This document shows positions 1-64,000 of a stretch of 64,000 bases of DNA, piece after piece. The first letter of the stretch is position 1. Each line of letters starts with the position of its first letter. The DNA comes from Thermosinus carboxydivorans Nor1 (GTDB lineage Bacteria > Bacillota > Negativicutes > Sporomusales > Thermosinaceae): NCBI RefSeq assembly GCF_000169155.1, contig NZ_AAWL01000008.1, positions 1-64,000 on the forward strand, in the 5' to 3' direction. The notes below the pieces were generated by a model, which made no database searches, was not told the DNA's origin, and saw only the letters and a program-made list of their open reading frames with translations. The position numbers and the translations under genes are program-made.

Positions 1-56
1 AAAACTATCTGACATTTACCCACGCGTGTATAAAATTATCATAAATGGAAATGAAT

Positions 57-95
57 AATAAACAGGGGAATGGGGTACTCCACCCCTGTTTATTT
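57..95. terminator. Strong intergenic hairpin, probable terminator of the gene upstream of the window
   Basis: ATAAACAGGGG (58-68) pairs exactly with CCCCTGTTTAT (83-93) around a GC-rich loop. The A-rich left edge and T-rich right edge would let it act as a Rho-independent terminator on either strand. It lies ahead of the rpmG promoter, so it most likely ends the preceding transcription unit. The flanks also carry the short inverted pair CCACGCGT (near 20) and ACGCGTGG (near 119), whose meaning is unclear. Confidence 0.6.
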
Positions 96-129
96 CTGTC
101 CCTAATTGCATACCCGGACGCGTGGACTA

Positions 130-158
130 TTGACAGGGCGAAATAAGTGTGATAAATT
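130..158 (+). promoter_or_regulatory. Candidate sigma-A promoter for rpmG-tRNA-secE-nusG
   Basis: TTGACA (130-135) and a weaker TAAATT (153-158) are separated by 17 bases. The start codon of rpmG is 61 bases downstream. The -35 is a perfect match and the -10 moderate. Confidence 0.5.
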
Positions 159-218
159 GTATTAGCGAATGCTGACGGCTTGTCATGCTTAGTTGGAATT
201 TAGAAAGAGGTGTACAGG

Positions 219-368
219 ATGCGCAACGCTATTACGCTGGCTTGTACTGAATGCAAGCAACGCAATTACCAAACCAATAAAAATAAGAAAAACGACCCCG
301 ATAGACTCGAATTAAATAAATACTGCAAGTTTTGCAAAAAACACACTTTACACAAAGAAACCAAGTAA
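219..368 (+). CDS. rpmG: 50S ribosomal protein L33 (zinc-binding type)
   Basis: This 49-residue protein begins [17 protein letters not shown] and ends in HKETK. Two CxxC pairs (C9/C12 and C36/C39) mark the zinc-binding form of L33, a small protein of the large subunit near the tRNA exit site. The length fits the family. The start ATG follows an AAAGAGGTG Shine-Dalgarno. The order rpmG, tRNA-Trp, secE, nusG is the usual Firmicutes arrangement and supports the call. Confidence 0.97.
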
Positions 369-401
369 TTTATAATTGAATTTGTATTAACATAAGGCTG
401 T

Positions 402-477
402 AGGGGTGTAGCTCAATTGGTAGAGTAGCGGTCTCCAAAACCGTTGGTTGCGGGTTCAAGTCCTGCCGCCCCTGCCA
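402..477 (+). tRNA. tRNA-Trp (anticodon CCA)
   Basis: The 76 bases fold as a full cloverleaf. The acceptor strands AGGGGTG and CGCCCCT pair, the D-loop contains AGCTCAATTGGTAGAG, the anticodon loop CTCCAAA has CCA, and the T-arm contains GGTTCAAGTCC. The 3' CCA is encoded. It sits between rpmG and secE, as in many Firmicutes, and is probably processed from their shared transcript. Confidence 0.98.
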
Positions 478-531
478 ATTATTATTGTGTGTTAATGCTA
501 AATTGGCAGTATGAAATGGGGATGTGAGAAA

Positions 532-747
532 GTGGCTGCCCAAGAAACGGCAATCCCAACCAATACAGCACGCTGGAAACGGTTTTTGCGCGACGTAAGA
601 GCCGAGCTCAAGAAAGTTTCTTGGCCCAATAAGCAGGAACTGGTATCCTACACGGGTGTTGTCTTTGTTTCCGTATTGGTGGTTGCACTGCTTATTTGGG
701 TTATTGACACCGGTTTCAGCGAACTGCTTCGGTTATTCATTAAGTAG
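532..747 (+). CDS. secE: Preprotein translocase subunit SecE
   Basis: SecE clamps the two halves of the SecY channel in the inner membrane. The protein has an amphipathic stretch ending in the conserved ELKKVSWPNKQEL, then one hydrophobic membrane span (about residues 42-62). That gives the single-span architecture and the roughly 70-residue length typical of Gram-positives. A GTG start at 532 is chosen because GGGG lies about ten bases upstream. The in-frame ATG at 511 has no ribosome-binding site and would add seven atypical residues. nusG follows closely. Confidence 0.95.
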   Translation: MAAQETAIPTNTARWKRFLRDVRAELKKVSWPNKQELVSYTGVVFVSVLVVALLIWVIDTGFSELLRLFIK

Positions 748-787
748 CTAGGGGGTGGGGGATGGCGCTGAGCGCCTCTCTTGTTGC

Positions 788-1318
788 ATGGAGTCCGAAA
801 AAAAGTGGTATGTTATCCATACTTATTCCGGTTATGAAAACAAAGTGAAAGCCAACCTTGAGAAAAAAGTTCGTTCCATGGGCATGGAAAACGAGATTTT
901 TCGTGTTTTAGTGCCAATGGAAGACGAAGTGGAAATTAAGGATGGCAAGAAAAAAGTCGCCAAACGCAAAGTTTTTCCCGGCTATGTGCTGGTAGAGATG
1001 ATTGTGAATGACCGGTCCTGGTATGTTGTCCGCAACACGCCGGGTGTGACCGGCTTTGTGGGCTCAGGAACCAAACCCATTCCGCTTAGCGATGCCGAAG
1101 TCAGACACATCCTCAAAGCTATGGGGATTGAAGAAATTAAGCCCAAAGTTGATATTAGCATAGGGCAACTTGTGCGGATTACTTCCGGCGCTTTTGAAAA
1201 CTGGACGGCCTCCGTCCTGGAAGTTTACCCCGATCGGGGTAAACTGAAAGTGCTGATCAATCTTTTTGGCCGCGAGACGCCGGTAGAATTGGATTTCGTA
1301 CAAGTTGAAAAAATATAA
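788..1318 (+). CDS. nusG: Transcription termination/antitermination factor NusG
   Basis: NusG binds the RNA-polymerase clamp and links it to Rho or the ribosome. The sequence starts with the family pattern KKWYVIHTYSGYE, contains VFPGYVLVEM in the NGN domain, and ends in a KOW domain with SGAFENW and INLFGRETPVELDF. The ATG at 788 gives the usual N-terminus and 176 residues. A GTG at 755 is also in frame and would add eleven unconserved residues. The best Shine-Dalgarno (AGGGGGTGG, about 750-758) is too far from 788 unless the small hairpin at 764-776 folds and shortens the gap. Confidence 0.95.
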   Translation: MESEKKWYVIHTYSGYENKVKANLEKKVRSMGMENEIFRVLVPMEDEVEIKDGKKKVAKRKVFPGYVLVEMIVNDRSWYVVRNTPGVTGFVGSGTKPIPLSDAEVRHILKAMGIEEIKPKVDISIGQLVRITSGAFENWTASVLEVYPDRGKLKVLINLFGRETPVELDFVQVEKI

Positions 1319-1369
1319 CCATTATTGTTGTGACTTTCCTAATCTGGCGACTGCGCTGCGGCCGCCAAC

Positions 1370-1398
1370 GTGGGAGGGTTTAAAGGCCCGTAGACCAC
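1370..1398 (+). promoter_or_regulatory. L1-binding operator upstream of rplK (23S rRNA mimic)
   Basis: GTGGGAGGG (1370-1378) and CCCGTAGACCAC (1387-1398) form two short stems, GUGG/CCAC and GGG/CCC, separated by an asymmetric internal loop (GA opposite GUAGA). This matches the shape and sequence of the L1-binding arm of 23S rRNA (GGUGGGAGGC...AUACCACC, recalled from E. coli). It suggests translational feedback by ribosomal protein L1 on rplK. A second copy precedes rplA. Confidence 0.7.
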
Positions 1399-1425
1399 AT
1401 TTTGCATGTAAGGAGGTGTAAACCA

Positions 1426-1851
1426 ATGGCTAAAAAAGTAGTGAAAGTTGTGAAACTGCAAGTTCCTGCTGGCAAAGCTACTCCGGCGCCTCCGGTTGGG
1501 CCTGCGCTCGGTCAGGCTGGAGTCAATATAATGGCTTTCGTTAAGGAATTTAACGAAAGAACGGCGCAACAAGCCGGTTTGATTATTCCGGTTGAAATCA
1601 CCGTCTTTGAAGATAGATCTTTCACGTTTGTCACCAAGACCCCGCCTGCAGCCGTACTGCTGAAAAAGGCCGCAGGAATTGAGACTGCTTCGGGTGAGCC
1701 TAACAAGAAAAAGGTTGCTAAGGTTCCTCGCGCCAAGGTTCGCGAGATTGCGGAACTCAAGATGCAGGACTTGAATGCTGCCAGCCTCGAAGCGGCAATG
1801 CGCATGATTGAGGGCACTGCCCGCAGCATGGGTATCGACATTATCGACTAA
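1426..1851 (+). CDS. rplK: 50S ribosomal protein L11
   Basis: L11 forms the GTPase-associated centre with L10-L7/L12 and 23S rRNA. The 141-residue product starts [18 protein letters not shown] and contains the conserved [14 protein letters not shown] near residue 30, followed by the C-terminal RNA-binding half with [14 protein letters not shown]. The start at 1426 follows AAGGAGGTG with eight to nine bases of spacing; the in-frame ATG at 1402 lies upstream of that site. rplA follows 71 bases downstream, and both genes have an L1-type operator. Confidence 0.98.
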
Positions 1852-1879
1852 CACTAGTATGGTGCGGCATCAGCCGCGT

Positions 1880-1905
1880 GTGGGAGGATTTTCCGCTACT
1901 ACCAC
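1880..1905 (+). promoter_or_regulatory. Second L1-binding operator, in the rplK-rplA gap
   Basis: GTGGGAGGA (1880-1888) and TCCGCTACTACCAC (1892-1905) repeat the rplK leader design: an outer GUGG/CCAC stem, an internal loop, an inner GGA/UCC stem and a UUU loop. The end lies a few bases before the rplA Shine-Dalgarno, so L1 binding could block its own translation start. The call rests on resemblance to the L1 site in 23S rRNA. Confidence 0.7.
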
Positions 1906-1922
1906 AAAGGAGGAAATTGTCA

Positions 1923-2627
1923 ATGCCGAAACACGGTAAGAAATATCAAGAAGCGGCCAAGCTGATTGAGCGGGGCAAGCTGTATGATCCAGAAGAGGCC
2001 GTTGAGCTGGTAAAGAAAACGGCCAGCGCCAAGTTTGACGAAACGGTGGAAGTGGCCGTAAAACTGGGCGTTGATCCCAAACACGCCGACCAGCAGGTGC
2101 GCGGCGCCGTTGTTCTGCCCTATGGCACCGGCAAAACCAAACGGGTTCTCGTCTTCGCCAAAGGTGAAAAAGCCAAGGAAGCCGAAGAAGCCGGCGCTGA
2201 TTTTGTGGGCGCTGAAGATATGGTGGCGAAAATTCAGGAAGGTTGGACCGATTTTGATGTGGCCGTGGCTACGCCCGATATGATGGGCATGGTCGGCCGT
2301 CTTGGTAAAATCCTCGGTCCCAAAGGCTTAATGCCGAACCCCAAAGTCGGCACGGTAACCATGGATGTAGCCCGTGCCGTTAAAGAGATCAAGGCTGGTA
2401 AGATCGAGTACCGCACCGATAAGGCCGGTAATATTCATGCGCCGATCGGCAAGGTCTCGTTTGACAACGAGAAGCTGCTTAAGAACTTCTATACGCTCAT
2501 CGACACCTTGATTCGCGTTAAGCCGGCTGCAGCCAAGGGTCAGTACCTGCGCAGCATTACCCTGAGCACCACTATGGGGCCTGGCGTAAAAGTGAGCACG
2601 CTGCGCGCTCCCGGCAAAAAAGACTAA
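1923..2627 (+). CDS. rplA: 50S ribosomal protein L1
   Basis: L1 forms the mobile stalk beside the E site and represses its own operon by binding mRNA. The 234-residue protein starts [15 protein letters not shown] and has the conserved [17 protein letters not shown] in the second domain, followed by [10 protein letters not shown]. The length is typical. The ATG at 1923 follows AAAGGAGG; the longer in-frame extension to 1878 would run through the operator hairpin and is rejected. rplJ follows after an attenuator leader. Confidence 0.98.
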
Positions 2628-2658
2628 TAGCATAAATCTTATAGCTTATAGCTAGTAG

Positions 2659-2790
2659 GCTGTAGAAAGCAGGTAGTTTCTTTAATGGATGATGAAGTCC
2701 GCCTGCCGAGGCCGGGCAAACGGTACTGCACACTAAACCTGTGTGTAAGCGACCTCCGGTTTTCTGCTGCCGCGAGGTCGCTTTTATTTT
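2659..2790 (+). promoter_or_regulatory. L10 leader with transcription attenuator ahead of rplJ-rplL
   Basis: The segment contains GCTGTAGAAAGCAGGT, AAGTCC and CTGCCGAGG, the conserved core of the Firmicutes L10 leader that binds the L10-L7/L12 complex. It ends in a Rho-independent terminator: GCGACCTC (2749-2756) pairs with GAGGTCGC (2774-2781), followed by TTTTATTTT. Excess L10(L12) would be expected to favour termination before rplJ. Confidence 0.85.
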
Positions 2791-2828
2791 GGTGTTTGGT
2801 TGAAACCTATAAAGGAGGTGGAATGTAA

Positions 2829-3359
2829 GTGGCAGTAACATCGGAGAAACAAGCTATTGTCGCTGAATTGAAAGAAAAACTGGCAAATACCAAAGGGGCG
2901 GTTATTACCAACTACCGCGGCCTTACGGTGGCTCAGGACACCAAACTGCGCCGTAAGCTCCGCGAAGCTGGCGTTGAGTACCGCGTAGTAAAAAATACAC
3001 TGACCCGCATTGCTGCCAAAGAAGTGGGGCTGGAAGGGTTAGAGCCCTATTTAGAAGGGCCGACGGCCATTGCCATGTCTTACAATGACCCGGTAGCACC
3101 GGCAAAAGTGATTTCCGACTTCATCAAAGAAAACAAGTTGCAAGTCATGGAAATCAAAGCCGGTTTGGTCGAGGGCAAGGTTATTGACGTCGACGGTGTT
3201 AAAGCCTTGGCAAACCTGCCCCCGCGCGAAGTCCTTATCGCTCAGGTGCTGGCAGGCATGCAGGCGCCCATTGCCGGCTTGGTCAATGTTCTCCAGGGCA
3301 CCATCCGCAACTTCGTATATGTGCTGGAGGCTGTCCGCAAACAAAAAGAATCTGCGTAA
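2829..3359 (+). CDS. rplJ: 50S ribosomal protein L10
   Basis: L10 anchors the L7/L12 dimers to the ribosomal stalk. The 176-residue protein has the family features YRGLTVAQ near residue 30, the following basic KLRRKLREAGVEYRVVKNTL, and a C-terminal helix that binds L12. The GTG at 2829 is the start, ten bases after AAAGGAGGTG. An ATG just before it (2823) is immediately followed by TAA and cannot be used. rplL is 107 bases downstream in the same unit. Confidence 0.97.
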   Translation: MAVTSEKQAIVAELKEKLANTKGAVITNYRGLTVAQDTKLRRKLREAGVEYRVVKNTLTRIAAKEVGLEGLEPYLEGPTAIAMSYNDPVAPAKVISDFIKENKLQVMEIKAGLVEGKVIDVDGVKALANLPPREVLIAQVLAGMQAPIAGLVNVLQGTIRNFVYVLEAVRKQKESA

Positions 3360-3466
3360 GCAGTGCGGCGTGAAACGTTCCGCATGAATAATGCAGCCTG
3401 GTTTCCCAAGTTAACACATACCTAAAGCAAAGCATAAAACAATTAGAAAGTTGGAGGTATTGAAAT

Positions 3467-3844
3467 ATGACGAAAGAACAAATTATGGAAGCTATTGAGA
3501 AAATGACTGTGCTGGAGCTCGCTGAGCTCGTAAAAGCCCTCGAAGAAAAATTCGGTGTTAGCGCTGCCGCTCCTGTAGCCGTCGCTGCTGCTCCGGCCGC
3601 CGGCGCTGCTGCTGCTCCTGCTGCCGAAGAAAAAACCGAATTCGACGTTATTCTCACCAACCCTGGCGCCGGCAAAATCAACGTTATCAAAGTTGTGCGC
3701 GAAATCACCGGCCTGGGTCTCAAAGAAGCCAAAGACCTGGTGGATGGCGCTCCCAAGCCTGTTAAAGAAAAAGTTTCCAAAGCCGATGCCGAAGCGATCA
3801 AAGCTAAGCTTGTCGAAGCCGGCGCTACTGTTGAAATTAAATAA
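3467..3844 (+). CDS. rplL: 50S ribosomal protein L7/L12
   Basis: This is the multicopy stalk protein that recruits translation GTPases. The 125 residues show the three expected parts: an N-terminal dimerisation helix with [18 protein letters not shown], an Ala/Pro-rich hinge (about residues 32-50), and a C-terminal domain with EFDVIL and [20 protein letters not shown]. The ATG lies after TTGGAGG. The gene is followed by a clear terminator, so it ends the rplJL unit. Confidence 0.98.
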
Positions 3845-3861
3845 CGACTGGCAAAGCATGA

Positions 3862-3890
3862 AAGGGTGCTCTACGCGGGCACCCTTTTTG
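3862..3890 (+). terminator. Rho-independent terminator after rplL
   Basis: AAGGGTGC (3862-3869) pairs with GCACCCTT (3879-3886), and the right arm runs into TTTTT. It lies 18 bases after the rplL stop codon. Confidence 0.85.
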
Positions 3891-3902
3891 CTTTATTGTC
3901 AG

Positions 3903-3998
3903 AGGGACGGTTATTGTGACAACGCCTGACAATGATGCATTAATTGTTTTTGAAACCCTAACCCATTTTCTTGCTTGGTTGTCACCAGAACTGTCCCT
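3903..3998. repeat. REP-like intergenic inverted repeat
   Basis: The arms at 3903-3922 (AGGGACGGTTATTGTGACAA) and 3979-3998 (TTGTCACCAGAACTGTCCCT) are imperfect inverted copies, about 16 of 20 positions matching. The motif GGGACGGTT/AACCGTCCC resembles dispersed clostridial elements often linked to REP-associated transposases. That link is from memory. Just after it, CTGTGGCAATT is directly repeated in tandem. No coding region fits between rplL and rpoB. Confidence 0.55.
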
Positions 3999-4055
3999 GT
4001 GGCAATTCTCTGTGGCAATTTGCGGCACTAATTTTTTTTCAGTGGATAAATTTTC

Positions 4056-4084
4056 TTGACAACATATTTTACATATGTTATCAT
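4056..4084 (+). promoter_or_regulatory. Sigma-A promoter candidate for rpoB-rpoC
   Basis: TTGACA (4056-4061), 17 bases, then TATCAT (4079-4084). The -35 is perfect and the -10 good. It lies 245 bases before rpoB, upstream of a leader terminator. Confidence 0.65.
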
Positions 4085-4140
4085 TCTAAAATGCGATGCA
4101 ATACACAGGCGCCAATTTTCTTATTTTATGTTGCTATGGC

Positions 4141-4149
4141 TGGTATAAT
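4141..4149 (+). promoter_or_regulatory. Second promoter candidate for rpoB (extended -10)
   Basis: TGGTATAAT is a perfect extended -10 element (TGn-TATAAT). No convincing -35 lies 17 bases upstream. A transcript from here would also pass through the hairpin at 4214-4254. Confidence 0.45.
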
Positions 4150-4213
4150 TTGTGTATTGCCAGGAAATAGTAATATAGTGGAGGATGAAACATTTATTTC
4201 ATCGTGCTGAAAA

Positions 4214-4254
4214 AAGCAAGGGTCCTCAATAACGGAAGAACCTTGCTTCTTTTT
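4214..4254 (+). terminator. Leader terminator (possible attenuator) upstream of rpoB
   Basis: AAGCAAGG (4214-4221) pairs with CCTTGCTT (4241-4248), followed by CTTTTT. It sits between both candidate promoters and the rpoB start, so it is placed to attenuate rpoBC. No leader peptide or anti-terminator partner was identified with confidence. Confidence 0.65.
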
Positions 4255-4328
4255 CGTATTTATAGTATCCATTATTTTATGCTCTTATGTAGGGTTAGTG
4301 AAATTGGGCTAAGGGGTGAAGGATGTAA

Positions 4329-8159
<3,831 letters not shown>

Positions 8160-8181
8160 ATGAGAAGGGAGCGATACCCCC

Positions 8182-12132
<3,951 letters not shown>

Positions 12133-12138
12133 GCTTTC

Positions 12139-12172
12139 GGCACTTGCGGCAGTTTTTGCCGCAAGTGCCTTT
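12139..12172 (+). terminator. Hairpin terminator after rpoC
   Basis: GGCACTTGCGGCA (12139-12151) pairs perfectly with TGCCGCAAGTGCC (12157-12169) over a short loop. Only TTT follows, so termination may be partial. Confidence 0.65.
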
Positions 12173-12230
12173 GCCATGTGACACTCCCGGCGCCGTGTAC
12201 ATGAAAATTTAGCGTAAGAGCTTAATTTTA

Positions 12231-12259
12231 TTGACATCATTAGTTAGTAATGCTAAAAT
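12231..12259 (+). promoter_or_regulatory. Sigma-A promoter for the L7Ae-like gene
   Basis: TTGACA (12231-12236), a 17-base spacer and TAAAAT (12254-12259) form a near-consensus promoter 55 bases before the GTG start. It separates this gene, and perhaps the rpsL unit, from rpoBC transcription. Confidence 0.8.
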
Positions 12260-12314
12260 ATTAGAGTGTCTGCGGTGAAATTGGATTCGTTTGTTAAGTT
12301 GGGGAGTGATTTCC

Positions 12315-12560
12315 GTGTCGCTGGAGACTTTAAAAAAGGCTAAAAAGGTCATCGGCGCCAAGCAGACAACACGGGCGATCGAAAAAGGTATGGCCCTGCG
12401 GGTGTACCTGGCGACCGACGCTGATCATCGTATTGTGCAGCCCATACGCACGTTGTGCGCGCAGAAAGGGTTGCCGGTGGAAGAAGGACTCACAATGGAC
12501 GAGCTGGGCCGAGCGTGCGGCATCGAAGTCGGTGCAGCCGCGGTGGCCATTGTGTCTTAG
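12315..12560 (+). CDS. L7Ae-family kink-turn RNA-binding protein (YbxF/RplGB-like)
   Basis: This small protein (81 residues) belongs to the L7Ae/L30e/S12e/Gadd45 family, which binds kink-turn RNA. Supporting features are an early Lys-rich helix LKKAKKVIGAKQTTRAI, the strand ALRVYLATDADHRI, and the C-terminal GRACGIEVGAAAVAIV. It sits exactly where Bacillus has ybxF, between rpoC and rpsL. The GTG at 12315 is chosen because GGGGAG lies eight bases upstream; the in-frame TTG at 12291 is upstream of that site. It has its own promoter and a following hairpin. Its cellular RNA target is not evident here. Confidence 0.88.
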   Translation: MSLETLKKAKKVIGAKQTTRAIEKGMALRVYLATDADHRIVQPIRTLCAQKGLPVEEGLTMDELGRACGIEVGAAAVAIVS

Positions 12561-12582
12561 CCATACGTCAAGGGTGTTAATG

Positions 12583-12613
12583 TTTTGCCCCTTGCTATGC
12601 GCGAGGGGCAAAA
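12583..12613. terminator. Symmetric terminator between the L7Ae-like gene and rpsL
   Basis: TTTTGCCCCT (12583-12592) and AGGGGCAAAA (12604-12613) are perfect inverted repeats, followed by TTATTTAT. The hairpin ends only 40 bases before rpsL, so it may be a partial terminator or part of the rpsL leader. Confidence 0.65.
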
Positions 12614-12653
12614 TTATTTATAAATCCACATTTTTAGGGAAGGAGGTGTATTT

Positions 12654-13540
<887 letters not shown>

Positions 13541-13569
13541 TTCCGGATGTACTGTAAGGAGTGATGATA

Positions 13570-15648
13570 GTGGCCAGACAGTTTCCTCTCGAAAAGACGC
13601 GGAACATTGGCATCATGGCACACATTGACGCCGGTAAGACCACGACAACTGAACGCATCCTCTTCTATACAGGCAGAGTGCACAAAATTGGTGAAGTCCA
13701 TGATGGCGCTGCGACGATGGACTGGATGGTCCAGGAGCAGGAGAGAGGTATTACCATTACCTCGGCGGCCACTACTTGTCAATGGAAGGGTCACCGGATC
13801 AACATTATTGACACACCAGGGCACGTGGACTTCACGGTTGAGGTAGAGCGCTCGCTCAGAGTGCTTGATGGTTCGGTTGCGGTATTTTGCGCCAAGGGTG
13901 GTGTTGAGCCCCAGTCCGAAACGGTATGGCGCCAGGCGGATAAATATGGTGTTCCTCGTATTGCCTATGTAAACAAAATGGACATAATCGGCGCCGATTT
14001 TTATCGGGTTATAGAAATGATGAAAACCCGGTTGGGCGCCAATCCGGTGCCTATCCAGCTGCCCATTGGTTTTGAGGATACCTTCAAAGGTATTATTGAC
14101 CTGATTGAAATGAAGGCCATCGTTTACACCGATGACCTCGGCAAGACCAGTGAGGCTACCGATATTCCGGAAGACATGCGCGAGCAGGCTGAACTGTACC
14201 GGCAGAACCTGCTGGATGCCGTGGCCGAGAGCGATGATGAGCTGATGATGAAATACCTGGAAGGGGAAGAGCTCACCGTCGAGGAAATTAAAGCCGGTAT
14301 CCGCAAAGCGACGATTGCGTGCAAGATGACGCCGGTGCTGTGCGGTTCGTCTTACCGCAATAAGGGTGTACAGCCGCTGCTCGACGCCGTTGTCGACTAC
14401 CTGCCGGCGCCGACTGATATCCCGGCTATTCGCGGGATTAATCCCGATACTGGTGCGGAAGACTACCGTGAGGCAAAAGATGACCTGCCCTTTTCGGCGT
14501 TGGCCTTCAAAATTATGGCCGACCCCTATGTGGGCAAGCTTACTTTCTTCCGCGTTTATTCCGGTAAGCTGACGTCCGGTTCGTATGTATACAACTCTAC
14601 TAAGGGCAAAAAAGAGCGGATTGGCCGCATCCTCCAGATGCATGCCAATCACCGCGAAGAAATTGACGAAGTTTGCACCGGTGACATCGCCGCTGCCGTC
14701 GGTCTTAAAGATACCACGACCGGCGATACGCTGTGCGATGAGAAAAACCCCATCATTCTCGAGTCGATGGTCTTCCCCGAGCCGGTTATTTCGGTAGCCG
14801 TTGAACCGAAAACCAAGGCTGACCAGGAGAAAATGTCCATCGCTCTCCAGCGGTTGGCGGAAGAAGACCCGACTTTCCGGATGTATACTGACCAGGAAAC
14901 CGGTCAGACCATTATCCAAGGTATGGGCGAGCTGCACCTGGAAATCATCGTCGACCGCATGCTGCGCGAGTTCAAGGTCGATTGCAACGTTGGCAAACCC
15001 CAGGTTGCTTACCGTGAAACCATCCGCAAGGCAGTCAAGGCGGAAGGCAAGTTCGTCCGTCAGTCCGGTGGCCGCGGTCAGTATGGCCACTGCTGGCTGG
15101 AAATCGAGCCCCTTGAGCCTGGCAAAGGTTTTATCTTCGAAAACAAGATTGTCGGTGGTGTTATTCCGAAAGAATATATCCCAGCAATCGAGAGCGGCGT
15201 CAAAGAAGCAATGGAAAACGGTGTGTTGGCCGGTTATCCGATGGTGGACATCAAAGTTACCGTCTATGATGGTTCGTACCATGATGTAGACTCTTCGGAA
15301 ATGGCCTTCAAGATTGCTGGTTCGATGGGCTTCAAGGCTGGCGCACAGAAAGCCGACCCGGTGCTCCTCGAGCCGTACATGAAGGTCGAAGTTACCGTGC
15401 CGGAAGAATATATGGGCGACGTTATCGGCGATCTCAACTCGCGCCGGGGCCGCATCGAAGGTATGGAAGCCCGTGCCGGTGTTCAAGCTATCCGGGCATT
15501 TGTACCGCTGGCGGAAATGTTTGGTTATGCCACTGACCTCAGATCCAAGACTCAGGGCCGGGGCAACTACTCAATGGAATTCGACCACTACGAAGAAGTT
15601 CCCAAAAACATCGCAGACGCGATTGTTGCCAAAGTTAAAGGCGCTTAA
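13570..15648 (+). CDS. fusA: Elongation factor G
   Basis: EF-G drives translocation using GTP. The 692-residue product shows the GTPase motifs AHIDAGKTT (about residue 17), the switch-II region DTPGHVDF and NKMD, followed by domains II-V including the mobile domain IV around GGRGQYGH. The GTG at 13570 gives [12 protein letters not shown] and sits nine bases after AAGGAG. An in-frame GTG at 13561 overlaps the ribosome-binding site. A long open frame on the opposite strand here is a codon-usage shadow. Confidence 0.98.
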
Positions 15649-15678
15649 TTCTTTCTAGTCTTAAGGAGGTAAAAAGAA

Positions 15679-16881
<1,203 letters not shown>

Positions 16882-16889
16882 GGTTATTT

Positions 16890-17062
16890 GGCGGGGGGCG
16901 ATTGTTCGCCGTCCCCGCCCAAAATAATCAACGACAGCACTTTTTCATCAATAATTCCCTGGGATGAGTACCATCCCCCAAGCGATGACGCGGAAGGTTG
17001 CCCGCGCTTGGCGGGGAAATTTCCGCGGAGAAATGTCCGTTCAACGAAACTGGGCGATAAGG
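16890..17062 (+). promoter_or_regulatory. Structured tuf-rpsJ intergenic RNA (putative S10-operon leader)
   Basis: The gap of nearly 200 bases has no credible gene but several hairpins. GGCGGGG/CCCCGCC spans 16890-16919, GGGATG/CATCCC 16961-16977, CCAAGCG/CGCTTGG about 16978-17011, and GCGG/CCGC 17011-17026. No T-tract follows the first hairpin, so it is a weak terminator. A translational or transcriptional leader for the long r-protein operon is plausible but not matched to a known family. Confidence 0.4.
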
Positions 17063-17077
17063 AGGATTTAAACTTTT

Positions 17078-17389
17078 ATGGCTAAACAGCAAAAAATCCG
17101 TATCCGTTTGAAAGCCTACGACCATAAAGCGCTTGACCAAAGCGCGGCTCGCATCGTCGAAACGGCGAAAAGAACCGGATCCATCGTTTCTGGTCCCATT
17201 CCCCTTCCTACCGAAAAAAATATCTTTACCATTTTGCGTTCACCTCACGTCAACAAGGATTCCCGTGAGCAGTTTGAAATGCGGACGCACAAGCGTCTCA
17301 TCGACATCCTCGAGCCGACGTCCAAGACGGTGGACGCGTTAATGCGCCTGGACCTGCCGGCTGGCGTGGATATCGAAATCAAGCTGTAA
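17078..17389 (+). CDS. rpsJ: 30S ribosomal protein S10
   Basis: S10 (also the antitermination factor NusE) is a 103-residue 30S head protein. It contains [18 protein letters not shown] at the N-terminus and the family signature GPIPLPTEK, ending with [12 protein letters not shown]. It starts with ATG after AAGGAGG and heads the S10-spc-alpha cluster, which then runs to rplQ with short gaps. Confidence 0.98.
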
Positions 17390-17405
17390 GAGGAGGTGTG
17401 GCAGA

Positions 17406-18059
17406 ATGGCTGCAACGACGAAAGCAATTTTGGGCAAAAAACTCGGAATGACGCAAATTTTTACCGCCGAAGGCCACTTAGTGCCTGTAACGGTGGTGGA
17501 AGCTGCTCCCAACGTGTTAGTGCAAAGAAAAACTGTTGAAACTGACGGCTATAATGCGGTGCAACTTGGTTTTGGCGCCGTTAAAGATAAAAAAGTAACC
17601 AAGCCGATGAAAGGCCACTTTGCCAAGGCTGGTGTGAAACCTGTCCGGTTTATCCGCGAACTCCGCCTGCCCAGTGAGCCTGAGTTCCAGGTGGGCCAAA
17701 CAATCGGCGTCGACATCTTTAGTGACGGTGAACTGGTTGACGTTACCGGCACCGGCAAAGGCAAAGGCTTCGCCGGCGGCATCAAGCGCCACAATTTCAA
17801 ACGCGGACCGATGGCGCACGGCTCCAAATCGCACCGTGAACCTGGTTCCATGGGTCCTCGGATGAGCGGTGGCGGCGGTAAAGTATTCAAAGGCAAAAAA
17901 CTCCCCGGCCGGATGGGTGGTCATAGAGTTACCGTACAACGCCTGACTGTCGTCAGAGTTGACAAAGACCGCAACCTGCTGCTGATCAAGGGTGCCATTC
18001 CCGGCGCAAAAGGCAGCCTGGTAATGGTTAAAAATACCGTAAAACCGGCGAAAAAGTAA
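17406..18059 (+). CDS. rplC: 50S ribosomal protein L3
   Basis: L3 reaches towards the peptidyl-transferase centre. The protein (217 residues) starts with [14 protein letters not shown] and has the signature [18 protein letters not shown] near residue 120, then SHREPGSMG. The length is slightly above the common 209. Start ATG follows GAGGAGGTG. rplD lies 48 bases downstream. Confidence 0.98.
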
Positions 18060-18107
18060 AACCGTGTATGGGCGCGCGGCGCCCGCAAGGAAAGGAGGAT
18101 GCGTTCT

Positions 18108-18734
18108 ATGCCAAAAGTAGCAGTATATGACATCACCGGCGCGCAAACCGGTGAGATTGAGCTCAGTGACAGCGTATTTGGCGTCGAAGTGAACAAAGCG
18201 GTACTGCATCAGGCTGTTGTGATGCAGCTCGCGAATCAGCGTTTAGGTACCCATGCCACCAAGACCAGAGGTATGGTGCGTGGCGGCGGTAAGAAACCCT
18301 GGAGACAGAAAGGCACCGGTCGCGCCCGCGCCGGCAGCATCCGCTCGCCGCTGTGGGTTGGCGGCGGCACCGTTTTTGGCCCTCAGCCCCGCAGCTATGC
18401 CATCTCCATGCCCCGGAAAGCCCGCCGTTTGGCTCTCAAGTCGGCCCTTTCCGCTAAAGTGCAAAGCGGCGAAATGGTCGTGCTCGAAGACTTTACTTTT
18501 GCTGAGCCTAAGACCAAAAATGTGGTGAAAATGCTCGACAACCTGAAGGTTGCCGATGACAAAGCCCTGATTATCCTTTCGGAAGCCGATGAGAACGTAA
18601 TTAAGTCGGCGCGCAACATTCCTGGCGTCAAAGCCATCGCGTCCACGGGCATCAACGTGTATGATCTGCTGTATCATGACAAAGTGCTCGTAACCAAAGG
18701 CGCTGTCGCCAGAATAGAGGAGGTGCTGGCGTAA
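18108..18734 (+). CDS. rplD: 50S ribosomal protein L4
   Basis: L4 lines the exit tunnel and in some bacteria regulates the S10 operon. The 208-residue product begins [19 protein letters not shown] and holds the basic loop [17 protein letters not shown] with [11 protein letters not shown] following. The ATG at 18108 stands ten bases after AAAGGAGG; an in-frame ATG at 18099 abuts that site and is unlikely. Its stop codon overlaps the rplW start by one base, suggesting translational coupling. Confidence 0.98.
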
Positions 18735-19024
18735 TGGCTGCCAATCCGCGCGACATTATTATCCGCCCGGTTATTACCGAAAAATCCAGCAGTCTCATGC
18801 AGGATAACAAATATACTTTCATCGTATCGCCTAAAGCAAACAAGGTTGAAATCCGCCAAGCCATTGAGCAAATCTTCAAAGTAAAAGTTCTTGATGTGAA
18901 TACCATCCGCGTGCGCGGCAAGGTTAAGCGTCTTGGCCGCACCCAGGGCAAGCGTCCGGATTACAAAAAAGCGATCGTCAAGCTGGCTCCCGGTGAACGC
19001 ATTGAGTTCTTTGAAGGTGTGTAA
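18734..19024 (+). CDS. rplW: 50S ribosomal protein L23
   Basis: L23 sits at the tunnel exit and is a docking point for trigger factor and SRP. The 96 residues include [13 protein letters not shown] near the start and [17 protein letters not shown], followed by a basic [18 protein letters not shown] segment. The ATG overlaps the rplD stop codon (TAATG). Confidence 0.97.
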
Positions 19025-19053
19025 TCAACATTTGGGGTAAAGGAGGGTAACAC

Positions 19054-19881
19054 ATGCCAGTAAAAACTTTTAAACCTTATGCTCCCGGCCGGCGCTTCAT
19101 GACGGTGGCCAGCTTTGAAGAAATTACCACCGACAAACCGGAGCGTTCGCTTGTTGAGCATCTGAAAAAACACGGCGGCCGCAACCAGCAAGGCCGTATT
19201 ACTGTAAGACATCAGGGCGGCGGCCACAAGCGCCTGTACCGCATTATTGACTTCAAGCGCAATAAAGACGGTATTCCCGCCAAAGTCGCCACCATTGAGT
19301 ACGATCCCAACCGTTCGGCCCGTATCGCGCTGCTGCACTATGCGGACGGCGAAAAACGCTATATCATTGCTCCCAACGGCCTTAAAGTCGGCGATGTCGT
19401 CATGAGCGGCCCGGACGCTGATATCAAAACCGGCAACGCGCTGCCGCTGAAAAACATCCCTGTTGGTACTCTGGTCCACAATGTTGAGCTAAAAATCGGC
19501 AAAGGCGCCCAATTGGTCCGCTCCGCTGGCGCTGCCGCACAGCTTATGGCTAAGGAAGGCGACTATGCCCTCTTGCGTCTCCCGTCCGGCGAACTGCGTA
19601 AAGTGCATGTCAACTGTCGGGCCACCATAGGCCAAGTGGGCAATCTGGAACATGAAAACATTACGATCGGTAAAGCCGGCCGTTCCCGTTGGCTGGGCAT
19701 CCGTCCTGCCAACCGCGGTGTAGCGATGAACCCTGTCGACCATCCCCATGGCGGTGGCGAAGGTCGTTCGCCGGTCGGTCGCAAGCGCCCGGTTACGCCT
19801 TGGGGCAAAGCGGCTATGGGTGTTAAGACCCGCAAGAAGAAGAAGGCTTCTGACCGCTTGATTGTCAAGAGAAGAAAGTAG
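19054..19881 (+). CDS. rplB: 50S ribosomal protein L2
   Basis: L2 is needed for subunit association and the peptidyl-transferase centre. The 275-residue protein begins [18 protein letters not shown] and has the C-terminal signature [14 protein letters not shown] with the essential histidine, then a Lys/Arg-rich tail. The ATG follows AAAGGAGGG. rpsS begins 24 bases later. Confidence 0.98.
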
Positions 19882-19905
19882 GCTTACGAAGGGAGGCTAA
19901 TCTAA

Positions 19906-20193
19906 GTGTCCAGATCGGTTAAAAAAGGACCGTATGTTCATGAAAGCCTGCTCAAAAAGATTAAGGCTATGAATGAAAAAAATGAGAAAAAAGTAATTAA
20001 AACCTGGTCGCGTGCTTCCACCATTCTTCCCAGCTTTGTTGGCCACACCATTGCCGTTCACGACGGACGCAAGCATGTGCCGGTATATATTACTGAAGAT
20101 ATGGTCGGCCACAAATTGGGCGAATTCGCACCAACCCGCACTTTTAAGGGTCATGCCGGCGGCAAGGTCGAGCGCTCCACATCATTGAAATAG
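19906..20193 (+). CDS. rpsS: 30S ribosomal protein S19
   Basis: S19 forms part of the 30S head with S13. The protein (95 residues) starts [18 protein letters not shown] and has the family pattern [26 protein letters not shown] (seen as RASTILP and [15 protein letters not shown]). GTG is the start codon, after GGGAGG. rplV follows 20 bases after the stop. Confidence 0.98.
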
Positions 20194-20213
20194 TCTCGAG
20201 AGGGGGTAACACC

Positions 20214-20546
20214 ATGGAAGCCAGGGCAGTAGCCAAATATATCCGCATTGCGCCGCGCAAGGTTCGCATTGTCATCGACCTGATCCGCGGCAAAAACGTA
20301 GGCGAAGCTTTTGCGATTTTGAAACATACCCCGAAAGTCGCATCCGAAGTGGTCGCCAAAGTGCTCAAATCGGCAGTGGCCAATGCCGAGCACAACTTTG
20401 ATATGAATGCCGACAACCTGTACGTTGCGGAAGCCTATGTCGACCAAGGGCCGACGCTGAAGCGCATCCATCCCCGCTCCCGCGGACAGGCTTTCAAAAT
20501 CCTGAAGCGCACCAGCCATGTGACGGTTGTTGTGAAAGAGAGATAA
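20214..20546 (+). CDS. rplV: 50S ribosomal protein L22
   Basis: L22 has a hairpin that lines the exit tunnel. The 110-residue product contains [18 protein letters not shown] and the C-terminal signature [20 protein letters not shown]. The ATG lies after GAGGGGG. It is followed 21 bases later by the frameshifted rpsC. Confidence 0.98.
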
Positions 20547-20567
20547 GAGGCAAAGGAGGGAAAACTA

Positions 20568-21237
20568 GTGGGTCAAAAAGTTAATCCCCATGGTCTGCGG
20601 ATCGGTATTATCAAGACCTGGGATGCTAAATGGGTATGCTGACAAAGATTATGCAAAACTGCTGCATGAAGATATTAAAATCCGTGATTTCATAAAAGAA
20701 AAATTGTACACGGCGGGCGTATCCCGTATTGAAATAGAGCGGGCTGCTAACCGGGTAAAAGCCACCATCCACACTGCCAAGCCCGGTATGGTTATTGGCC
20801 GTGGTGGCGCCGGCATCGAAGAACTGAAGCAAGAGCTGCGCAAACTTGTGGGCCGTAATATCGATATCAACATTGCGGAAATAAAGCAGCCGGAGTTGGA
20901 TGCCACTTTGGTAGCGGAAAACATTGCCGCCCAGCTCGAGCGGCGCATTGCGTTCCGCCGGGCGATGAAGCAGGCGGTAACCCGCACCATGCGCATGGGC
21001 GCTAAGGGTATCAAAGTCATGGTTAGCGGCCGCCTGGGCGGCGCCGAGATTGCCCGCACGGAGCAATACCGTGAAGGCAGCATCCCTCTGCATACCCTGC
21101 GCGCCGACATTGACTATGGAACGGCTGAGGCACACACCACCTATGGCCGCATTGGTGTTAAAGTGTGGATTTACAAAGGTGAGGTGTTGCCGGAGGCGAA
21201 GAAGCCCGCTGCCGTAACGGAAGGGAGCGATAAATAA
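20568..21237 (+). pseudogene. rpsC: 30S ribosomal protein S3, interrupted by a one-base insertion (frameshift)
   Basis: The gene starts at GTG 20568 after AAAGGAGGG and reads [22 protein letters not shown], the normal S3 start. It then meets TGA at 20640-20642. From about 20631 the rest of S3 continues in the +1 frame: [13 protein letters not shown], the KH domain with [14 protein letters not shown], and the C-terminal half to 21237. The local sequence AAATGGGTATGCTGAC would restore one frame if a single G were removed, giving KWYADK and a normal protein of 222 residues. S3 is essential, so a sequence error or very recent mutation is the likely explanation. The product would lie in the mRNA entry channel of the 30S subunit. 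Confidence 0.93.
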
Positions 21238-21692
21238 TGCTAATTCCGAAGCGTGTAAAGCATCGTAAGCAATTCCGTGGCCGCATGACCGGCAAAGCCA
21301 ATAAAGGCAATAAGGTTACCCATGGACAGTATGGCCTGGTGGCGCTGGAACCGGCCTGGATTACCAACCGCCAAATCGAAGCCGCTCGTATCGCGATGAC
21401 CCGTTACATCAAACGGGGCGGCAAAGTTTGGATTAAAATTTTCCCTGACAAACCCATTACCGCCAAGCCCGCTGAAACCCGGATGGGTAGCGGTAAAGGT
21501 TCGCCTGAATACTGGGTAGCGGTCGTAAAACCCGGTCGCGTCATGTTCGAGATGGACGGCGTGACCGAAGAAGTCGCTAAAGAAGCCATGCGTCTTGCTG
21601 CGCACAAATTGCCGATTAAAACCAAGTTTGTCAAGCGGGAGGACGCTCCGGAAGTTCAGCAGGAAGTGGGTGGTGAAGTAGATGAAGGCTAA
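21237..21692 (+). CDS. rplP: 50S ribosomal protein L16
   Basis: L16 helps position tRNA at the A site. The 151 residues include [34 protein letters not shown] and [18 protein letters not shown]-terminal stretch rich in Glu and Gly makes it about seven residues longer than usual. The ATG overlaps the last base of rpsC, and the gene overlaps rpmC by 11 bases. Confidence 0.98.
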
Positions 21693-21885
21693 AGACATCC
21701 GTGAAATGAGCTCGGCCGAGCTCGACCAAAAACTGAGCAGCCTGAAGGATGAGCTTTTTAACCTGCGGTTCCAGCTCGCTACCGGCCAGCTGGAAAACCC
21801 GATGCGCATCCGGGAAGTAAAGAAAACCATCGCCCGCATCAAAACCATTCAGCGCGAACGCGAACTCAAGGCTAAAGAGGCCTAA
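21682..21885 (+). CDS. rpmC: 50S ribosomal protein L29
   Basis: L29 lies near the tunnel exit beside L23. The 67-residue protein is helical and shows the family core [23 protein letters not shown] followed by [11 protein letters not shown] (written here in two parts). The ATG lies inside the end of rplP and is preceded by a GTGGGTGGTG ribosome-binding stretch. Confidence 0.97.
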
Positions 21886-21917
21886 CGCCGATTCATTGAA
21901 GGAAGGAGGCTAACAGC

Positions 21918-22175
21918 GTGACCGAACGCAACGAGCGCAAGACCCGTATCGGCAAAGTGGTCAGCGATAAAATGGATAAAACAGTTGTGGTTGCCGTTGA
22001 ACGGCTGGAGCAGCACCCGCTGTACAACAAAGCCGTGAAAAAGACCTCGAAGTTTAAGGCCCATGATGAAAATAACGAATGTCGCGAAGGCGACATCGTC
22101 AAAATTATGGAAACCCGTCCGCTTTCCAAAGAAAAACGCTGGAGAGTAGTTGAAATTCTCGAACGGGCCAAATAA
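21918..22175 (+). CDS. rpsQ: 30S ribosomal protein S17
   Basis: S17 is a primary rRNA-binding protein of the 30S body. The protein (85 residues) includes [20 protein letters not shown] and the signature [21 protein letters not shown], with one OB fold. The start is GTG after GAAGGAGG. rplN follows after 48 bases. Confidence 0.98.
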
Positions 22176-22223
22176 TTGCCGCCAACATTCTCGCCTCACG
22201 TATTCCGAGAAGGAGGGATAAGG

Positions 22224-22592
22224 ATGATCCAGCAGCAAACAATGCTGAATGTCGCTGACAATTCCGGTGCCAAACAAATCATGTGCATCCGGGTATTAGG
22301 CGGTTCGTACCGCAAATATGCCAACATTGGTGATATTATCGTCGCTTCCGTCAAGGATGCTACGCCCGGCGGTGTAGTGAAAAAGGGCGACGTTGTCAAG
22401 GCCGTAGTTGTTCGTTCCACCAAAGGCCTGCGCCGTCCGGACGGTTCCTATATCCGCTTTGACGATAACGCCGCAGTTATTATTAAAGAAGATAAGAGCC
22501 CGCGAGGCACCCGTATCTTTGGACCGGTAGCGAGAGAACTGCGTGATAAGGACTTTATGAAAATTATCTCGCTGGCCCCGGAAGTAATCTAG
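22224..22592 (+). CDS. rplN: 50S ribosomal protein L14
   Basis: L14 contributes to an inter-subunit bridge. The 122-residue product starts [17 protein letters not shown] and contains [15 protein letters not shown] and the late [15 protein letters not shown]. The ATG at 22224 is placed after AAGGAGGG and gives the exact family length; an upstream in-frame extension to 22176 is not conserved. Confidence 0.98.
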
Positions 22593-22614
22593 GTTTAAGG
22601 AGGTGGCCGAAAGG

Positions 22615-22947
22615 ATGCAACCGAAGCTGCATGTTAAGAAAGGCGACACCGTAATTGTTCTGTCCGGTAAGGACAAGGGCAAAAAAGGTAAAGTTATAGA
22701 AGCACTGCCGAAAAAAGGCAAGGTAGTCGTGGAAGGCGTTAACAAGGTCAAGCGGCACACCAAGCCTAGCCAGAAGATGCCCCAAGGCGGTATTCTGGTG
22801 AAAGAAGCGCCGCTGCATGCTTCCAAAGTAATGCTTGTCTGCCCCGCGTGTGATAAACCCACTCGGATTAAAAAGACGGCTTTGGCGAGCGGGGCTATGG
22901 CCCGGACTTGCAAAAAATGCGGTGAAATTATCGACAAAGACAAGTAA
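22615..22947 (+). CDS. rplX: 50S ribosomal protein L24 (with zinc-type cysteines)
   Basis: L24 initiates 50S assembly. The 110 residues begin [20 protein letters not shown], the KOW motif that binds rRNA. Four cysteines in CPAC (76, 79) and CKKC (99, 102) form a probable zinc ribbon. The ATG at 22615 is nine bases after AAGGAGGTG; an in-frame GTG at 22603 overlaps that site. Confidence 0.97.
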
Positions 22948-22973
22948 TTCCCGCCGAAAGGAGGTAACTGCAC

Positions 22974-23513
22974 GTGCCGAGACTGAAAGATAAATATTAT
23001 AACGAAGTAGCCAAACAGCTCATGGAGAAGTTCGGCTACAAGAACGTCATGGAAATTCCGAAAATCGAAAAAGTGGTTATCAACATGGGCGTAGGTGATG
23101 CCGTTGGCAACCCCAAAGCCTTGGACGCCGCGGTAAATGATCTGATGACTATTGCCGGCCAGCGCCCGGTAATTACCAGAGCCAAAAAATCCATCGCCGC
23201 TTTCAAAATTCGTCAAGGTATGGCCATTGGCGCGAAAGTTACTCTGCGCGGCGACCGCATGTATGAGTTTCTTGACAAGCTCTTCAACGTGGCGCTGCCC
23301 CGTGTGCGTGACTTTCGCGGCGTAAGTCCCCGCGCTTTTGATGGCCGTGGCAACTATACCCTGGGTATTAGAGAACAGCTCATTTTCCCGGAAATCGATT
23401 ATGATAAAGTTGAAAAAATCCGCGGCATGGACATTGTTGTCGTAACTACCGCCAAGACGGACGAAGAAGCCCGCGAACTCTTGCGGCTGATGGGCATGCC
23501 GTTCAGCGCATAA
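22974..23513 (+). CDS. rplE: 50S ribosomal protein L5
   Basis: L5 binds 5S rRNA and contacts the P-site tRNA. The 179-residue protein includes [33 protein letters not shown] and the late [18 protein letters not shown]. The length matches the family. The GTG start follows AAAGGAGG. rpsN follows by 15 bases. Confidence 0.98.
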
Positions 23514-23528
23514 GAAGGAGGGACACCT

Positions 23529-23714
23529 GTGGCCAAAAAGGCGTTAATTGAAAAGTGGAAGCGTGAACCGAAATTTAAAGTGCGCAAATACAACCGCTGC
23601 AAAATTTGTGGCCGTCCGCGTGGTTATATGCGCAAGTTCCAAATGTGCCGTATTTGCTTCAGAGAGCTTAGCTACAAGGGTGCCATTCCAGGGGTAACCA
23701 AGGCAAGCTGGTAG
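23529..23714 (+). CDS. rpsZ: 30S ribosomal protein S14, zinc-binding type
   Basis: S14 lies in the 30S head. At 61 residues it is the short, zinc-binding form, with C24/C27 and C40/C43 in [20 protein letters not shown]. The longer zinc-free paralogue is not in this window. The GTG start follows AAGAAGGAGGG. It is also annotated as rpsN in many genomes. Confidence 0.98.
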
Positions 23715-23742
23715 TAATTTGACTGGAAGGAGGTTTTGTCGT

Positions 23743-24141
23743 ATGGTAATGACCGATCCGATCGCTGACATGCTGACCCGCATCCGCAATGCCAGCTCGG
23801 TTTATCATGATAAAGTTGATATTCCGGCTTCCAAGATCAAGGAGGCCATCGCCCGTATTCTCAAGGAAGAAGGCTTTATCAAGGACTATGAAGTAATTGA
23901 CGATGGCAAGCAGGGTATTTTGCGGGTTAGCCTAAAGTACGGCGCTAACCGGGAAAAAGTTATCACCGGGATTAAACGTATTTCCAAGCCGGGACTTAGG
24001 GTCTACGCGAAAAAAGACCAGCTGCCCCGCGTGTTGGGTGGCCTGGGAATCGCCATCATTTCTACATCCAAAGGCATTATGACCGATAAGCAAGCCCGTC
24101 ATCAAGGACTGGGCGGCGAAGTTATCGCTTACGTCTGGTAA
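23743..24141 (+). CDS. rpsH: 30S ribosomal protein S8
   Basis: S8 binds 16S rRNA and in E. coli regulates the spc operon. The 132-residue protein has [14 protein letters not shown] at the start and the C-terminal [18 protein letters not shown] and GGEVIAYVW. The ATG at 23743 is nine bases after GGAAGGAGG. A second ATG at 23749 is also in frame and could serve. Confidence 0.98.
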
Positions 24142-24166
24142 CACTGGTCAACTAGGAGGTGCAAAT

Positions 24167-24715
24167 ATGTCCAGAATTGGTAGAATGCCGATCGCCATTC
24201 CCGAAGGCGTTACTGTGAAAGTGGACGGCAACGTCGTGTCGGTTAAGGGCCCTAAAGGCGAACTAAGCCGCGTCGTACACAAGGATATGATGGTGGAAGT
24301 GGCTGACGGCAAGGTTGTTGTTAAACGGCCTTCCGACGAAAAAGAGCACAAAGCCCTGCACGGACTGACCCGGACGCTGATTGCCAACATGGTTATGGGC
24401 GTAAGCAAGGGCTTTTCCAAAACGCTCGAAATTGCCGGTGTCGGTTATCGTGCGGCCAAAGCAGGCAATAAACTTAGCCTTACCCTTGGTTTCTCCCATC
24501 CGGTAGAAGTAGTGCCGCCGGCTGGTATCACGATTGATGTACCGGCTCCGAACAAAATTGTTGTTTCCGGCATTGACAAAGAAGCTGTCGGCGCGCTTGC
24601 CGCGAAAATCCGTTCATATCGTGAACCTGAACCGTATAAAGGCAAGGGCATCAAATACGAAGGGGAAGTTATCCGCCGCAAAATGGGTAAAGCCGGCGGT
24701 AAAGGCAAGAAGTAA
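24167..24715 (+). CDS. rplF: 50S ribosomal protein L6
   Basis: L6 sits near the factor-binding site. The 182 residues start [17 protein letters not shown] and have two similar alpha/beta halves, with [11 protein letters not shown] in the middle and the signature [19 protein letters not shown] at the end. The ATG follows AGGAGGTG. Confidence 0.98.
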
Positions 24716-24741
24716 CACTTTAAGCGAAAGGAGTGACAACC

Positions 24742-25110
24742 TTGCTGCGTAAAGAAAGCAGGAACGTGCTGCGTAAAAAGCGTCACCTCAGACTACGGAA
24801 AAAAATCGTCGGCACCGCCGCCAGACCGCGTCTGAACGTATTTCGCAGCCTTAACCACATCTATGCCCAGATTATCAACGACCAGACCGGTACGACGTTG
24901 GTTTCCGCCAGCACGATGGATAAAGAAATCCGTGAGCAAGTAAAATACGGCGGCAACATCGAAGCAGCGAAAGTTGTCGGTGCCGCCATTGCCAAACGGG
25001 CGCTGGAAAAAGGCATTAAGCAAGTGGTGTTTGACCGCGGCGGCTATGTCTATCACGGCCGGGTCGCGGCTCTTGCCGAAGCGGCGCGCGAAGCAGGCCT
25101 TGAGTTTTAA
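24742..25110 (+). CDS. rplR: 50S ribosomal protein L18
   Basis: L18 binds 5S rRNA together with L5. The 122-residue protein has [20 protein letters not shown] and ends [15 protein letters not shown]. The TTG at 24742 is chosen because AAAGGAG lies eight bases upstream; an in-frame GTG at 24733 overlaps that site. rpsE follows by 17 bases. Confidence 0.97.
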
Positions 25111-25127
25111 GCAAAGGAGGGAAAACA

Positions 25128-25628
25128 ATGGCCAGAATTGACTACTCCAATCTTGATCTCAAAGAGAAAGTCGTATTTATAAACCGTGTTGCCAAGGTGG
25201 TAAAGGGTGGTCGGCGTTTCTCCTTCAGTGCGCTTGTCGTAGTTGGCGACGGCAACGGTTATGTCGGCGCCGGCCTGGGTAAAGCCGCCGAAGTGCCTGA
25301 AGCTATTCGCAAAGGTGTGGAAGACGCCAAGAAAAACCTGATTAAAGTGCCGATTGTTGGCACCACCATTCCCCATGAAGTTATCGGCGAATTCGGAGCA
25401 GGCAAAGTCCTTCTCAAACCCGCCTCCGAGGGTACTGGCGTTATCGCCGGCGGTCCTGTCCGCGCCGTTCTTGAACTGGCCGGTATTCATGACATCCTGA
25501 CCAAGTCCTTAGGTTCATCTAACGCCAACAATATGGTGCGGGCCACGATCGAGGGCCTGAAGCAGCTCAAGCGGGCGGAAGACGTGGCGGCGCTCCGCGG
25601 AAAAACCGTCCAGGAACTTTTGGGCTAA
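25128..25628 (+). CDS. rpsE: 30S ribosomal protein S5
   Basis: S5 shapes the mRNA entry channel and affects accuracy. The 166 residues contain [35 protein letters not shown] and [19 protein letters not shown]. The ATG follows AAAGGAGGG. Confidence 0.98.
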
Positions 25629-25641
25629 GGAGGATTAGGTC

Positions 25642-25827
25642 ATGGCAAAACTCAAAATTACACTCACCCGCAGCCTGATTGGCAGGCCTGAAGACCAGCG
25701 CGCTACCGTGCGGGCCCTGGGATTACGGAAGACCAACAGCTCGGTCATTCAAGACGATACTCCTGTTATTCGGGGCATGATCCGCAAAGTCGCGCATCTT
25801 GTTACGGTTGAAGAAGTACAAGAATAG
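25642..25827 (+). CDS. rpmD: 50S ribosomal protein L30
   Basis: This 61-residue protein has the L30 pattern: [20 protein letters not shown] near the start and [13 protein letters not shown] at the end. It is a peripheral large-subunit protein absent from some bacteria. The ATG follows AAGGAGG; rplO starts 18 bases after the stop. Confidence 0.97.
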
Positions 25828-25845
25828 ATTAAGGAGGTGCGAACT

Positions 25846-26286
25846 ATGAAATTACACGAACTGTCTCCTGCGCCTGGCTCTAAGCATAAACGCACCCGTG
25901 TCGGCCGTGGTCTGGGGTCGGGCCTCGGTAAAACTGCCGGCAGAGGCCATAAAGGTCAGAAAGCCCGCGCCGGCGGCGGTGTTCGTCCCGGTTTCGAAGG
26001 CGGCCAAATGCCCATTTACCGCCGGTTGCCGAAGCGCGGTTTCCACAATAAATTTGCTAAAGAATACGCAGAAGTCAATGTCAATCAACTTAACCGCTTT
26101 GAAAACGGCGCAGTAGTGGACCCGGTCGCTCTTGTCGAAGCAGGCATTTTGAAAAATGTTCGTGATGGTGTCCGCATTCTTGGCAATGGCGAACTAGAGA
26201 AGTCCCTCACCGTAAAGGCTCATGGCTTCACCAAGTCTGCGGTGCAAAAAATCGAAGCCGCTGGCGGAAAAGTTGAGGTGATCTAG
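25846..26286 (+). CDS. rplO: 50S ribosomal protein L15
   Basis: L15 is an early 50S assembly protein with a long glycine/lysine-rich N-terminus. The 146 residues begin [20 protein letters not shown], pass through [14 protein letters not shown] and GFEGGQMP, and end in a small globular domain. The ATG at 25846 is nine bases after AAGGAGGTG. The stop codon abuts the secY start. Confidence 0.98.
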
Positions 26287-28953
<2,667 letters not shown>

Positions 28954-28969
28954 GGGGGACAATGGCCTG

Positions 28970-29254
28970 ATGACAGCTGCAGGTACAATTCTCGGCCAAA
29001 TCGTTGCGTCTACGTCCGGACGTGATGCGGGCCATGTTTATGTAGTCGTCGGGATTGTCCCGCCTAACTTCCTACTGTTGGCAGACGGCCGGGGCCGCCG
29101 TATCGCCAATCCCAAGAAGAAGAATGTCCGGCACGTCAAGCGCGTGCAGCCTGTTGTCACTCATCTTGCCGACAAATTTGCGAGCGGGGCCAAAGTCACC
29201 GATGAAGATTTGCGGCAAGCCCTCGCCACCATAGGTTCACCGGATAAACAGTGA
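28970..29254 (+). CDS. Small KOW-domain RNA-binding protein (L14e/L6e-like)
   Basis: The protein (94 residues) begins with [20 protein letters not shown], a KOW-like beta segment as in eukaryotic L14e/L6e, followed by [20 protein letters not shown], which is strongly basic and suits RNA binding. The tail is helical and acidic. Many Firmicutes carry such a gene between map and infA; its function is not known to me. The start is ATG 28970, eleven bases after AAGGGGG. A closer ATG at 28962 opens only Met-Ala-stop, whose TGA overlaps this start (TGATG). Confidence 0.8.
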
Positions 29255-29277
29255 GAGCGGACGAGGAGGGAGATGTC

Positions 29278-29651
<374 letters not shown>

Positions 29652-29669
29652 GGGGGTGGACTATAAACT

Positions 29670-30038
29670 ATGGCTCGTATTGCCGGGGTAGACTTACCGC
29701 GTGACAAACGCATCGAGATTGCTTTGACATACATTTATGGCATCGGTCTTACGCTTTCCCGGGAGATTTTGGCTGCCACCAAAATTAATCCCGATACCCG
29801 TGTGCGTGACTTGACAGAAGAGGAAATTTCCAAACTCCGTGAGACTATCGACAAGAATTATAAAGTCGAAGGCGACCTCCGCCGCGAAGAGCAGCTTAAT
29901 ATTAAGCGTCTCATTGAGATTGGCTGCTACCGGGGTAAACGGCATCGCGCCGGCCTGCCCGTCCGTGGCCAGCGTACCAAAACCAATGCGCGTACCCGCA
30001 AAGGTCCGAAGCGCACCGTTGCCGGCAAGAAGAAGTAG
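29670..30038 (+). CDS. rpsM: 30S ribosomal protein S13
   Basis: S13 contacts the P-site tRNA and forms inter-subunit bridges. The 122-residue product has [20 protein letters not shown] and the basic C-terminal [19 protein letters not shown]. The ATG is preceded by AAGGGGGTGG. It opens the alpha operon with rpsK, rpsD, rpoA and rplQ. Confidence 0.98.
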
Positions 30039-30055
30039 TAAGGGAGGGATAAAGC

Positions 30056-30448
30056 TTGGCTAACAAAAAAGTTGCCAGACCTAAAAGAAAAGAGCGTAAG
30101 AATATAGAGCATGGCGTAGCGCATATCCGCTCGACGTTTAATAATACAATCGTTACGATTACCGACAGCAAAGGGAACGCCGTTTCCTGGGCCAGCGCCG
30201 GCGCCCTTGGCTTTAAGGGCTCACGCAAGAGCACGCCTTTTGCTGCCCAAATGGCTGCTGAGCAAGCGGCCAAAGCCGCTATGGAGCATGGCATGAAACA
30301 AGTTGAGGTTTATGTAAAAGGACCGGGCGCTGGTCGCGAAGCTGCCATCCGTTCGCTGCAGGCCGCCGGGCTGGAAGTCAACCTGATTAAGGATGTGACT
30401 CCCATTCCTCACAATGGCTGCCGTCCGCCCAAGCGGAGAAGAGTATAA
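30056..30448 (+). CDS. rpsK: 30S ribosomal protein S11
   Basis: S11 lies on the 30S platform near the mRNA exit. The 130 residues include [36 protein letters not shown] and the C-terminal [18 protein letters not shown]. The start is TTG after AAGGGAGGG. Spacing to rpsD is 24 bases. Confidence 0.98.
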
Positions 30449-30472
30449 GATTTTGGGAGGTGTTGAACAAGA

Positions 30473-31099
30473 ATGGCTCGTTATACAGGACCTGTTTGCA
30501 GACAATGCCGCCGCGAAGGTTTGAAACTGTACCTCAAAGGCGACAAGTGTTACAGTGATAAATGCCCCTTCTCCCGTCGGGGTTATGCGCCTGGTCAGCA
30601 CGGCCAAGCCCGTAAGAAACTTTCTGAGTACGGCCTCCAGCTTCGGGAAAAACAAAAGGCCCGTCGGATTTATGGCATTTTGGAAGGACAATTCCGCAAT
30701 TATTTCGAGAAGGCTGACCGGCAAAAAGGTATTACTGGCGAAAACCTGCTAATTATGCTGGAAAGACGCCTGGACAATGTAGTCTATCGTCTTGGTCTGG
30801 CGGCTAACCGTACCCAAGCCAGACAATTAGTGCGTCACGGCCATTTCACCGTGAACGGTCGCCGGGTGGATATTCCGTCGTTCCAAGTTAAAGTGGGCGA
30901 CGTTATCCAAGTGCGTGAGTCCAGCAAAGACTCCCCCTTATTCAAAGAAATCGCCGAAGGGCTGGCCCACAAAACCGTTCCGGCCTGGCTCGAACTTTCG
31001 GCCAATGACATGAGCGGTAAAGTGGTACGCTACCCCACCCGCGAGGAAATCGATGTGCCCATCCAAGAGCATCTTATCGTCGAGTTGTACTCCAGATAA
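30473..31099 (+). CDS. rpsD: 30S ribosomal protein S4
   Basis: S4 nucleates 30S assembly. At 208 residues it has an N-terminal zinc-like set of cysteines ([18 protein letters not shown], then C at about 31 in DKCPFSRR) and the S4 RNA-binding domain with [20 protein letters not shown]. The ATG follows GGGAGGTG. In this window it is joined to rpoA through a 100-base gap. Confidence 0.98.
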
Positions 31100-31199
31100 C
31101 GCCACAGATGTTGGCAAGCAGGCAGCTTAACCATCACCCTCATATCGTGGGAATAGCGTAACTACCGATAGTTTGCGCAAAGAGGAGGGTTTTTCCCGG

Positions 31200-32159
31200 A
31201 TGATCGAAATCGAAAAACCGAAGATCGAGATTGTGGAAATTAGTGAAGATAACCGGTATGGCAAAATTGTCTGGGAACCGCTGGAGCGGGGCTTTGGCAT
31301 TACGCTAGGCAACAGTCTGCGCCGGGTACTCCTTTCATCGCTGCCCGGGGCGGCTGTTACTTCGGTCAAGATCGACGGTGTGCTTCACGAGTTTTCCACA
31401 ATTCCCGGTGTTCGGGAAGACGTTACCGACATTATTCTCAACCTGAAAGAGCTGTGCCTGAAAATGCACAGCGATGAACCCAAGGTTTTGCGGATTGAGG
31501 CTCAGGGTGAGCGCGACGTTAAGGCCGGTGATATCATTACCGACGCTGATGTTGAAATTTTAAACCCCGAGCTGCACATCGCGACCCTCGATGCCAGTGG
31601 TTCGCTGAAAATGGAAATCACGGTAGAGCGCGGTCGCGGTTATGTACCGGCCGATAAGAATAAAAAGCCGGACCATGTTATTGGCGTCATCCCGGTCGAT
31701 TCTATTTTCTCACCTGTCCTGCGGGTGAACTACACCGTGACCGATACCCGGGTCGGTAACGTCACCGATTACGATAAGCTGACGCTGGAAGTATGGACCG
31801 ACGGCAGCATGCGGCCGGAAGAAGCGGTAAGCAAAGCTGCTGGCATCTTGGTGGCGCATCTGAAGTTATTCCAAAACATTACCGGTACGCCGGCGGAAGA
31901 TGAGGCGGGCGACGGCCCGTTTGCCGAAACGCCGGAAGAGACCGGACCCAAGACAATGGAAATGACCATCGAGGATCTCGATCTCTCGGTCCGCTCTTAC
32001 AATTGTTTGAAGCGGGCTGGCATAAACACGGTAGCAGAGCTCACGCAAAAGACGGAAGAAGAGATGATGAAAGTCCGCAACCTTGGCCGCAAATCGCTGG
32101 AAGAAGTAAAGAAGAAGCTGGAAGAACTCGGATTGTCGCTGGCTGAACCGGAAGAATAA
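31200..32159 (+). CDS. rpoA: DNA-directed RNA polymerase subunit alpha
   Basis: Alpha dimerises to start polymerase assembly and contacts promoters and activators through its C-terminal domain. The 319-residue protein begins [13 protein letters not shown], has [20 protein letters not shown] in the assembly domain, a Glu-rich linker, and a C-terminal domain with [19 protein letters not shown] and [16 protein letters not shown]. The ATG at 31200 stands after AGAGGAGGG; the in-frame TTG at 31173 lies upstream of that site. Confidence 0.98.
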
Positions 32160-32174
32160 AAAGGAGGGAAGAAC

Positions 32175-32513
32175 ATGGCCTATAGAAAGTTGGGACGTGA
32201 TACAAGCGCCCGCCGTGCGCTACTGCGCAGCATCCTGACTTCCTTCTTTGCCCATGGTCGTATTGAAACGACAGAAGCAAAGGCTAAGGAAATCAGCGGC
32301 CTTGCTGATGAACTCATCACCTTGGCCAAGCGGGGCGACTTGCACGCCCGCCGTCAAGTTCTCGCATTTCTCTTGGACGAAGATGTGGTGAAAAAACTCT
32401 TTGACACTATTGCGCCCAAATATGCCGACCGTCAAGGTGGCTACACTCGCGTCCTCAAACTGGGGCCGCGCAAAGGCGATGCCGCGCCGATGGCCATTAT
32501 TGAGTTAGTATAA
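32175..32513 (+). CDS. rplQ: 50S ribosomal protein L17
   Basis: L17 closes the alpha operon. The 112 residues start [20 protein letters not shown], with [20 protein letters not shown] and [20 protein letters not shown]. The ATG follows AAAGGAGGG. Confidence 0.98.
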
Positions 32514-32534
32514 ATCCATAGCCTGATTTTGCAG

Positions 32535-32577
32535 CACAACGCGCTAGGGGCGGCCGCTTGGTCGCCCTTATGTTGTG
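32535..32577 (+). terminator. Weak hairpin between rplQ and ecfA1
   Basis: CACAAC (32535-32540) pairs with GTTGTG (32572-32577), and inside them AGGG(G)CG pairs with CGCCCT. No T-tract follows, so this may be a partial terminator or a processing site rather than a strong stop. Confidence 0.35.
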
Positions 32578-32608
32578 ATTGTCTGCTCCACCGCACAGGG
32601 GGAGTGTT

Positions 32609-33442
32609 ATGGAGCACATCATTTACGCTGAAAACCTTAGCCATGTGTATACAGATGCGGACGAGGGCGAAGTGCGCGCCCTGGATAGCATTAATCTAAC
32701 CGTCCGGCACGGCGAGTTTGTTGCCGTCATTGGCGCCAATGGCTCGGGCAAATCCACCCTCGCCAAACATTTTAACGCGCTACTCTTGCCGACCAGCGGA
32801 CGCTGCCTGGTTGCCGGCATGGATACAAAGATGAGTGAACATCTCTGGGACATCCGGCAAACAGTGGGGATGGTCTTTCAAAACCCTGATAATCAGATTG
32901 TGGCCGCCATTGTCGAGGAAGACGTGGCATTCGGACCGGAAAACCTCGGTGTTGCACCGCCGGAAATTGCCCGCCGGGTAGCAGAGGCCCTAGCAGCGGT
33001 AGGGATGGAGGAATACCGTTATCACGCGCCCCATCTCCTCTCTGGTGGGCAAAAGCAGCGGATCGCCATTGCCGGGGTTCTGGCCATGCGGCCGCGCTGC
33101 CTGGTACTTGACGAACCTACCGCTATGCTTGACCCGCAGGGGCGGCAGGAGGTATTGGCGACGGTGCGCCGGCTGAATAAAGAAGAAGGGATCACTGTCG
33201 TCTACATTACTCACTTCATGGAAGAAGCGGTAACGGCTGACCGCGTAGTAGTGATGGAGCGGGGCCGAATTGTCATGGAAGGTCCGCCGCGGGCGATTTT
33301 CAGCCAGGTTGAGCGGCTGAAGGCCATCGGCCTTGACGTGCCGGTAGCAGCCGAAGTAGCCCATTATCTCCGCCGCAGCGGCGTGTCCGTGCCGGAGCAG
33401 GTTATTACTGATGACGAATTGGCGGTGGCATTATGTCGTTGA
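32609..33442 (+). CDS. ecfA1: ECF transporter ATPase EcfA1 (CbiO-like)
   Basis: One of the two ATPases powering energy-coupling-factor vitamin importers. The 277-residue protein has Walker A GANGSGKST, Q-loop VFQNPDNQIV, signature LSGGQKQR and Walker B CLVLDEPTAMLD, with GVAPPEIARRV between. The ATG at 32609 follows GGGGGAG; an in-frame upstream start (32579) lacks support. The gene overlaps ecfA2 by ten bases. No substrate-binding S component lies nearby, as expected for a shared module. Confidence 0.95.
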   Translation: MEHIIYAENLSHVYTDADEGEVRALDSINLTVRHGEFVAVIGANGSGKSTLAKHFNALLLPTSGRCLVAGMDTKMSEHLWDIRQTVGMVFQNPDNQIVAAIVEEDVAFGPENLGVAPPEIARRVAEALAAVGMEEYRYHAPHLLSGGQKQRIAIAGVLAMRPRCLVLDEPTAMLDPQGRQEVLATVRRLNKEEGITVVYITHFMEEAVTADRVVVMERGRIVMEGPPRAIFSQVERLKAIGLDVPVAAEVAHYLRRSGVSVPEQVITDDELAVALCR

Positions 33443-34299
33443 CATTAAAGAATGTCACCTATACGTATATGGCAGGCACCCCTTATGAGCAAACGGCGCT
33501 TAAAAATATTTCCCTGGAAATTAACCGGGGGGAGTTTGTTGGTATCATTGGCCATACCGGCTCTGGCAAGTCTACCCTGGTGCAACATCTCAGCGGCCTA
33601 TTGGCGCCTACGCAGGGGGAAGTGGCGCTTGACGGCGTGAGTTTGCATGCCAAAACGGACGCGGCCCGACAAGCGCGGCGCAAGGTAGGTTTGGTTTTTC
33701 AGTACCCGGAACATCAACTGTTCGAAGAAACAATTTACGACGATATTGCCTTCGGGCCGCGCAACCTGGGGCTGGCTGAGGAGGAAGTAGAGCAGCGGGT
33801 GCGGCGTGCTTTGGCCTTCGTCGGCCTGGATTATGAAACTTATGCGAGCCGTTCGCCCTTCCGCCTGAGCGGCGGCCAAATGCGGCGAGTCGCAATCGCT
33901 GGCGTCATTGCCCTCCAGCCCGAATTTCTCATCCTTGACGAACCGTCGGCCGGGCTGGATCCACGGGGCCGGGACGACATTTTTGGGCGCATCGTCGAGC
34001 TGCACCGGGCGACGGGGATAACCGTCATCCTCGTTTCCCACAATATGGAGGACGTGGCACGCATGGCGGGCCGGCTCCTGGTAATGGATCATGGCAAGGT
34101 AGTACTGGACGGGCCGCCCCTTGACCTATTTCGGGAGGGACGGGAAATACTACGGGCCGCCGGTGTCGACGTACCGCCGGTGACGGCGCTGCTTTTGGCG
34201 CTACGGCAGCGTGGCCTGCCTGTGGACGATACGGCGCTTACTCCCCAAGCGGCGGCGCGGGCCATTATTGCAGCCTGGAGGGAGAAAAAACCATGTTGA
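33433..34299 (+). CDS. ecfA2: ECF transporter ATPase EcfA2
   Basis: The second ATPase of the ECF module. The 288 residues have Walker A GHTGSGKST, the Q-loop VFQYPEHQLFEETIYDDIAFG (family QYPEHQLF), signature LSGGQMRRVA and Walker B FLILDEPSAGLD. The ATG lies within the end of ecfA1, and the stop overlaps ecfT, so all three are probably coupled. Confidence 0.95.
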   Translation: MSLTLKNVTYTYMAGTPYEQTALKNISLEINRGEFVGIIGHTGSGKSTLVQHLSGLLAPTQGEVALDGVSLHAKTDAARQARRKVGLVFQYPEHQLFEETIYDDIAFGPRNLGLAEEEVEQRVRRALAFVGLDYETYASRSPFRLSGGQMRRVAIAGVIALQPEFLILDEPSAGLDPRGRDDIFGRIVELHRATGITVILVSHNMEDVARMAGRLLVMDHGKVVLDGPPLDLFREGREILRAAGVDVPPVTALLLALRQRGLPVDDTALTPQAAARAIIAAWREKKPC

Positions 34300-35090
34300 A
34301 CGATATAACTATCGGTCAATATTTTCCGGGCCGGTCGCTGCTGCATCGCCTCGATCCCCGCACAAAGCTTATCGGCACGCTGTTATTTATTACCGCTATT
34401 TTTTTTGCCGAAAGCTATCTTGCTTATAGCATCCTTGCGCTGTGGACGGCTGCGCTGATTGTCGTGTCCGGTGTGCCTGTCCGGCTGGTGCTTAAGTCGC
34501 TTAAACCACTGTGGATTATTATTGTCTTAACTCTGGGTATTCATATTTTTACGACGCCGGGCAATGTTATTTATCAAATCGGCCCGCTAACGGCAACTAA
34601 GGAAGGCCTGCGGCAAGGACTACTAATGACGGCGCGGCTGGTATTTCTTATTGCCGTTTCCTCACTGCTCACTTTCACGACATCACCCATCGCCTTGACG
34701 GACGGTATTGAACGGCTGCTTGCTCCCTTCAAGCGCTTTGGCCTGCCGGCCCATGAACTGGCAATGATGATGACGATAGCGCTTCGCTTCATTCCAACGC
34801 TGCTGGAAGAGACGGACCGGATTATGAAGGCCCAGATGGCGCGGGGGGCCGATTTTGCTTCCGGTAATATCCTCCGGCGGGCGCAAAATATGGTGCCGCT
34901 CTTAGTGCCGCTTTTCATCAGCGCTTTCCGGCGGGCTGACGAACTAGCGACAGCAATGGAAGCGCGGTGCTATCGGGGCGGTCAGCACCGGACGCGCATG
35001 AAGGAGCTGCGCCTGGCGGGTCGTGATTATATCGCCCTTGTGTCGGTGGCGGCGCTGCTTGGTATTTTAGTCGTGCTGCGTTACTACTAG
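34293..35090 (+). CDS. ecfT: ECF transporter transmembrane subunit EcfT
   Basis: The membrane scaffold that links the ATPases to exchangeable S components. The 265-residue protein has about five to six hydrophobic spans, starts with GQYFPGRSLLHRLDPRTKL, and has two Ala-Arg motifs on coupling helices (KAQMARGADF and AMEARCYRGG). It overlaps ecfA2 by seven bases; truA follows nine bases after its stop. Confidence 0.94.
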   Translation: MLNDITIGQYFPGRSLLHRLDPRTKLIGTLLFITAIFFAESYLAYSILALWTAALIVVSGVPVRLVLKSLKPLWIIIVLTLGIHIFTTPGNVIYQIGPLTATKEGLRQGLLMTARLVFLIAVSSLLTFTTSPIALTDGIERLLAPFKRFGLPAHELAMMMTIALRFIPTLLEETDRIMKAQMARGADFASGNILRRAQNMVPLLVPLFISAFRRADELATAMEARCYRGGQHRTRMKELRLAGRDYIALVSVAALLGILVVLRYY

Positions 35091-35099
35091 GAGGGAACG

Positions 35100-35852
35100 A
35101 TGAACGATATGGCTGAGCAGCGCTATCTAAAACTGACGGTTGCCTATGACGGAACAGCCTATCACGGATTTCAGCGACAGGCCAATGCAATCACGGTGCA
35201 GCAAGTATTGGAAGAACGGCTGGCAACCATTTTCGGTCACCCGCTGAAAGTAACGGGGGCGGCCCGCACCGACGCCGGTGTGCATGCCTACGGTCAAGTT
35301 GTCGGTTTCGCCACATCCGGGACCATACCGGCGGCCAATATCGTCCGGGCCGCCAAAAGTGTATTGCCGCCCGACATTGTGGTCGTCAAGGCCGAAGAAG
35401 TGAGCGCCGATTTTCACGCCCGGTTTTCGGCCCGGAGCAAAATTTACCTGTACCGCATCTACAACGCTGCCGTAGCCGACCCATTTCGGCGCAATTACGC
35501 CTGGCATGTGACGCAGCCCTTGGATGAGGCAGCGATGGACACTGCCGTCCAAACTGTGGTGGGCACCCATGACTTTTCCGCTTTTCGGGCCGCCGGCGGT
35601 CCGCCGGTCAGCCCGGTACGAACCATATACGAGGCTGGCTGCACTCGTGAAGGCGACATGCTTGAATTTCGCTTTTGGGGCAACGGTTTTTTGTATCATA
35701 TGGTGCGCAACTTGGTCGGCACGTTGGTGGATGTGGGCCTGGGACGGCTGACCAGGGACGGTTTTACCCGCATTTTGGCCGGGCGTGACCGTACCCGGGC
35801 GGGCATTACCGCGCCGCCGCAGGGCCTTTATCTCAAAGAAATTTTTTACTGA
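35100..35852 (+). CDS. truA: tRNA pseudouridine(38-40) synthase TruA
   Basis: TruA converts uridines 38-40 of tRNA anticodon arms to pseudouridine. The 250 residues include YDGTAYHGFQRQ near the start, the catalytic aspartate in GAARTDAGVHA, KIYLYRIYN, and FLYHMVRNLVGTL. ATG 35100 follows GAGGGA; a second ATG (35109) is possible. Its position between ecfT and rplM is the usual Firmicutes order. Confidence 0.97.
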   Translation: MNDMAEQRYLKLTVAYDGTAYHGFQRQANAITVQQVLEERLATIFGHPLKVTGAARTDAGVHAYGQVVGFATSGTIPAANIVRAAKSVLPPDIVVVKAEEVSADFHARFSARSKIYLYRIYNAAVADPFRRNYAWHVTQPLDEAAMDTAVQTVVGTHDFSAFRAAGGPPVSPVRTIYEAGCTREGDMLEFRFWGNGFLYHMVRNLVGTLVDVGLGRLTRDGFTRILAGRDRTRAGITAPPQGLYLKEIFY

Positions 35853-35879
35853 AAAGCGGCGGCAGACAAGGCGAAGTCC

Positions 35880-35908
35880 TTGACATTGACAAGCCCTTTT
35901 ATTAAAAT
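35880..35908 (+). promoter_or_regulatory. Promoter for rplM-rpsI
   Basis: TTGACA (35880-35885), 17 bases, TAAAAT (35903-35908): near consensus. A second TTGACA directly follows (35886-35891) but its spacing to the -10 is only 11 bases. Confidence 0.8.
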
Positions 35909-35910
35909 AT

Positions 35911-35985
35911 GCTTATGAGATTTTTGCCATGATTCCTTAGCCCCGGAACTCATCGGATAAAAATCACGTCTTGTAGTTTTTAGGC
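35911..35985 (+). promoter_or_regulatory. Putative L13 leader
   Basis: Two pairings compete or cross in the untranslated leader: ATGAG (35915-35919) with CTCAT (35949-35953), and GATTTTT (35919-35925) with AAAAATC (35959-35965). They share G35919 and are not nested, so they could be a pseudoknot or a two-state switch. Known L13 leaders regulate rplM-rpsI in other Firmicutes; I could not match the full consensus by eye. Confidence 0.45.
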
Positions 35986-35999
35986 AAGGAGGGACGCGC

Positions 36000-36439
36000 A
36001 TGAAAACAACATACATGGCTAAACCAGCCGATGTGCAGCGCAAATGTATGTCATTGATGCAGAAGGTAAGACCCTTGGCAGACTGGCCGCTGAAGTGGCG
36101 AAAATCCTTCGCGGCAAACATAAACCTATCTATACTCCGCATGTGGATACCGGTGATCATGTCATCGTCGTTAATGCGGACAAAGTGGTACTGACCGGTA
36201 AAAAGCTCACGCAAAAAACCTACTTCCGTCATTCCGGTTATCCTGGCGGCACGACCTTTACGCCTGCCGGGAAGATGCTGGCGGAAAGGCCCGAACGGGT
36301 TATTGAACTCGCGGTCAAAGGCATGCTGCCCAAGAACCGTCTAGGCCGGCAAATGTATCGCAAGCTCAAGGTATATCGCGGCCCTGAGCACCCCCATGCA
36401 GCGCAACAACCGGAAAAGCTTGAAATCAACGTGAGATAG
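36000..36439 (+). pseudogene. rplM: 50S ribosomal protein L13, interrupted by a one-base deletion (frameshift)
   Basis: The ATG at 36000, after AAGGAGGG, opens [15 protein letters not shown], the normal start of L13. Then the frame is lost: CGCAAATGTATGTC needs one more G (AAATGGTATG) to read [20 protein letters not shown]. From about 36044 the remaining L13 sequence is intact to 36439, including HPYxR-like surroundings SGYPGG and the late [19 protein letters not shown]. The restored protein would be 146 residues, a normal length. rpsI follows by 23 bases. Because L13 is essential for ribosome assembly, an error in the sequence is the simplest cause. Confidence 0.92.
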
Positions 36440-36462
36440 GCACCGGAAAGGAGGAACAGGAG

Positions 36463-36855
36463 ATGGCACTGGTTCAATACTACGGCACCGGCCGCAGAAA
36501 AACCGCTGTTGCCCGCGTCCGGCTGATCCCCGGCGAAGGCAAAATCATAATTAACGGCCGTAATCTCAATGATTATTTTGGGCGCAAGACCCTTGAACTG
36601 ATCGTAAAACAACCCCTCCACCTGACTGACACCCTTGGCAAATATGACGTTATCGCCCGGGTAAATGGGGGCGGCCCCAGCGGCCAAGCTGGCGCAGTCC
36701 GTCATGGCATTGCCCGCGCTTTGCTCAAAGTAGATGCCGATTTCCGTCCAGCGCTGAAAAAGGCCGGCTTCCTGACTCGCGACCCACGGGAAAAGGAACG
36801 CCGCAAGTATGGTCTCAAAAAGGCCCGCAAGGCGCCCCAATTCTCCAAACGTTAA
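36463..36855 (+). CDS. rpsI: 30S ribosomal protein S9
   Basis: S9 reaches the P-site tRNA with its basic C-terminal tail. The 130-residue product includes [38 protein letters not shown] and ends [16 protein letters not shown]. The ATG follows AAAGGAGG. A strong terminator follows. Confidence 0.98.
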
Positions 36856-36874
36856 TATTTTGTTTGGCGCAAGC

Positions 36875-36910
36875 AGAGCCCGAAAAGGTTTATCCTTTTC
36901 GGGCTCTTTT
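36875..36910 (+). terminator. Rho-independent terminator after rpsI
   Basis: AGAGCCCGAAAAGG (36875-36888) pairs perfectly with CCTTTTCGGGCTCT (36894-36907), followed by TTTT. Confidence 0.9.
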
Positions 36911-36954
36911 GGATTATTCATGCTGCAACAGCAGGAAAATAGCGGTAAGAGTTT

Positions 36955-36970
36955 AATTTATTAATAAATT
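36955..36970. promoter_or_regulatory. Perfect 16-base palindrome ahead of the secreted-protein gene
   Basis: AATTTATTAATAAATT is a perfect inverted repeat. It lies about 30 bases before the translation start in an AT-rich promoter-like stretch, so it could be an operator. No known consensus was recognised. Confidence 0.35.
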
Positions 36971-37009
36971 TTAATTGGAGAATAGGACAGGAGGCATCTT
37001 CATGAAAAA

Positions 37010-37657
37010 ATGACAGCATCGGTATTGGCCGCGCTAATTTTTGCGACGGCGGGAACGGCGTTTGCTAACCTGGACGATACGCGCGCTACCATTGCCGCAC
37101 GCTACAGCGAATACCGGCTGGTGATTGACACCGATAATCAGCTCTGGACCAAAGCGGAGTGGGAAGCAACCGGCCATAAGAAAGCCAAAGCCGCTTCCTT
37201 TTTGCATGCCTTTGAGCGTCAGGGGCTACATATTCAGATGGAAGTGCAGTATGAAAATAATAGTCCCGCCGCCTTGGTCAAAGCCCAACGTTTTACTCCC
37301 GACATGGCGATCAAAGTTAAAGATTTCAAGTACTATTTTCCCGAAATCTATGAGCTGATCGTTTCCCCAAAGGCTGAGGCTTTTGCTACCTACCGCGAAC
37401 TTACTCGTAACTTCCAGGAAGCTAAATCGCCGGTGACCATGGGCGTGGTGGTAAAAACGCCGCCGGCGCCGGGAAAAGGGGGCTATTACACCCTAATCGC
37501 CTTTAACGTACAAGACGAAGGCCGGTTACTTAAAGATGCAAAGTATATTAATGAAAATACCTATATTCGCGAGTTTACCATTGAGCGGGTTTTCCGCTCT
37601 GCTGCCCAGGAAGCTTTTGGTAATGGCGACTGGGTGCCAATAAAAAAATATTTTTAG
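37010..37657 (+). CDS. Unrecognised secreted or cell-surface protein
   Basis: I do not recognise the family. The reading frame from ATG 37010 gives 215 residues starting MTASVLAALIFATAGTAFA, a signal-peptide core with an AFA cleavage site but without the usual lysines. The best ribosome-binding site (CAGGAGG, 36988-36994) instead fits the ATG at 37002, which reads Met-Lys-Lys-stop. One more A in the A6 run would join the two as MKKMTAS..., a normal signal peptide. The mature part is mixed alpha/beta with many Lys, Tyr and Phe. The protein lies between two terminators and is probably transcribed alone. Confidence 0.7.
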   Translation: MTASVLAALIFATAGTAFANLDDTRATIAARYSEYRLVIDTDNQLWTKAEWEATGHKKAKAASFLHAFERQGLHIQMEVQYENNSPAALVKAQRFTPDMAIKVKDFKYYFPEIYELIVSPKAEAFATYRELTRNFQEAKSPVTMGVVVKTPPAPGKGGYYTLIAFNVQDEGRLLKDAKYINENTYIREFTIERVFRSAAQEAFGNGDWVPIKKYF

Positions 37658-37662
37658 AATTA

Positions 37663-37688
37663 ATCCCGGGATTTTTGCCCGGGATTTT
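37663..37688. terminator. Terminator between the secreted-protein gene and the minus-strand transglycosylase
   Basis: ATCCCGGG (37663-37670) pairs with CCCGGGAT (37678-37685), followed by TTT. The 5' side is A-rich, so it could serve both converging genes. Confidence 0.75.
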
Positions 37689-37701
37689 GCCTAGGTTAAC
37701 G

Positions 37702-38466
37702 CTAGCGAACCAGGCGGAGCGGTTGGCGCTTGGCTTCCTCGGCCTGGTTAGGACCAATATAACCCTGTTTGACCATGACGGCCAGGACTACTGCCTGGCG
37801 CTGTTTGGCAGCGGTTAAGTTTTCGTAGGGCGAATATACCGACGGCGCGTTGGGTAGGCCGGCCAGCAGAGCGCATTCGGCCAGATTGAGATTCGCCGGC
37901 TCTTTGCCAAAGTAAACACGGGCGGCGTCCTGGATGCCATAAGCGCCGGCGCCAAAATAGATGGTATTGAGGTACATTTCAAGGATCTCTTCTTTGGAGT
38001 AGTGCAGTTCCATGTCGACCGCCAGGATTATTTCTTCCAATTTGCGGCCGACGGACTGCTCTTGCGACAGGAAAAGGTTCTTCACCAACTGCTGGGTAAT
38101 TGTGCTGCCGCCTTCACGCACTTCGCCAGCCTGGAGGTTGACAAGGGCCGCGCGGAGGATGCCCTCAATATCGAAACCAAAGTGCCGGTAATAACGGCTG
38201 TCTTCCACGGCAATGACGGCCTGCTGGAGTGGCAGAGGAATATCAGCCAGTTTGACATAGCGCTTTTTGTCCAGCCTAGCTTCAACGGCGCTTTTTAAGG
38301 CAACGAGACGGTACAGGCGGTCCCAGGCGCCGGTTGCGTCGTGGCCTACCGCGAGCACCTTTTCCACAGACAGAGAATAGGGTTTAACGATGCTGCTGCC
38401 GCCGGCCCACCAAAAGGCGGCTAAGAATAACAAAAGTAGAAAAGCAAGAAAACGCCCTGTCCGCAT
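37702..38466 (-). CDS. mtgA: Monofunctional peptidoglycan glycosyltransferase (GT51)
   Basis: It polymerises lipid II into glycan strands outside the membrane. The 254 residues have one N-terminal membrane span (about 5-22) and the GT51 motifs in order: AVEDSRYYRHFGFD with catalytic E88, GGSTITQQLVKN (119-130), RKLEEIILA and KEEILEMYLNTIYFG. No transpeptidase domain follows, so it is the monofunctional form or a truncated class-A PBP. The start has GGAGGAG upstream on the minus strand. It diverges from cwlD. Confidence 0.93.
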   Translation of the reverse strand: MRTGRFLAFLLLLFLAAFWWAGGSSIVKPYSLSVEKVLAVGHDATGAWDRLYRLVALKSAVEARLDKKRYVKLADIPLPLQQAVIAVEDSRYYRHFGFDIEGILRAALVNLQAGEVREGGSTITQQLVKNLFLSQEQSVGRKLEEIILAVDMELHYSKEEILEMYLNTIYFGAGAYGIQDAARVYFGKEPANLNLAECALLAGLPNAPSVYSPYENLTAAKQRQAVVLAVMVKQGYIGPNQAEEAKRQPLRLVR

Positions 38467-38597
38467 GATTATCTCCTCCGCTATTATTGTAGCCCAACTT
38501 GTTCCCCTTTGGCTATACTTACCATGTCAGTGGCCGACATACCTGGCGGCGACGCGGCATAACGATTTAAGGATAGCATAAGCGGGAGGGGTTTGGT

Positions 38598-39314
38598 ATG
38601 CGCATTTTCGCAATTCGGCGGCGTCTGATGCTCGCGGTCATGTTCAGCGTTGCGGTGGTAGTTCTTAATCTGCTGACCATACGGTATTTGGCGGCCGAAG
38701 ATTGGGAAAATGTTAATTTGTGGGCGCTGGCCGGCCACAAAATTGCCGTTGACCCGGGCCATGGCGGTGTTGACAACGGGGCGAGCGGCAACGGGGTCGT
38801 GGAAAAAGAGGTAACACTCGCTATCGCTTTGAAATTGGCCGATATTTTGCGGCGGTATGGCGCCGAGGTTGTGCTGACCCGCGACAGCGATACCGACTAT
38901 TATACCCGCGGCAAGGGCGGCAAACGCAATGACCTCCTTACCCGGGTGGAAATGATTAATAGTTCAGGGGCCGAAGTATTTATCAGCATCCATGTCAATT
39001 CCATCCGGGGCTCGGCAGCATGGTCGGGAGCGCAGGTTTTCTACAGCCCCAATCTGGTAGCCAACAAGCCGCTGGCCGAACTTGTCCAGCGCGCGCTGAA
39101 AAGTTTTCCGCCCGGAAACAAGCACCAAGCCAAGCAGGATAAGGACATCCTGATATTGAATCGCACCAATATTCCCGGCGTGCTGGTTGAGACAGGCTTT
39201 CTCAGCAACCCGGGCGAGGCGGCGCGTCTTGTAGATGCCGCTTACCAGCAAAAACTGGCAGAACATATTGCCAAGGCACTGGCGCATCATTTCAGCCAAA
39301 ATGTGGGAAGATAA
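38598..39314 (+). CDS. cwlD: N-acetylmuramoyl-L-alanine amidase CwlD-like
   Basis: Amidase_3 zinc enzymes cleave peptide stems from muramic acid. In spore formers CwlD works with PdaA to make muramic lactam in the cortex. The 238-residue protein has an N-terminal membrane anchor (about 9-27), the first zinc histidine in VDPGHGGVDNGASG (H55), E69 or E71, SIHVNS, and the late catalytic VETGFLSNP. The ATG follows GGGAGGGG. The length and single-anchor layout fit CwlD rather than a repeat-bearing autolysin. Its presence suggests sporulation. Confidence 0.88.
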   Translation: MRIFAIRRRLMLAVMFSVAVVVLNLLTIRYLAAEDWENVNLWALAGHKIAVDPGHGGVDNGASGNGVVEKEVTLAIALKLADILRRYGAEVVLTRDSDTDYYTRGKGGKRNDLLTRVEMINSSGAEVFISIHVNSIRGSAAWSGAQVFYSPNLVANKPLAELVQRALKSFPPGNKHQAKQDKDILILNRTNIPGVLVETGFLSNPGEAARLVDAAYQQKLAEHIAKALAHHFSQNVGR

Positions 39315-39349
39315 AAACGCTTGTAAAGCACCGAAAGGGGAGTGGTGTC

Positions 39350-40189
39350 ATGCATAAACTGGTTGGCTGCGCCCTTATGCCCCATCCGCCGATTATGGTG
39401 CCGGAAGTGGGTAAGGGGGAATTGGCCCGCATTAAAGCGACGGTGGCGGCGGCGGAAAAGGCGGCCCAAACGCTGAAAGATGCAAATCCGCAGACCGTGG
39501 TGCTAATTTCGCCGCACGGACCGGTCTTTGAAGATGCCGCCAGCATCAGTATTCATCCCCGAATGAAGGGAAGTCTGGCGACTTTTGGCGCGCCGGATGC
39601 GGTCGTCGCCTTTGAAACGGATGGCCTTTTAGTCCGTTACATCCTGAAAAAATGCGAACGCCTCGGCGTTAATGTGGTGGAGCTTACCGACGATGTGGCC
39701 AAGATGTACCGGCTCAGTCTACAGCTTGACCATGGCGCCGTTGTCCCGCTCTATTATTTGCAAAAAGCCGGGTTTAAAGGCCAGTTGGTCCATCTGTCAA
39801 TGGGCATGTTGCCTTATGAGGAGATGTATACCTTCGGCAAAGCCGTGCAGGCGGCGATTGGCATAGTGGACAAGCGGGTAGCCGTCATTGCTTCCGGCGA
39901 CTTGTCGCACCGGCTTACGTCCGATGCTCCGGCCGGGTACAGCCCGTACGGTGCCCAATTTGACCAGGCGGTGGTTGCAGCATTGAAAAATATGGATGTC
40001 AAAGCCCTGCTCAACCTTGACCGCGGCCTTATCGAAGAGGCCGGAGAATGCGGCCTGCGGCCTATCTTCTTTCTCATGGGCGTGATGGGGGGACTCGATA
40101 TGACAGCCGACGTGCTGTCCTACGAGGGCCCGTTCGGGGTGGGCTACGCCGTAGCCTTGTTTACTCCTAATGAAAGCAGGGGGGAATAA
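39350..40189 (+). CDS. LigB-type domain protein of the AmmeMemoRadiSam module
   Basis: The 279 residues start [20 protein letters not shown] and contain [13 protein letters not shown] and [13 protein letters not shown], as in the class III extradiol-dioxygenase-like (LigB) fold that often precedes an AMMECR1 domain. The enzymatic reaction of this branch is not established. The protein ends at TAA 40187, and AMMECR1 begins two bases on in another frame. In other Firmicutes I recall the two domains fused. The linker contains a G6 run (40159-40194 region, GCAGGGGGGAATAAAG), and one more G would fuse them. Confidence 0.85.
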
Positions 40190-40191
40190 AG

Positions 40192-40707
40192 ATGCCGGAA
40201 GAAAGTGCGCCGGTAGCACTGGCGCGAAAGAGTTTGGAATACTATCTGCAGCATGGGCGCCCAATGCCTGAACCGGCCGACATGCCAGCTGAGCTGCGCG
40301 GTCAGGCGGGCGTCTTCGTGTCGCTAAAAAAGCGGGGCGAGCTGCGTGGCTGCATTGGTACTTTTGTTCCGACGCAGCCTACCATTGCCGCCGAAATTAT
40401 TCAAAATGCCATCAGTGCCGGAACGGGTGACCCCCGGTTCTGGCCGGTTGAGCTTGACGAACTGCCCGAGCTTGATATTTCGGTCGATATTTTGTCAGAG
40501 CCGGAACGGGTGGACAGTTTGGCTGAGTTAGACCCGCACAAATATGGCGTAATTGTCCGGCGGGGACGTCGCAGCGGCCTATTGCTGCCGATGCTGGAAG
40601 GGGTCGATACGGTGGAAGAACAAGTGGCCATTGCCATGCAAAAAGCAGGGATTAAGCCGGGCGAAGAAATCGAGCTCTACCGGTTTACCGTAACCCGGTA
40701 CAAGTAG
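40192..40707 (+). CDS. amrA: AMMECR1-domain protein (AmmeMemoRadiSam component A)
   Basis: AMMECR1 proteins are universally distributed and of uncertain function. The 171-residue protein has the family signature LRGCIGTF near residue 50, then [29 protein letters not shown] (seen as DPRFWPV and LDISVDIL) and ends in a strand/helix. The ATG follows AGGGGGGA. It sits between the LigB-type protein and the radical-SAM gene, which is the defining context. Confidence 0.9.
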
Positions 40708-40716
40708 GTTATTGGC

Positions 40717-41706
40717 ATGCGGGAAGCGCTGTATTATGAAGCTCATCCCAGCGGCGTCGCCTGCCGGTTGTGCCCGAAGCAGTGCATTATACCCGCCGGA
40801 CGGACCGGCTTTTGCCGTGTAAGGAAAAATATTGGCGGCAAACTGTATACTGCCAATTACGCATGCGTTTCGTCATATGCCTTAGATCCAATTGAAAAAA
40901 AGCCGCTTTATCACTTCTATCCGGGCAGTATGATTTTTTCCATCGGTACCTGGGGTTGCAACTTTGCCTGCCAATTTTGCCAGAACTGGGAAATTGCGCA
41001 AGCAACTCCTGCGACACTCGAACTGGCGCCGGAGAAAACGGTGGCCATGGCCGTGCGGGCTGGACACGGCAATATCGGTATTGCTTATACTTACTCCGAG
41101 CCCAGCGTGTGGTATGAATATATTTTCGATACCGCTCAGGCGGCGCGTGCGGCAGGGCTCAAAAATGTATTGGTAACCAACGGCTTTATCAATCCTGAAC
41201 CCCTACGCCGCCTTTTACCCTATATTGATGCCATGAACATTGATGTGAAAGCCTTTAACAGTGAGTTTTACCACCGAGTATGCACCGGGGAATTGGCCCA
41301 TGTAAAACGCACGGTAGAATTGGCCGCTGCGTCCTGTCATGTGGAGATTACAACGCTCATTGTTCCGGGACTTAATGACCAGGAGGAAGAACTGGCCGAA
41401 TTGGCCAAGTGGCTGGGGGGTATCAGTAAAGATATACCGCTGCACTTTTCCCGTTACTTTCCCCGGTATAAAATGACGGCGCCGCCAACGCCGCTGACGA
41501 CTCTCCGGCGCGCCTATGAACTGGCCAGGCAGTATTTGCATTATGTCTATCTGGGGAATATCGGTGACAGCGGTATAAATACACACTGCCCTGTCTGCGG
41601 TAAGTTGGTGATTGACCGCCAGCAGCGGGATAGTCACCTTACATCCGATAAAAAGTGCCCCCAATGCGGGAGCATGATTGCCATTATTGGCGAGTTCTTC
41701 TTCTAG
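40717..41706 (+). CDS. amrS: AmmeMemoRadiSam radical-SAM enzyme
   Basis: This radical-SAM enzyme uses the [4Fe-4S] site C81/C85/C88 in GTWGCNFACQFCQN. The 329 residues also have an N-terminal cysteine group in CRLCPKQC and CRVRKN, and a C-terminal zinc-ribbon-like pair of CxxC motifs (CPVCGK and KKCPQCG). The middle is a TIM-barrel with TYSEPSVWYEY and LVTNGFI. It closes the module; ATG 40717 stands ten bases after the amrA stop. The substrate is unknown. Confidence 0.92.
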   Translation: MREALYYEAHPSGVACRLCPKQCIIPAGRTGFCRVRKNIGGKLYTANYACVSSYALDPIEKKPLYHFYPGSMIFSIGTWGCNFACQFCQNWEIAQATPATLELAPEKTVAMAVRAGHGNIGIAYTYSEPSVWYEYIFDTAQAARAAGLKNVLVTNGFINPEPLRRLLPYIDAMNIDVKAFNSEFYHRVCTGELAHVKRTVELAAASCHVEITTLIVPGLNDQEEELAELAKWLGGISKDIPLHFSRYFPRYKMTAPPTPLTTLRRAYELARQYLHYVYLGNIGDSGINTHCPVCGKLVIDRQQRDSHLTSDKKCPQCGSMIAIIGEFFF

Positions 41707-41792
41707 AAGATCTCTTTTTTAGAAAGTATAAGTTTATAACCGCGGGGATATAGACAATAAATTGGCGCAACACAGCATGAAAACCGATTTTT

Positions 41793-41873
41793 AACCACGG
41801 AGAACACAGAGGCGCGTATTCATCGCGCTAAAGATTAAAGTAAAAAAAATATACCTCCGCGTCCTCTGCGGTT
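41793..41873. repeat. Palindromic intergenic repeat (CACGGAGAACACAGAG type)
   Basis: AACCACGGAGAACACAGAGG (41793-41812) is an imperfect inverted copy of CCTCCGCGTCCTCTGCGGTT (41854-41873), about 15 of 20 positions, with the mismatches being mostly transitions that still allow G-U pairs. Similar elements occur dispersed in many bacterial genomes. It occupies most of the amrS-argC gap together with a small hairpin. Confidence 0.6.
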
Positions 41874-41911
41874 CTATATATTCCGTTTTGAAGTTGCCAT
41901 TTTCGGAGTAG

Positions 41912-41930
41912 GCGCGTATGCGCTTTTTTA
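41912..41930 (+). terminator. Short hairpin with T-tract before the argC promoter
   Basis: GCGC (41912-41915), loop GTAT, GCGC (41920-41923), then TTTTTTATTTT. The stem is short but the T-run is good; it may end the amr transcript. Confidence 0.45.
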
Positions 41931-41953
41931 TTTTCGTTAGCTGGAAAAAAGTA

Positions 41954-41983
41954 TTGAATTAATATGCGGAATGAATGTATAAT
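41954..41983 (+). promoter_or_regulatory. argC promoter with possible ArgR half-sites
   Basis: TTGAAT (41954-41959), 18 bases, TATAAT (41978-41983) lie 31 bases before argC. TGAATTAATATGC and TGAATGTATAATTAT around the promoter each resemble one half of an ARG box (TGAATnnnnATTCA). The second halves are poor, so ArgR control is only suggested. Confidence 0.5.
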
Positions 41984-42013
41984 TATAAATAAACCGACAC
42001 GGGAGGTCAGCAT

Positions 42014-43048
42014 ATGAAGGTCAGTATTATTGGGGCAACCGGTTATACCGGTGAAGAACTGCTACGAATTTTGGCCAACCATCCGGCGGCCGAAATTAAA
42101 TACCTTACCTCAGAAAGTCAGACAGGGACGGAGGTAGACAGCATATATCCCCATTTAAACCGCTTTTATAACCAGGCACTGGTAAGTATGGCCGACTTGG
42201 ATAAAATTGTCGCCGCAAGCGATGTTTTATTTATCGCCCTGCCTCATGGCCATGCCATGGAGATAGGGAAGAAGGTAAGCGGCCAGGGCGTCAAAGTGAT
42301 TGATTTAGGCTCTGACTATCGATTTAAAGATATAACCGTTTATGAGAAATGGTATAAAATACCCCACGTTCATCCCGATGCCAAAGCCGTATATGGCCTG
42401 ACAGAACTGTATCGCGACGCGGTGCGTACGGCCGATATAGTCGGTAATCCCGGCTGCTACACGACGGCCAGCATCTTAGCTTTGGCGCCGCTTGTTAAAA
42501 ATAAGCTGATTGACCTGACCTCCATTGTTGTTGATGCCAAATCCGGCATATCGGGAGCAGGTCGGGGGTTAAATTTAACCCACCATCTACCGGAGGCATT
42601 TGAAAATGTTAAGGCTTATAACATTGCTGGTCATCGCCATACGCCGGAAATCGAACAGGCTTTGTCTGAATTAGCCGGCAGCCAGGTGTTAATCAGTTTT
42701 ACGCCCCATCTTATTCCTATGTCACGGGGAATACTAAGCACCTGCTATGCCCGCCTCCTTGACGGGGTAACGGCTAACATGGTTGACGAGGCGTTCCATG
42801 ACTTATACGGGCAGGAGTACTTCATCCGCCTATTGGGCCGGGGTGGTTATCCGGCCACCAAGAATACCCGGGGCTCGAATTTCTGCGACCTTGGTTGGCA
42901 TATCGATACCCGCACCGGCCGGGTTATCGCGGTAGCGGCTATTGACAACCTGGTCAAAGGTGCGGCCGGTCAGGCCGTTCAAAACATGAATGTCATGTTT
43001 GGGTTTGAGGAGCAAACCGGCCTGACCCAGGCGCCGCTTTATCCATAG
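42014..43048 (+). CDS. argC: N-acetyl-gamma-glutamyl-phosphate reductase
   Basis: ArgC reduces N-acetylglutamyl phosphate to the semialdehyde with NADPH. The 344 residues start with the dinucleotide-binding IIGATGYTGEELLRIL, have the catalytic cysteine in GNPGCYTTAS, and AYNIAGHRHTPEIEQ with the conserved histidine. The ATG follows GGGAGG. It opens a seven-gene arginine cluster. Confidence 0.97.
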   Translation: MKVSIIGATGYTGEELLRILANHPAAEIKYLTSESQTGTEVDSIYPHLNRFYNQALVSMADLDKIVAASDVLFIALPHGHAMEIGKKVSGQGVKVIDLGSDYRFKDITVYEKWYKIPHVHPDAKAVYGLTELYRDAVRTADIVGNPGCYTTASILALAPLVKNKLIDLTSIVVDAKSGISGAGRGLNLTHHLPEAFENVKAYNIAGHRHTPEIEQALSELAGSQVLISFTPHLIPMSRGILSTCYARLLDGVTANMVDEAFHDLYGQEYFIRLLGRGGYPATKNTRGSNFCDLGWHIDTRTGRVIAVAAIDNLVKGAAGQAVQNMNVMFGFEEQTGLTQAPLYP

Positions 43049-43096
43049 CATTTTAGTATTATTCACTATCACGCGCGATTAAATGGAGGCGATTAT

Positions 43097-44305
43097 ATGT
43101 TAAAAGAAATAAATGGAGGAATTACCGCCCCCAAGGGGTTCATGGCTGCCGGCGTAAAGGCGGGCATTAAAAAGAGCGGCAAAGAGGACATCGCCCTTAT
43201 TTACAGCAAAACACCGGCTAGTGTTGCCGCCATGTTTACTACCAATGCCATGGCTGCCGCCCCGGTTATTGTGTCCCGCCAGGCGGTAAAGCACGGGACA
43301 GCCCGGGCGATTGTCGTCAACTCCGGCTGTGCCAATGCCTGCACCGGGCCGCAAGGGCTTGCCAATGCACGGGCAATGGCGGAGTTAACGGCAACGGTGC
43401 TGGGTGTAGCCACTCACGAGGTTTTGGTGGCGTCGACCGGTATCATCGGCGTTCAGCTGCCGATGGATAAAATAGCGGCCGGCATTAAACAGGCGGCGGC
43501 CGAGTTGTCAGAAACCGGCCATGAAAAAGCGTTGCAGGCCATTATGACGACAGATACTTTCCCTAAATCTTGTGCATATGAGTTTATGCTCAGCGGCGTA
43601 CCGGTACGCATCGCCGGCATGGCGAAAGGGGCAGGCATGATCCATCCCAATATGGCGACCATGCTGGCCTTTGTTACAACCGATGCGGCAGTTGCCGCGC
43701 CTGTATTGAAAAACGCATTATCCGAGGCCGTAAATCTTTCCTTCAACATGATTTCGGTTGACGGTGACACCAGTACTAACGATATGGTGAGCGTGCTGGC
43801 CAACGGCCAGGCCGGCGCTCCGGTGATCGATACCGTTGATAGCGAGGAATATCGCATTTTTGCTGACGCGTTAAAGGCCGTCTGCACCAATTTAGCGAAA
43901 CAAATCGTTCGCGACGGCGAAGGGGCGACCAAATTTCTCGAGATTACCGTAACCGGCGCTGAAACCTTTTCGCAAGCGAAACAGGCAGCGATGGCCGTAG
44001 CGAAATCGCCGCTGGTGAAAACGGCGTTTTTCGGGGAGGATCCCAACTGGGGCCGGATTCTGTGTGCTGTCGGCTATTCGGGGGTACCGGTAAAAAGCGA
44101 AAAAACAGCGCTGGCGATCGGCGGCATTTCCGTCGTTAGAAGCGGTATGGCGACCAGCTTTGACGAGCAGGCTTTAAGAAAAGTAATGAGCGCGCGGGAT
44201 ATTGCCATTGAAATTGACTTGGGTTTAGGTCCGGCGGCGGCCACGGTTTGGACTTGTGACTTTTCATACGAGTATGTAAAAATCAACGGCGAGTATCATA
44301 CTTAA
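43097..44305 (+). CDS. argJ: Glutamate N-acetyltransferase / amino-acid acetyltransferase ArgJ
   Basis: ArgJ recycles the acetyl group from N-acetylornithine to glutamate; bifunctional forms also use acetyl-CoA. The 402-residue precursor has the autocleavage region KGAGMIHPNMATMLAF, with cleavage expected between Ala and the nucleophilic Thr, and GDGEGATKFLEI in the beta chain. No argA or argE is present in the window, which fits a cyclic pathway using ArgJ. The ATG follows ATGGAGG. Confidence 0.96.
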   Translation: MLKEINGGITAPKGFMAAGVKAGIKKSGKEDIALIYSKTPASVAAMFTTNAMAAAPVIVSRQAVKHGTARAIVVNSGCANACTGPQGLANARAMAELTATVLGVATHEVLVASTGIIGVQLPMDKIAAGIKQAAAELSETGHEKALQAIMTTDTFPKSCAYEFMLSGVPVRIAGMAKGAGMIHPNMATMLAFVTTDAAVAAPVLKNALSEAVNLSFNMISVDGDTSTNDMVSVLANGQAGAPVIDTVDSEEYRIFADALKAVCTNLAKQIVRDGEGATKFLEITVTGAETFSQAKQAAMAVAKSPLVKTAFFGEDPNWGRILCAVGYSGVPVKSEKTALAIGGISVVRSGMATSFDEQALRKVMSARDIAIEIDLGLGPAAATVWTCDFSYEYVKINGEYHT

Positions 44306-44323
44306 GCCGGAAAGGAGCACGGC

Positions 44324-45211
44324 ATGATCAATTCTGTGGAAAAAGCAGCGGTGCTTATCGAAGCACTGCCCTATATCCAAAAGTTTGCCGGCAAAACCAT
44401 CGTCGTAAAATACGGTGGTAATGCCATGATTAATGAACAGTTGAAAGCTAAGGTTATCCAGGATATTATCCTGATGAAGGCCGTGGGTATGCGCCTGGTC
44501 GTCGTGCACGGCGGGGGACCGGAAATCACGGCGATGCTGAAACAGGTGGGCAAGCAGTCTACCTTTGTCAGCGGGCTCAGGGTAACAGACGCGGAGACAA
44601 TGGCTATCGCGGAAATGGTCCTTGTTGGCAAAACCAATACCGAGATCGTCAGTCTATTAAACAAATATGGCGCCAAAGCGGTAGGATTAAACGGCAAGGA
44701 TGCAAGTCTAATTGTGGCGCAAAAACATTTGGCCAAGGTCTATGAAGGAGACGAGGTCAAAGAAGTTGATATTGGCTTTGTTGGCGATGTAGCCCAAATT
44801 AATCCCGGTATCTTGTTTACCCTGCTGGAACAGGATTATATCCCGGTAATTGCCCCGATTGGCGTAGGTGCAGGCGGCGAAAGCTACAATATTAATGCCG
44901 ATTACGTAGCCGGGGAAATTGCCGGCGCCCTGGCAGCCGAGAAATTGCTGTTGCTTACAGACGTTGAAGGGATTTACCGGGACTATCATGATAAAGCTAC
45001 TTTTATTTCCACTCTTACCTTAGCCGAAGCGCAGACGATGATTAAGCAAGGAGCAATTGACGGCGGCATGATTCCCAAGGTGGAGGCCTGCCTTAAAGCA
45101 CTGGCCGGAGGGGCGCGGAAAACGCACATTATTGATGGCCGGCAACCCCATTCCCTACTGCTGGAAGTTTTCACTGACAGGGGCGCCGGTACCGAAATTG
45201 TCAGAGGGTAA
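44324..45211 (+). CDS. argB: Acetylglutamate kinase
   Basis: ArgB phosphorylates N-acetylglutamate, usually the arginine-feedback step. The 295 residues contain [29 protein letters not shown] and the late [12 protein letters not shown]. The N-terminal helix ([16 protein letters not shown]) is the extension that allows hexamer formation and arginine sensitivity. The ATG follows AAAGGAG. Confidence 0.97.
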
Positions 45212-45225
45212 AAGGAGTGAGCGCT

Positions 45226-46416
45226 GTGGATAAAGCCGAAGTGCAAGCTATTGATAAACGGCATTATATGCCGGTGTTTAGTCGTTATGATGTGGTGTTG
45301 TCCCATGGTGACGGGCCGTATGTGTTTGATACCGAGGGGAAAAAATACCTGGACTTTTTGGCCGGTATTGCGGTGAACGTGCTAGGGCATGCCCACCCGG
45401 CGTTAGTGGCCGCCATTACGACTCAGGCCGGCAAACTTATTCATTGCACAAATCTCTATTATACGGAAGAACAGGCAAAGCTTGTCCAAACCTTGGCCCA
45501 GCTTAGCGGCCTGGATAAGGTCTTCTTGGCCAATAGCGGCGCGGAAGCCAACGAAGGAGCGATCAAGCTGGCCCGTAAATATGCCAAACAGTTAAACGCT
45601 GACCGGGTAGAAATTATCACTGCCGAAAATTCTTTCCATGGCCGCACGCTGGCTACCTTGACGGCGACGGCCCAGCCTAAATACCAGCATGGCTATGAGC
45701 CGCTGCCGCCAGGGTTTAAATACGTGCCGTACAATGACTTGGCGGCGCTAAAGCGCGCCATGTCCGACAAGACGTGTGCCGTCATGGTGGAACCAATTCA
45801 GGGTGAGGGTGGTATTAACATCCCTGATGACGGTTACTTGCAAGGGGTACGCGAATTGTGCGATGCTTGCGGTGCCCTACTGATTTTTGACGAAATTCAA
45901 ACCGGGATGGGCCGTACCGGTAAAATGTTTGCCTACCAGCATACAGATGTTAAACCCGACATTCTCACCATCGCCAAAGGATTAGGCGGCGGCGTGCCAA
46001 TCGGCGCGATATTGGCGACCGACAAAGTGGCTTCAGCGTTCGGCCCCGGCGATCATGGTTCGACTTTTGGCGGCAATCCGCTCGCCTGCGCCGCTGCTAA
46101 TGCCGTGTTAGCCGTTATTACGGCGGAAGACTTGCCAGGCAATGCAGAGCGGATAGGCCGGTATATGCTGGGCGAGCTGGCTAAATTGCAGGCTAAATAC
46201 CCGACCGTCATCAAAGAGGTACGCGGCAAAGGCTTGATGATTGGCGTAAAGTTAAATCAACCTGGCCGCGAAATTGTTAACCGGTGCTTGGAACATGGCG
46301 CGTTAATTAACTGCACGGCCGGCGATGTGCTCCGGTTTGTTCCGCCGCTGATCATTAATGAGAAGCATGTTGATGAAATGATTGGCATTTTGGATAAAGT
46401 AATTGACAATTTATAG
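45226..46416 (+). CDS. argD: Acetylornithine aminotransferase
   Basis: ArgD is the PLP enzyme that transaminates N-acetylglutamate semialdehyde. The 396 residues contain FLANSGAEANEGAIKLAR, SFHGRT, LLIFDEIQTGMGRTG and the PLP lysine in ILTIAKGLGGGVPIGA. The GTG at 45226 is preferred because AAAGGAG ends eight bases before it; the in-frame GTG at 45217 overlaps the site. Confidence 0.96.
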   Translation: MDKAEVQAIDKRHYMPVFSRYDVVLSHGDGPYVFDTEGKKYLDFLAGIAVNVLGHAHPALVAAITTQAGKLIHCTNLYYTEEQAKLVQTLAQLSGLDKVFLANSGAEANEGAIKLARKYAKQLNADRVEIITAENSFHGRTLATLTATAQPKYQHGYEPLPPGFKYVPYNDLAALKRAMSDKTCAVMVEPIQGEGGINIPDDGYLQGVRELCDACGALLIFDEIQTGMGRTGKMFAYQHTDVKPDILTIAKGLGGGVPIGAILATDKVASAFGPGDHGSTFGGNPLACAAANAVLAVITAEDLPGNAERIGRYMLGELAKLQAKYPTVIKEVRGKGLMIGVKLNQPGREIVNRCLEHGALINCTAGDVLRFVPPLIINEKHVDEMIGILDKVIDNL

Positions 46417-46427
46417 GAAAAATATTT

Positions 46428-46457
46428 TTGATATAAATATGCATGCAATTGTATTAT
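46428..46457 (+). promoter_or_regulatory. Candidate promoter between argD and argF
   Basis: TTGATA (46428-46433), 18 bases, TATTAT (46452-46457). It could let argFGH be transcribed apart from argCJBD. The region also contains ATGCAT-rich palindromic sequence. Confidence 0.45.
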
Positions 46458-46482
46458 TATAAAATGGGGGAGGCCAATGGTC

Positions 46483-47409
46483 ATGAAGGGGAAAGATTTA
46501 CTGTCTGTTCATGATTTGTCCCAGGCTGAAATAAACCGGATTTTTGACCTGGCAAAAACCCTTAAAAGCAAACAGCAGCAAGGTGAAGAACATCATCTGC
46601 TTAAGGGTAAAACGCTCGCAATGATTTTCCAAAAAGCGTCTACCCGGACCAGGGTGTCATTTGAGGTAGGGATGTGGCAACTTGGCGGCAAAGCCTTGTT
46701 CTTAAACGCCAACGATTTGCAGATTGGCCGTGGCGAGCCGGTGAAAGACACAGCCCGGGTTTTGTCCCGGTATGTGGACGGCATCATGATTCGCACCTTT
46801 GCCCACGACGAGGTAGTGGAACTGGCTCGTTACGCCACCGTCCCCGTCATCAACGGCCTGACCGACCTTTACCATCCCTGCCAGGCCCTGACCGATATTT
46901 TCACTGTTTGGGAGTTTAAAGGCGATCTGCAAGGCAGAAAACTGGCCTATATTGGTGATGGGAACAATATGGCTAACGCGCTCCTGCATGCTTGCGCCAA
47001 AGTGGGCATGCACATGACTGTTGCCACACCGCCTGGCTATGAGCCGCCGGCCGCCGTACTGGCCGAAGCGGCCGACGATGCTCTGGTTACCGGCAGTCGG
47101 CTGGAGATTGTGTCTGATCCCTTTGCCGCGGCCTATGATGCAGACGTACTGTATACCGACGTATGGGCCAGCATGGGGCAGGAAAAGGAACAGGCCGCGC
47201 GGCGGGCCGCTTTTGCCGGTTATCAGGTAAACGGCGAACTATTGAAGGTGGCCAAACCGGACGCGATTGTCATGCACTGTTTGCCGGCTCACCGGGGTGA
47301 AGAAATTACCGATGAAGTAATGGAAGGATCGCAATCGGTAGTTTTTGACCAGGCAGAGAACCGGCTTCATGTGCAAAAAGCGATTTTGGCGTTGTTGATG
47401 GGAGATTAG
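46483..47409 (+). CDS. argF: Ornithine carbamoyltransferase
   Basis: It makes citrulline from ornithine and carbamoyl phosphate. The 308-residue product has the carbamoyl-phosphate motif [11 protein letters not shown], the HPCQ pocket within [10 protein letters not shown], and the ornithine-binding [14 protein letters not shown] 46483 gives MKGKDLL and stands nine bases after GGGGAGG; an ATG at 46477 would be only three bases from it. Confidence 0.96.
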
Positions 47410-47429
47410 AATTTAGAGGAGGCATTAGC

Positions 47430-48647
47430 ATGAGCGAAATCAAAAAAGTGGTGCTGGCCTATTCCGGTGGCCTCGACACCTCCGTCATCATTCCGTGGCT
47501 GAAAGAAAACTTTGGCTGTGAAGTCATTGCCATGTGCGCCGACGTCGGGCAAGGCGACGAACTGGCGCCCATTCGGGAAAAAGCTCTTAAATCGGGCGCC
47601 AGCAAGGTCTACATTGAAGACCTGAAAAAAGAGTTTATCGAAGGCTACATTTGGCCGACCCTGAAGGCCGGCGCGGTGTATGAAGGCAAATACCTGCTGG
47701 GAACCTCTTTCGCCCGCCCCATCATTGCCAAGGCGCTGGTGGATGTGGCGCTGAAAGAAGGGGCAGACGCAGTAGCCCACGGCGCTACCGGCAAAGGCAA
47801 CGACCAGGTCCGGTTCGAACTCACCGTCAAGGCGCTGGCGCCGCACCTCAAAATCATCGCTCCCTGGCGGCTGTGGGACATTCGGTCGCGGGAAGACGCC
47901 ATTGACTATGCCGAAAAGCATGGCATCCCCGTACCGGTGACGAAAAAACGCCCCTACAGTATGGACCGCAACATCTGGCATCTCAGCCATGAAGGCGGCG
48001 ACCTGGAAGACCCCTGGAACGAGCCCAAGGACGACGTTTATCTTGTAACCACTACGCCGGAAAAAGCGCCTGATAAACCGACCTATGTCGAGATTACTTT
48101 TGAAAAGGGGGTGCCGGTGGCGGTAGATGGCGAGAAACTTGATGCGGTGGCCCTGCTGGAAAGAGTAAATGCGTTGGGCGCCGCTAACGGGATTGGCATC
48201 GCTGACATTGTGGAAAATCGGCTGGTAGGCATGAAATCGCGGGGGGTCTATGAGACACCGGGCGGCACTATTCTCTATTATGCTCATCGTGAACTGGAAT
48301 ACCTTACTCTCGACCGGGCTACCCTGCACTTTAAGGAACAAGTGGCTATCCGCTATGCCGAACTGGTATATGACGGCATGTGGTATTCACCGCTGCGGGA
48401 AGCGCTTGACGCTTTTGTGGAATCTACCCAGCAGACGGTCAGCGGCGTGGTTCGCCTCAAACTATATAAAGGCAATATCATGAGCGCCGGCGCTAAATCG
48501 CCCTATTCGCTCTATCACGAAGGGTTTGTCACTTTTGGCCGGGACGAGGTTTACAACCAAAAGGATGCCGAAGGCTTCATCAATCTGTTCGGCCTGCCGC
48601 TGAAAATCCGGGCCCTGATGCAACAGAAAGAGGCGAACAAGGCATGA
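47430..48647 (+). CDS. argG: Argininosuccinate synthase
   Basis: ArgG joins citrulline and aspartate with ATP. The 405 residues begin with the ATP-binding [11 protein letters not shown], and include [29 protein letters not shown] and YETPGGTIL. The ATG follows GAGGAGG. The stop overlaps argH by four bases (ATGA). Confidence 0.97.
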
Positions 48648-50059
48648 GCAAACTGTGGGGTGGCCGTTTCACCAAAAATACCGATGTCGCCGTGGAGGAG
48701 TTTACCTCCTCCATTTCCTTTGATTGGCGCCTGTACCGCGAGGATATTGCCGGCAGCATCGCCCATGCGCGCATGCTGGCTAAATGCGGGATTATCACCG
48801 CGGATGAGGCTGACCAGATTATCGCCGGACTTAAGTCCATTCTCGCCGATATTGAGGCAGGCAACTTCAGCTTTGAGACGGCGCTGGAAGATATCCATAT
48901 GAATATCGAACGGCGGCTGATCGAGCGCATCGGTCCGGTGGGCGGCAAGCTGCATACCGCCCGCAGCCGCAACGACCAGGTAGCACTGGACACGCACATG
49001 TATCTGAAACGGGAAATCGCCGCCATCGCCCGTTTGCTGTGGGATCTGGAAGCGGCTTTAGTCGAAACGGCGGCCAATCATCCTGATGTCATCATGCCTG
49101 GCTATACTCACCTGCAGCGGGCCCAACCCATCCTGTTCGCCCACCATATGCTGGCCTATTTTTTCATGCTGGCCCGCGATTTCAGTCGCCTGCAGGGCGT
49201 GTGGGAGCGGACCGACCTCATGCCGCTCGGGGCCGGGGCTCTTGCCGGCACGACTTTTCCCATTGACCGCTTCTATGTGGCCGAGCAGCTTAAATTCGCC
49301 AAAGTGTACGATAATAGCCTTGACGCGGTCAGTGACCGGGACTATATCATCGAGTTTCTGGCCTTCGCTTCTCTGCTCATGCTTCACCTCAGCCGCCTCA
49401 GCGAGGAAATTATCCTCTGGTCGACGGCCGAATTTGCGTTTATCGAGCTTGACGACGCTCACTGCACCGGGTCCAGCATCATGCCGCAAAAGAAAAATCC
49501 TGATGTGGCCGAACTGGTGCGGGGCAAGACCGGGCGCGTGTATGGCCATCTGATGGCGCTGCTGACGGTGGTCAAAGGTCTGCCGCTGGCCTATAACAAG
49601 GACCTGCAGGAAGACAAGGAAGCCCTGTTCGATACCATTGACACCGTCAAATTCAGTCTTCGGGTGTATGCCACCATGCTGCGCGGCATGCGCGTCTTAG
49701 GCGAGCGGATGAGCGAAGCCGCCCGACAGGACTATGCTAACGCCACCGATATGGCCGATTACCTGGTTAAAAAAGGGCTACCGTTCCGCCAGGCCCATGA
49801 AGTAGTGGGGAGGTGCGTGCGTTACTGCCTTGACGCCGGCAAAAGGCTGACTGATCTGTCGCTGGCCGAATTTAAACAATTTTCGCCGTTATTTGAAGCC
49901 GACATCATTGACGCCATTCAAATCGAGACATGCGTGGCAGCCCGTAATTCCTACGGTGGCACTTCGTCCACTCAGGTAAAACATCAGCTGCAAACAGCTA
50001 AAGAAGTGATGGCAAAACAGCAAGCCGTGCTTGACTTGTATACAAAAGGCAATGTATAA
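48644..50059 (+). CDS. argH: Argininosuccinate lyase
   Basis: ArgH splits argininosuccinate to arginine and fumarate. The 471-residue protein has the superfamily signature [12 protein letters not shown], plus ARSRNDQVA and [11 protein letters not shown]. It is coupled to argG by an ATGA overlap and ends the arginine genes. Confidence 0.97.
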
Positions 50060-50060
50060 T
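50031..50060 (+). promoter_or_regulatory. Promoter for ilvE inside the end of argH
   Basis: TTGACT (50031-50036), 18 bases, TATAAT (50055-50060), placed 42 bases before the ilvE start. It would allow the aminotransferase to be made without the arg genes. Confidence 0.55.
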
Positions 50061-50101
50061 TATGGTAATGGATTCCAACTAACAGTGAGGAGGCTGTCAC
50101 C

Positions 50102-51175
50102 ATGAGCAACATTGCCGTACACCGGGTTGACAAGCCTGGCGTGTTGCCGGACGAATCAAAACTTGGCTTTGGGAAAATTTTTGCTGATCATATGTTCGTT
50201 ATGGACTATGAGACAGGCAAAGGCTGGCATAATCCGCGCATTGAGCCTTATGCCCAGTTTCCGCTTTATCCCGCGGCGATGGTTTACCACTATGGCCAGG
50301 CCATTTTCGAGGGAATGAAGGCTTTCCGGACGGTGGATAACCGCATCGTTGTTTTCCGCCCCAAAGACTATCTTAATCGCTTTAACCGTTCCGCCGAAAT
50401 TCTTTGCATTCCCAAAATTGATGTCGATTTAGTACATGAAGGCCTTAACAAGCTCATCGAAATTGACAAGCATTGGGTACCGGGCAGTCTGGGCACCGCG
50501 CTGTACATTCGCCCCTTTATCATTGCCACTGACGCTTATGTAGGCGTTAAATCGTCTGACACCTACAAATTATTCATTATTACCTCGCCGGTCGGCGCCT
50601 ATTATGCCGCCGGGTTTAACCCGGTCAAGATCAAGGTCGAGGACAAATATGTCCGCGCCGTTCCCGGCGGCATCGGCGAAGCCAAGACCCCCGGCAACTA
50701 CGCCGCCTCCCTCCGCGCCGGCGTCGAAGCCAAGAAGGAAGGCTTCGACCAGGTATTGTGGCTGGACGGCATCGAGCGCCGCTATATCGAAGAAGTGGGC
50801 ACCATGAACATATTCTTTAAGATCCGGGGCGAGCTTATTACGCCGGCGCTTAATGGCAGCATTCTCGCCGGCATTACCCGCAGAACGGTGCTTGAAATCG
50901 CGAAAGAACTGGGTATTCCGGCTGTTGAGCGCCGTATTTCCATTGATGAAGTCTTTGCGGCCCATGCCAAAGGCGAACTGGAAGAAGTATTCGGTTCCGG
51001 CACCGCCGCGGTCATTTCGCCGGTCGGCCAGCTTACCTGGAAAGGGCAGACCATCGTCGTTAACGACAATAAGACCGGTGAAATTTCGCAAAAATTGTTT
51101 GAATATGTTACCGGCCTGCAGTACGGCAAAATTGCTGACAAGCATGGCTGGGTGGCGGAAGTCACCAAACTGTAA
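50102..51175 (+). CDS. ilvE: Branched-chain amino-acid aminotransferase
   Basis: IlvE is a fold-IV PLP aminotransferase for leucine, isoleucine and valine. The 357 residues include ALYHYGQAIFEGMKAF-like sequence (here VYHYGQAIFEGMKAF), the PLP lysine before GNYAASL (GEAKTPGNYAAS), and EEVGTMNIFF. The length places it in the larger, eukaryote-like group II of bacterial BCATs. The ATG follows GTGAGGAGG. A terminator follows. Confidence 0.94.
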   Translation: MSNIAVHRVDKPGVLPDESKLGFGKIFADHMFVMDYETGKGWHNPRIEPYAQFPLYPAAMVYHYGQAIFEGMKAFRTVDNRIVVFRPKDYLNRFNRSAEILCIPKIDVDLVHEGLNKLIEIDKHWVPGSLGTALYIRPFIIATDAYVGVKSSDTYKLFIITSPVGAYYAAGFNPVKIKVEDKYVRAVPGGIGEAKTPGNYAASLRAGVEAKKEGFDQVLWLDGIERRYIEEVGTMNIFFKIRGELITPALNGSILAGITRRTVLEIAKELGIPAVERRISIDEVFAAHAKGELEEVFGSGTAAVISPVGQLTWKGQTIVVNDNKTGEISQKLFEYVTGLQYGKIADKHGWVAEVTKL

Positions 51176-51210
51176 CCGGCTAGTTTTTCCCATCGTTATT
51201 ACGATCCACG

Positions 51211-51240
51211 AAAATCCTCCCGTTTGGCGGGAGGATTTTT
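51211..51240 (+). terminator. Rho-independent terminator after ilvE
   Basis: AAATCCTCCCG pairs with CGGGAGGATTT around TTTGG, ending in TTTTT. Confidence 0.9.
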
Positions 51241-51364
51241 CAGTATCCGTTATTGATGGGCAAATCTTTTAATTTTTTTTATACCTGGTCGTAATTTATA
51301 AAAGGTTTTACCGAATGTGGGGTAGAATAAAACGTAAAGGACTTTTAGGTGAGGTAATTTTTTC

Positions 51365-52189
51365 ATGTTGCTGCAGATCAGGGGCATTCTTTCCACGATT
51401 ACCCTGCTGGACATCGTGGACATTTTGATTGTCGCATTTGTGCTCTATAAACTGTATTTTATGATTAAAGACACGCGGGCAGTAGCGCTGCTTAAGGGTC
51501 TGGTTGTACTGCTGTTTGCCACGCTGGTTAGCAAGTGGCTGGGGCTCAATGTCATTAACTGGCTGCTGCAGAAGACCTTTTCGGTCTTGCTTGTTGCGCT
51601 GCCCATCGTCTTTCAGCCTGAGCTCAGGCGGGCCCTAGAGCAGCTTGGTCGGGGCGGTTTTTTGCGTAAACGCGCCTTTCTTAACGAGGAAGAAACCGAG
51701 CGGTTCCTGGAGGAATTGGCTAAGGCCGTTAAGGTGCTGGCCAAAAACAAAATTGGCGCCCTCCTTGTTATTGAACGGGAAATCGGCCTTAATGACTATA
51801 TCGAGACAGGCCTGAAAGTAGATGGCCTGGTATCAAGCGAATTTATTATCAATATTTTTATCCCGAATACGCCCTTACACGACGGCGCGGTCATCATTCG
51901 CGGCAACCGCATAATGGCCGCCGGCTGTTTATTGCCGCTGACGGAGGATTTGTCCCTCAGCAAGGAACTGGGTACCCGTCACCGCGCCGCCATCGGTATC
52001 ACCGAGCAGACCGACGCCGTCGTCGTCGTGGTGAGCGAAGAAACGGGAACCGTTTCGCTGGCCCGCGGCGGGCATCTTATCCGCTATCTGGATACGGAAA
52101 CGCTCAAAGAAAAACTAAAACCCCTCTTCGCCACCAAAAGTTCGGCGCTAACCGATTTTCTGAACTGGAGGTGGCCTTATGGCCGGTGA
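51365..52189 (+). CDS. cdaA: Diadenylate cyclase CdaA (DacA)
   Basis: CdaA makes cyclic di-AMP from two ATP at the membrane. The 274-residue protein has three N-terminal membrane helices (about 15-80) and a DAC domain with PLHDGAVIIRGNR (DGA motif) and LGTRHRAAIG (RHR motif). The ATG is preceded by TGAGGT. The next gene, cdaR, overlaps by eleven bases and encodes its usual regulator; glmM further down completes the conserved triad. Confidence 0.96.
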   Translation: MLLQIRGILSTITLLDIVDILIVAFVLYKLYFMIKDTRAVALLKGLVVLLFATLVSKWLGLNVINWLLQKTFSVLLVALPIVFQPELRRALEQLGRGGFLRKRAFLNEEETERFLEELAKAVKVLAKNKIGALLVIEREIGLNDYIETGLKVDGLVSSEFIINIFIPNTPLHDGAVIIRGNRIMAAGCLLPLTEDLSLSKELGTRHRAAIGITEQTDAVVVVVSEETGTVSLARGGHLIRYLDTETLKEKLKPLFATKSSALTDFLNWRWPYGR

Positions 52190-53099
52190 GCAGGGACGGA
52201 ATCTTACGGCAAAAATTTTAGCCGTTATCTTGGCCATCATCTTATGGTTATATGTAATGAACGAACAGAATCCGCCAGTTGAGGCCACGTTCACTGTGCC
52301 GCTGGAAGTGCGCAATGTGATGAGCGGTTTGGTTGTGGAAGATGCGCCTGACACGGTGCGGGTCAAGGTGCGCGGACCGCGCAGCATCATAGCCGGGGTA
52401 ATGACCAAGGACCTTAAGTCGTATATTGATTTGCGAGGGCTCGGGGAAGGGCAGCATAATGTCCGGGTAGCGGCGGCCATTCCCAGCAGCCTTAATTTAG
52501 TGGAAGTCTCGCCGGATAAAGTTACCGTGCGCCTTGACACGTCCATTAGCCGACAGGTGCCGGTGGAAGTAAGGCTGACCGGCTCGGCGGCGGCCGGCGT
52601 AGCCGTCGGCAAAGTGACGGCGCGGCCGGAGCAGATTACGATTGAAGGGCCGAAAAGCGCCGTTAATGCCGTGGAAAGGGTGGTTGCCATTGTGGACCTT
52701 AGCGGCAGGCAGGCCGACTTCACCGTCGATGTGCCGCTCAAGCTCCTTAACCAAAGCGGTAAAGAAGTACAGGGTTTGACTGTTTATTCCGATAAGGCGA
52801 CGGTTACTGCTACCCTGGTCAAGGGTCCGAGCAAAAAGACCGTTGACGTCAAACCAATCATCTACGGTGAACTGGCCAGCGGCGTGCAACTGGCGCGGAT
52901 TACGACTGAACCGGCCAAAGTGGAAATAACGGGTGACAGCCGGGAAATTGAAAAGATTGATTTTATCTATACCGAACCGGTTAATCTGGCCGGCATCAAC
53001 CGGGAGACAACACGGGAAGCTAAACTGCAGCTGAAAGAAGGTATTGTTGCATCGCAAGATGCCGTTACCGTGCATATTATAGTAGGAACTAAACAATAG
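52179..53099 (+). CDS. cdaR: CdaA regulatory protein CdaR (YbbR repeats)
   Basis: CdaR modulates CdaA from outside the membrane. The 306 residues start with one membrane span (LTAKILAVILAIILWLYVM) and then several YbbR repeats of about 75-80 residues. The recurring patterns are VRVKVRGPRSII, VEVRLTGSAAAG and ITIEGPKSAV. Start ATG lies in the end of cdaA with GGAGGTGG upstream. Confidence 0.93.
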   Translation: MAGEQGRNLTAKILAVILAIILWLYVMNEQNPPVEATFTVPLEVRNVMSGLVVEDAPDTVRVKVRGPRSIIAGVMTKDLKSYIDLRGLGEGQHNVRVAAAIPSSLNLVEVSPDKVTVRLDTSISRQVPVEVRLTGSAAAGVAVGKVTARPEQITIEGPKSAVNAVERVVAIVDLSGRQADFTVDVPLKLLNQSGKEVQGLTVYSDKATVTATLVKGPSKKTVDVKPIIYGELASGVQLARITTEPAKVEITGDSREIEKIDFIYTEPVNLAGINRETTREAKLQLKEGIVASQDAVTVHIIVGTKQ

Positions 53100-53108
53100 A
53101 AGGAGAAA

Positions 53109-54707
53109 ATGACGTTGCTACGCATAACCAACCTTCGTGTTGCGCTAAATGATGACAGGCCGCTGGCCCGGATTGTGGCGCAGCGGCTCAAGCTGCCAGC
53201 TGAGCATATTGAAGAGGTGGTCATTTTTCGGCGGGCGCTTGATGCCCGCCGAAAAAATAATATTAATTTTGTGTATACCTTGGATGTACGGGTCGGTATC
53301 CCCGAGGGCCAGGTGTTGGCCCGGTTGGGCGGCGACCGTGACGTGGCCAGCGTGGCTCAAAGTGTACCCGAACCGGTCATTCCTGGCCCACATAAACTGG
53401 ACAGTCCGCCCATCGTGGTGGGCGCCGGGCCGGCCGGGCTGTTCGCTGCCTTGACCCTGGCCGAGCACGGGTACCGGCCGCTGCTTCTCGAGCGGGGGCG
53501 TGACGTGGTGCGCCGCACGGCCGATGTGGCCCGTTTTTGGGAAACAGGTGAGTTTGATCCGGTGTCGAACGTTCAGTTTGGCGAAGGCGGGGCCGGCACT
53601 TTTTCCGACGGCAAACTGACGACACGGGTGACCGACCCGCGGATGCGCCAGGTGCTGGATGCCCTTGTTGCCGCTGGCGCGCCGCCGGAAATCCGCTATC
53701 TACATAAACCGCATGTGGGTACCGACCGGCTGCGGGAAGTGGTGAGGAACCTACGTCAGCGGATTATTGAGCTTGGCGGCCAGGTGCAATTTGAGACACC
53801 GGTAATTGACATCACGGTAAAGCAAGGTCGCCTGACCGGGCTGACGGTGGGCGATGGCCGCCACTTTTCCTGCAATGTGGCGCTGTTTGCCATCGGCCAC
53901 AGCGCCCGGGATACCTACGAAATGTTATATCGCCGCGGGGTGGCGATGGAAGCCAAACCGTTTGCCATCGGCGTACGCATCGAACATCCTCAGCCGCTTA
54001 TTGACCGGGCCCAATATGGTCCCATGGCCGGCCATCCTAAGTTGGGGGCGGCTGATTACGCCCTGGTTTACCACGATAAAAAGTGCGGACGCACCGCTTA
54101 TTCTTTCTGCATGTGTCCGGGCGGCGTGGTTGTGGCCGCTGCCTCGGAAGCAGGCGGAGTGGTCACCAACGGCATGAGCTACTACCGGCGTGATTCGGGG
54201 GTAGCCAATAGTGCCCTGGTGGTCAATGTGAATCCTGAGGATTGTGGCAGTCATGTTTTAAGCGGCATCGAACTGCAGCGGCATTGTGAAACGTTGGCTT
54301 TTCGTGCGGGTGGCGGCGGCTACCGCGCGCCGGCGCAAACGGTTGGCAATTTTTTAACTGGCCAAAGCGCCCACTACCTGGTTGCGCCTACCTACCGGCC
54401 GGGTGTAGCGCCGGCCGACCTCCGGCAGTGTCTGCCCCGCTTTGTGACCGATACCCTGGCCAGGGCCCTATTTGATTTTGGCCGCAAGATTAAAGGGTTT
54501 GATCACCCCGGCGCCCTTATGACCGGCGTGGAGACGCGGACTTCGGCGCCGGTGCGCATCCTCCGCGGCCAAGACTTTGTCTCCGTCAACATTGGCGGGC
54601 TGTACCCCGTCGGTGAAGGCGCCGGCTATGCGGGCGGCATCATGAGCGCCGCGTTGGACGGCTTAAATGCCGCGCTGGCCGTTATCAGCCGCTACAGTCC
54701 CAATTAA
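53109..54707 (+). CDS. FAD-dependent oxidoreductase-like protein (COG2509 type)
   Basis: The 532-residue protein has an N-terminal region of about 90 residues (FRRALDARRKNNINFVYTLDV), then a dinucleotide-binding motif VVGAGPAGLFAALTLAEHG, the substrate-domain FGEGGAGTFSDGKLTTR, and a C-terminal GLYPVGEGAGYAGGIMSAALDG that closes the FAD site. This family is widespread in Firmicutes, often near cdaA/glmM, and has no settled reaction. The ATG follows AGAAGGAG. glmM starts about 30 bases later. Confidence 0.88.
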   Translation: MTLLRITNLRVALNDDRPLARIVAQRLKLPAEHIEEVVIFRRALDARRKNNINFVYTLDVRVGIPEGQVLARLGGDRDVASVAQSVPEPVIPGPHKLDSPPIVVGAGPAGLFAALTLAEHGYRPLLLERGRDVVRRTADVARFWETGEFDPVSNVQFGEGGAGTFSDGKLTTRVTDPRMRQVLDALVAAGAPPEIRYLHKPHVGTDRLREVVRNLRQRIIELGGQVQFETPVIDITVKQGRLTGLTVGDGRHFSCNVALFAIGHSARDTYEMLYRRGVAMEAKPFAIGVRIEHPQPLIDRAQYGPMAGHPKLGAADYALVYHDKKCGRTAYSFCMCPGGVVVAAASEAGGVVTNGMSYYRRDSGVANSALVVNVNPEDCGSHVLSGIELQRHCETLAFRAGGGGYRAPAQTVGNFLTGQSAHYLVAPTYRPGVAPADLRQCLPRFVTDTLARALFDFGRKIKGFDHPGALMTGVETRTSAPVRILRGQDFVSVNIGGLYPVGEGAGYAGGIMSAALDGLNAALAVISRYSPN

Positions 54708-54739
54708 GTTTCGCTAGGATGAAGGGAGCAAGAGTATAC

Positions 54740-56080
54740 ATGGCAAGACTATTTGGCACCGATGGCGTGCGCGGCGTCGCCAACACGCAGCTTACGCCGG
54801 AACTGGCCTTCCGCCTGGGGCGGGCGGCTACTTTTCTGTTTGGCGAAGAACATGAACGTCCTACTGTTTTAATTGGGCGCGATACCCGCATTTCGGGGCA
54901 TATGCTGGAAGCCGCCCTGGCAGCCGGGATCTGCTCGGCCGGCGGCGAAGCCGTGCTGCTTGGCGTAGTTCCTACGCCGGCGGTCGCTTATCTTACTCGG
55001 AAATTAAACGCCCAAGCCGGCGTTGTTATTTCGGCTTCCCATAATCCCTATCCGGATAACGGCATTAAATTTTTCGCCGGAACTGGTTACAAACTGCCTG
55101 ATGCCGTAGAAGACCGGCTGGAAGAGCTGGTGCTGACCCATGAAGACAACCTGCCGCGCCCGACGGGGGACAAGGTAGGAATGATTACGTACCGTCATGA
55201 CCTTATCCAAGCATATGTTGACTATGTCGCTAGTACCGTTGATACCGATTTTTGCGGGCTGAAGATTGTGCTTGACTGTGCCAACGGGGCGGCCTACGAG
55301 ACGGCTCCCATGGTGCTCAGACGGCTGGGGGCGGACGTTATCGTCTTAAACGCCACACCGAACGGCATAAACATCAATGATCATTGCGGCTCAACCCACA
55401 TCGGGGGCCTGCAGCAGGCGGTAACCGCCCACGGTGCTCAACTGGGCATCGCCCATGACGGTGACGCCGACCGCTGCCTGGCCGTAGACGAGAACGGCGA
55501 AGTAGTGGACGGCGACCAAATCATGGTCATCTGTGCCCTTGACCTCCTGCGGCGGGGGAAGCTGGCAGATAACACGCTGGTGGCGACGGTCATGAGCAAC
55601 CTGGGACTGCACCAGGCCATTAAACAAGCCGGCGGCAAGGTGCTTGTCACCCCGGTCGGCGACCGCTATGTCCTCGAGGCCATGCGGGAAAAAGGGCTGG
55701 TCCTTGGCGGTGAACAGTCGGGCCACATTATCTTCAGTGACTACAACACTACCGGTGACGGCATCCTGACTGCCCTGCAGCTCATTGCCAACGTCCAAAA
55801 GACAGGCAAGAAGTTGTCTGAACTGGCAAAGGTGATGACCCGGTTTCCGCAACTTTTAGTCAACGTCCGGGTCAAGTCCAAGGAAGGTTGGCAGCAAAAC
55901 GAGCGCATTGCCGCGGCCATTCGCGAAGGCGAGGCGGCCTTGGGCGAGACTGGACGCATCCTGGTTCGGCCTTCCGGCACCGAACCGCTCATCCGGGTAA
56001 TGGCCGAAGGACCGGTTGCCGCCGAGCTGGAGCGCATTGTGAGCGCCATTGCCGACGTCATTCGCCGGGAACTGAGTTAG
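54740..56080 (+). CDS. glmM: Phosphoglucosamine mutase
   Basis: GlmM turns glucosamine-6-phosphate into the 1-phosphate for UDP-GlcNAc synthesis. In other Firmicutes it also binds CdaA and lowers its activity. The 446 residues begin MARLFGTDGVRGVAN, with the active-site phosphoserine in VISASHNPYPDNGIKFF, metal-binding HDGDADRC and the C-terminal RPSGTEPLIRVM. ATG 54740 gives the normal N-terminus; the upstream ATG at 54719 lacks a site. Confidence 0.97.
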   Translation: MARLFGTDGVRGVANTQLTPELAFRLGRAATFLFGEEHERPTVLIGRDTRISGHMLEAALAAGICSAGGEAVLLGVVPTPAVAYLTRKLNAQAGVVISASHNPYPDNGIKFFAGTGYKLPDAVEDRLEELVLTHEDNLPRPTGDKVGMITYRHDLIQAYVDYVASTVDTDFCGLKIVLDCANGAAYETAPMVLRRLGADVIVLNATPNGININDHCGSTHIGGLQQAVTAHGAQLGIAHDGDADRCLAVDENGEVVDGDQIMVICALDLLRRGKLADNTLVATVMSNLGLHQAIKQAGGKVLVTPVGDRYVLEAMREKGLVLGGEQSGHIIFSDYNTTGDGILTALQLIANVQKTGKKLSELAKVMTRFPQLLVNVRVKSKEGWQQNERIAAAIREGEAALGETGRILVRPSGTEPLIRVMAEGPVAAELERIVSAIADVIRRELS

Positions 56081-56112
56081 TTGACCAAATGCTATGGTTA
56101 TAGTAGTATATG

Positions 56113-56136
56113 AGAGGAGCACTACGGTGCTCCTCT
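56113..56136. terminator. Strong hairpin after glmM
   Basis: AGAGGAGCAC (56113-56122) and GTGCTCCTCT (56127-56136) form a perfect ten-base stem with a TACG loop. No T-tract follows, so it may be an RNA-stabilising or partial terminator hairpin. Confidence 0.55.
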
Positions 56137-56173
56137 GCATATATAGTAAAGTAATGAGTATTGGAGGTGAGAA

Positions 56174-56188
56174 ATGGATAGACGGTGA
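56174..56188 (+). other. Possible four-residue mini-ORF (MDRR) in the glmS leader
   Basis: ATG GAT AGA CGG TGA is preceded by GGAGGTGA at a normal spacing. It ends 27 bases before the ribozyme cleavage site. It may be a chance occurrence, or it may place ribosomes next to the ribozyme. Confidence 0.3.
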
Positions 56189-56204
56189 AATTTCGTCAAA
56201 CACT

Positions 56205-56347
56205 AGACGATAAAAGCGCTGGCGCTTGCGGCTGGTGGCCGCAAGCAGACGAGGAAGAGGTTTATCGAGCAGTCAGCGGATGCCTCTCGGCTCACTGCGG
56301 TCGTAAGCCGGCCGACAAAACTGCGAGGCGACTTGCAGGACAAAACG
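56205..56347 (+). ncRNA. glmS ribozyme-riboswitch
   Basis: The segment contains the conserved core of the glucosamine-6-phosphate-activated ribozyme: AAAAGCGCTGGCGC at the 5' end (cleavage expected between A56215 and G56216), GACGAGGAAGAGGTTTATCGA, CGGCGGATGCCTC-like sequence (here CAGCGGATGCCTCTCGG), CGTAAGCCGG and CGACAAAAC. The P4-like stem CTGCGAGGCGACTTGCAGG follows. Binding of GlcN6P would trigger self-cleavage and mRNA decay, limiting GlmS. Confidence 0.93.
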
Positions 56348-56398
56348 GCGGCGGCAGCAATTTACCGACCCTATTTTGAATTTTGGGAGGAACACTGC

Positions 56399-58228
56399 AT
56401 GTGTGGCATTGTAGGCTATGTAGGTCCGAAACAGGCCGCTCCCTTTTTGCTTGAAGGCCTGACGAAACTGGAGTACCGCGGCTACGATTCGGCGGGCATC
56501 GCGGTCTTTGACGGCAATAAAATCAATGTGGAAAAGAGTGTGGGCCGCCTAAGTATTTTGCAAAAAAAGGTAGAAAACCACATGCCGGTTGGGACCATCG
56601 GCATCGGCCATACGCGCTGGGCGACGCATGGTCGACCTTCGGATGTCAATTCCCACCCCCACACCGACTGCACCGGCCGGTTTGTCGTAGTGCACAACGG
56701 GATTATTGAAAACTACCTGCATATCAAAGAACGGCTTATCGCCAAAGGGCATGTTTTTACATCGGAGACCGACACCGAAGTCGTGGCTCATCTTGTCGAG
56801 GAATATTATACCGGCGATTTTGAAGCGGCCGTGAAAAAAGTACTGGCCGAGATTGATGGTTCGTACGCCCTGGTCTTCATGTGCCAGGACCATCCTGATA
56901 AACTCATCTGTACGAAACAGGACAATCCGCTGGTTATCGGACTGGGCGAAGGGGAAAACTTTATCGCCTCCGACATCCCGGCGATTATCAACCGGACCCG
57001 TAAGACCTATATCTTAAGTGACGGCGAAATGGCCATCGTCACCAAGGATTCGGTATGGGTCATGAATCGCCAGGGCGTGCCGGTGACGAAAAAGATCTTC
57101 GAGGTGAATTGGGATGCCGAAGCAGCCGAAAAAGGCGGCTACGAGCACTTCATGATCAAGGAGATCTATGAGCAGCCCAAGGCTATCCGTGAGACAATGA
57201 CCGGCCGCCTGGCGAAAGACGACAGCCGGGTTGTCTTCGACGAACTCAAATGGACCAAGGAAGACGTCGCTAATATAAAAAAGATCGTCATTACTGCTTG
57301 CGGTACGGCCTTCCATGCCGGTATTGTCGGCAAGTATTACCTGGAGCAGCTCGCCCGTATTCCGGTTGAGGTTGATATCGCCTCTGAGTTTCGCTACCGG
57401 TCGCCGCTGACAGATGAGCAAACTTTGGCGATCGTTATCAGCCAGTCAGGGGAAACGAGCGACACGCTGGCCGCCCTCAAAGAAGCCAAACGGCTGGGCG
57501 CCCGTACCCTTGCCATTACCAATGTGGTCGGCTCGTCGATTGCTCGGGAGGCCGATCAGGTAATCTATACCTGGGCTGGTCCGGAAATTGCCGTCGCTTC
57601 GACCAAAGCCTATACGACCCAGTTGATAAGCGTGCTTATGCTGGCCCTTTATTTGGCAGACCTCAAGGGAACGCTGCCGCCCGAACGCATTCAGGAGCTC
57701 ATCAAGGGTTTGCGCGCTCTGCCCGGCCAAGCCCATGAACTGCTCGAAGACGTAGAGCCGGTCAAGACCTTTGCCCAGCAGTACGGCTTCAACGAAGACG
57801 TCTTTTTCATTGGCCGCTCGCTTGACTATGCCGTTGCCCTTGAAGGCTCGCTCAAACTGAAGGAAATTTCTTATATTCATGCGGAAGCCTATGCCGCCGG
57901 TGAACTCAAACACGGCACCCTGGCCCTGATCATCGAGGGCGTGCCCGTCATCGCCCTGGCTACTCAGCATGACGTTTATGAAAAAATGCTGAGCAACATC
58001 AAAGAGGTCAAGGCGCGGGACGCCGTGGTCATCGGTATTGCCATGAAGGGCGATGAAGAAATTAAAAAATACGTTGACCATACCATTTTCATCCCGGCTA
58101 CCGATAAATACCTTGCCCCCATTCTCGCCGTCATCCCCCTGCAGCTATTAGCCTACTACGCGGCCGTTACCCGCGGCGCCGACGTGGATAAACCGCGCAA
58201 TCTGGCCAAAAGCGTGACGGTGGAGTAG
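56399..58228 (+). CDS. glmS: Glutamine-fructose-6-phosphate aminotransferase
   Basis: GlmS makes glucosamine-6-phosphate, the first committed step to peptidoglycan and other amino sugars. The 609 residues start MCGIVGYVG with the catalytic Cys after Met removal, then HTRWATHG, HNGIIEN, SETDTE and two SIS domains with SQSGETSDT, ending in the conserved PRNLAKSVTVE. ATG 56399 follows GGGAGG; an in-frame upstream frame overlaps the ribozyme and is not used. Expression is set by the ribozyme just upstream. Confidence 0.98.
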   Translation: MCGIVGYVGPKQAAPFLLEGLTKLEYRGYDSAGIAVFDGNKINVEKSVGRLSILQKKVENHMPVGTIGIGHTRWATHGRPSDVNSHPHTDCTGRFVVVHNGIIENYLHIKERLIAKGHVFTSETDTEVVAHLVEEYYTGDFEAAVKKVLAEIDGSYALVFMCQDHPDKLICTKQDNPLVIGLGEGENFIASDIPAIINRTRKTYILSDGEMAIVTKDSVWVMNRQGVPVTKKIFEVNWDAEAAEKGGYEHFMIKEIYEQPKAIRETMTGRLAKDDSRVVFDELKWTKEDVANIKKIVITACGTAFHAGIVGKYYLEQLARIPVEVDIASEFRYRSPLTDEQTLAIVISQSGETSDTLAALKEAKRLGARTLAITNVVGSSIAREADQVIYTWAGPEIAVASTKAYTTQLISVLMLALYLADLKGTLPPERIQELIKGLRALPGQAHELLEDVEPVKTFAQQYGFNEDVFFIGRSLDYAVALEGSLKLKEISYIHAEAYAAGELKHGTLALIIEGVPVIALATQHDVYEKMLSNIKEVKARDAVVIGIAMKGDEEIKKYVDHTIFIPATDKYLAPILAVIPLQLLAYYAAVTRGADVDKPRNLAKSVTVE

Positions 58229-58320
58229 AGGTAGATACTGTTGAACAATAAAAAGTTGTAACCATAAAATTTACCCTGCCTAAGGGCAAAAAACTCTGTC
58301 CAGGGGCGCTAAAAACTGTC

Positions 58321-58371
58321 AAAAAGCCGATGCAGATGCAGGGCTTTGTCCTGCTTTCTGCTCGGCTTTTT
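58321..58371. terminator. Bidirectional terminator downstream of glmS
   Basis: AAAAAGCCGA...GCAGA...TGCAGG pairs with CCTGC...TCTGC...TCGGCTTTTT in a long, slightly interrupted hairpin with A-tract before and T-tract after. Confidence 0.8.
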
Positions 58372-58480
58372 CCCTTTCATCTGCCTAGTAAAAGGCATGA
58401 AACGACTGGTTGCGTGTCCTTTAAGTTGCAGGTCGCATTGTTTGGTAAATAATTCCTGCAATTTATTGTTCAAAAAATGA

Positions 58481-58509
58481 TTGAAATGTTGGAAAGGAAG
58501 AATTATAAT
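58481..58509 (+). promoter_or_regulatory. Promoter of the iron-permease operon
   Basis: TTGAAA (58481-58486), 17 bases, TATAAT (58504-58509). The expected transcription start lies inside or just before the Fur-like box. Confidence 0.8.
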
Positions 58510-58521
58510 AGAACTGTCAAT

Positions 58522-58540
58522 GATATTGATAATCATTATC
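58522..58540. promoter_or_regulatory. Fur box
   Basis: GATATTGATAATCATTATC matches the classic 19-base Fur consensus (GATAATGATAATCATTATC) at 18 positions. It covers the probable start of transcription and would repress the operon under iron-replete conditions. Confidence 0.88.
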
Positions 58541-58558
58541 ATAAATAGGAGGTGCAAT

Positions 58559-59398
58559 ATGTTAGCGACCCTAATCGTCACGCTACGGGAAGGGGTTGAA
58601 GCCGCGTTGATAATCGGCATTATCCTGTCTTACCTTCACAAGATTGGTCTCGAACGTGAAGGCAGGAAGGTCTGGCTGGGAACAGCTTTGGCAACAGTGC
58701 TCAGCATAGTTGGCGGTTTCGGCGTGTTTCTCATAATGGGAACTACTACCGAAGGTTTGTTCCAGCAGTTATTGGAAGGTTTCGCGATGCTTACTGCCGT
58801 CATAGTCCTTACCTATATGGTGTTCTGGATGCACGGCGGCGGAAAGGGGATGACTGCTTCTATCAACGCCAAGGTGCAGGCTGCAGTAAGTTCAAGTTCT
58901 GTTACCGCCCTTGCCGTCCTCGCGTTTGTATCGGTACTCCGTGAAGGCGTAGAAACCGTTCTTTTCTTAATTGGAACTACGTCTTCCAGCACCCCGGGGG
59001 AAGCTTTGGCAGGAGGCCTATTAGGTCTAATCATGGCGGTGGTTGTAGGATACGTGGTTTTTAAGAGCAGCCGAAAGGTAAATATCGCGGCCTTCTTCAA
59101 ATGGACGAGCGTACTCTTGCTGTTTATGGCTGCTGGAATGCTTAGCAATGCCATTGGCGAGTTCCATGAAGCCAATTTACTGCCGCCGATTGCCAAAAGG
59201 ATCTGGGATACCAGTGGTTTCTTGAGCGAAGACGACTTTTTTGGCGGAATTATGATGGCCCTCTTCGGCTATAACTCCTCCCCTTCCCTTTTCCAGGTAA
59301 TTTCCTATGTAAGTTATCTGGCGGGAACAATGTACATGTTTTTTAGGACGCCGCAAAAAATTCACTCGACTAATGGAGGGACCCAACATGCAGAGTAA
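58559..59398 (+). CDS. efeU: FTR1/EfeU-family iron permease
   Basis: High-affinity iron transport across the membrane. The 279 residues have about seven hydrophobic spans and two REGxE iron-binding motifs, REGVE at 10-14 and at 128-132, typical of the family. The ATG at 58559 follows AGGAGGTG; the longer in-frame extension runs through the promoter and Fur box and is rejected. It overlaps the next gene by eleven bases. No EfeB peroxidase is present. Confidence 0.92.
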   Translation: MLATLIVTLREGVEAALIIGIILSYLHKIGLEREGRKVWLGTALATVLSIVGGFGVFLIMGTTTEGLFQQLLEGFAMLTAVIVLTYMVFWMHGGGKGMTASINAKVQAAVSSSSVTALAVLAFVSVLREGVETVLFLIGTTSSSTPGEALAGGLLGLIMAVVVGYVVFKSSRKVNIAAFFKWTSVLLLFMAAGMLSNAIGEFHEANLLPPIAKRIWDTSGFLSEDDFFGGIMMALFGYNSSPSLFQVISYVSYLAGTMYMFFRTPQKIHSTNGGTQHAE

Positions 59399-59837
59399 AG
59401 TAATTAAAGGGTTAATTATTGGCACATTAATTTCGGGTTTAACACTAGTCGCCGGCTGCGGTTCGAACACCGATGCCAAAGTCTCGGTTCCAGCCCAGCC
59501 TCCCGCTCAGGCTCAACAGGTGGCTAAAACTGACACCATAGCGCAGAACGATGCCGCGAAGTACATACAAGTGATAAAAGATCAGAACGTAAAGATTTAT
59601 CAGCTGTCGAAAGAAGAAAAGTTTGCGGATGCCCGCAACGAATTCAAGGCTTTGAACGATGCCTTTACTGGTCTGAAGCCGTTCATCAAGAACGAAGAGC
59701 TTAAGAAGAAGCTCGACCATGCGATTGAAGAAATAGGTGACGAACTTAAGAAAGATAAACCCAGAAAATCCGAGATGGAAGAAGAGTATGAAGTCGTTAG
59801 CAAGGTCCTCAAGGATATTGAGGCGCAACTGAAATAG
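59388..59837 (+). CDS. Iron-operon lipoprotein of unknown family
   Basis: The 149-residue protein begins with a lipoprotein signal (GLIIGTLISGLTLVAGC, lipobox VAGC with the cysteine at about 24). A Pro/Gln/Ala-rich linker follows, then a long charged helical region with likely coiled coil (LKKKLDHAIEEIGDEL and so on). No EfeO/EfeM cupredoxin or imelysin motif was seen. The overlap with efeU and the shared Fur box suggest a surface partner of the permease; this is inference. Confidence 0.7.
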   Translation: MQSKVIKGLIIGTLISGLTLVAGCGSNTDAKVSVPAQPPAQAQQVAKTDTIAQNDAAKYIQVIKDQNVKIYQLSKEEKFADARNEFKALNDAFTGLKPFIKNEELKKKLDHAIEEIGDELKKDKPRKSEMEEEYEVVSKVLKDIEAQLK

Positions 59838-59845
59838 TAAAAAGG

Positions 59846-59874
59846 CAGCCCGACAGCATAATGTCGGGCTGTTT
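59846..59874. terminator. Terminator between the iron operon and the minus-strand Fe-S gene
   Basis: CAGCCCGACA (59846-59855) pairs perfectly with TGTCGGGCTG (59862-59871), followed by TTTC. Preceding A-tract suggests use from both sides. Confidence 0.8.
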
Positions 59875-59902
59875 CTCTGATGCGACCGATAGGTAGTGAG
59901 AT

Positions 59903-60676
59903 TTACCGGCCGGGAATCCGGTCTTCGCAGGGTACGGCGGTCTGGCATTTACCGCAGCCGTAACGGGGAGCGTAGCGCTTTTTGGTTTCGTTGTCCACGT
60001 AATCGGAACAGATTTGGTGGTTTTTGCCGCTTTCGTCAATCGCCAAGGGCGGGCAGCGGCGGATGCAGGCGCCGCACCGGGTGCAGTATTCATAAATTTC
60101 CCGGTACGGCCGCACAGTTGGCGCAAGTTCCAGGCTGGTGACAATGCTGCCGACCCGGCCGGCCGAGCCGCGGGCGGTGATGAGCGAACAGTTAAGGCTT
60201 AGGGTTCCGAGGCCGGCAATATAGGCTACGTGCCGCTCTGACCAGTTGCTGCGCTTATTTATTACCTGATACCGCTCGTCCAGGGCCGGCGCAACCGCCT
60301 CGTGCCCATTGTCTGTTAACAAGTCAACTAAAAAGCGCCGGAGGGCTTCGTTGAAACGTTCGCCTTCGATTCGGCCGTATAGCCATTCGGTGGCCGGAAG
60401 CCCGTCACTGCGGTTGGCGATGCGTATTGCCGCGGTGAAGGGTAGAAAATAGGAAATTACCGTTTGCGCGCTGGGAAGCCACTCGCGCGGTAAGAGATGG
60501 TGGGACCCGATGACGCTTTCTTTTTTTAATTCTGCGAATAGCGGGTCGTCGGCAGCGGCGATGCCGATCAGTGGCGGATCAAAGATCCGCAGGCCGCCGA
60601 GCGGTTCTACCACATTTAGGGGACTTTCCATGGTAAAGCGGTTGACCTGTCTTTCAATATCCTCCAAAAGCAGCAT
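59903..60676 (-). CDS. QueG-like [4Fe-4S] protein
   Basis: The 257-residue protein resembles the epoxyqueuosine-reductase-like family. It has a long N-terminal domain, then RHVAYIAGLGTLSLNCSLIT and two cluster motifs near the end: CTRCGACIRRCP and a second set in CGKCQTAVPCEDRIPG with an extra Cys in QICSDY. It is much shorter than QueG (about 350 or more residues) and so may be a related protein of different role. It faces away from the cobalamin-transport operon; classical QueG is cobalamin-dependent, which makes the neighbourhood suggestive. Confidence 0.75.
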   Translation of the reverse strand: MLLLEDIERQVNRFTMESPLNVVEPLGGLRIFDPPLIGIAAADDPLFAELKKESVIGSHHLLPREWLPSAQTVISYFLPFTAAIRIANRSDGLPATEWLYGRIEGERFNEALRRFLVDLLTDNGHEAVAPALDERYQVINKRSNWSERHVAYIAGLGTLSLNCSLITARGSAGRVGSIVTSLELAPTVRPYREIYEYCTRCGACIRRCPPLAIDESGKNHQICSDYVDNETKKRYAPRYGCGKCQTAVPCEDRIPGR

Positions 60677-60823
60677 GATTCACCTCGTTATAAGTAATAG
60701 GATATGCCGGTCTACTTACATTATATATTACTTGTACGAATTGCGCCGCTGCTTGCGCGAAAGAAGTTGGATATCGTAACTGATGATTTGCGGTTATCGA
60801 TACATGAATGCTTCAAAAAATTT

Positions 60824-60852
60824 TTGACGCCATAAGCCCAAGGTGATAAAAT
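60824..60852 (+). promoter_or_regulatory. Promoter of the cobalamin riboswitch and transporter
   Basis: TTGACG (60824-60829), 17 bases, TAAAAT (60847-60852). The riboswitch begins about 30 bases later. The rest of the gap back to 60677 is AT-rich; it also holds TATAAT on the minus strand (in AATATATAATG) that could serve the Fe-S gene. Confidence 0.7.
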
Positions 60853-60880
60853 AACTTAAAGAAATTATAACTTAATATAT

Positions 60881-61040
60881 GGGTTAGGTGCCCACAGGGC
60901 TTAATAGGGAAGTCCGGTGCAAGACCGGCGCGGTCCCGCCACTGTAATGGGGAGCGAACCAAAATACGCCACTGAGGCTAGGCCTTGGGAAGGTTGGGGT
61001 AGCTATGAGCCAGAGCCAGGAGAACTGCCTAACTGACAAT
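60881..61040 (+). ncRNA. Cobalamin riboswitch
   Basis: The aptamer starts with GGGTTAGGTGCC, has the conserved core AATAGGGAAGTCCGGTGCAAGACCGGCGCGGTCCCGCCACTGT in several blocks (AGTCCGGTGC, GCGGTCCCGCCACTGTAA), and ends with the B12 box AGCCAGGAGAACTGCCT near 61014-61030. It would turn off the downstream B12 transporter when coenzyme B12 is abundant. Confidence 0.95.
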
Positions 61041-61105
61041 CACCGCATGGACCCACGAGCGATGGGGAGGGGATTATGTTGCACTTAGTACATAGTAAGT
61101 TCTTC

Positions 61106-61132
61106 ATCCCGGCTGGCGTGGGCCGGGATTAA
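61106..61132 (+). terminator. Expression-platform hairpin of the cobalamin riboswitch
   Basis: ATCCCGGC (61106-61113) pairs with GCCGGGAT (61122-61129). The T-tract that follows (TAATTATTT) is weak. It lies between the aptamer and the transporter genes and is likely the terminator controlled by the riboswitch. Confidence 0.6.
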
Positions 61133-61156
61133 TTATTTAAGGAAGGTTGGCGGCAT

Positions 61157-62083
61157 TTGCGTTCAGGATGTTACCGCGTGATATTGCTATGTTTACTGGC
61201 GTTAATGGCAAAGGTTGTTTTATCCGGGCTAAATCCTAGTCCGGAGCCGGTATTAGAAGCCAAGCTTGTTGATTTTCTCGGGCGACCTATTGAAGCTACG
61301 ATGCAAAAACCGCAGCGAATTGTCTCGCTTTCGCCCGGAAATACCGAAATTATTTTTGCCGTTGGCGCTGGAAACCGCCTCGTGGGGGTGACCACATATT
61401 GTGACTATCCCGATGCGGCTCGGGCGCTACCCAAGGTTGGCGGTTTTTACGATCCTGACGTGGAAACAATCATTCTCATGCAGCCCGATATTGTGTTTAC
61501 CAGTGGACAAATGCACTTGCGCGTAATCCAAAGCCTGGAACGGGCGGGCATCAAGGTTGTGGCGATTGAGCCGCAAAGCATGGCTGACGTGATCAAAGCC
61601 GTCCGGCTGGTAGGCGAGCTGCTCCACGAACAAGATAACAGTGAAAAAATCGCTAATCAACTTGAACAAAAGCTGAGAGCGGTTCAAGCCTTGAACCAGC
61701 CGGACAAGTCTCCTCACCGGGTGTTTATTGAGGTCTGGGACGTGCCTTTGCTCACGGTGGGAGCTAAATCCTACATCAGTGATATTGTAACGCAGGCCGG
61801 CGGCATAAATGTTGCGGCAGACCGGCAGGCCGATTATACACCTTGTGATTACGAGGCCCTCTATGCGTATAATCCTGATACCTATCTTATTGTGCGCAAT
61901 GGCATGGCCGGCAAAGAAAGCCGGGTAATCAGCAAGCCCGAAGTGGCCGATATTGAGGCGATTCGGCGTAAGCGGGTCTTTTATGTATCTGATGACTATT
62001 TGGGCAGACCGGGACCGCGGAGTTTTATTGCCCTTGAGCAGATAGGCGAAATTTTACATGGAAAAAATGGCGGTGAACAATGA
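61157..62083 (+). CDS. btuF: Cobalamin ABC transporter substrate-binding protein
   Basis: BtuF-type protein that delivers vitamin B12 or a corrinoid. The 308 residues have an N-terminal hydrophobic signal (ILLCLLALMAKVVLSG) without a clear lipobox, then the periplasmic-binding domain with RIVSLSPGNTEIIFAVGAG, GGFYDPDVETI and LQPDIVF-like sequence. TTG 61157 is the start after AAGGAAGG. The riboswitch upstream gives the substrate call; siderophore-binding relatives have a similar fold. The stop overlaps btuC. Confidence 0.88.
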   Translation: MRSGCYRVILLCLLALMAKVVLSGLNPSPEPVLEAKLVDFLGRPIEATMQKPQRIVSLSPGNTEIIFAVGAGNRLVGVTTYCDYPDAARALPKVGGFYDPDVETIILMQPDIVFTSGQMHLRVIQSLERAGIKVVAIEPQSMADVIKAVRLVGELLHEQDNSEKIANQLEQKLRAVQALNQPDKSPHRVFIEVWDVPLLTVGAKSYISDIVTQAGGINVAADRQADYTPCDYEALYAYNPDTYLIVRNGMAGKESRVISKPEVADIEAIRRKRVFYVSDDYLGRPGPRSFIALEQIGEILHGKNGGEQ

Positions 62084-63090
62084 GATATAGAATGAAACAT
62101 CCGCTGGCAATCATAATATCTGGCGGTATTTTGGCAGGAACTGTTCTCGGCATGCTGCTCATTGGTTCGGCGGCCATTGACCTTCGCATCATCGCTAGTG
62201 TTCTCGTTAAACAGATTTTTCCTGCAGTATCAACCACCGAAATACCTTCGGCGGTTGAAAAAATCATTTGGAATATTCGCTGGCCTCGTATCGCCCTGGC
62301 CCTGTTAGTAGGCAGCAGTTTGGCCGTTTCGGGAGCTTGCTATCAGGCGATGTTCCGCAATCCGCTAGCCGACCCGTTTATCCTGGGGGTATCATCCGGC
62401 GCAGCTTTAGGAGCGGCGATTGCTATTGTTTTTAAACTAACGTCCTATATCAGTTTTTTTGCTTTTCTCGGCGGTATCACGGCGATATTTATCGTGTACG
62501 GGTTGGGAAGAGTTAAGGGCGGCGGTATCAATACCAATCAATTATTATTGGCCGGCGTTGCCTTTGGCTCAATGCTTAACGCTATCCTCAGTTTGATCAT
62601 GGTTCTCCATACCCAGCAAATTGGCGCTATTCTGTTCTGGCTGCTCGGCAGCCTGAGTAATCCCCCGGCAAGTTTAGTTCTGATTGCCGGGATGGTGGCA
62701 GCCGGTATGGCGGTGATTATGCTTTATGTCCGTGACTTGGATATTATGACTGCGGGTGAAGAAAACGCCCAGTTTTTGGGCGTTGATGTGGTGAAAGTTA
62801 AAGTTATTTTGTTGCTAAGTACAACGCTGATTACCAGTGTCGTTGTTGCGGTTAGCGGGGTTATCGGGTTTATCGGCCTTATCGTCCCACATCTTTTGCG
62901 TAAGATCGTAGGTCCGCAGCATCACCTGTTAATACCCCTTTGCGCGCTTTGGGGAGCGATCTTTCTCCTGTGGGCTGACGGGATAACACGTATGGTCAAT
63001 CCGTTAGCCCAAGTCCCGGTAGGCGTGATCACCGCGCTGCTTGGCAGTCCCTTTTTTCTTTACATCTTATATTCATCTGGACGCAAGTGA
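62080..63090 (+). CDS. btuC: Cobalamin ABC transporter permease
   Basis: FecCD/BtuC-family permease. The 336 residues have about ten membrane spans and the motifs RIALALLVGSSLAVSGACYQAMFRNPLADPFILG (short parts GSSLAVSGACYQ and RNPLADPFILGV), and GFIGLIVPHLLRKIVG, the coupling loop to the ATPase. It overlaps btuF by four bases (ATGA). Confidence 0.93.
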   Translation: MRYRMKHPLAIIISGGILAGTVLGMLLIGSAAIDLRIIASVLVKQIFPAVSTTEIPSAVEKIIWNIRWPRIALALLVGSSLAVSGACYQAMFRNPLADPFILGVSSGAALGAAIAIVFKLTSYISFFAFLGGITAIFIVYGLGRVKGGGINTNQLLLAGVAFGSMLNAILSLIMVLHTQQIGAILFWLLGSLSNPPASLVLIAGMVAAGMAVIMLYVRDLDIMTAGEENAQFLGVDVVKVKVILLLSTTLITSVVVAVSGVIGFIGLIVPHLLRKIVGPQHHLLIPLCALWGAIFLLWADGITRMVNPLAQVPVGVITALLGSPFFLYILYSSGRK

Positions 63091-63101
63091 AGGGGATGGA
63101 A

Positions 63102-63875
63102 ATGCAGAACCCTCTATTGGAAGTGCGATCTGTATCAGCGGGATACGGGTCAAAGCTAATCCTGCGGGATATTACCTTTACCGTTAATCGGGGCGATTTT
63201 CTGAGCATTATTGCTCCCAATGGTACTGGTAAATCAACATTGCTTCGGTGTATCGGCGGTGTACTGCCTGTCCAAAAAGGCAGCATTAATATTTGCGGCC
63301 AGGATATAAGAGCTTTTTCGCGGCGGGCGCTGGCGAAAAAAATTGCTGTTGTTAGTGAAGAAGATGCGACCTTTGATTACAGTGTATACCAGACTGCTTT
63401 CATGGGAAGGTTTGCCCACATCAGCCGGTTTGGCGGCGAGACTCCTGAAGATCATCGGATTGTCCAACAAGTACTTAATGATGTAGGAATGTGGGAAAAA
63501 CGGCAGGTCAATATGAGTCAGCTCAGCCAGGGGGAACGGCAAAAAGTTTTAATTGCCCGGGCCTTGGCGCAGTGTCCGGAACTTTTACTGCTCGATGAAC
63601 CAACATCTCATCTGGATATTCGCAATCAGTTCCTGATATTAAAATTGATTAAGGAATTGACCGCGAAAAACAACATCGCCGTGATTGGCGTTCTTCACGA
63701 TATTAATCTGGCGCTGCGGTTTAGCACCCATCTTGCTTTATTAAAAGATGGCAGGATGCTGGCCTACGGTTCGCCTGACGTATTGACTGAAGAAATTCTT
63801 GGGGTAATGTATGGGCTCAATTTTGTCTTACGCCATTATGAAGGCTACGTTTATGTTCAACCAAGCTATACATAA
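63102..63875 (+). CDS. btuD: Cobalamin ABC transporter ATP-binding protein
   Basis: The ATPase of the B12 importer. The 257 residues show Walker A APNGTGKST, signature LSQGERQ and Walker B LLLLDEPTSHLD. ATG 63102 follows AAGGGG at six bases. Two earlier in-frame starts (GTG 63087, ATG 63096) overlap that site and are less likely. The whole btuFCD set is under the cobalamin riboswitch. Confidence 0.92.
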   Translation: MQNPLLEVRSVSAGYGSKLILRDITFTVNRGDFLSIIAPNGTGKSTLLRCIGGVLPVQKGSINICGQDIRAFSRRALAKKIAVVSEEDATFDYSVYQTAFMGRFAHISRFGGETPEDHRIVQQVLNDVGMWEKRQVNMSQLSQGERQKVLIARALAQCPELLLLDEPTSHLDIRNQFLILKLIKELTAKNNIAVIGVLHDINLALRFSTHLALLKDGRMLAYGSPDVLTEEILGVMYGLNFVLRHYEGYVYVQPSYT

Positions 63876-63878
63876 CGA

Positions 63879-64000
63879 ATGGTTGCAGATATTCTGCCAA
63901 TTGACCAGCATCGTCCGTTTGAACATCCTGGTGTACACAGGATTGTTGATTATATACAACCCCGGTATTTAGTGCATGAATTTACGTTTCGCAGTCGCGC
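63879..64000 (+). CDS. Start of a gene cut by the window end
   Basis: An open frame begins at ATG 63879, three bases after the btuD stop, and runs to the edge for 40 codons (MVADILPIDQHRPFEHPGVH...). No strong Shine-Dalgarno precedes it and the fragment is too short to assign. The close spacing suggests it belongs to the B12 operon. Confidence 0.4.
   Translation, partial: MVADILPIDQHRPFEHPGVHRIVDYIQPRYLVHEFTFRSR

Follow-up and report, generated by a model that had tools for sequence, protein, structure and literature searches.

Bacterial AmmeMemoRadiSam systems bring together a LigB/Memo-fold protein (protein B), an AMMECR1-domain protein (protein A) and a radical-SAM enzyme. The closest described counterparts of protein B are TK2203 of Thermococcus kodakarensis (PDB 5hee), the MEMO1/Memo family (PF01875; PDB 7kq8, 3bcz) and the class III extradiol dioxygenases (LigAB, DesB, HpaD, AmnB). 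In MEMO1 iron is bound by H49, H81 and C244, the counterparts of H12, H61 and E242 in LigB, and D189 and H192 lie nearby (PMC11081632). For the AmmeMemoRadiSam system as such, a search of the literature for a common reaction or substrate found none, leaving in place the description in an earlier note on this DNA of a module of unknown biochemical role.

The stretch that we analysed (the window) comprises 64,000 nucleotides of Thermosinus carboxydivorans Nor1, and the tight three-gene operon that the earlier note had described is borne out at the level of both reading frames and families. On the forward strand, open reading frames of 279, 171 and 329 amino acids encode the LigB/Memo-fold protein (39350..40189), the AMMECR1-domain protein (40192..40707) and the radical-SAM enzyme (40717..41706), and all three score above the NCBIfam cut-offs for AmmeMemoRadiSam proteins. 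The LigB protein, assigned from profile matches and conserved residues, reaches 36.8 bits for TIGR04336 (AmmeMemoSam_B; cut-off 26), 154.8 bits for Pfam LigB (PF02900) and 27.7 bits for Memo (PF01875; cut-off 27). The AMMECR1 protein matches TIGR04335 at 139.4 bits (cut-off 99) and PF01871 at 164.8 bits, and carries the invariant LRGCIG motif (C54); the radical-SAM enzyme matches TIGR04337 at 316 bits (cut-off 220) as well as PF04055, and has a CxxxCxxC motif (C81, C85, C88), an N-terminal cysteine cluster (C16, C19, C23, C33) and a zinc-ribbon-like C-terminal tail, for which zinc-ribbon matches fall below cut-off. Judged by these profiles and by the adjacency and order of its components, the operon is an ordinary, intact example of a three-gene system that is widespread in bacteria; it departs from the described form in that its protein B is far more LigB-like than Memo-like by Pfam and in that proteins A and B are separate genes, whereas the fused form is usual in the phylum.

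Elsewhere in the class the radical-SAM enzyme of the system occurs in two lengths, with or without the C-terminal tail, the shorter examples (loci L113, L114, L118 and L107) having 275-290 amino acids against the 329 of the window protein. Many genomes of the order also encode, at another location, a second radical-SAM paralogue that aligns with nearly the full TIGR04337 model and scores about 150 bits, short of the cut-off of 220 (for example G003:C44:80165-81136 and G024:C2:292487-293455).

The surroundings of the operon are themselves conserved. Upstream are a CwlD-like N-acetylmuramoyl-L-alanine amidase (38598..39314, forward strand; Pfam Amidase_3, and 189 bits to TIGR02883, below the cut-off of 221.55) and a peptidoglycan transglycosylase with a PBP1A/MtgA-like glycosyltransferase domain (37702..38466, reverse strand), both assigned with the help of synteny. 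Directly downstream of the radical-SAM gene lies an arginine-biosynthesis block, argC-J-B-D-F-G-H, opening with argC (42014..43048, forward strand; TIGR01850, 448 bits, and synteny). The earlier note had placed the module next to spore and cell-wall genes; the amidase and transglycosylase support the cell-wall part, and the block immediately downstream is one of arginine biosynthesis. Across the class, synteny preserves the order cwlD-LigB-AMMECR1-radical SAM-arg, the close relatives that carry names being Sporomusa and other Negativicutes.

Between the radical-SAM gene and argC, at 41793-41873, the window also holds an inverted repeat, AACCRCRGAGRACRCRGAG, with arms that are mostly about 40-60 bp apart. 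The repeat is scattered over the genome, its arm having 122 matches in the window genome, 26 in the sister species (G001) and 0-2 in 11 other relatives, and a reversed control gave no matches; the sister species keeps a copy at the same position (G001:C13:26714-26794). Folded as RNA, the window copy has only a slight advantage over shuffled sequences (z -1.9). The repeat resembles a short interspersed palindromic element that has expanded in this genus.

The separation of LigB and AMMECR1 raises the question of whether a single protein has been broken in the window. The earlier note stated that the two domains are usually one protein, which is right for the wider phylum, where only 11 of the AMMECR1 frames listed fall short of 380 amino acids, and it pointed to a run of six G at 40179..40184 (forward strand). 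Its arithmetic is sound: AMMECR1 starts 842 nt past the LigB start (842 mod 3 = 2), and one added G would bring the two into one frame. A frameshift or assembly error that removed one G from a single LigB-AMMECR1 protein would thus account for the window and agree with the fused state of most relatives in the phylum. The comparison that the note itself had proposed does not bear out a lost fusion, however, since near relatives are split too. In the sister species, whose LigB is 96% identical, the frame ends AGC AAG GGG GAA TAA AAATG, with five G and the split in the same frame, against AGC AGG GGG GAA TAA in the window; the two junctions, AAGCAAGGGGGAATAAAAATG in the sister species and AAGCAGGGGGGAATAAAGATG in the window, are of equal length and differ by substitution, with no indel. 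Throughout the window's order a short AMMECR1 frame of its own is the rule, seen in 25 of 26 cases, and only genome G012 has the fusion (the 26 are the order-level frames listed, with sister-level duplicates left out and the window genome not counted apart). We compared 50 split loci for the frame of AMMECR1 counted from that of LigB, which is 1 in 24 of them, 2 in 19 and 0 in 7, and the LigB stop often falls within or beside the AMMECR1 start; with all three frames represented, there is no one indel by which split and fused loci differ.

The position of the run offers a different reading. It falls within the last LigB codons, the sequence AGGGGGGA sits about 8 nt ahead of the AMMECR1 ATG, and several Sporomusa loci have at the same position TAGGAGG, containing the canonical GGAGG ribosome-binding site. 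Together with the five G of the sister species and the 50 junctions, this marks the run as the Shine-Dalgarno site of AMMECR1 and not a frameshift site. That a G is missing from the window is accordingly a reading to which we give almost no weight, and the separation is, on this comparative evidence, natural in the lineage. Programmed slippage at the run as a conserved device was considered and rejected: among the 50 split loci, none but the window's has a G6 within 30 nt of the LigB stop.

Mapped onto LigB trees, the split and the fused state require about 7-11 changes, with fusions nested in a split clade (G012; L160/G355), a pattern that shows the two forms to have interconverted several times. 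An AlphaFold2 model of the G012 fusion consists of two domains predicted with confidence (pLDDT 91.9) and, between them, a disordered linker (residues 279-288), with a whole-chain pTM of 0.63; given the disordered linker and the low whole-chain value, joining or separating LigB and AMMECR1 should matter little.

We compared the fold and putative active site of LigB with those of its described counterparts. In the model of a fused homologue, the LigB domain is closest to TK2203 (Z 34.5 over 256 residues, rmsd 2.2), followed by extradiol dioxygenases (Z 23-29) and MEMO1 (Z 20.9), and the AMMECR1 domain is closest to PH0010 (Z 21.9). TK2203, the nearest solved structure, shares 23% identity, and at its third ligand position the alignment has neither ECG nor Glu. 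The candidate metal-binding or catalytic residues of the window protein are H12, H56, D184, H187 and C234. Where the locus includes AMMECR1, D184, H187 and C234 occur in 82 of 82 LigB domains, H12 and H56 in all 81 that cover them, and H128 in all but one of the 82. The residue aligned with the dioxygenase Glu, E233, varies (71 E, 10 Q and 1 T), whereas the adjacent C234 is invariant, from which we infer a Memo-like 2-His-1-Cys metal site of H12, H56 and C234. The preference for C234 over E233 as the putative third ligand draws on this conservation and on a weak profile alignment of LigB to Memo (probability 1.8%). With the Memo family the protein shares a fold, at only 16% identity, and would share an H/H/Cys pattern with a D..H pair, the residues of which are all present and invariant, C234 being a ligand predicted from sequence.

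These features bear on whether the operon is catabolic and its LigB protein a genuine extradiol dioxygenase that uses O2 to break down aromatic compounds. Its Pfam LigB score, its two putative histidine ligands and a fold near those of the aminophenol, gallate and protocatechuate dioxygenases (Z 25-29) are what such an enzyme would have, yet the invariant cysteine stands beside the dioxygenase Glu position, and every dioxygenase equivalog cut-off is missed by far (56 against 315.95 bits for HpaD_Fe, the others lower). Nor does the setting suit a catabolic role: the hosts are largely strict anaerobes, and the neighbours are cell-wall and arginine genes, with no aromatic-degradation gene labelled in the loci. 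We consider a dioxygenase very improbable. The earlier note's label of LigB-type stands by Pfam, with the caveat that the protein also passes AmmeMemoSam_B and that its invariant Cys234 is Memo-like and not LigB-dioxygenase-like.

We scored 220 genomes of the class for LigB, AMMECR1 and radical SAM, finding all three in 124, LigB alone in 17, LigB with AMMECR1 in 6 (no radical-SAM match at the threshold used, with at least two, G501 and G505, carrying interrupted or contig-end pieces), LigB with radical SAM in 1 and none in 70. In the remaining 2, which have AMMECR1 and radical SAM and no LigB match, AMMECR1 is fused to a Memo domain and the fusion adjoins the radical-SAM gene (L223:5138-6640 in G369; L224:4939-6441 in G465). 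A Memo domain here takes LigB's place in the same system, so the two folds are interchangeable there. AMMECR1 without LigB or Memo was found in none of the 220 genomes.

Two variants of the LigB gene turned up in the same sample. A short LigB of 206 amino acids, lacking approximately residues 58-126 of the window protein and with its catalytic residues intact, directly follows a TIGR04337 gene with no adjacent AMMECR1 at L128:9437-10054 (G033:C22) and L216:6069-6689 (G486:C67), the latter genome having no AMMECR1 match at all. The genus g42 of f18 has a second LigB-AMMECR1 fusion paralogue (for example at L225, L227, L228, L232 and L234) with HCG for ECG and N for R237, and no radical-SAM gene after it; two genomes, G461 and G479, contain this paralogue only, with no TIGR04337 gene above cut-off.

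That g42 LigB-AMMECR1 fusions occur in genomes without the TIGR04337 radical-SAM enzyme indicates that the three components do not always work together, and the intact fusions kept by G461 and G479 suggest that the radical-SAM step is separate and dispensable. Alternatively, the radical-SAM enzyme might be a maturase that turns a partner residue, for example in the AMMECR1 LRGCIG motif or at LigB Cys234, into a protein-derived cofactor. Its similarity to glycyl-radical activases and the invariance of C54 and C234 would fit, as would genome G255, which has lost the radical-SAM gene and has D184N in a LigB-AMMECR1 copy whose orthologues precede that gene. The persistence of intact-site fusions without TIGR04337 in G461 and G479 argues the other way, and eukaryotic AMMECR1 and MEMO1 retain the same motifs in hosts that are not known to have the AmmeMemoRadiSam radical-SAM enzyme. 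On balance a maturase seems unlikely, and we prefer a separate radical-SAM step.

Some of the 17 LigB-only genomes are assembled completely or almost so (G049, G043, G368), and no LigB-only genome that was re-searched had TIGR04337 above cut-off. In most of them LigB adjoins CwlD or MtgA, ahead of arginine genes, and in every one the site is changed. In f150 all of H12, H56, D184, H187 and C234 have been lost; G043 has lost nearly all site residues, G412 H12, H187 and C234, and G044 H187 and C234. The g18 LigB-only species have D184N with P14S and G235S, and the orphaned LigB copies of G035/G052, genomes whose AMMECR1 now forms a fusion with a different LigB at another location, have D184E and H128Y. 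The losses in g18 and f16 are mild, with only D184 changed among the five residues and the putative ligands kept, and these proteins may still bind metal. On a tree built without the site columns, all six independent partner losses are accompanied by an altered LigB site (sign test p 0.031, indicative only, as the residue set was picked post hoc and several rows lie on long branches).

Altered sites might mean simply that the LigB-only proteins are decaying pseudogenes, and so say nothing about a second role. We place beside the lost catalytic residues and long branches, which would suit decay, the evidence from reading frames, selection and predicted structure. Full-length open reading frames are present in at least 14 of the genomes, and the position beside MtgA or CwlD and the arg genes is conserved. 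Pairwise dN/dS among g18 LigB-only genes is 0.06-0.09 (dS 0.17-0.75), near that of the adjacent argC and argJ, and within one f150 genus it is 0.03-0.07 (0.065 for the unsaturated pair L211/L214, with dS 0.28), rising to 0.15-0.21 in comparisons with L208, which is more distant and saturated at synonymous sites. Both LigB-only groups tested, g18 and f150, are under strong purifying selection. For an f150 protein that has lost all five residues, AlphaFold2, from an alignment that included intact homologues, predicts a LigB fold (pLDDT 91.0, pTM 0.91) with Z 26.9 to 5hee and 24-25 to dioxygenases. Decay is on these grounds improbable, and we favour retained function.

Purifying selection and a retained fold in proteins without site residues suggest that the LigB fold is kept for something beyond its conserved site. 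That site thus depends on the partners AMMECR1 and radical SAM, and LigB seems to serve a second function. Whether LigB/Memo has two separable jobs, a metal-dependent catalysis needing AMMECR1, usually with radical SAM, and a non-catalytic job kept with an altered or lost site, is to our minds an evenly balanced matter; the non-catalytic job is perhaps linked to the cwlD/MtgA-arg locus.

The explanation that we hold to be the best, and somewhat probable, is an intact Negativicutes AmmeMemoRadiSam operon: its LigB/Memo-fold subunit and its AMMECR1 come naturally from two coupled genes, form one catalytic unit whether joined or not, and leave LigB a second role. In such a unit H12, H56 and C234 would hold a metal, probably Fe, as in MEMO1, D184 and H187 would serve as acid/base, and AMMECR1 would supply or present the substrate, on which the radical-SAM enzyme would carry out an earlier or later radical step. 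The reaction would be metal-dependent and, because the hosts are mostly strict anaerobes, probably not an O2-dependent ring cleavage. Its likeliest substrates may be nucleobases or other small molecules of biosynthesis, a class that published work has predicted: the study by Burroughs and colleagues on the PCAD-Memo superfamily (2019, J Biol Chem) reportedly proposed nucleobase and isoprenoid modification. The second, proposed role of the LigB fold would be non-catalytic, and would explain why LigB survives alone.

What is new here is the apparently Memo-like site, the constant pairing of AMMECR1 with LigB or Memo, and the LigB-only losses with an altered site, of which the LigB-only proteins are most worth following. 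The value lies in comparison: in the class sample AMMECR1 never occurs without LigB or Memo, Memo can stand in for LigB, and LigB sheds catalytic residues once AMMECR1 and radical SAM are gone and is still selected, which is a clue to the system's job and narrows the candidate catalytic unit to LigB/Memo plus AMMECR1. The comparison also names residues for testing, and provides pairs of close relatives with and without the catalytic system (G031/G049, G057/G044, G361/G052) whose metabolites or modified RNA could be compared. The system's relatives include human MEMO1 and AMMECR1; if the two jobs are indeed separable, nature would have provided, in the LigB-only genomes, separation-of-function mutants of a system with these human relatives.
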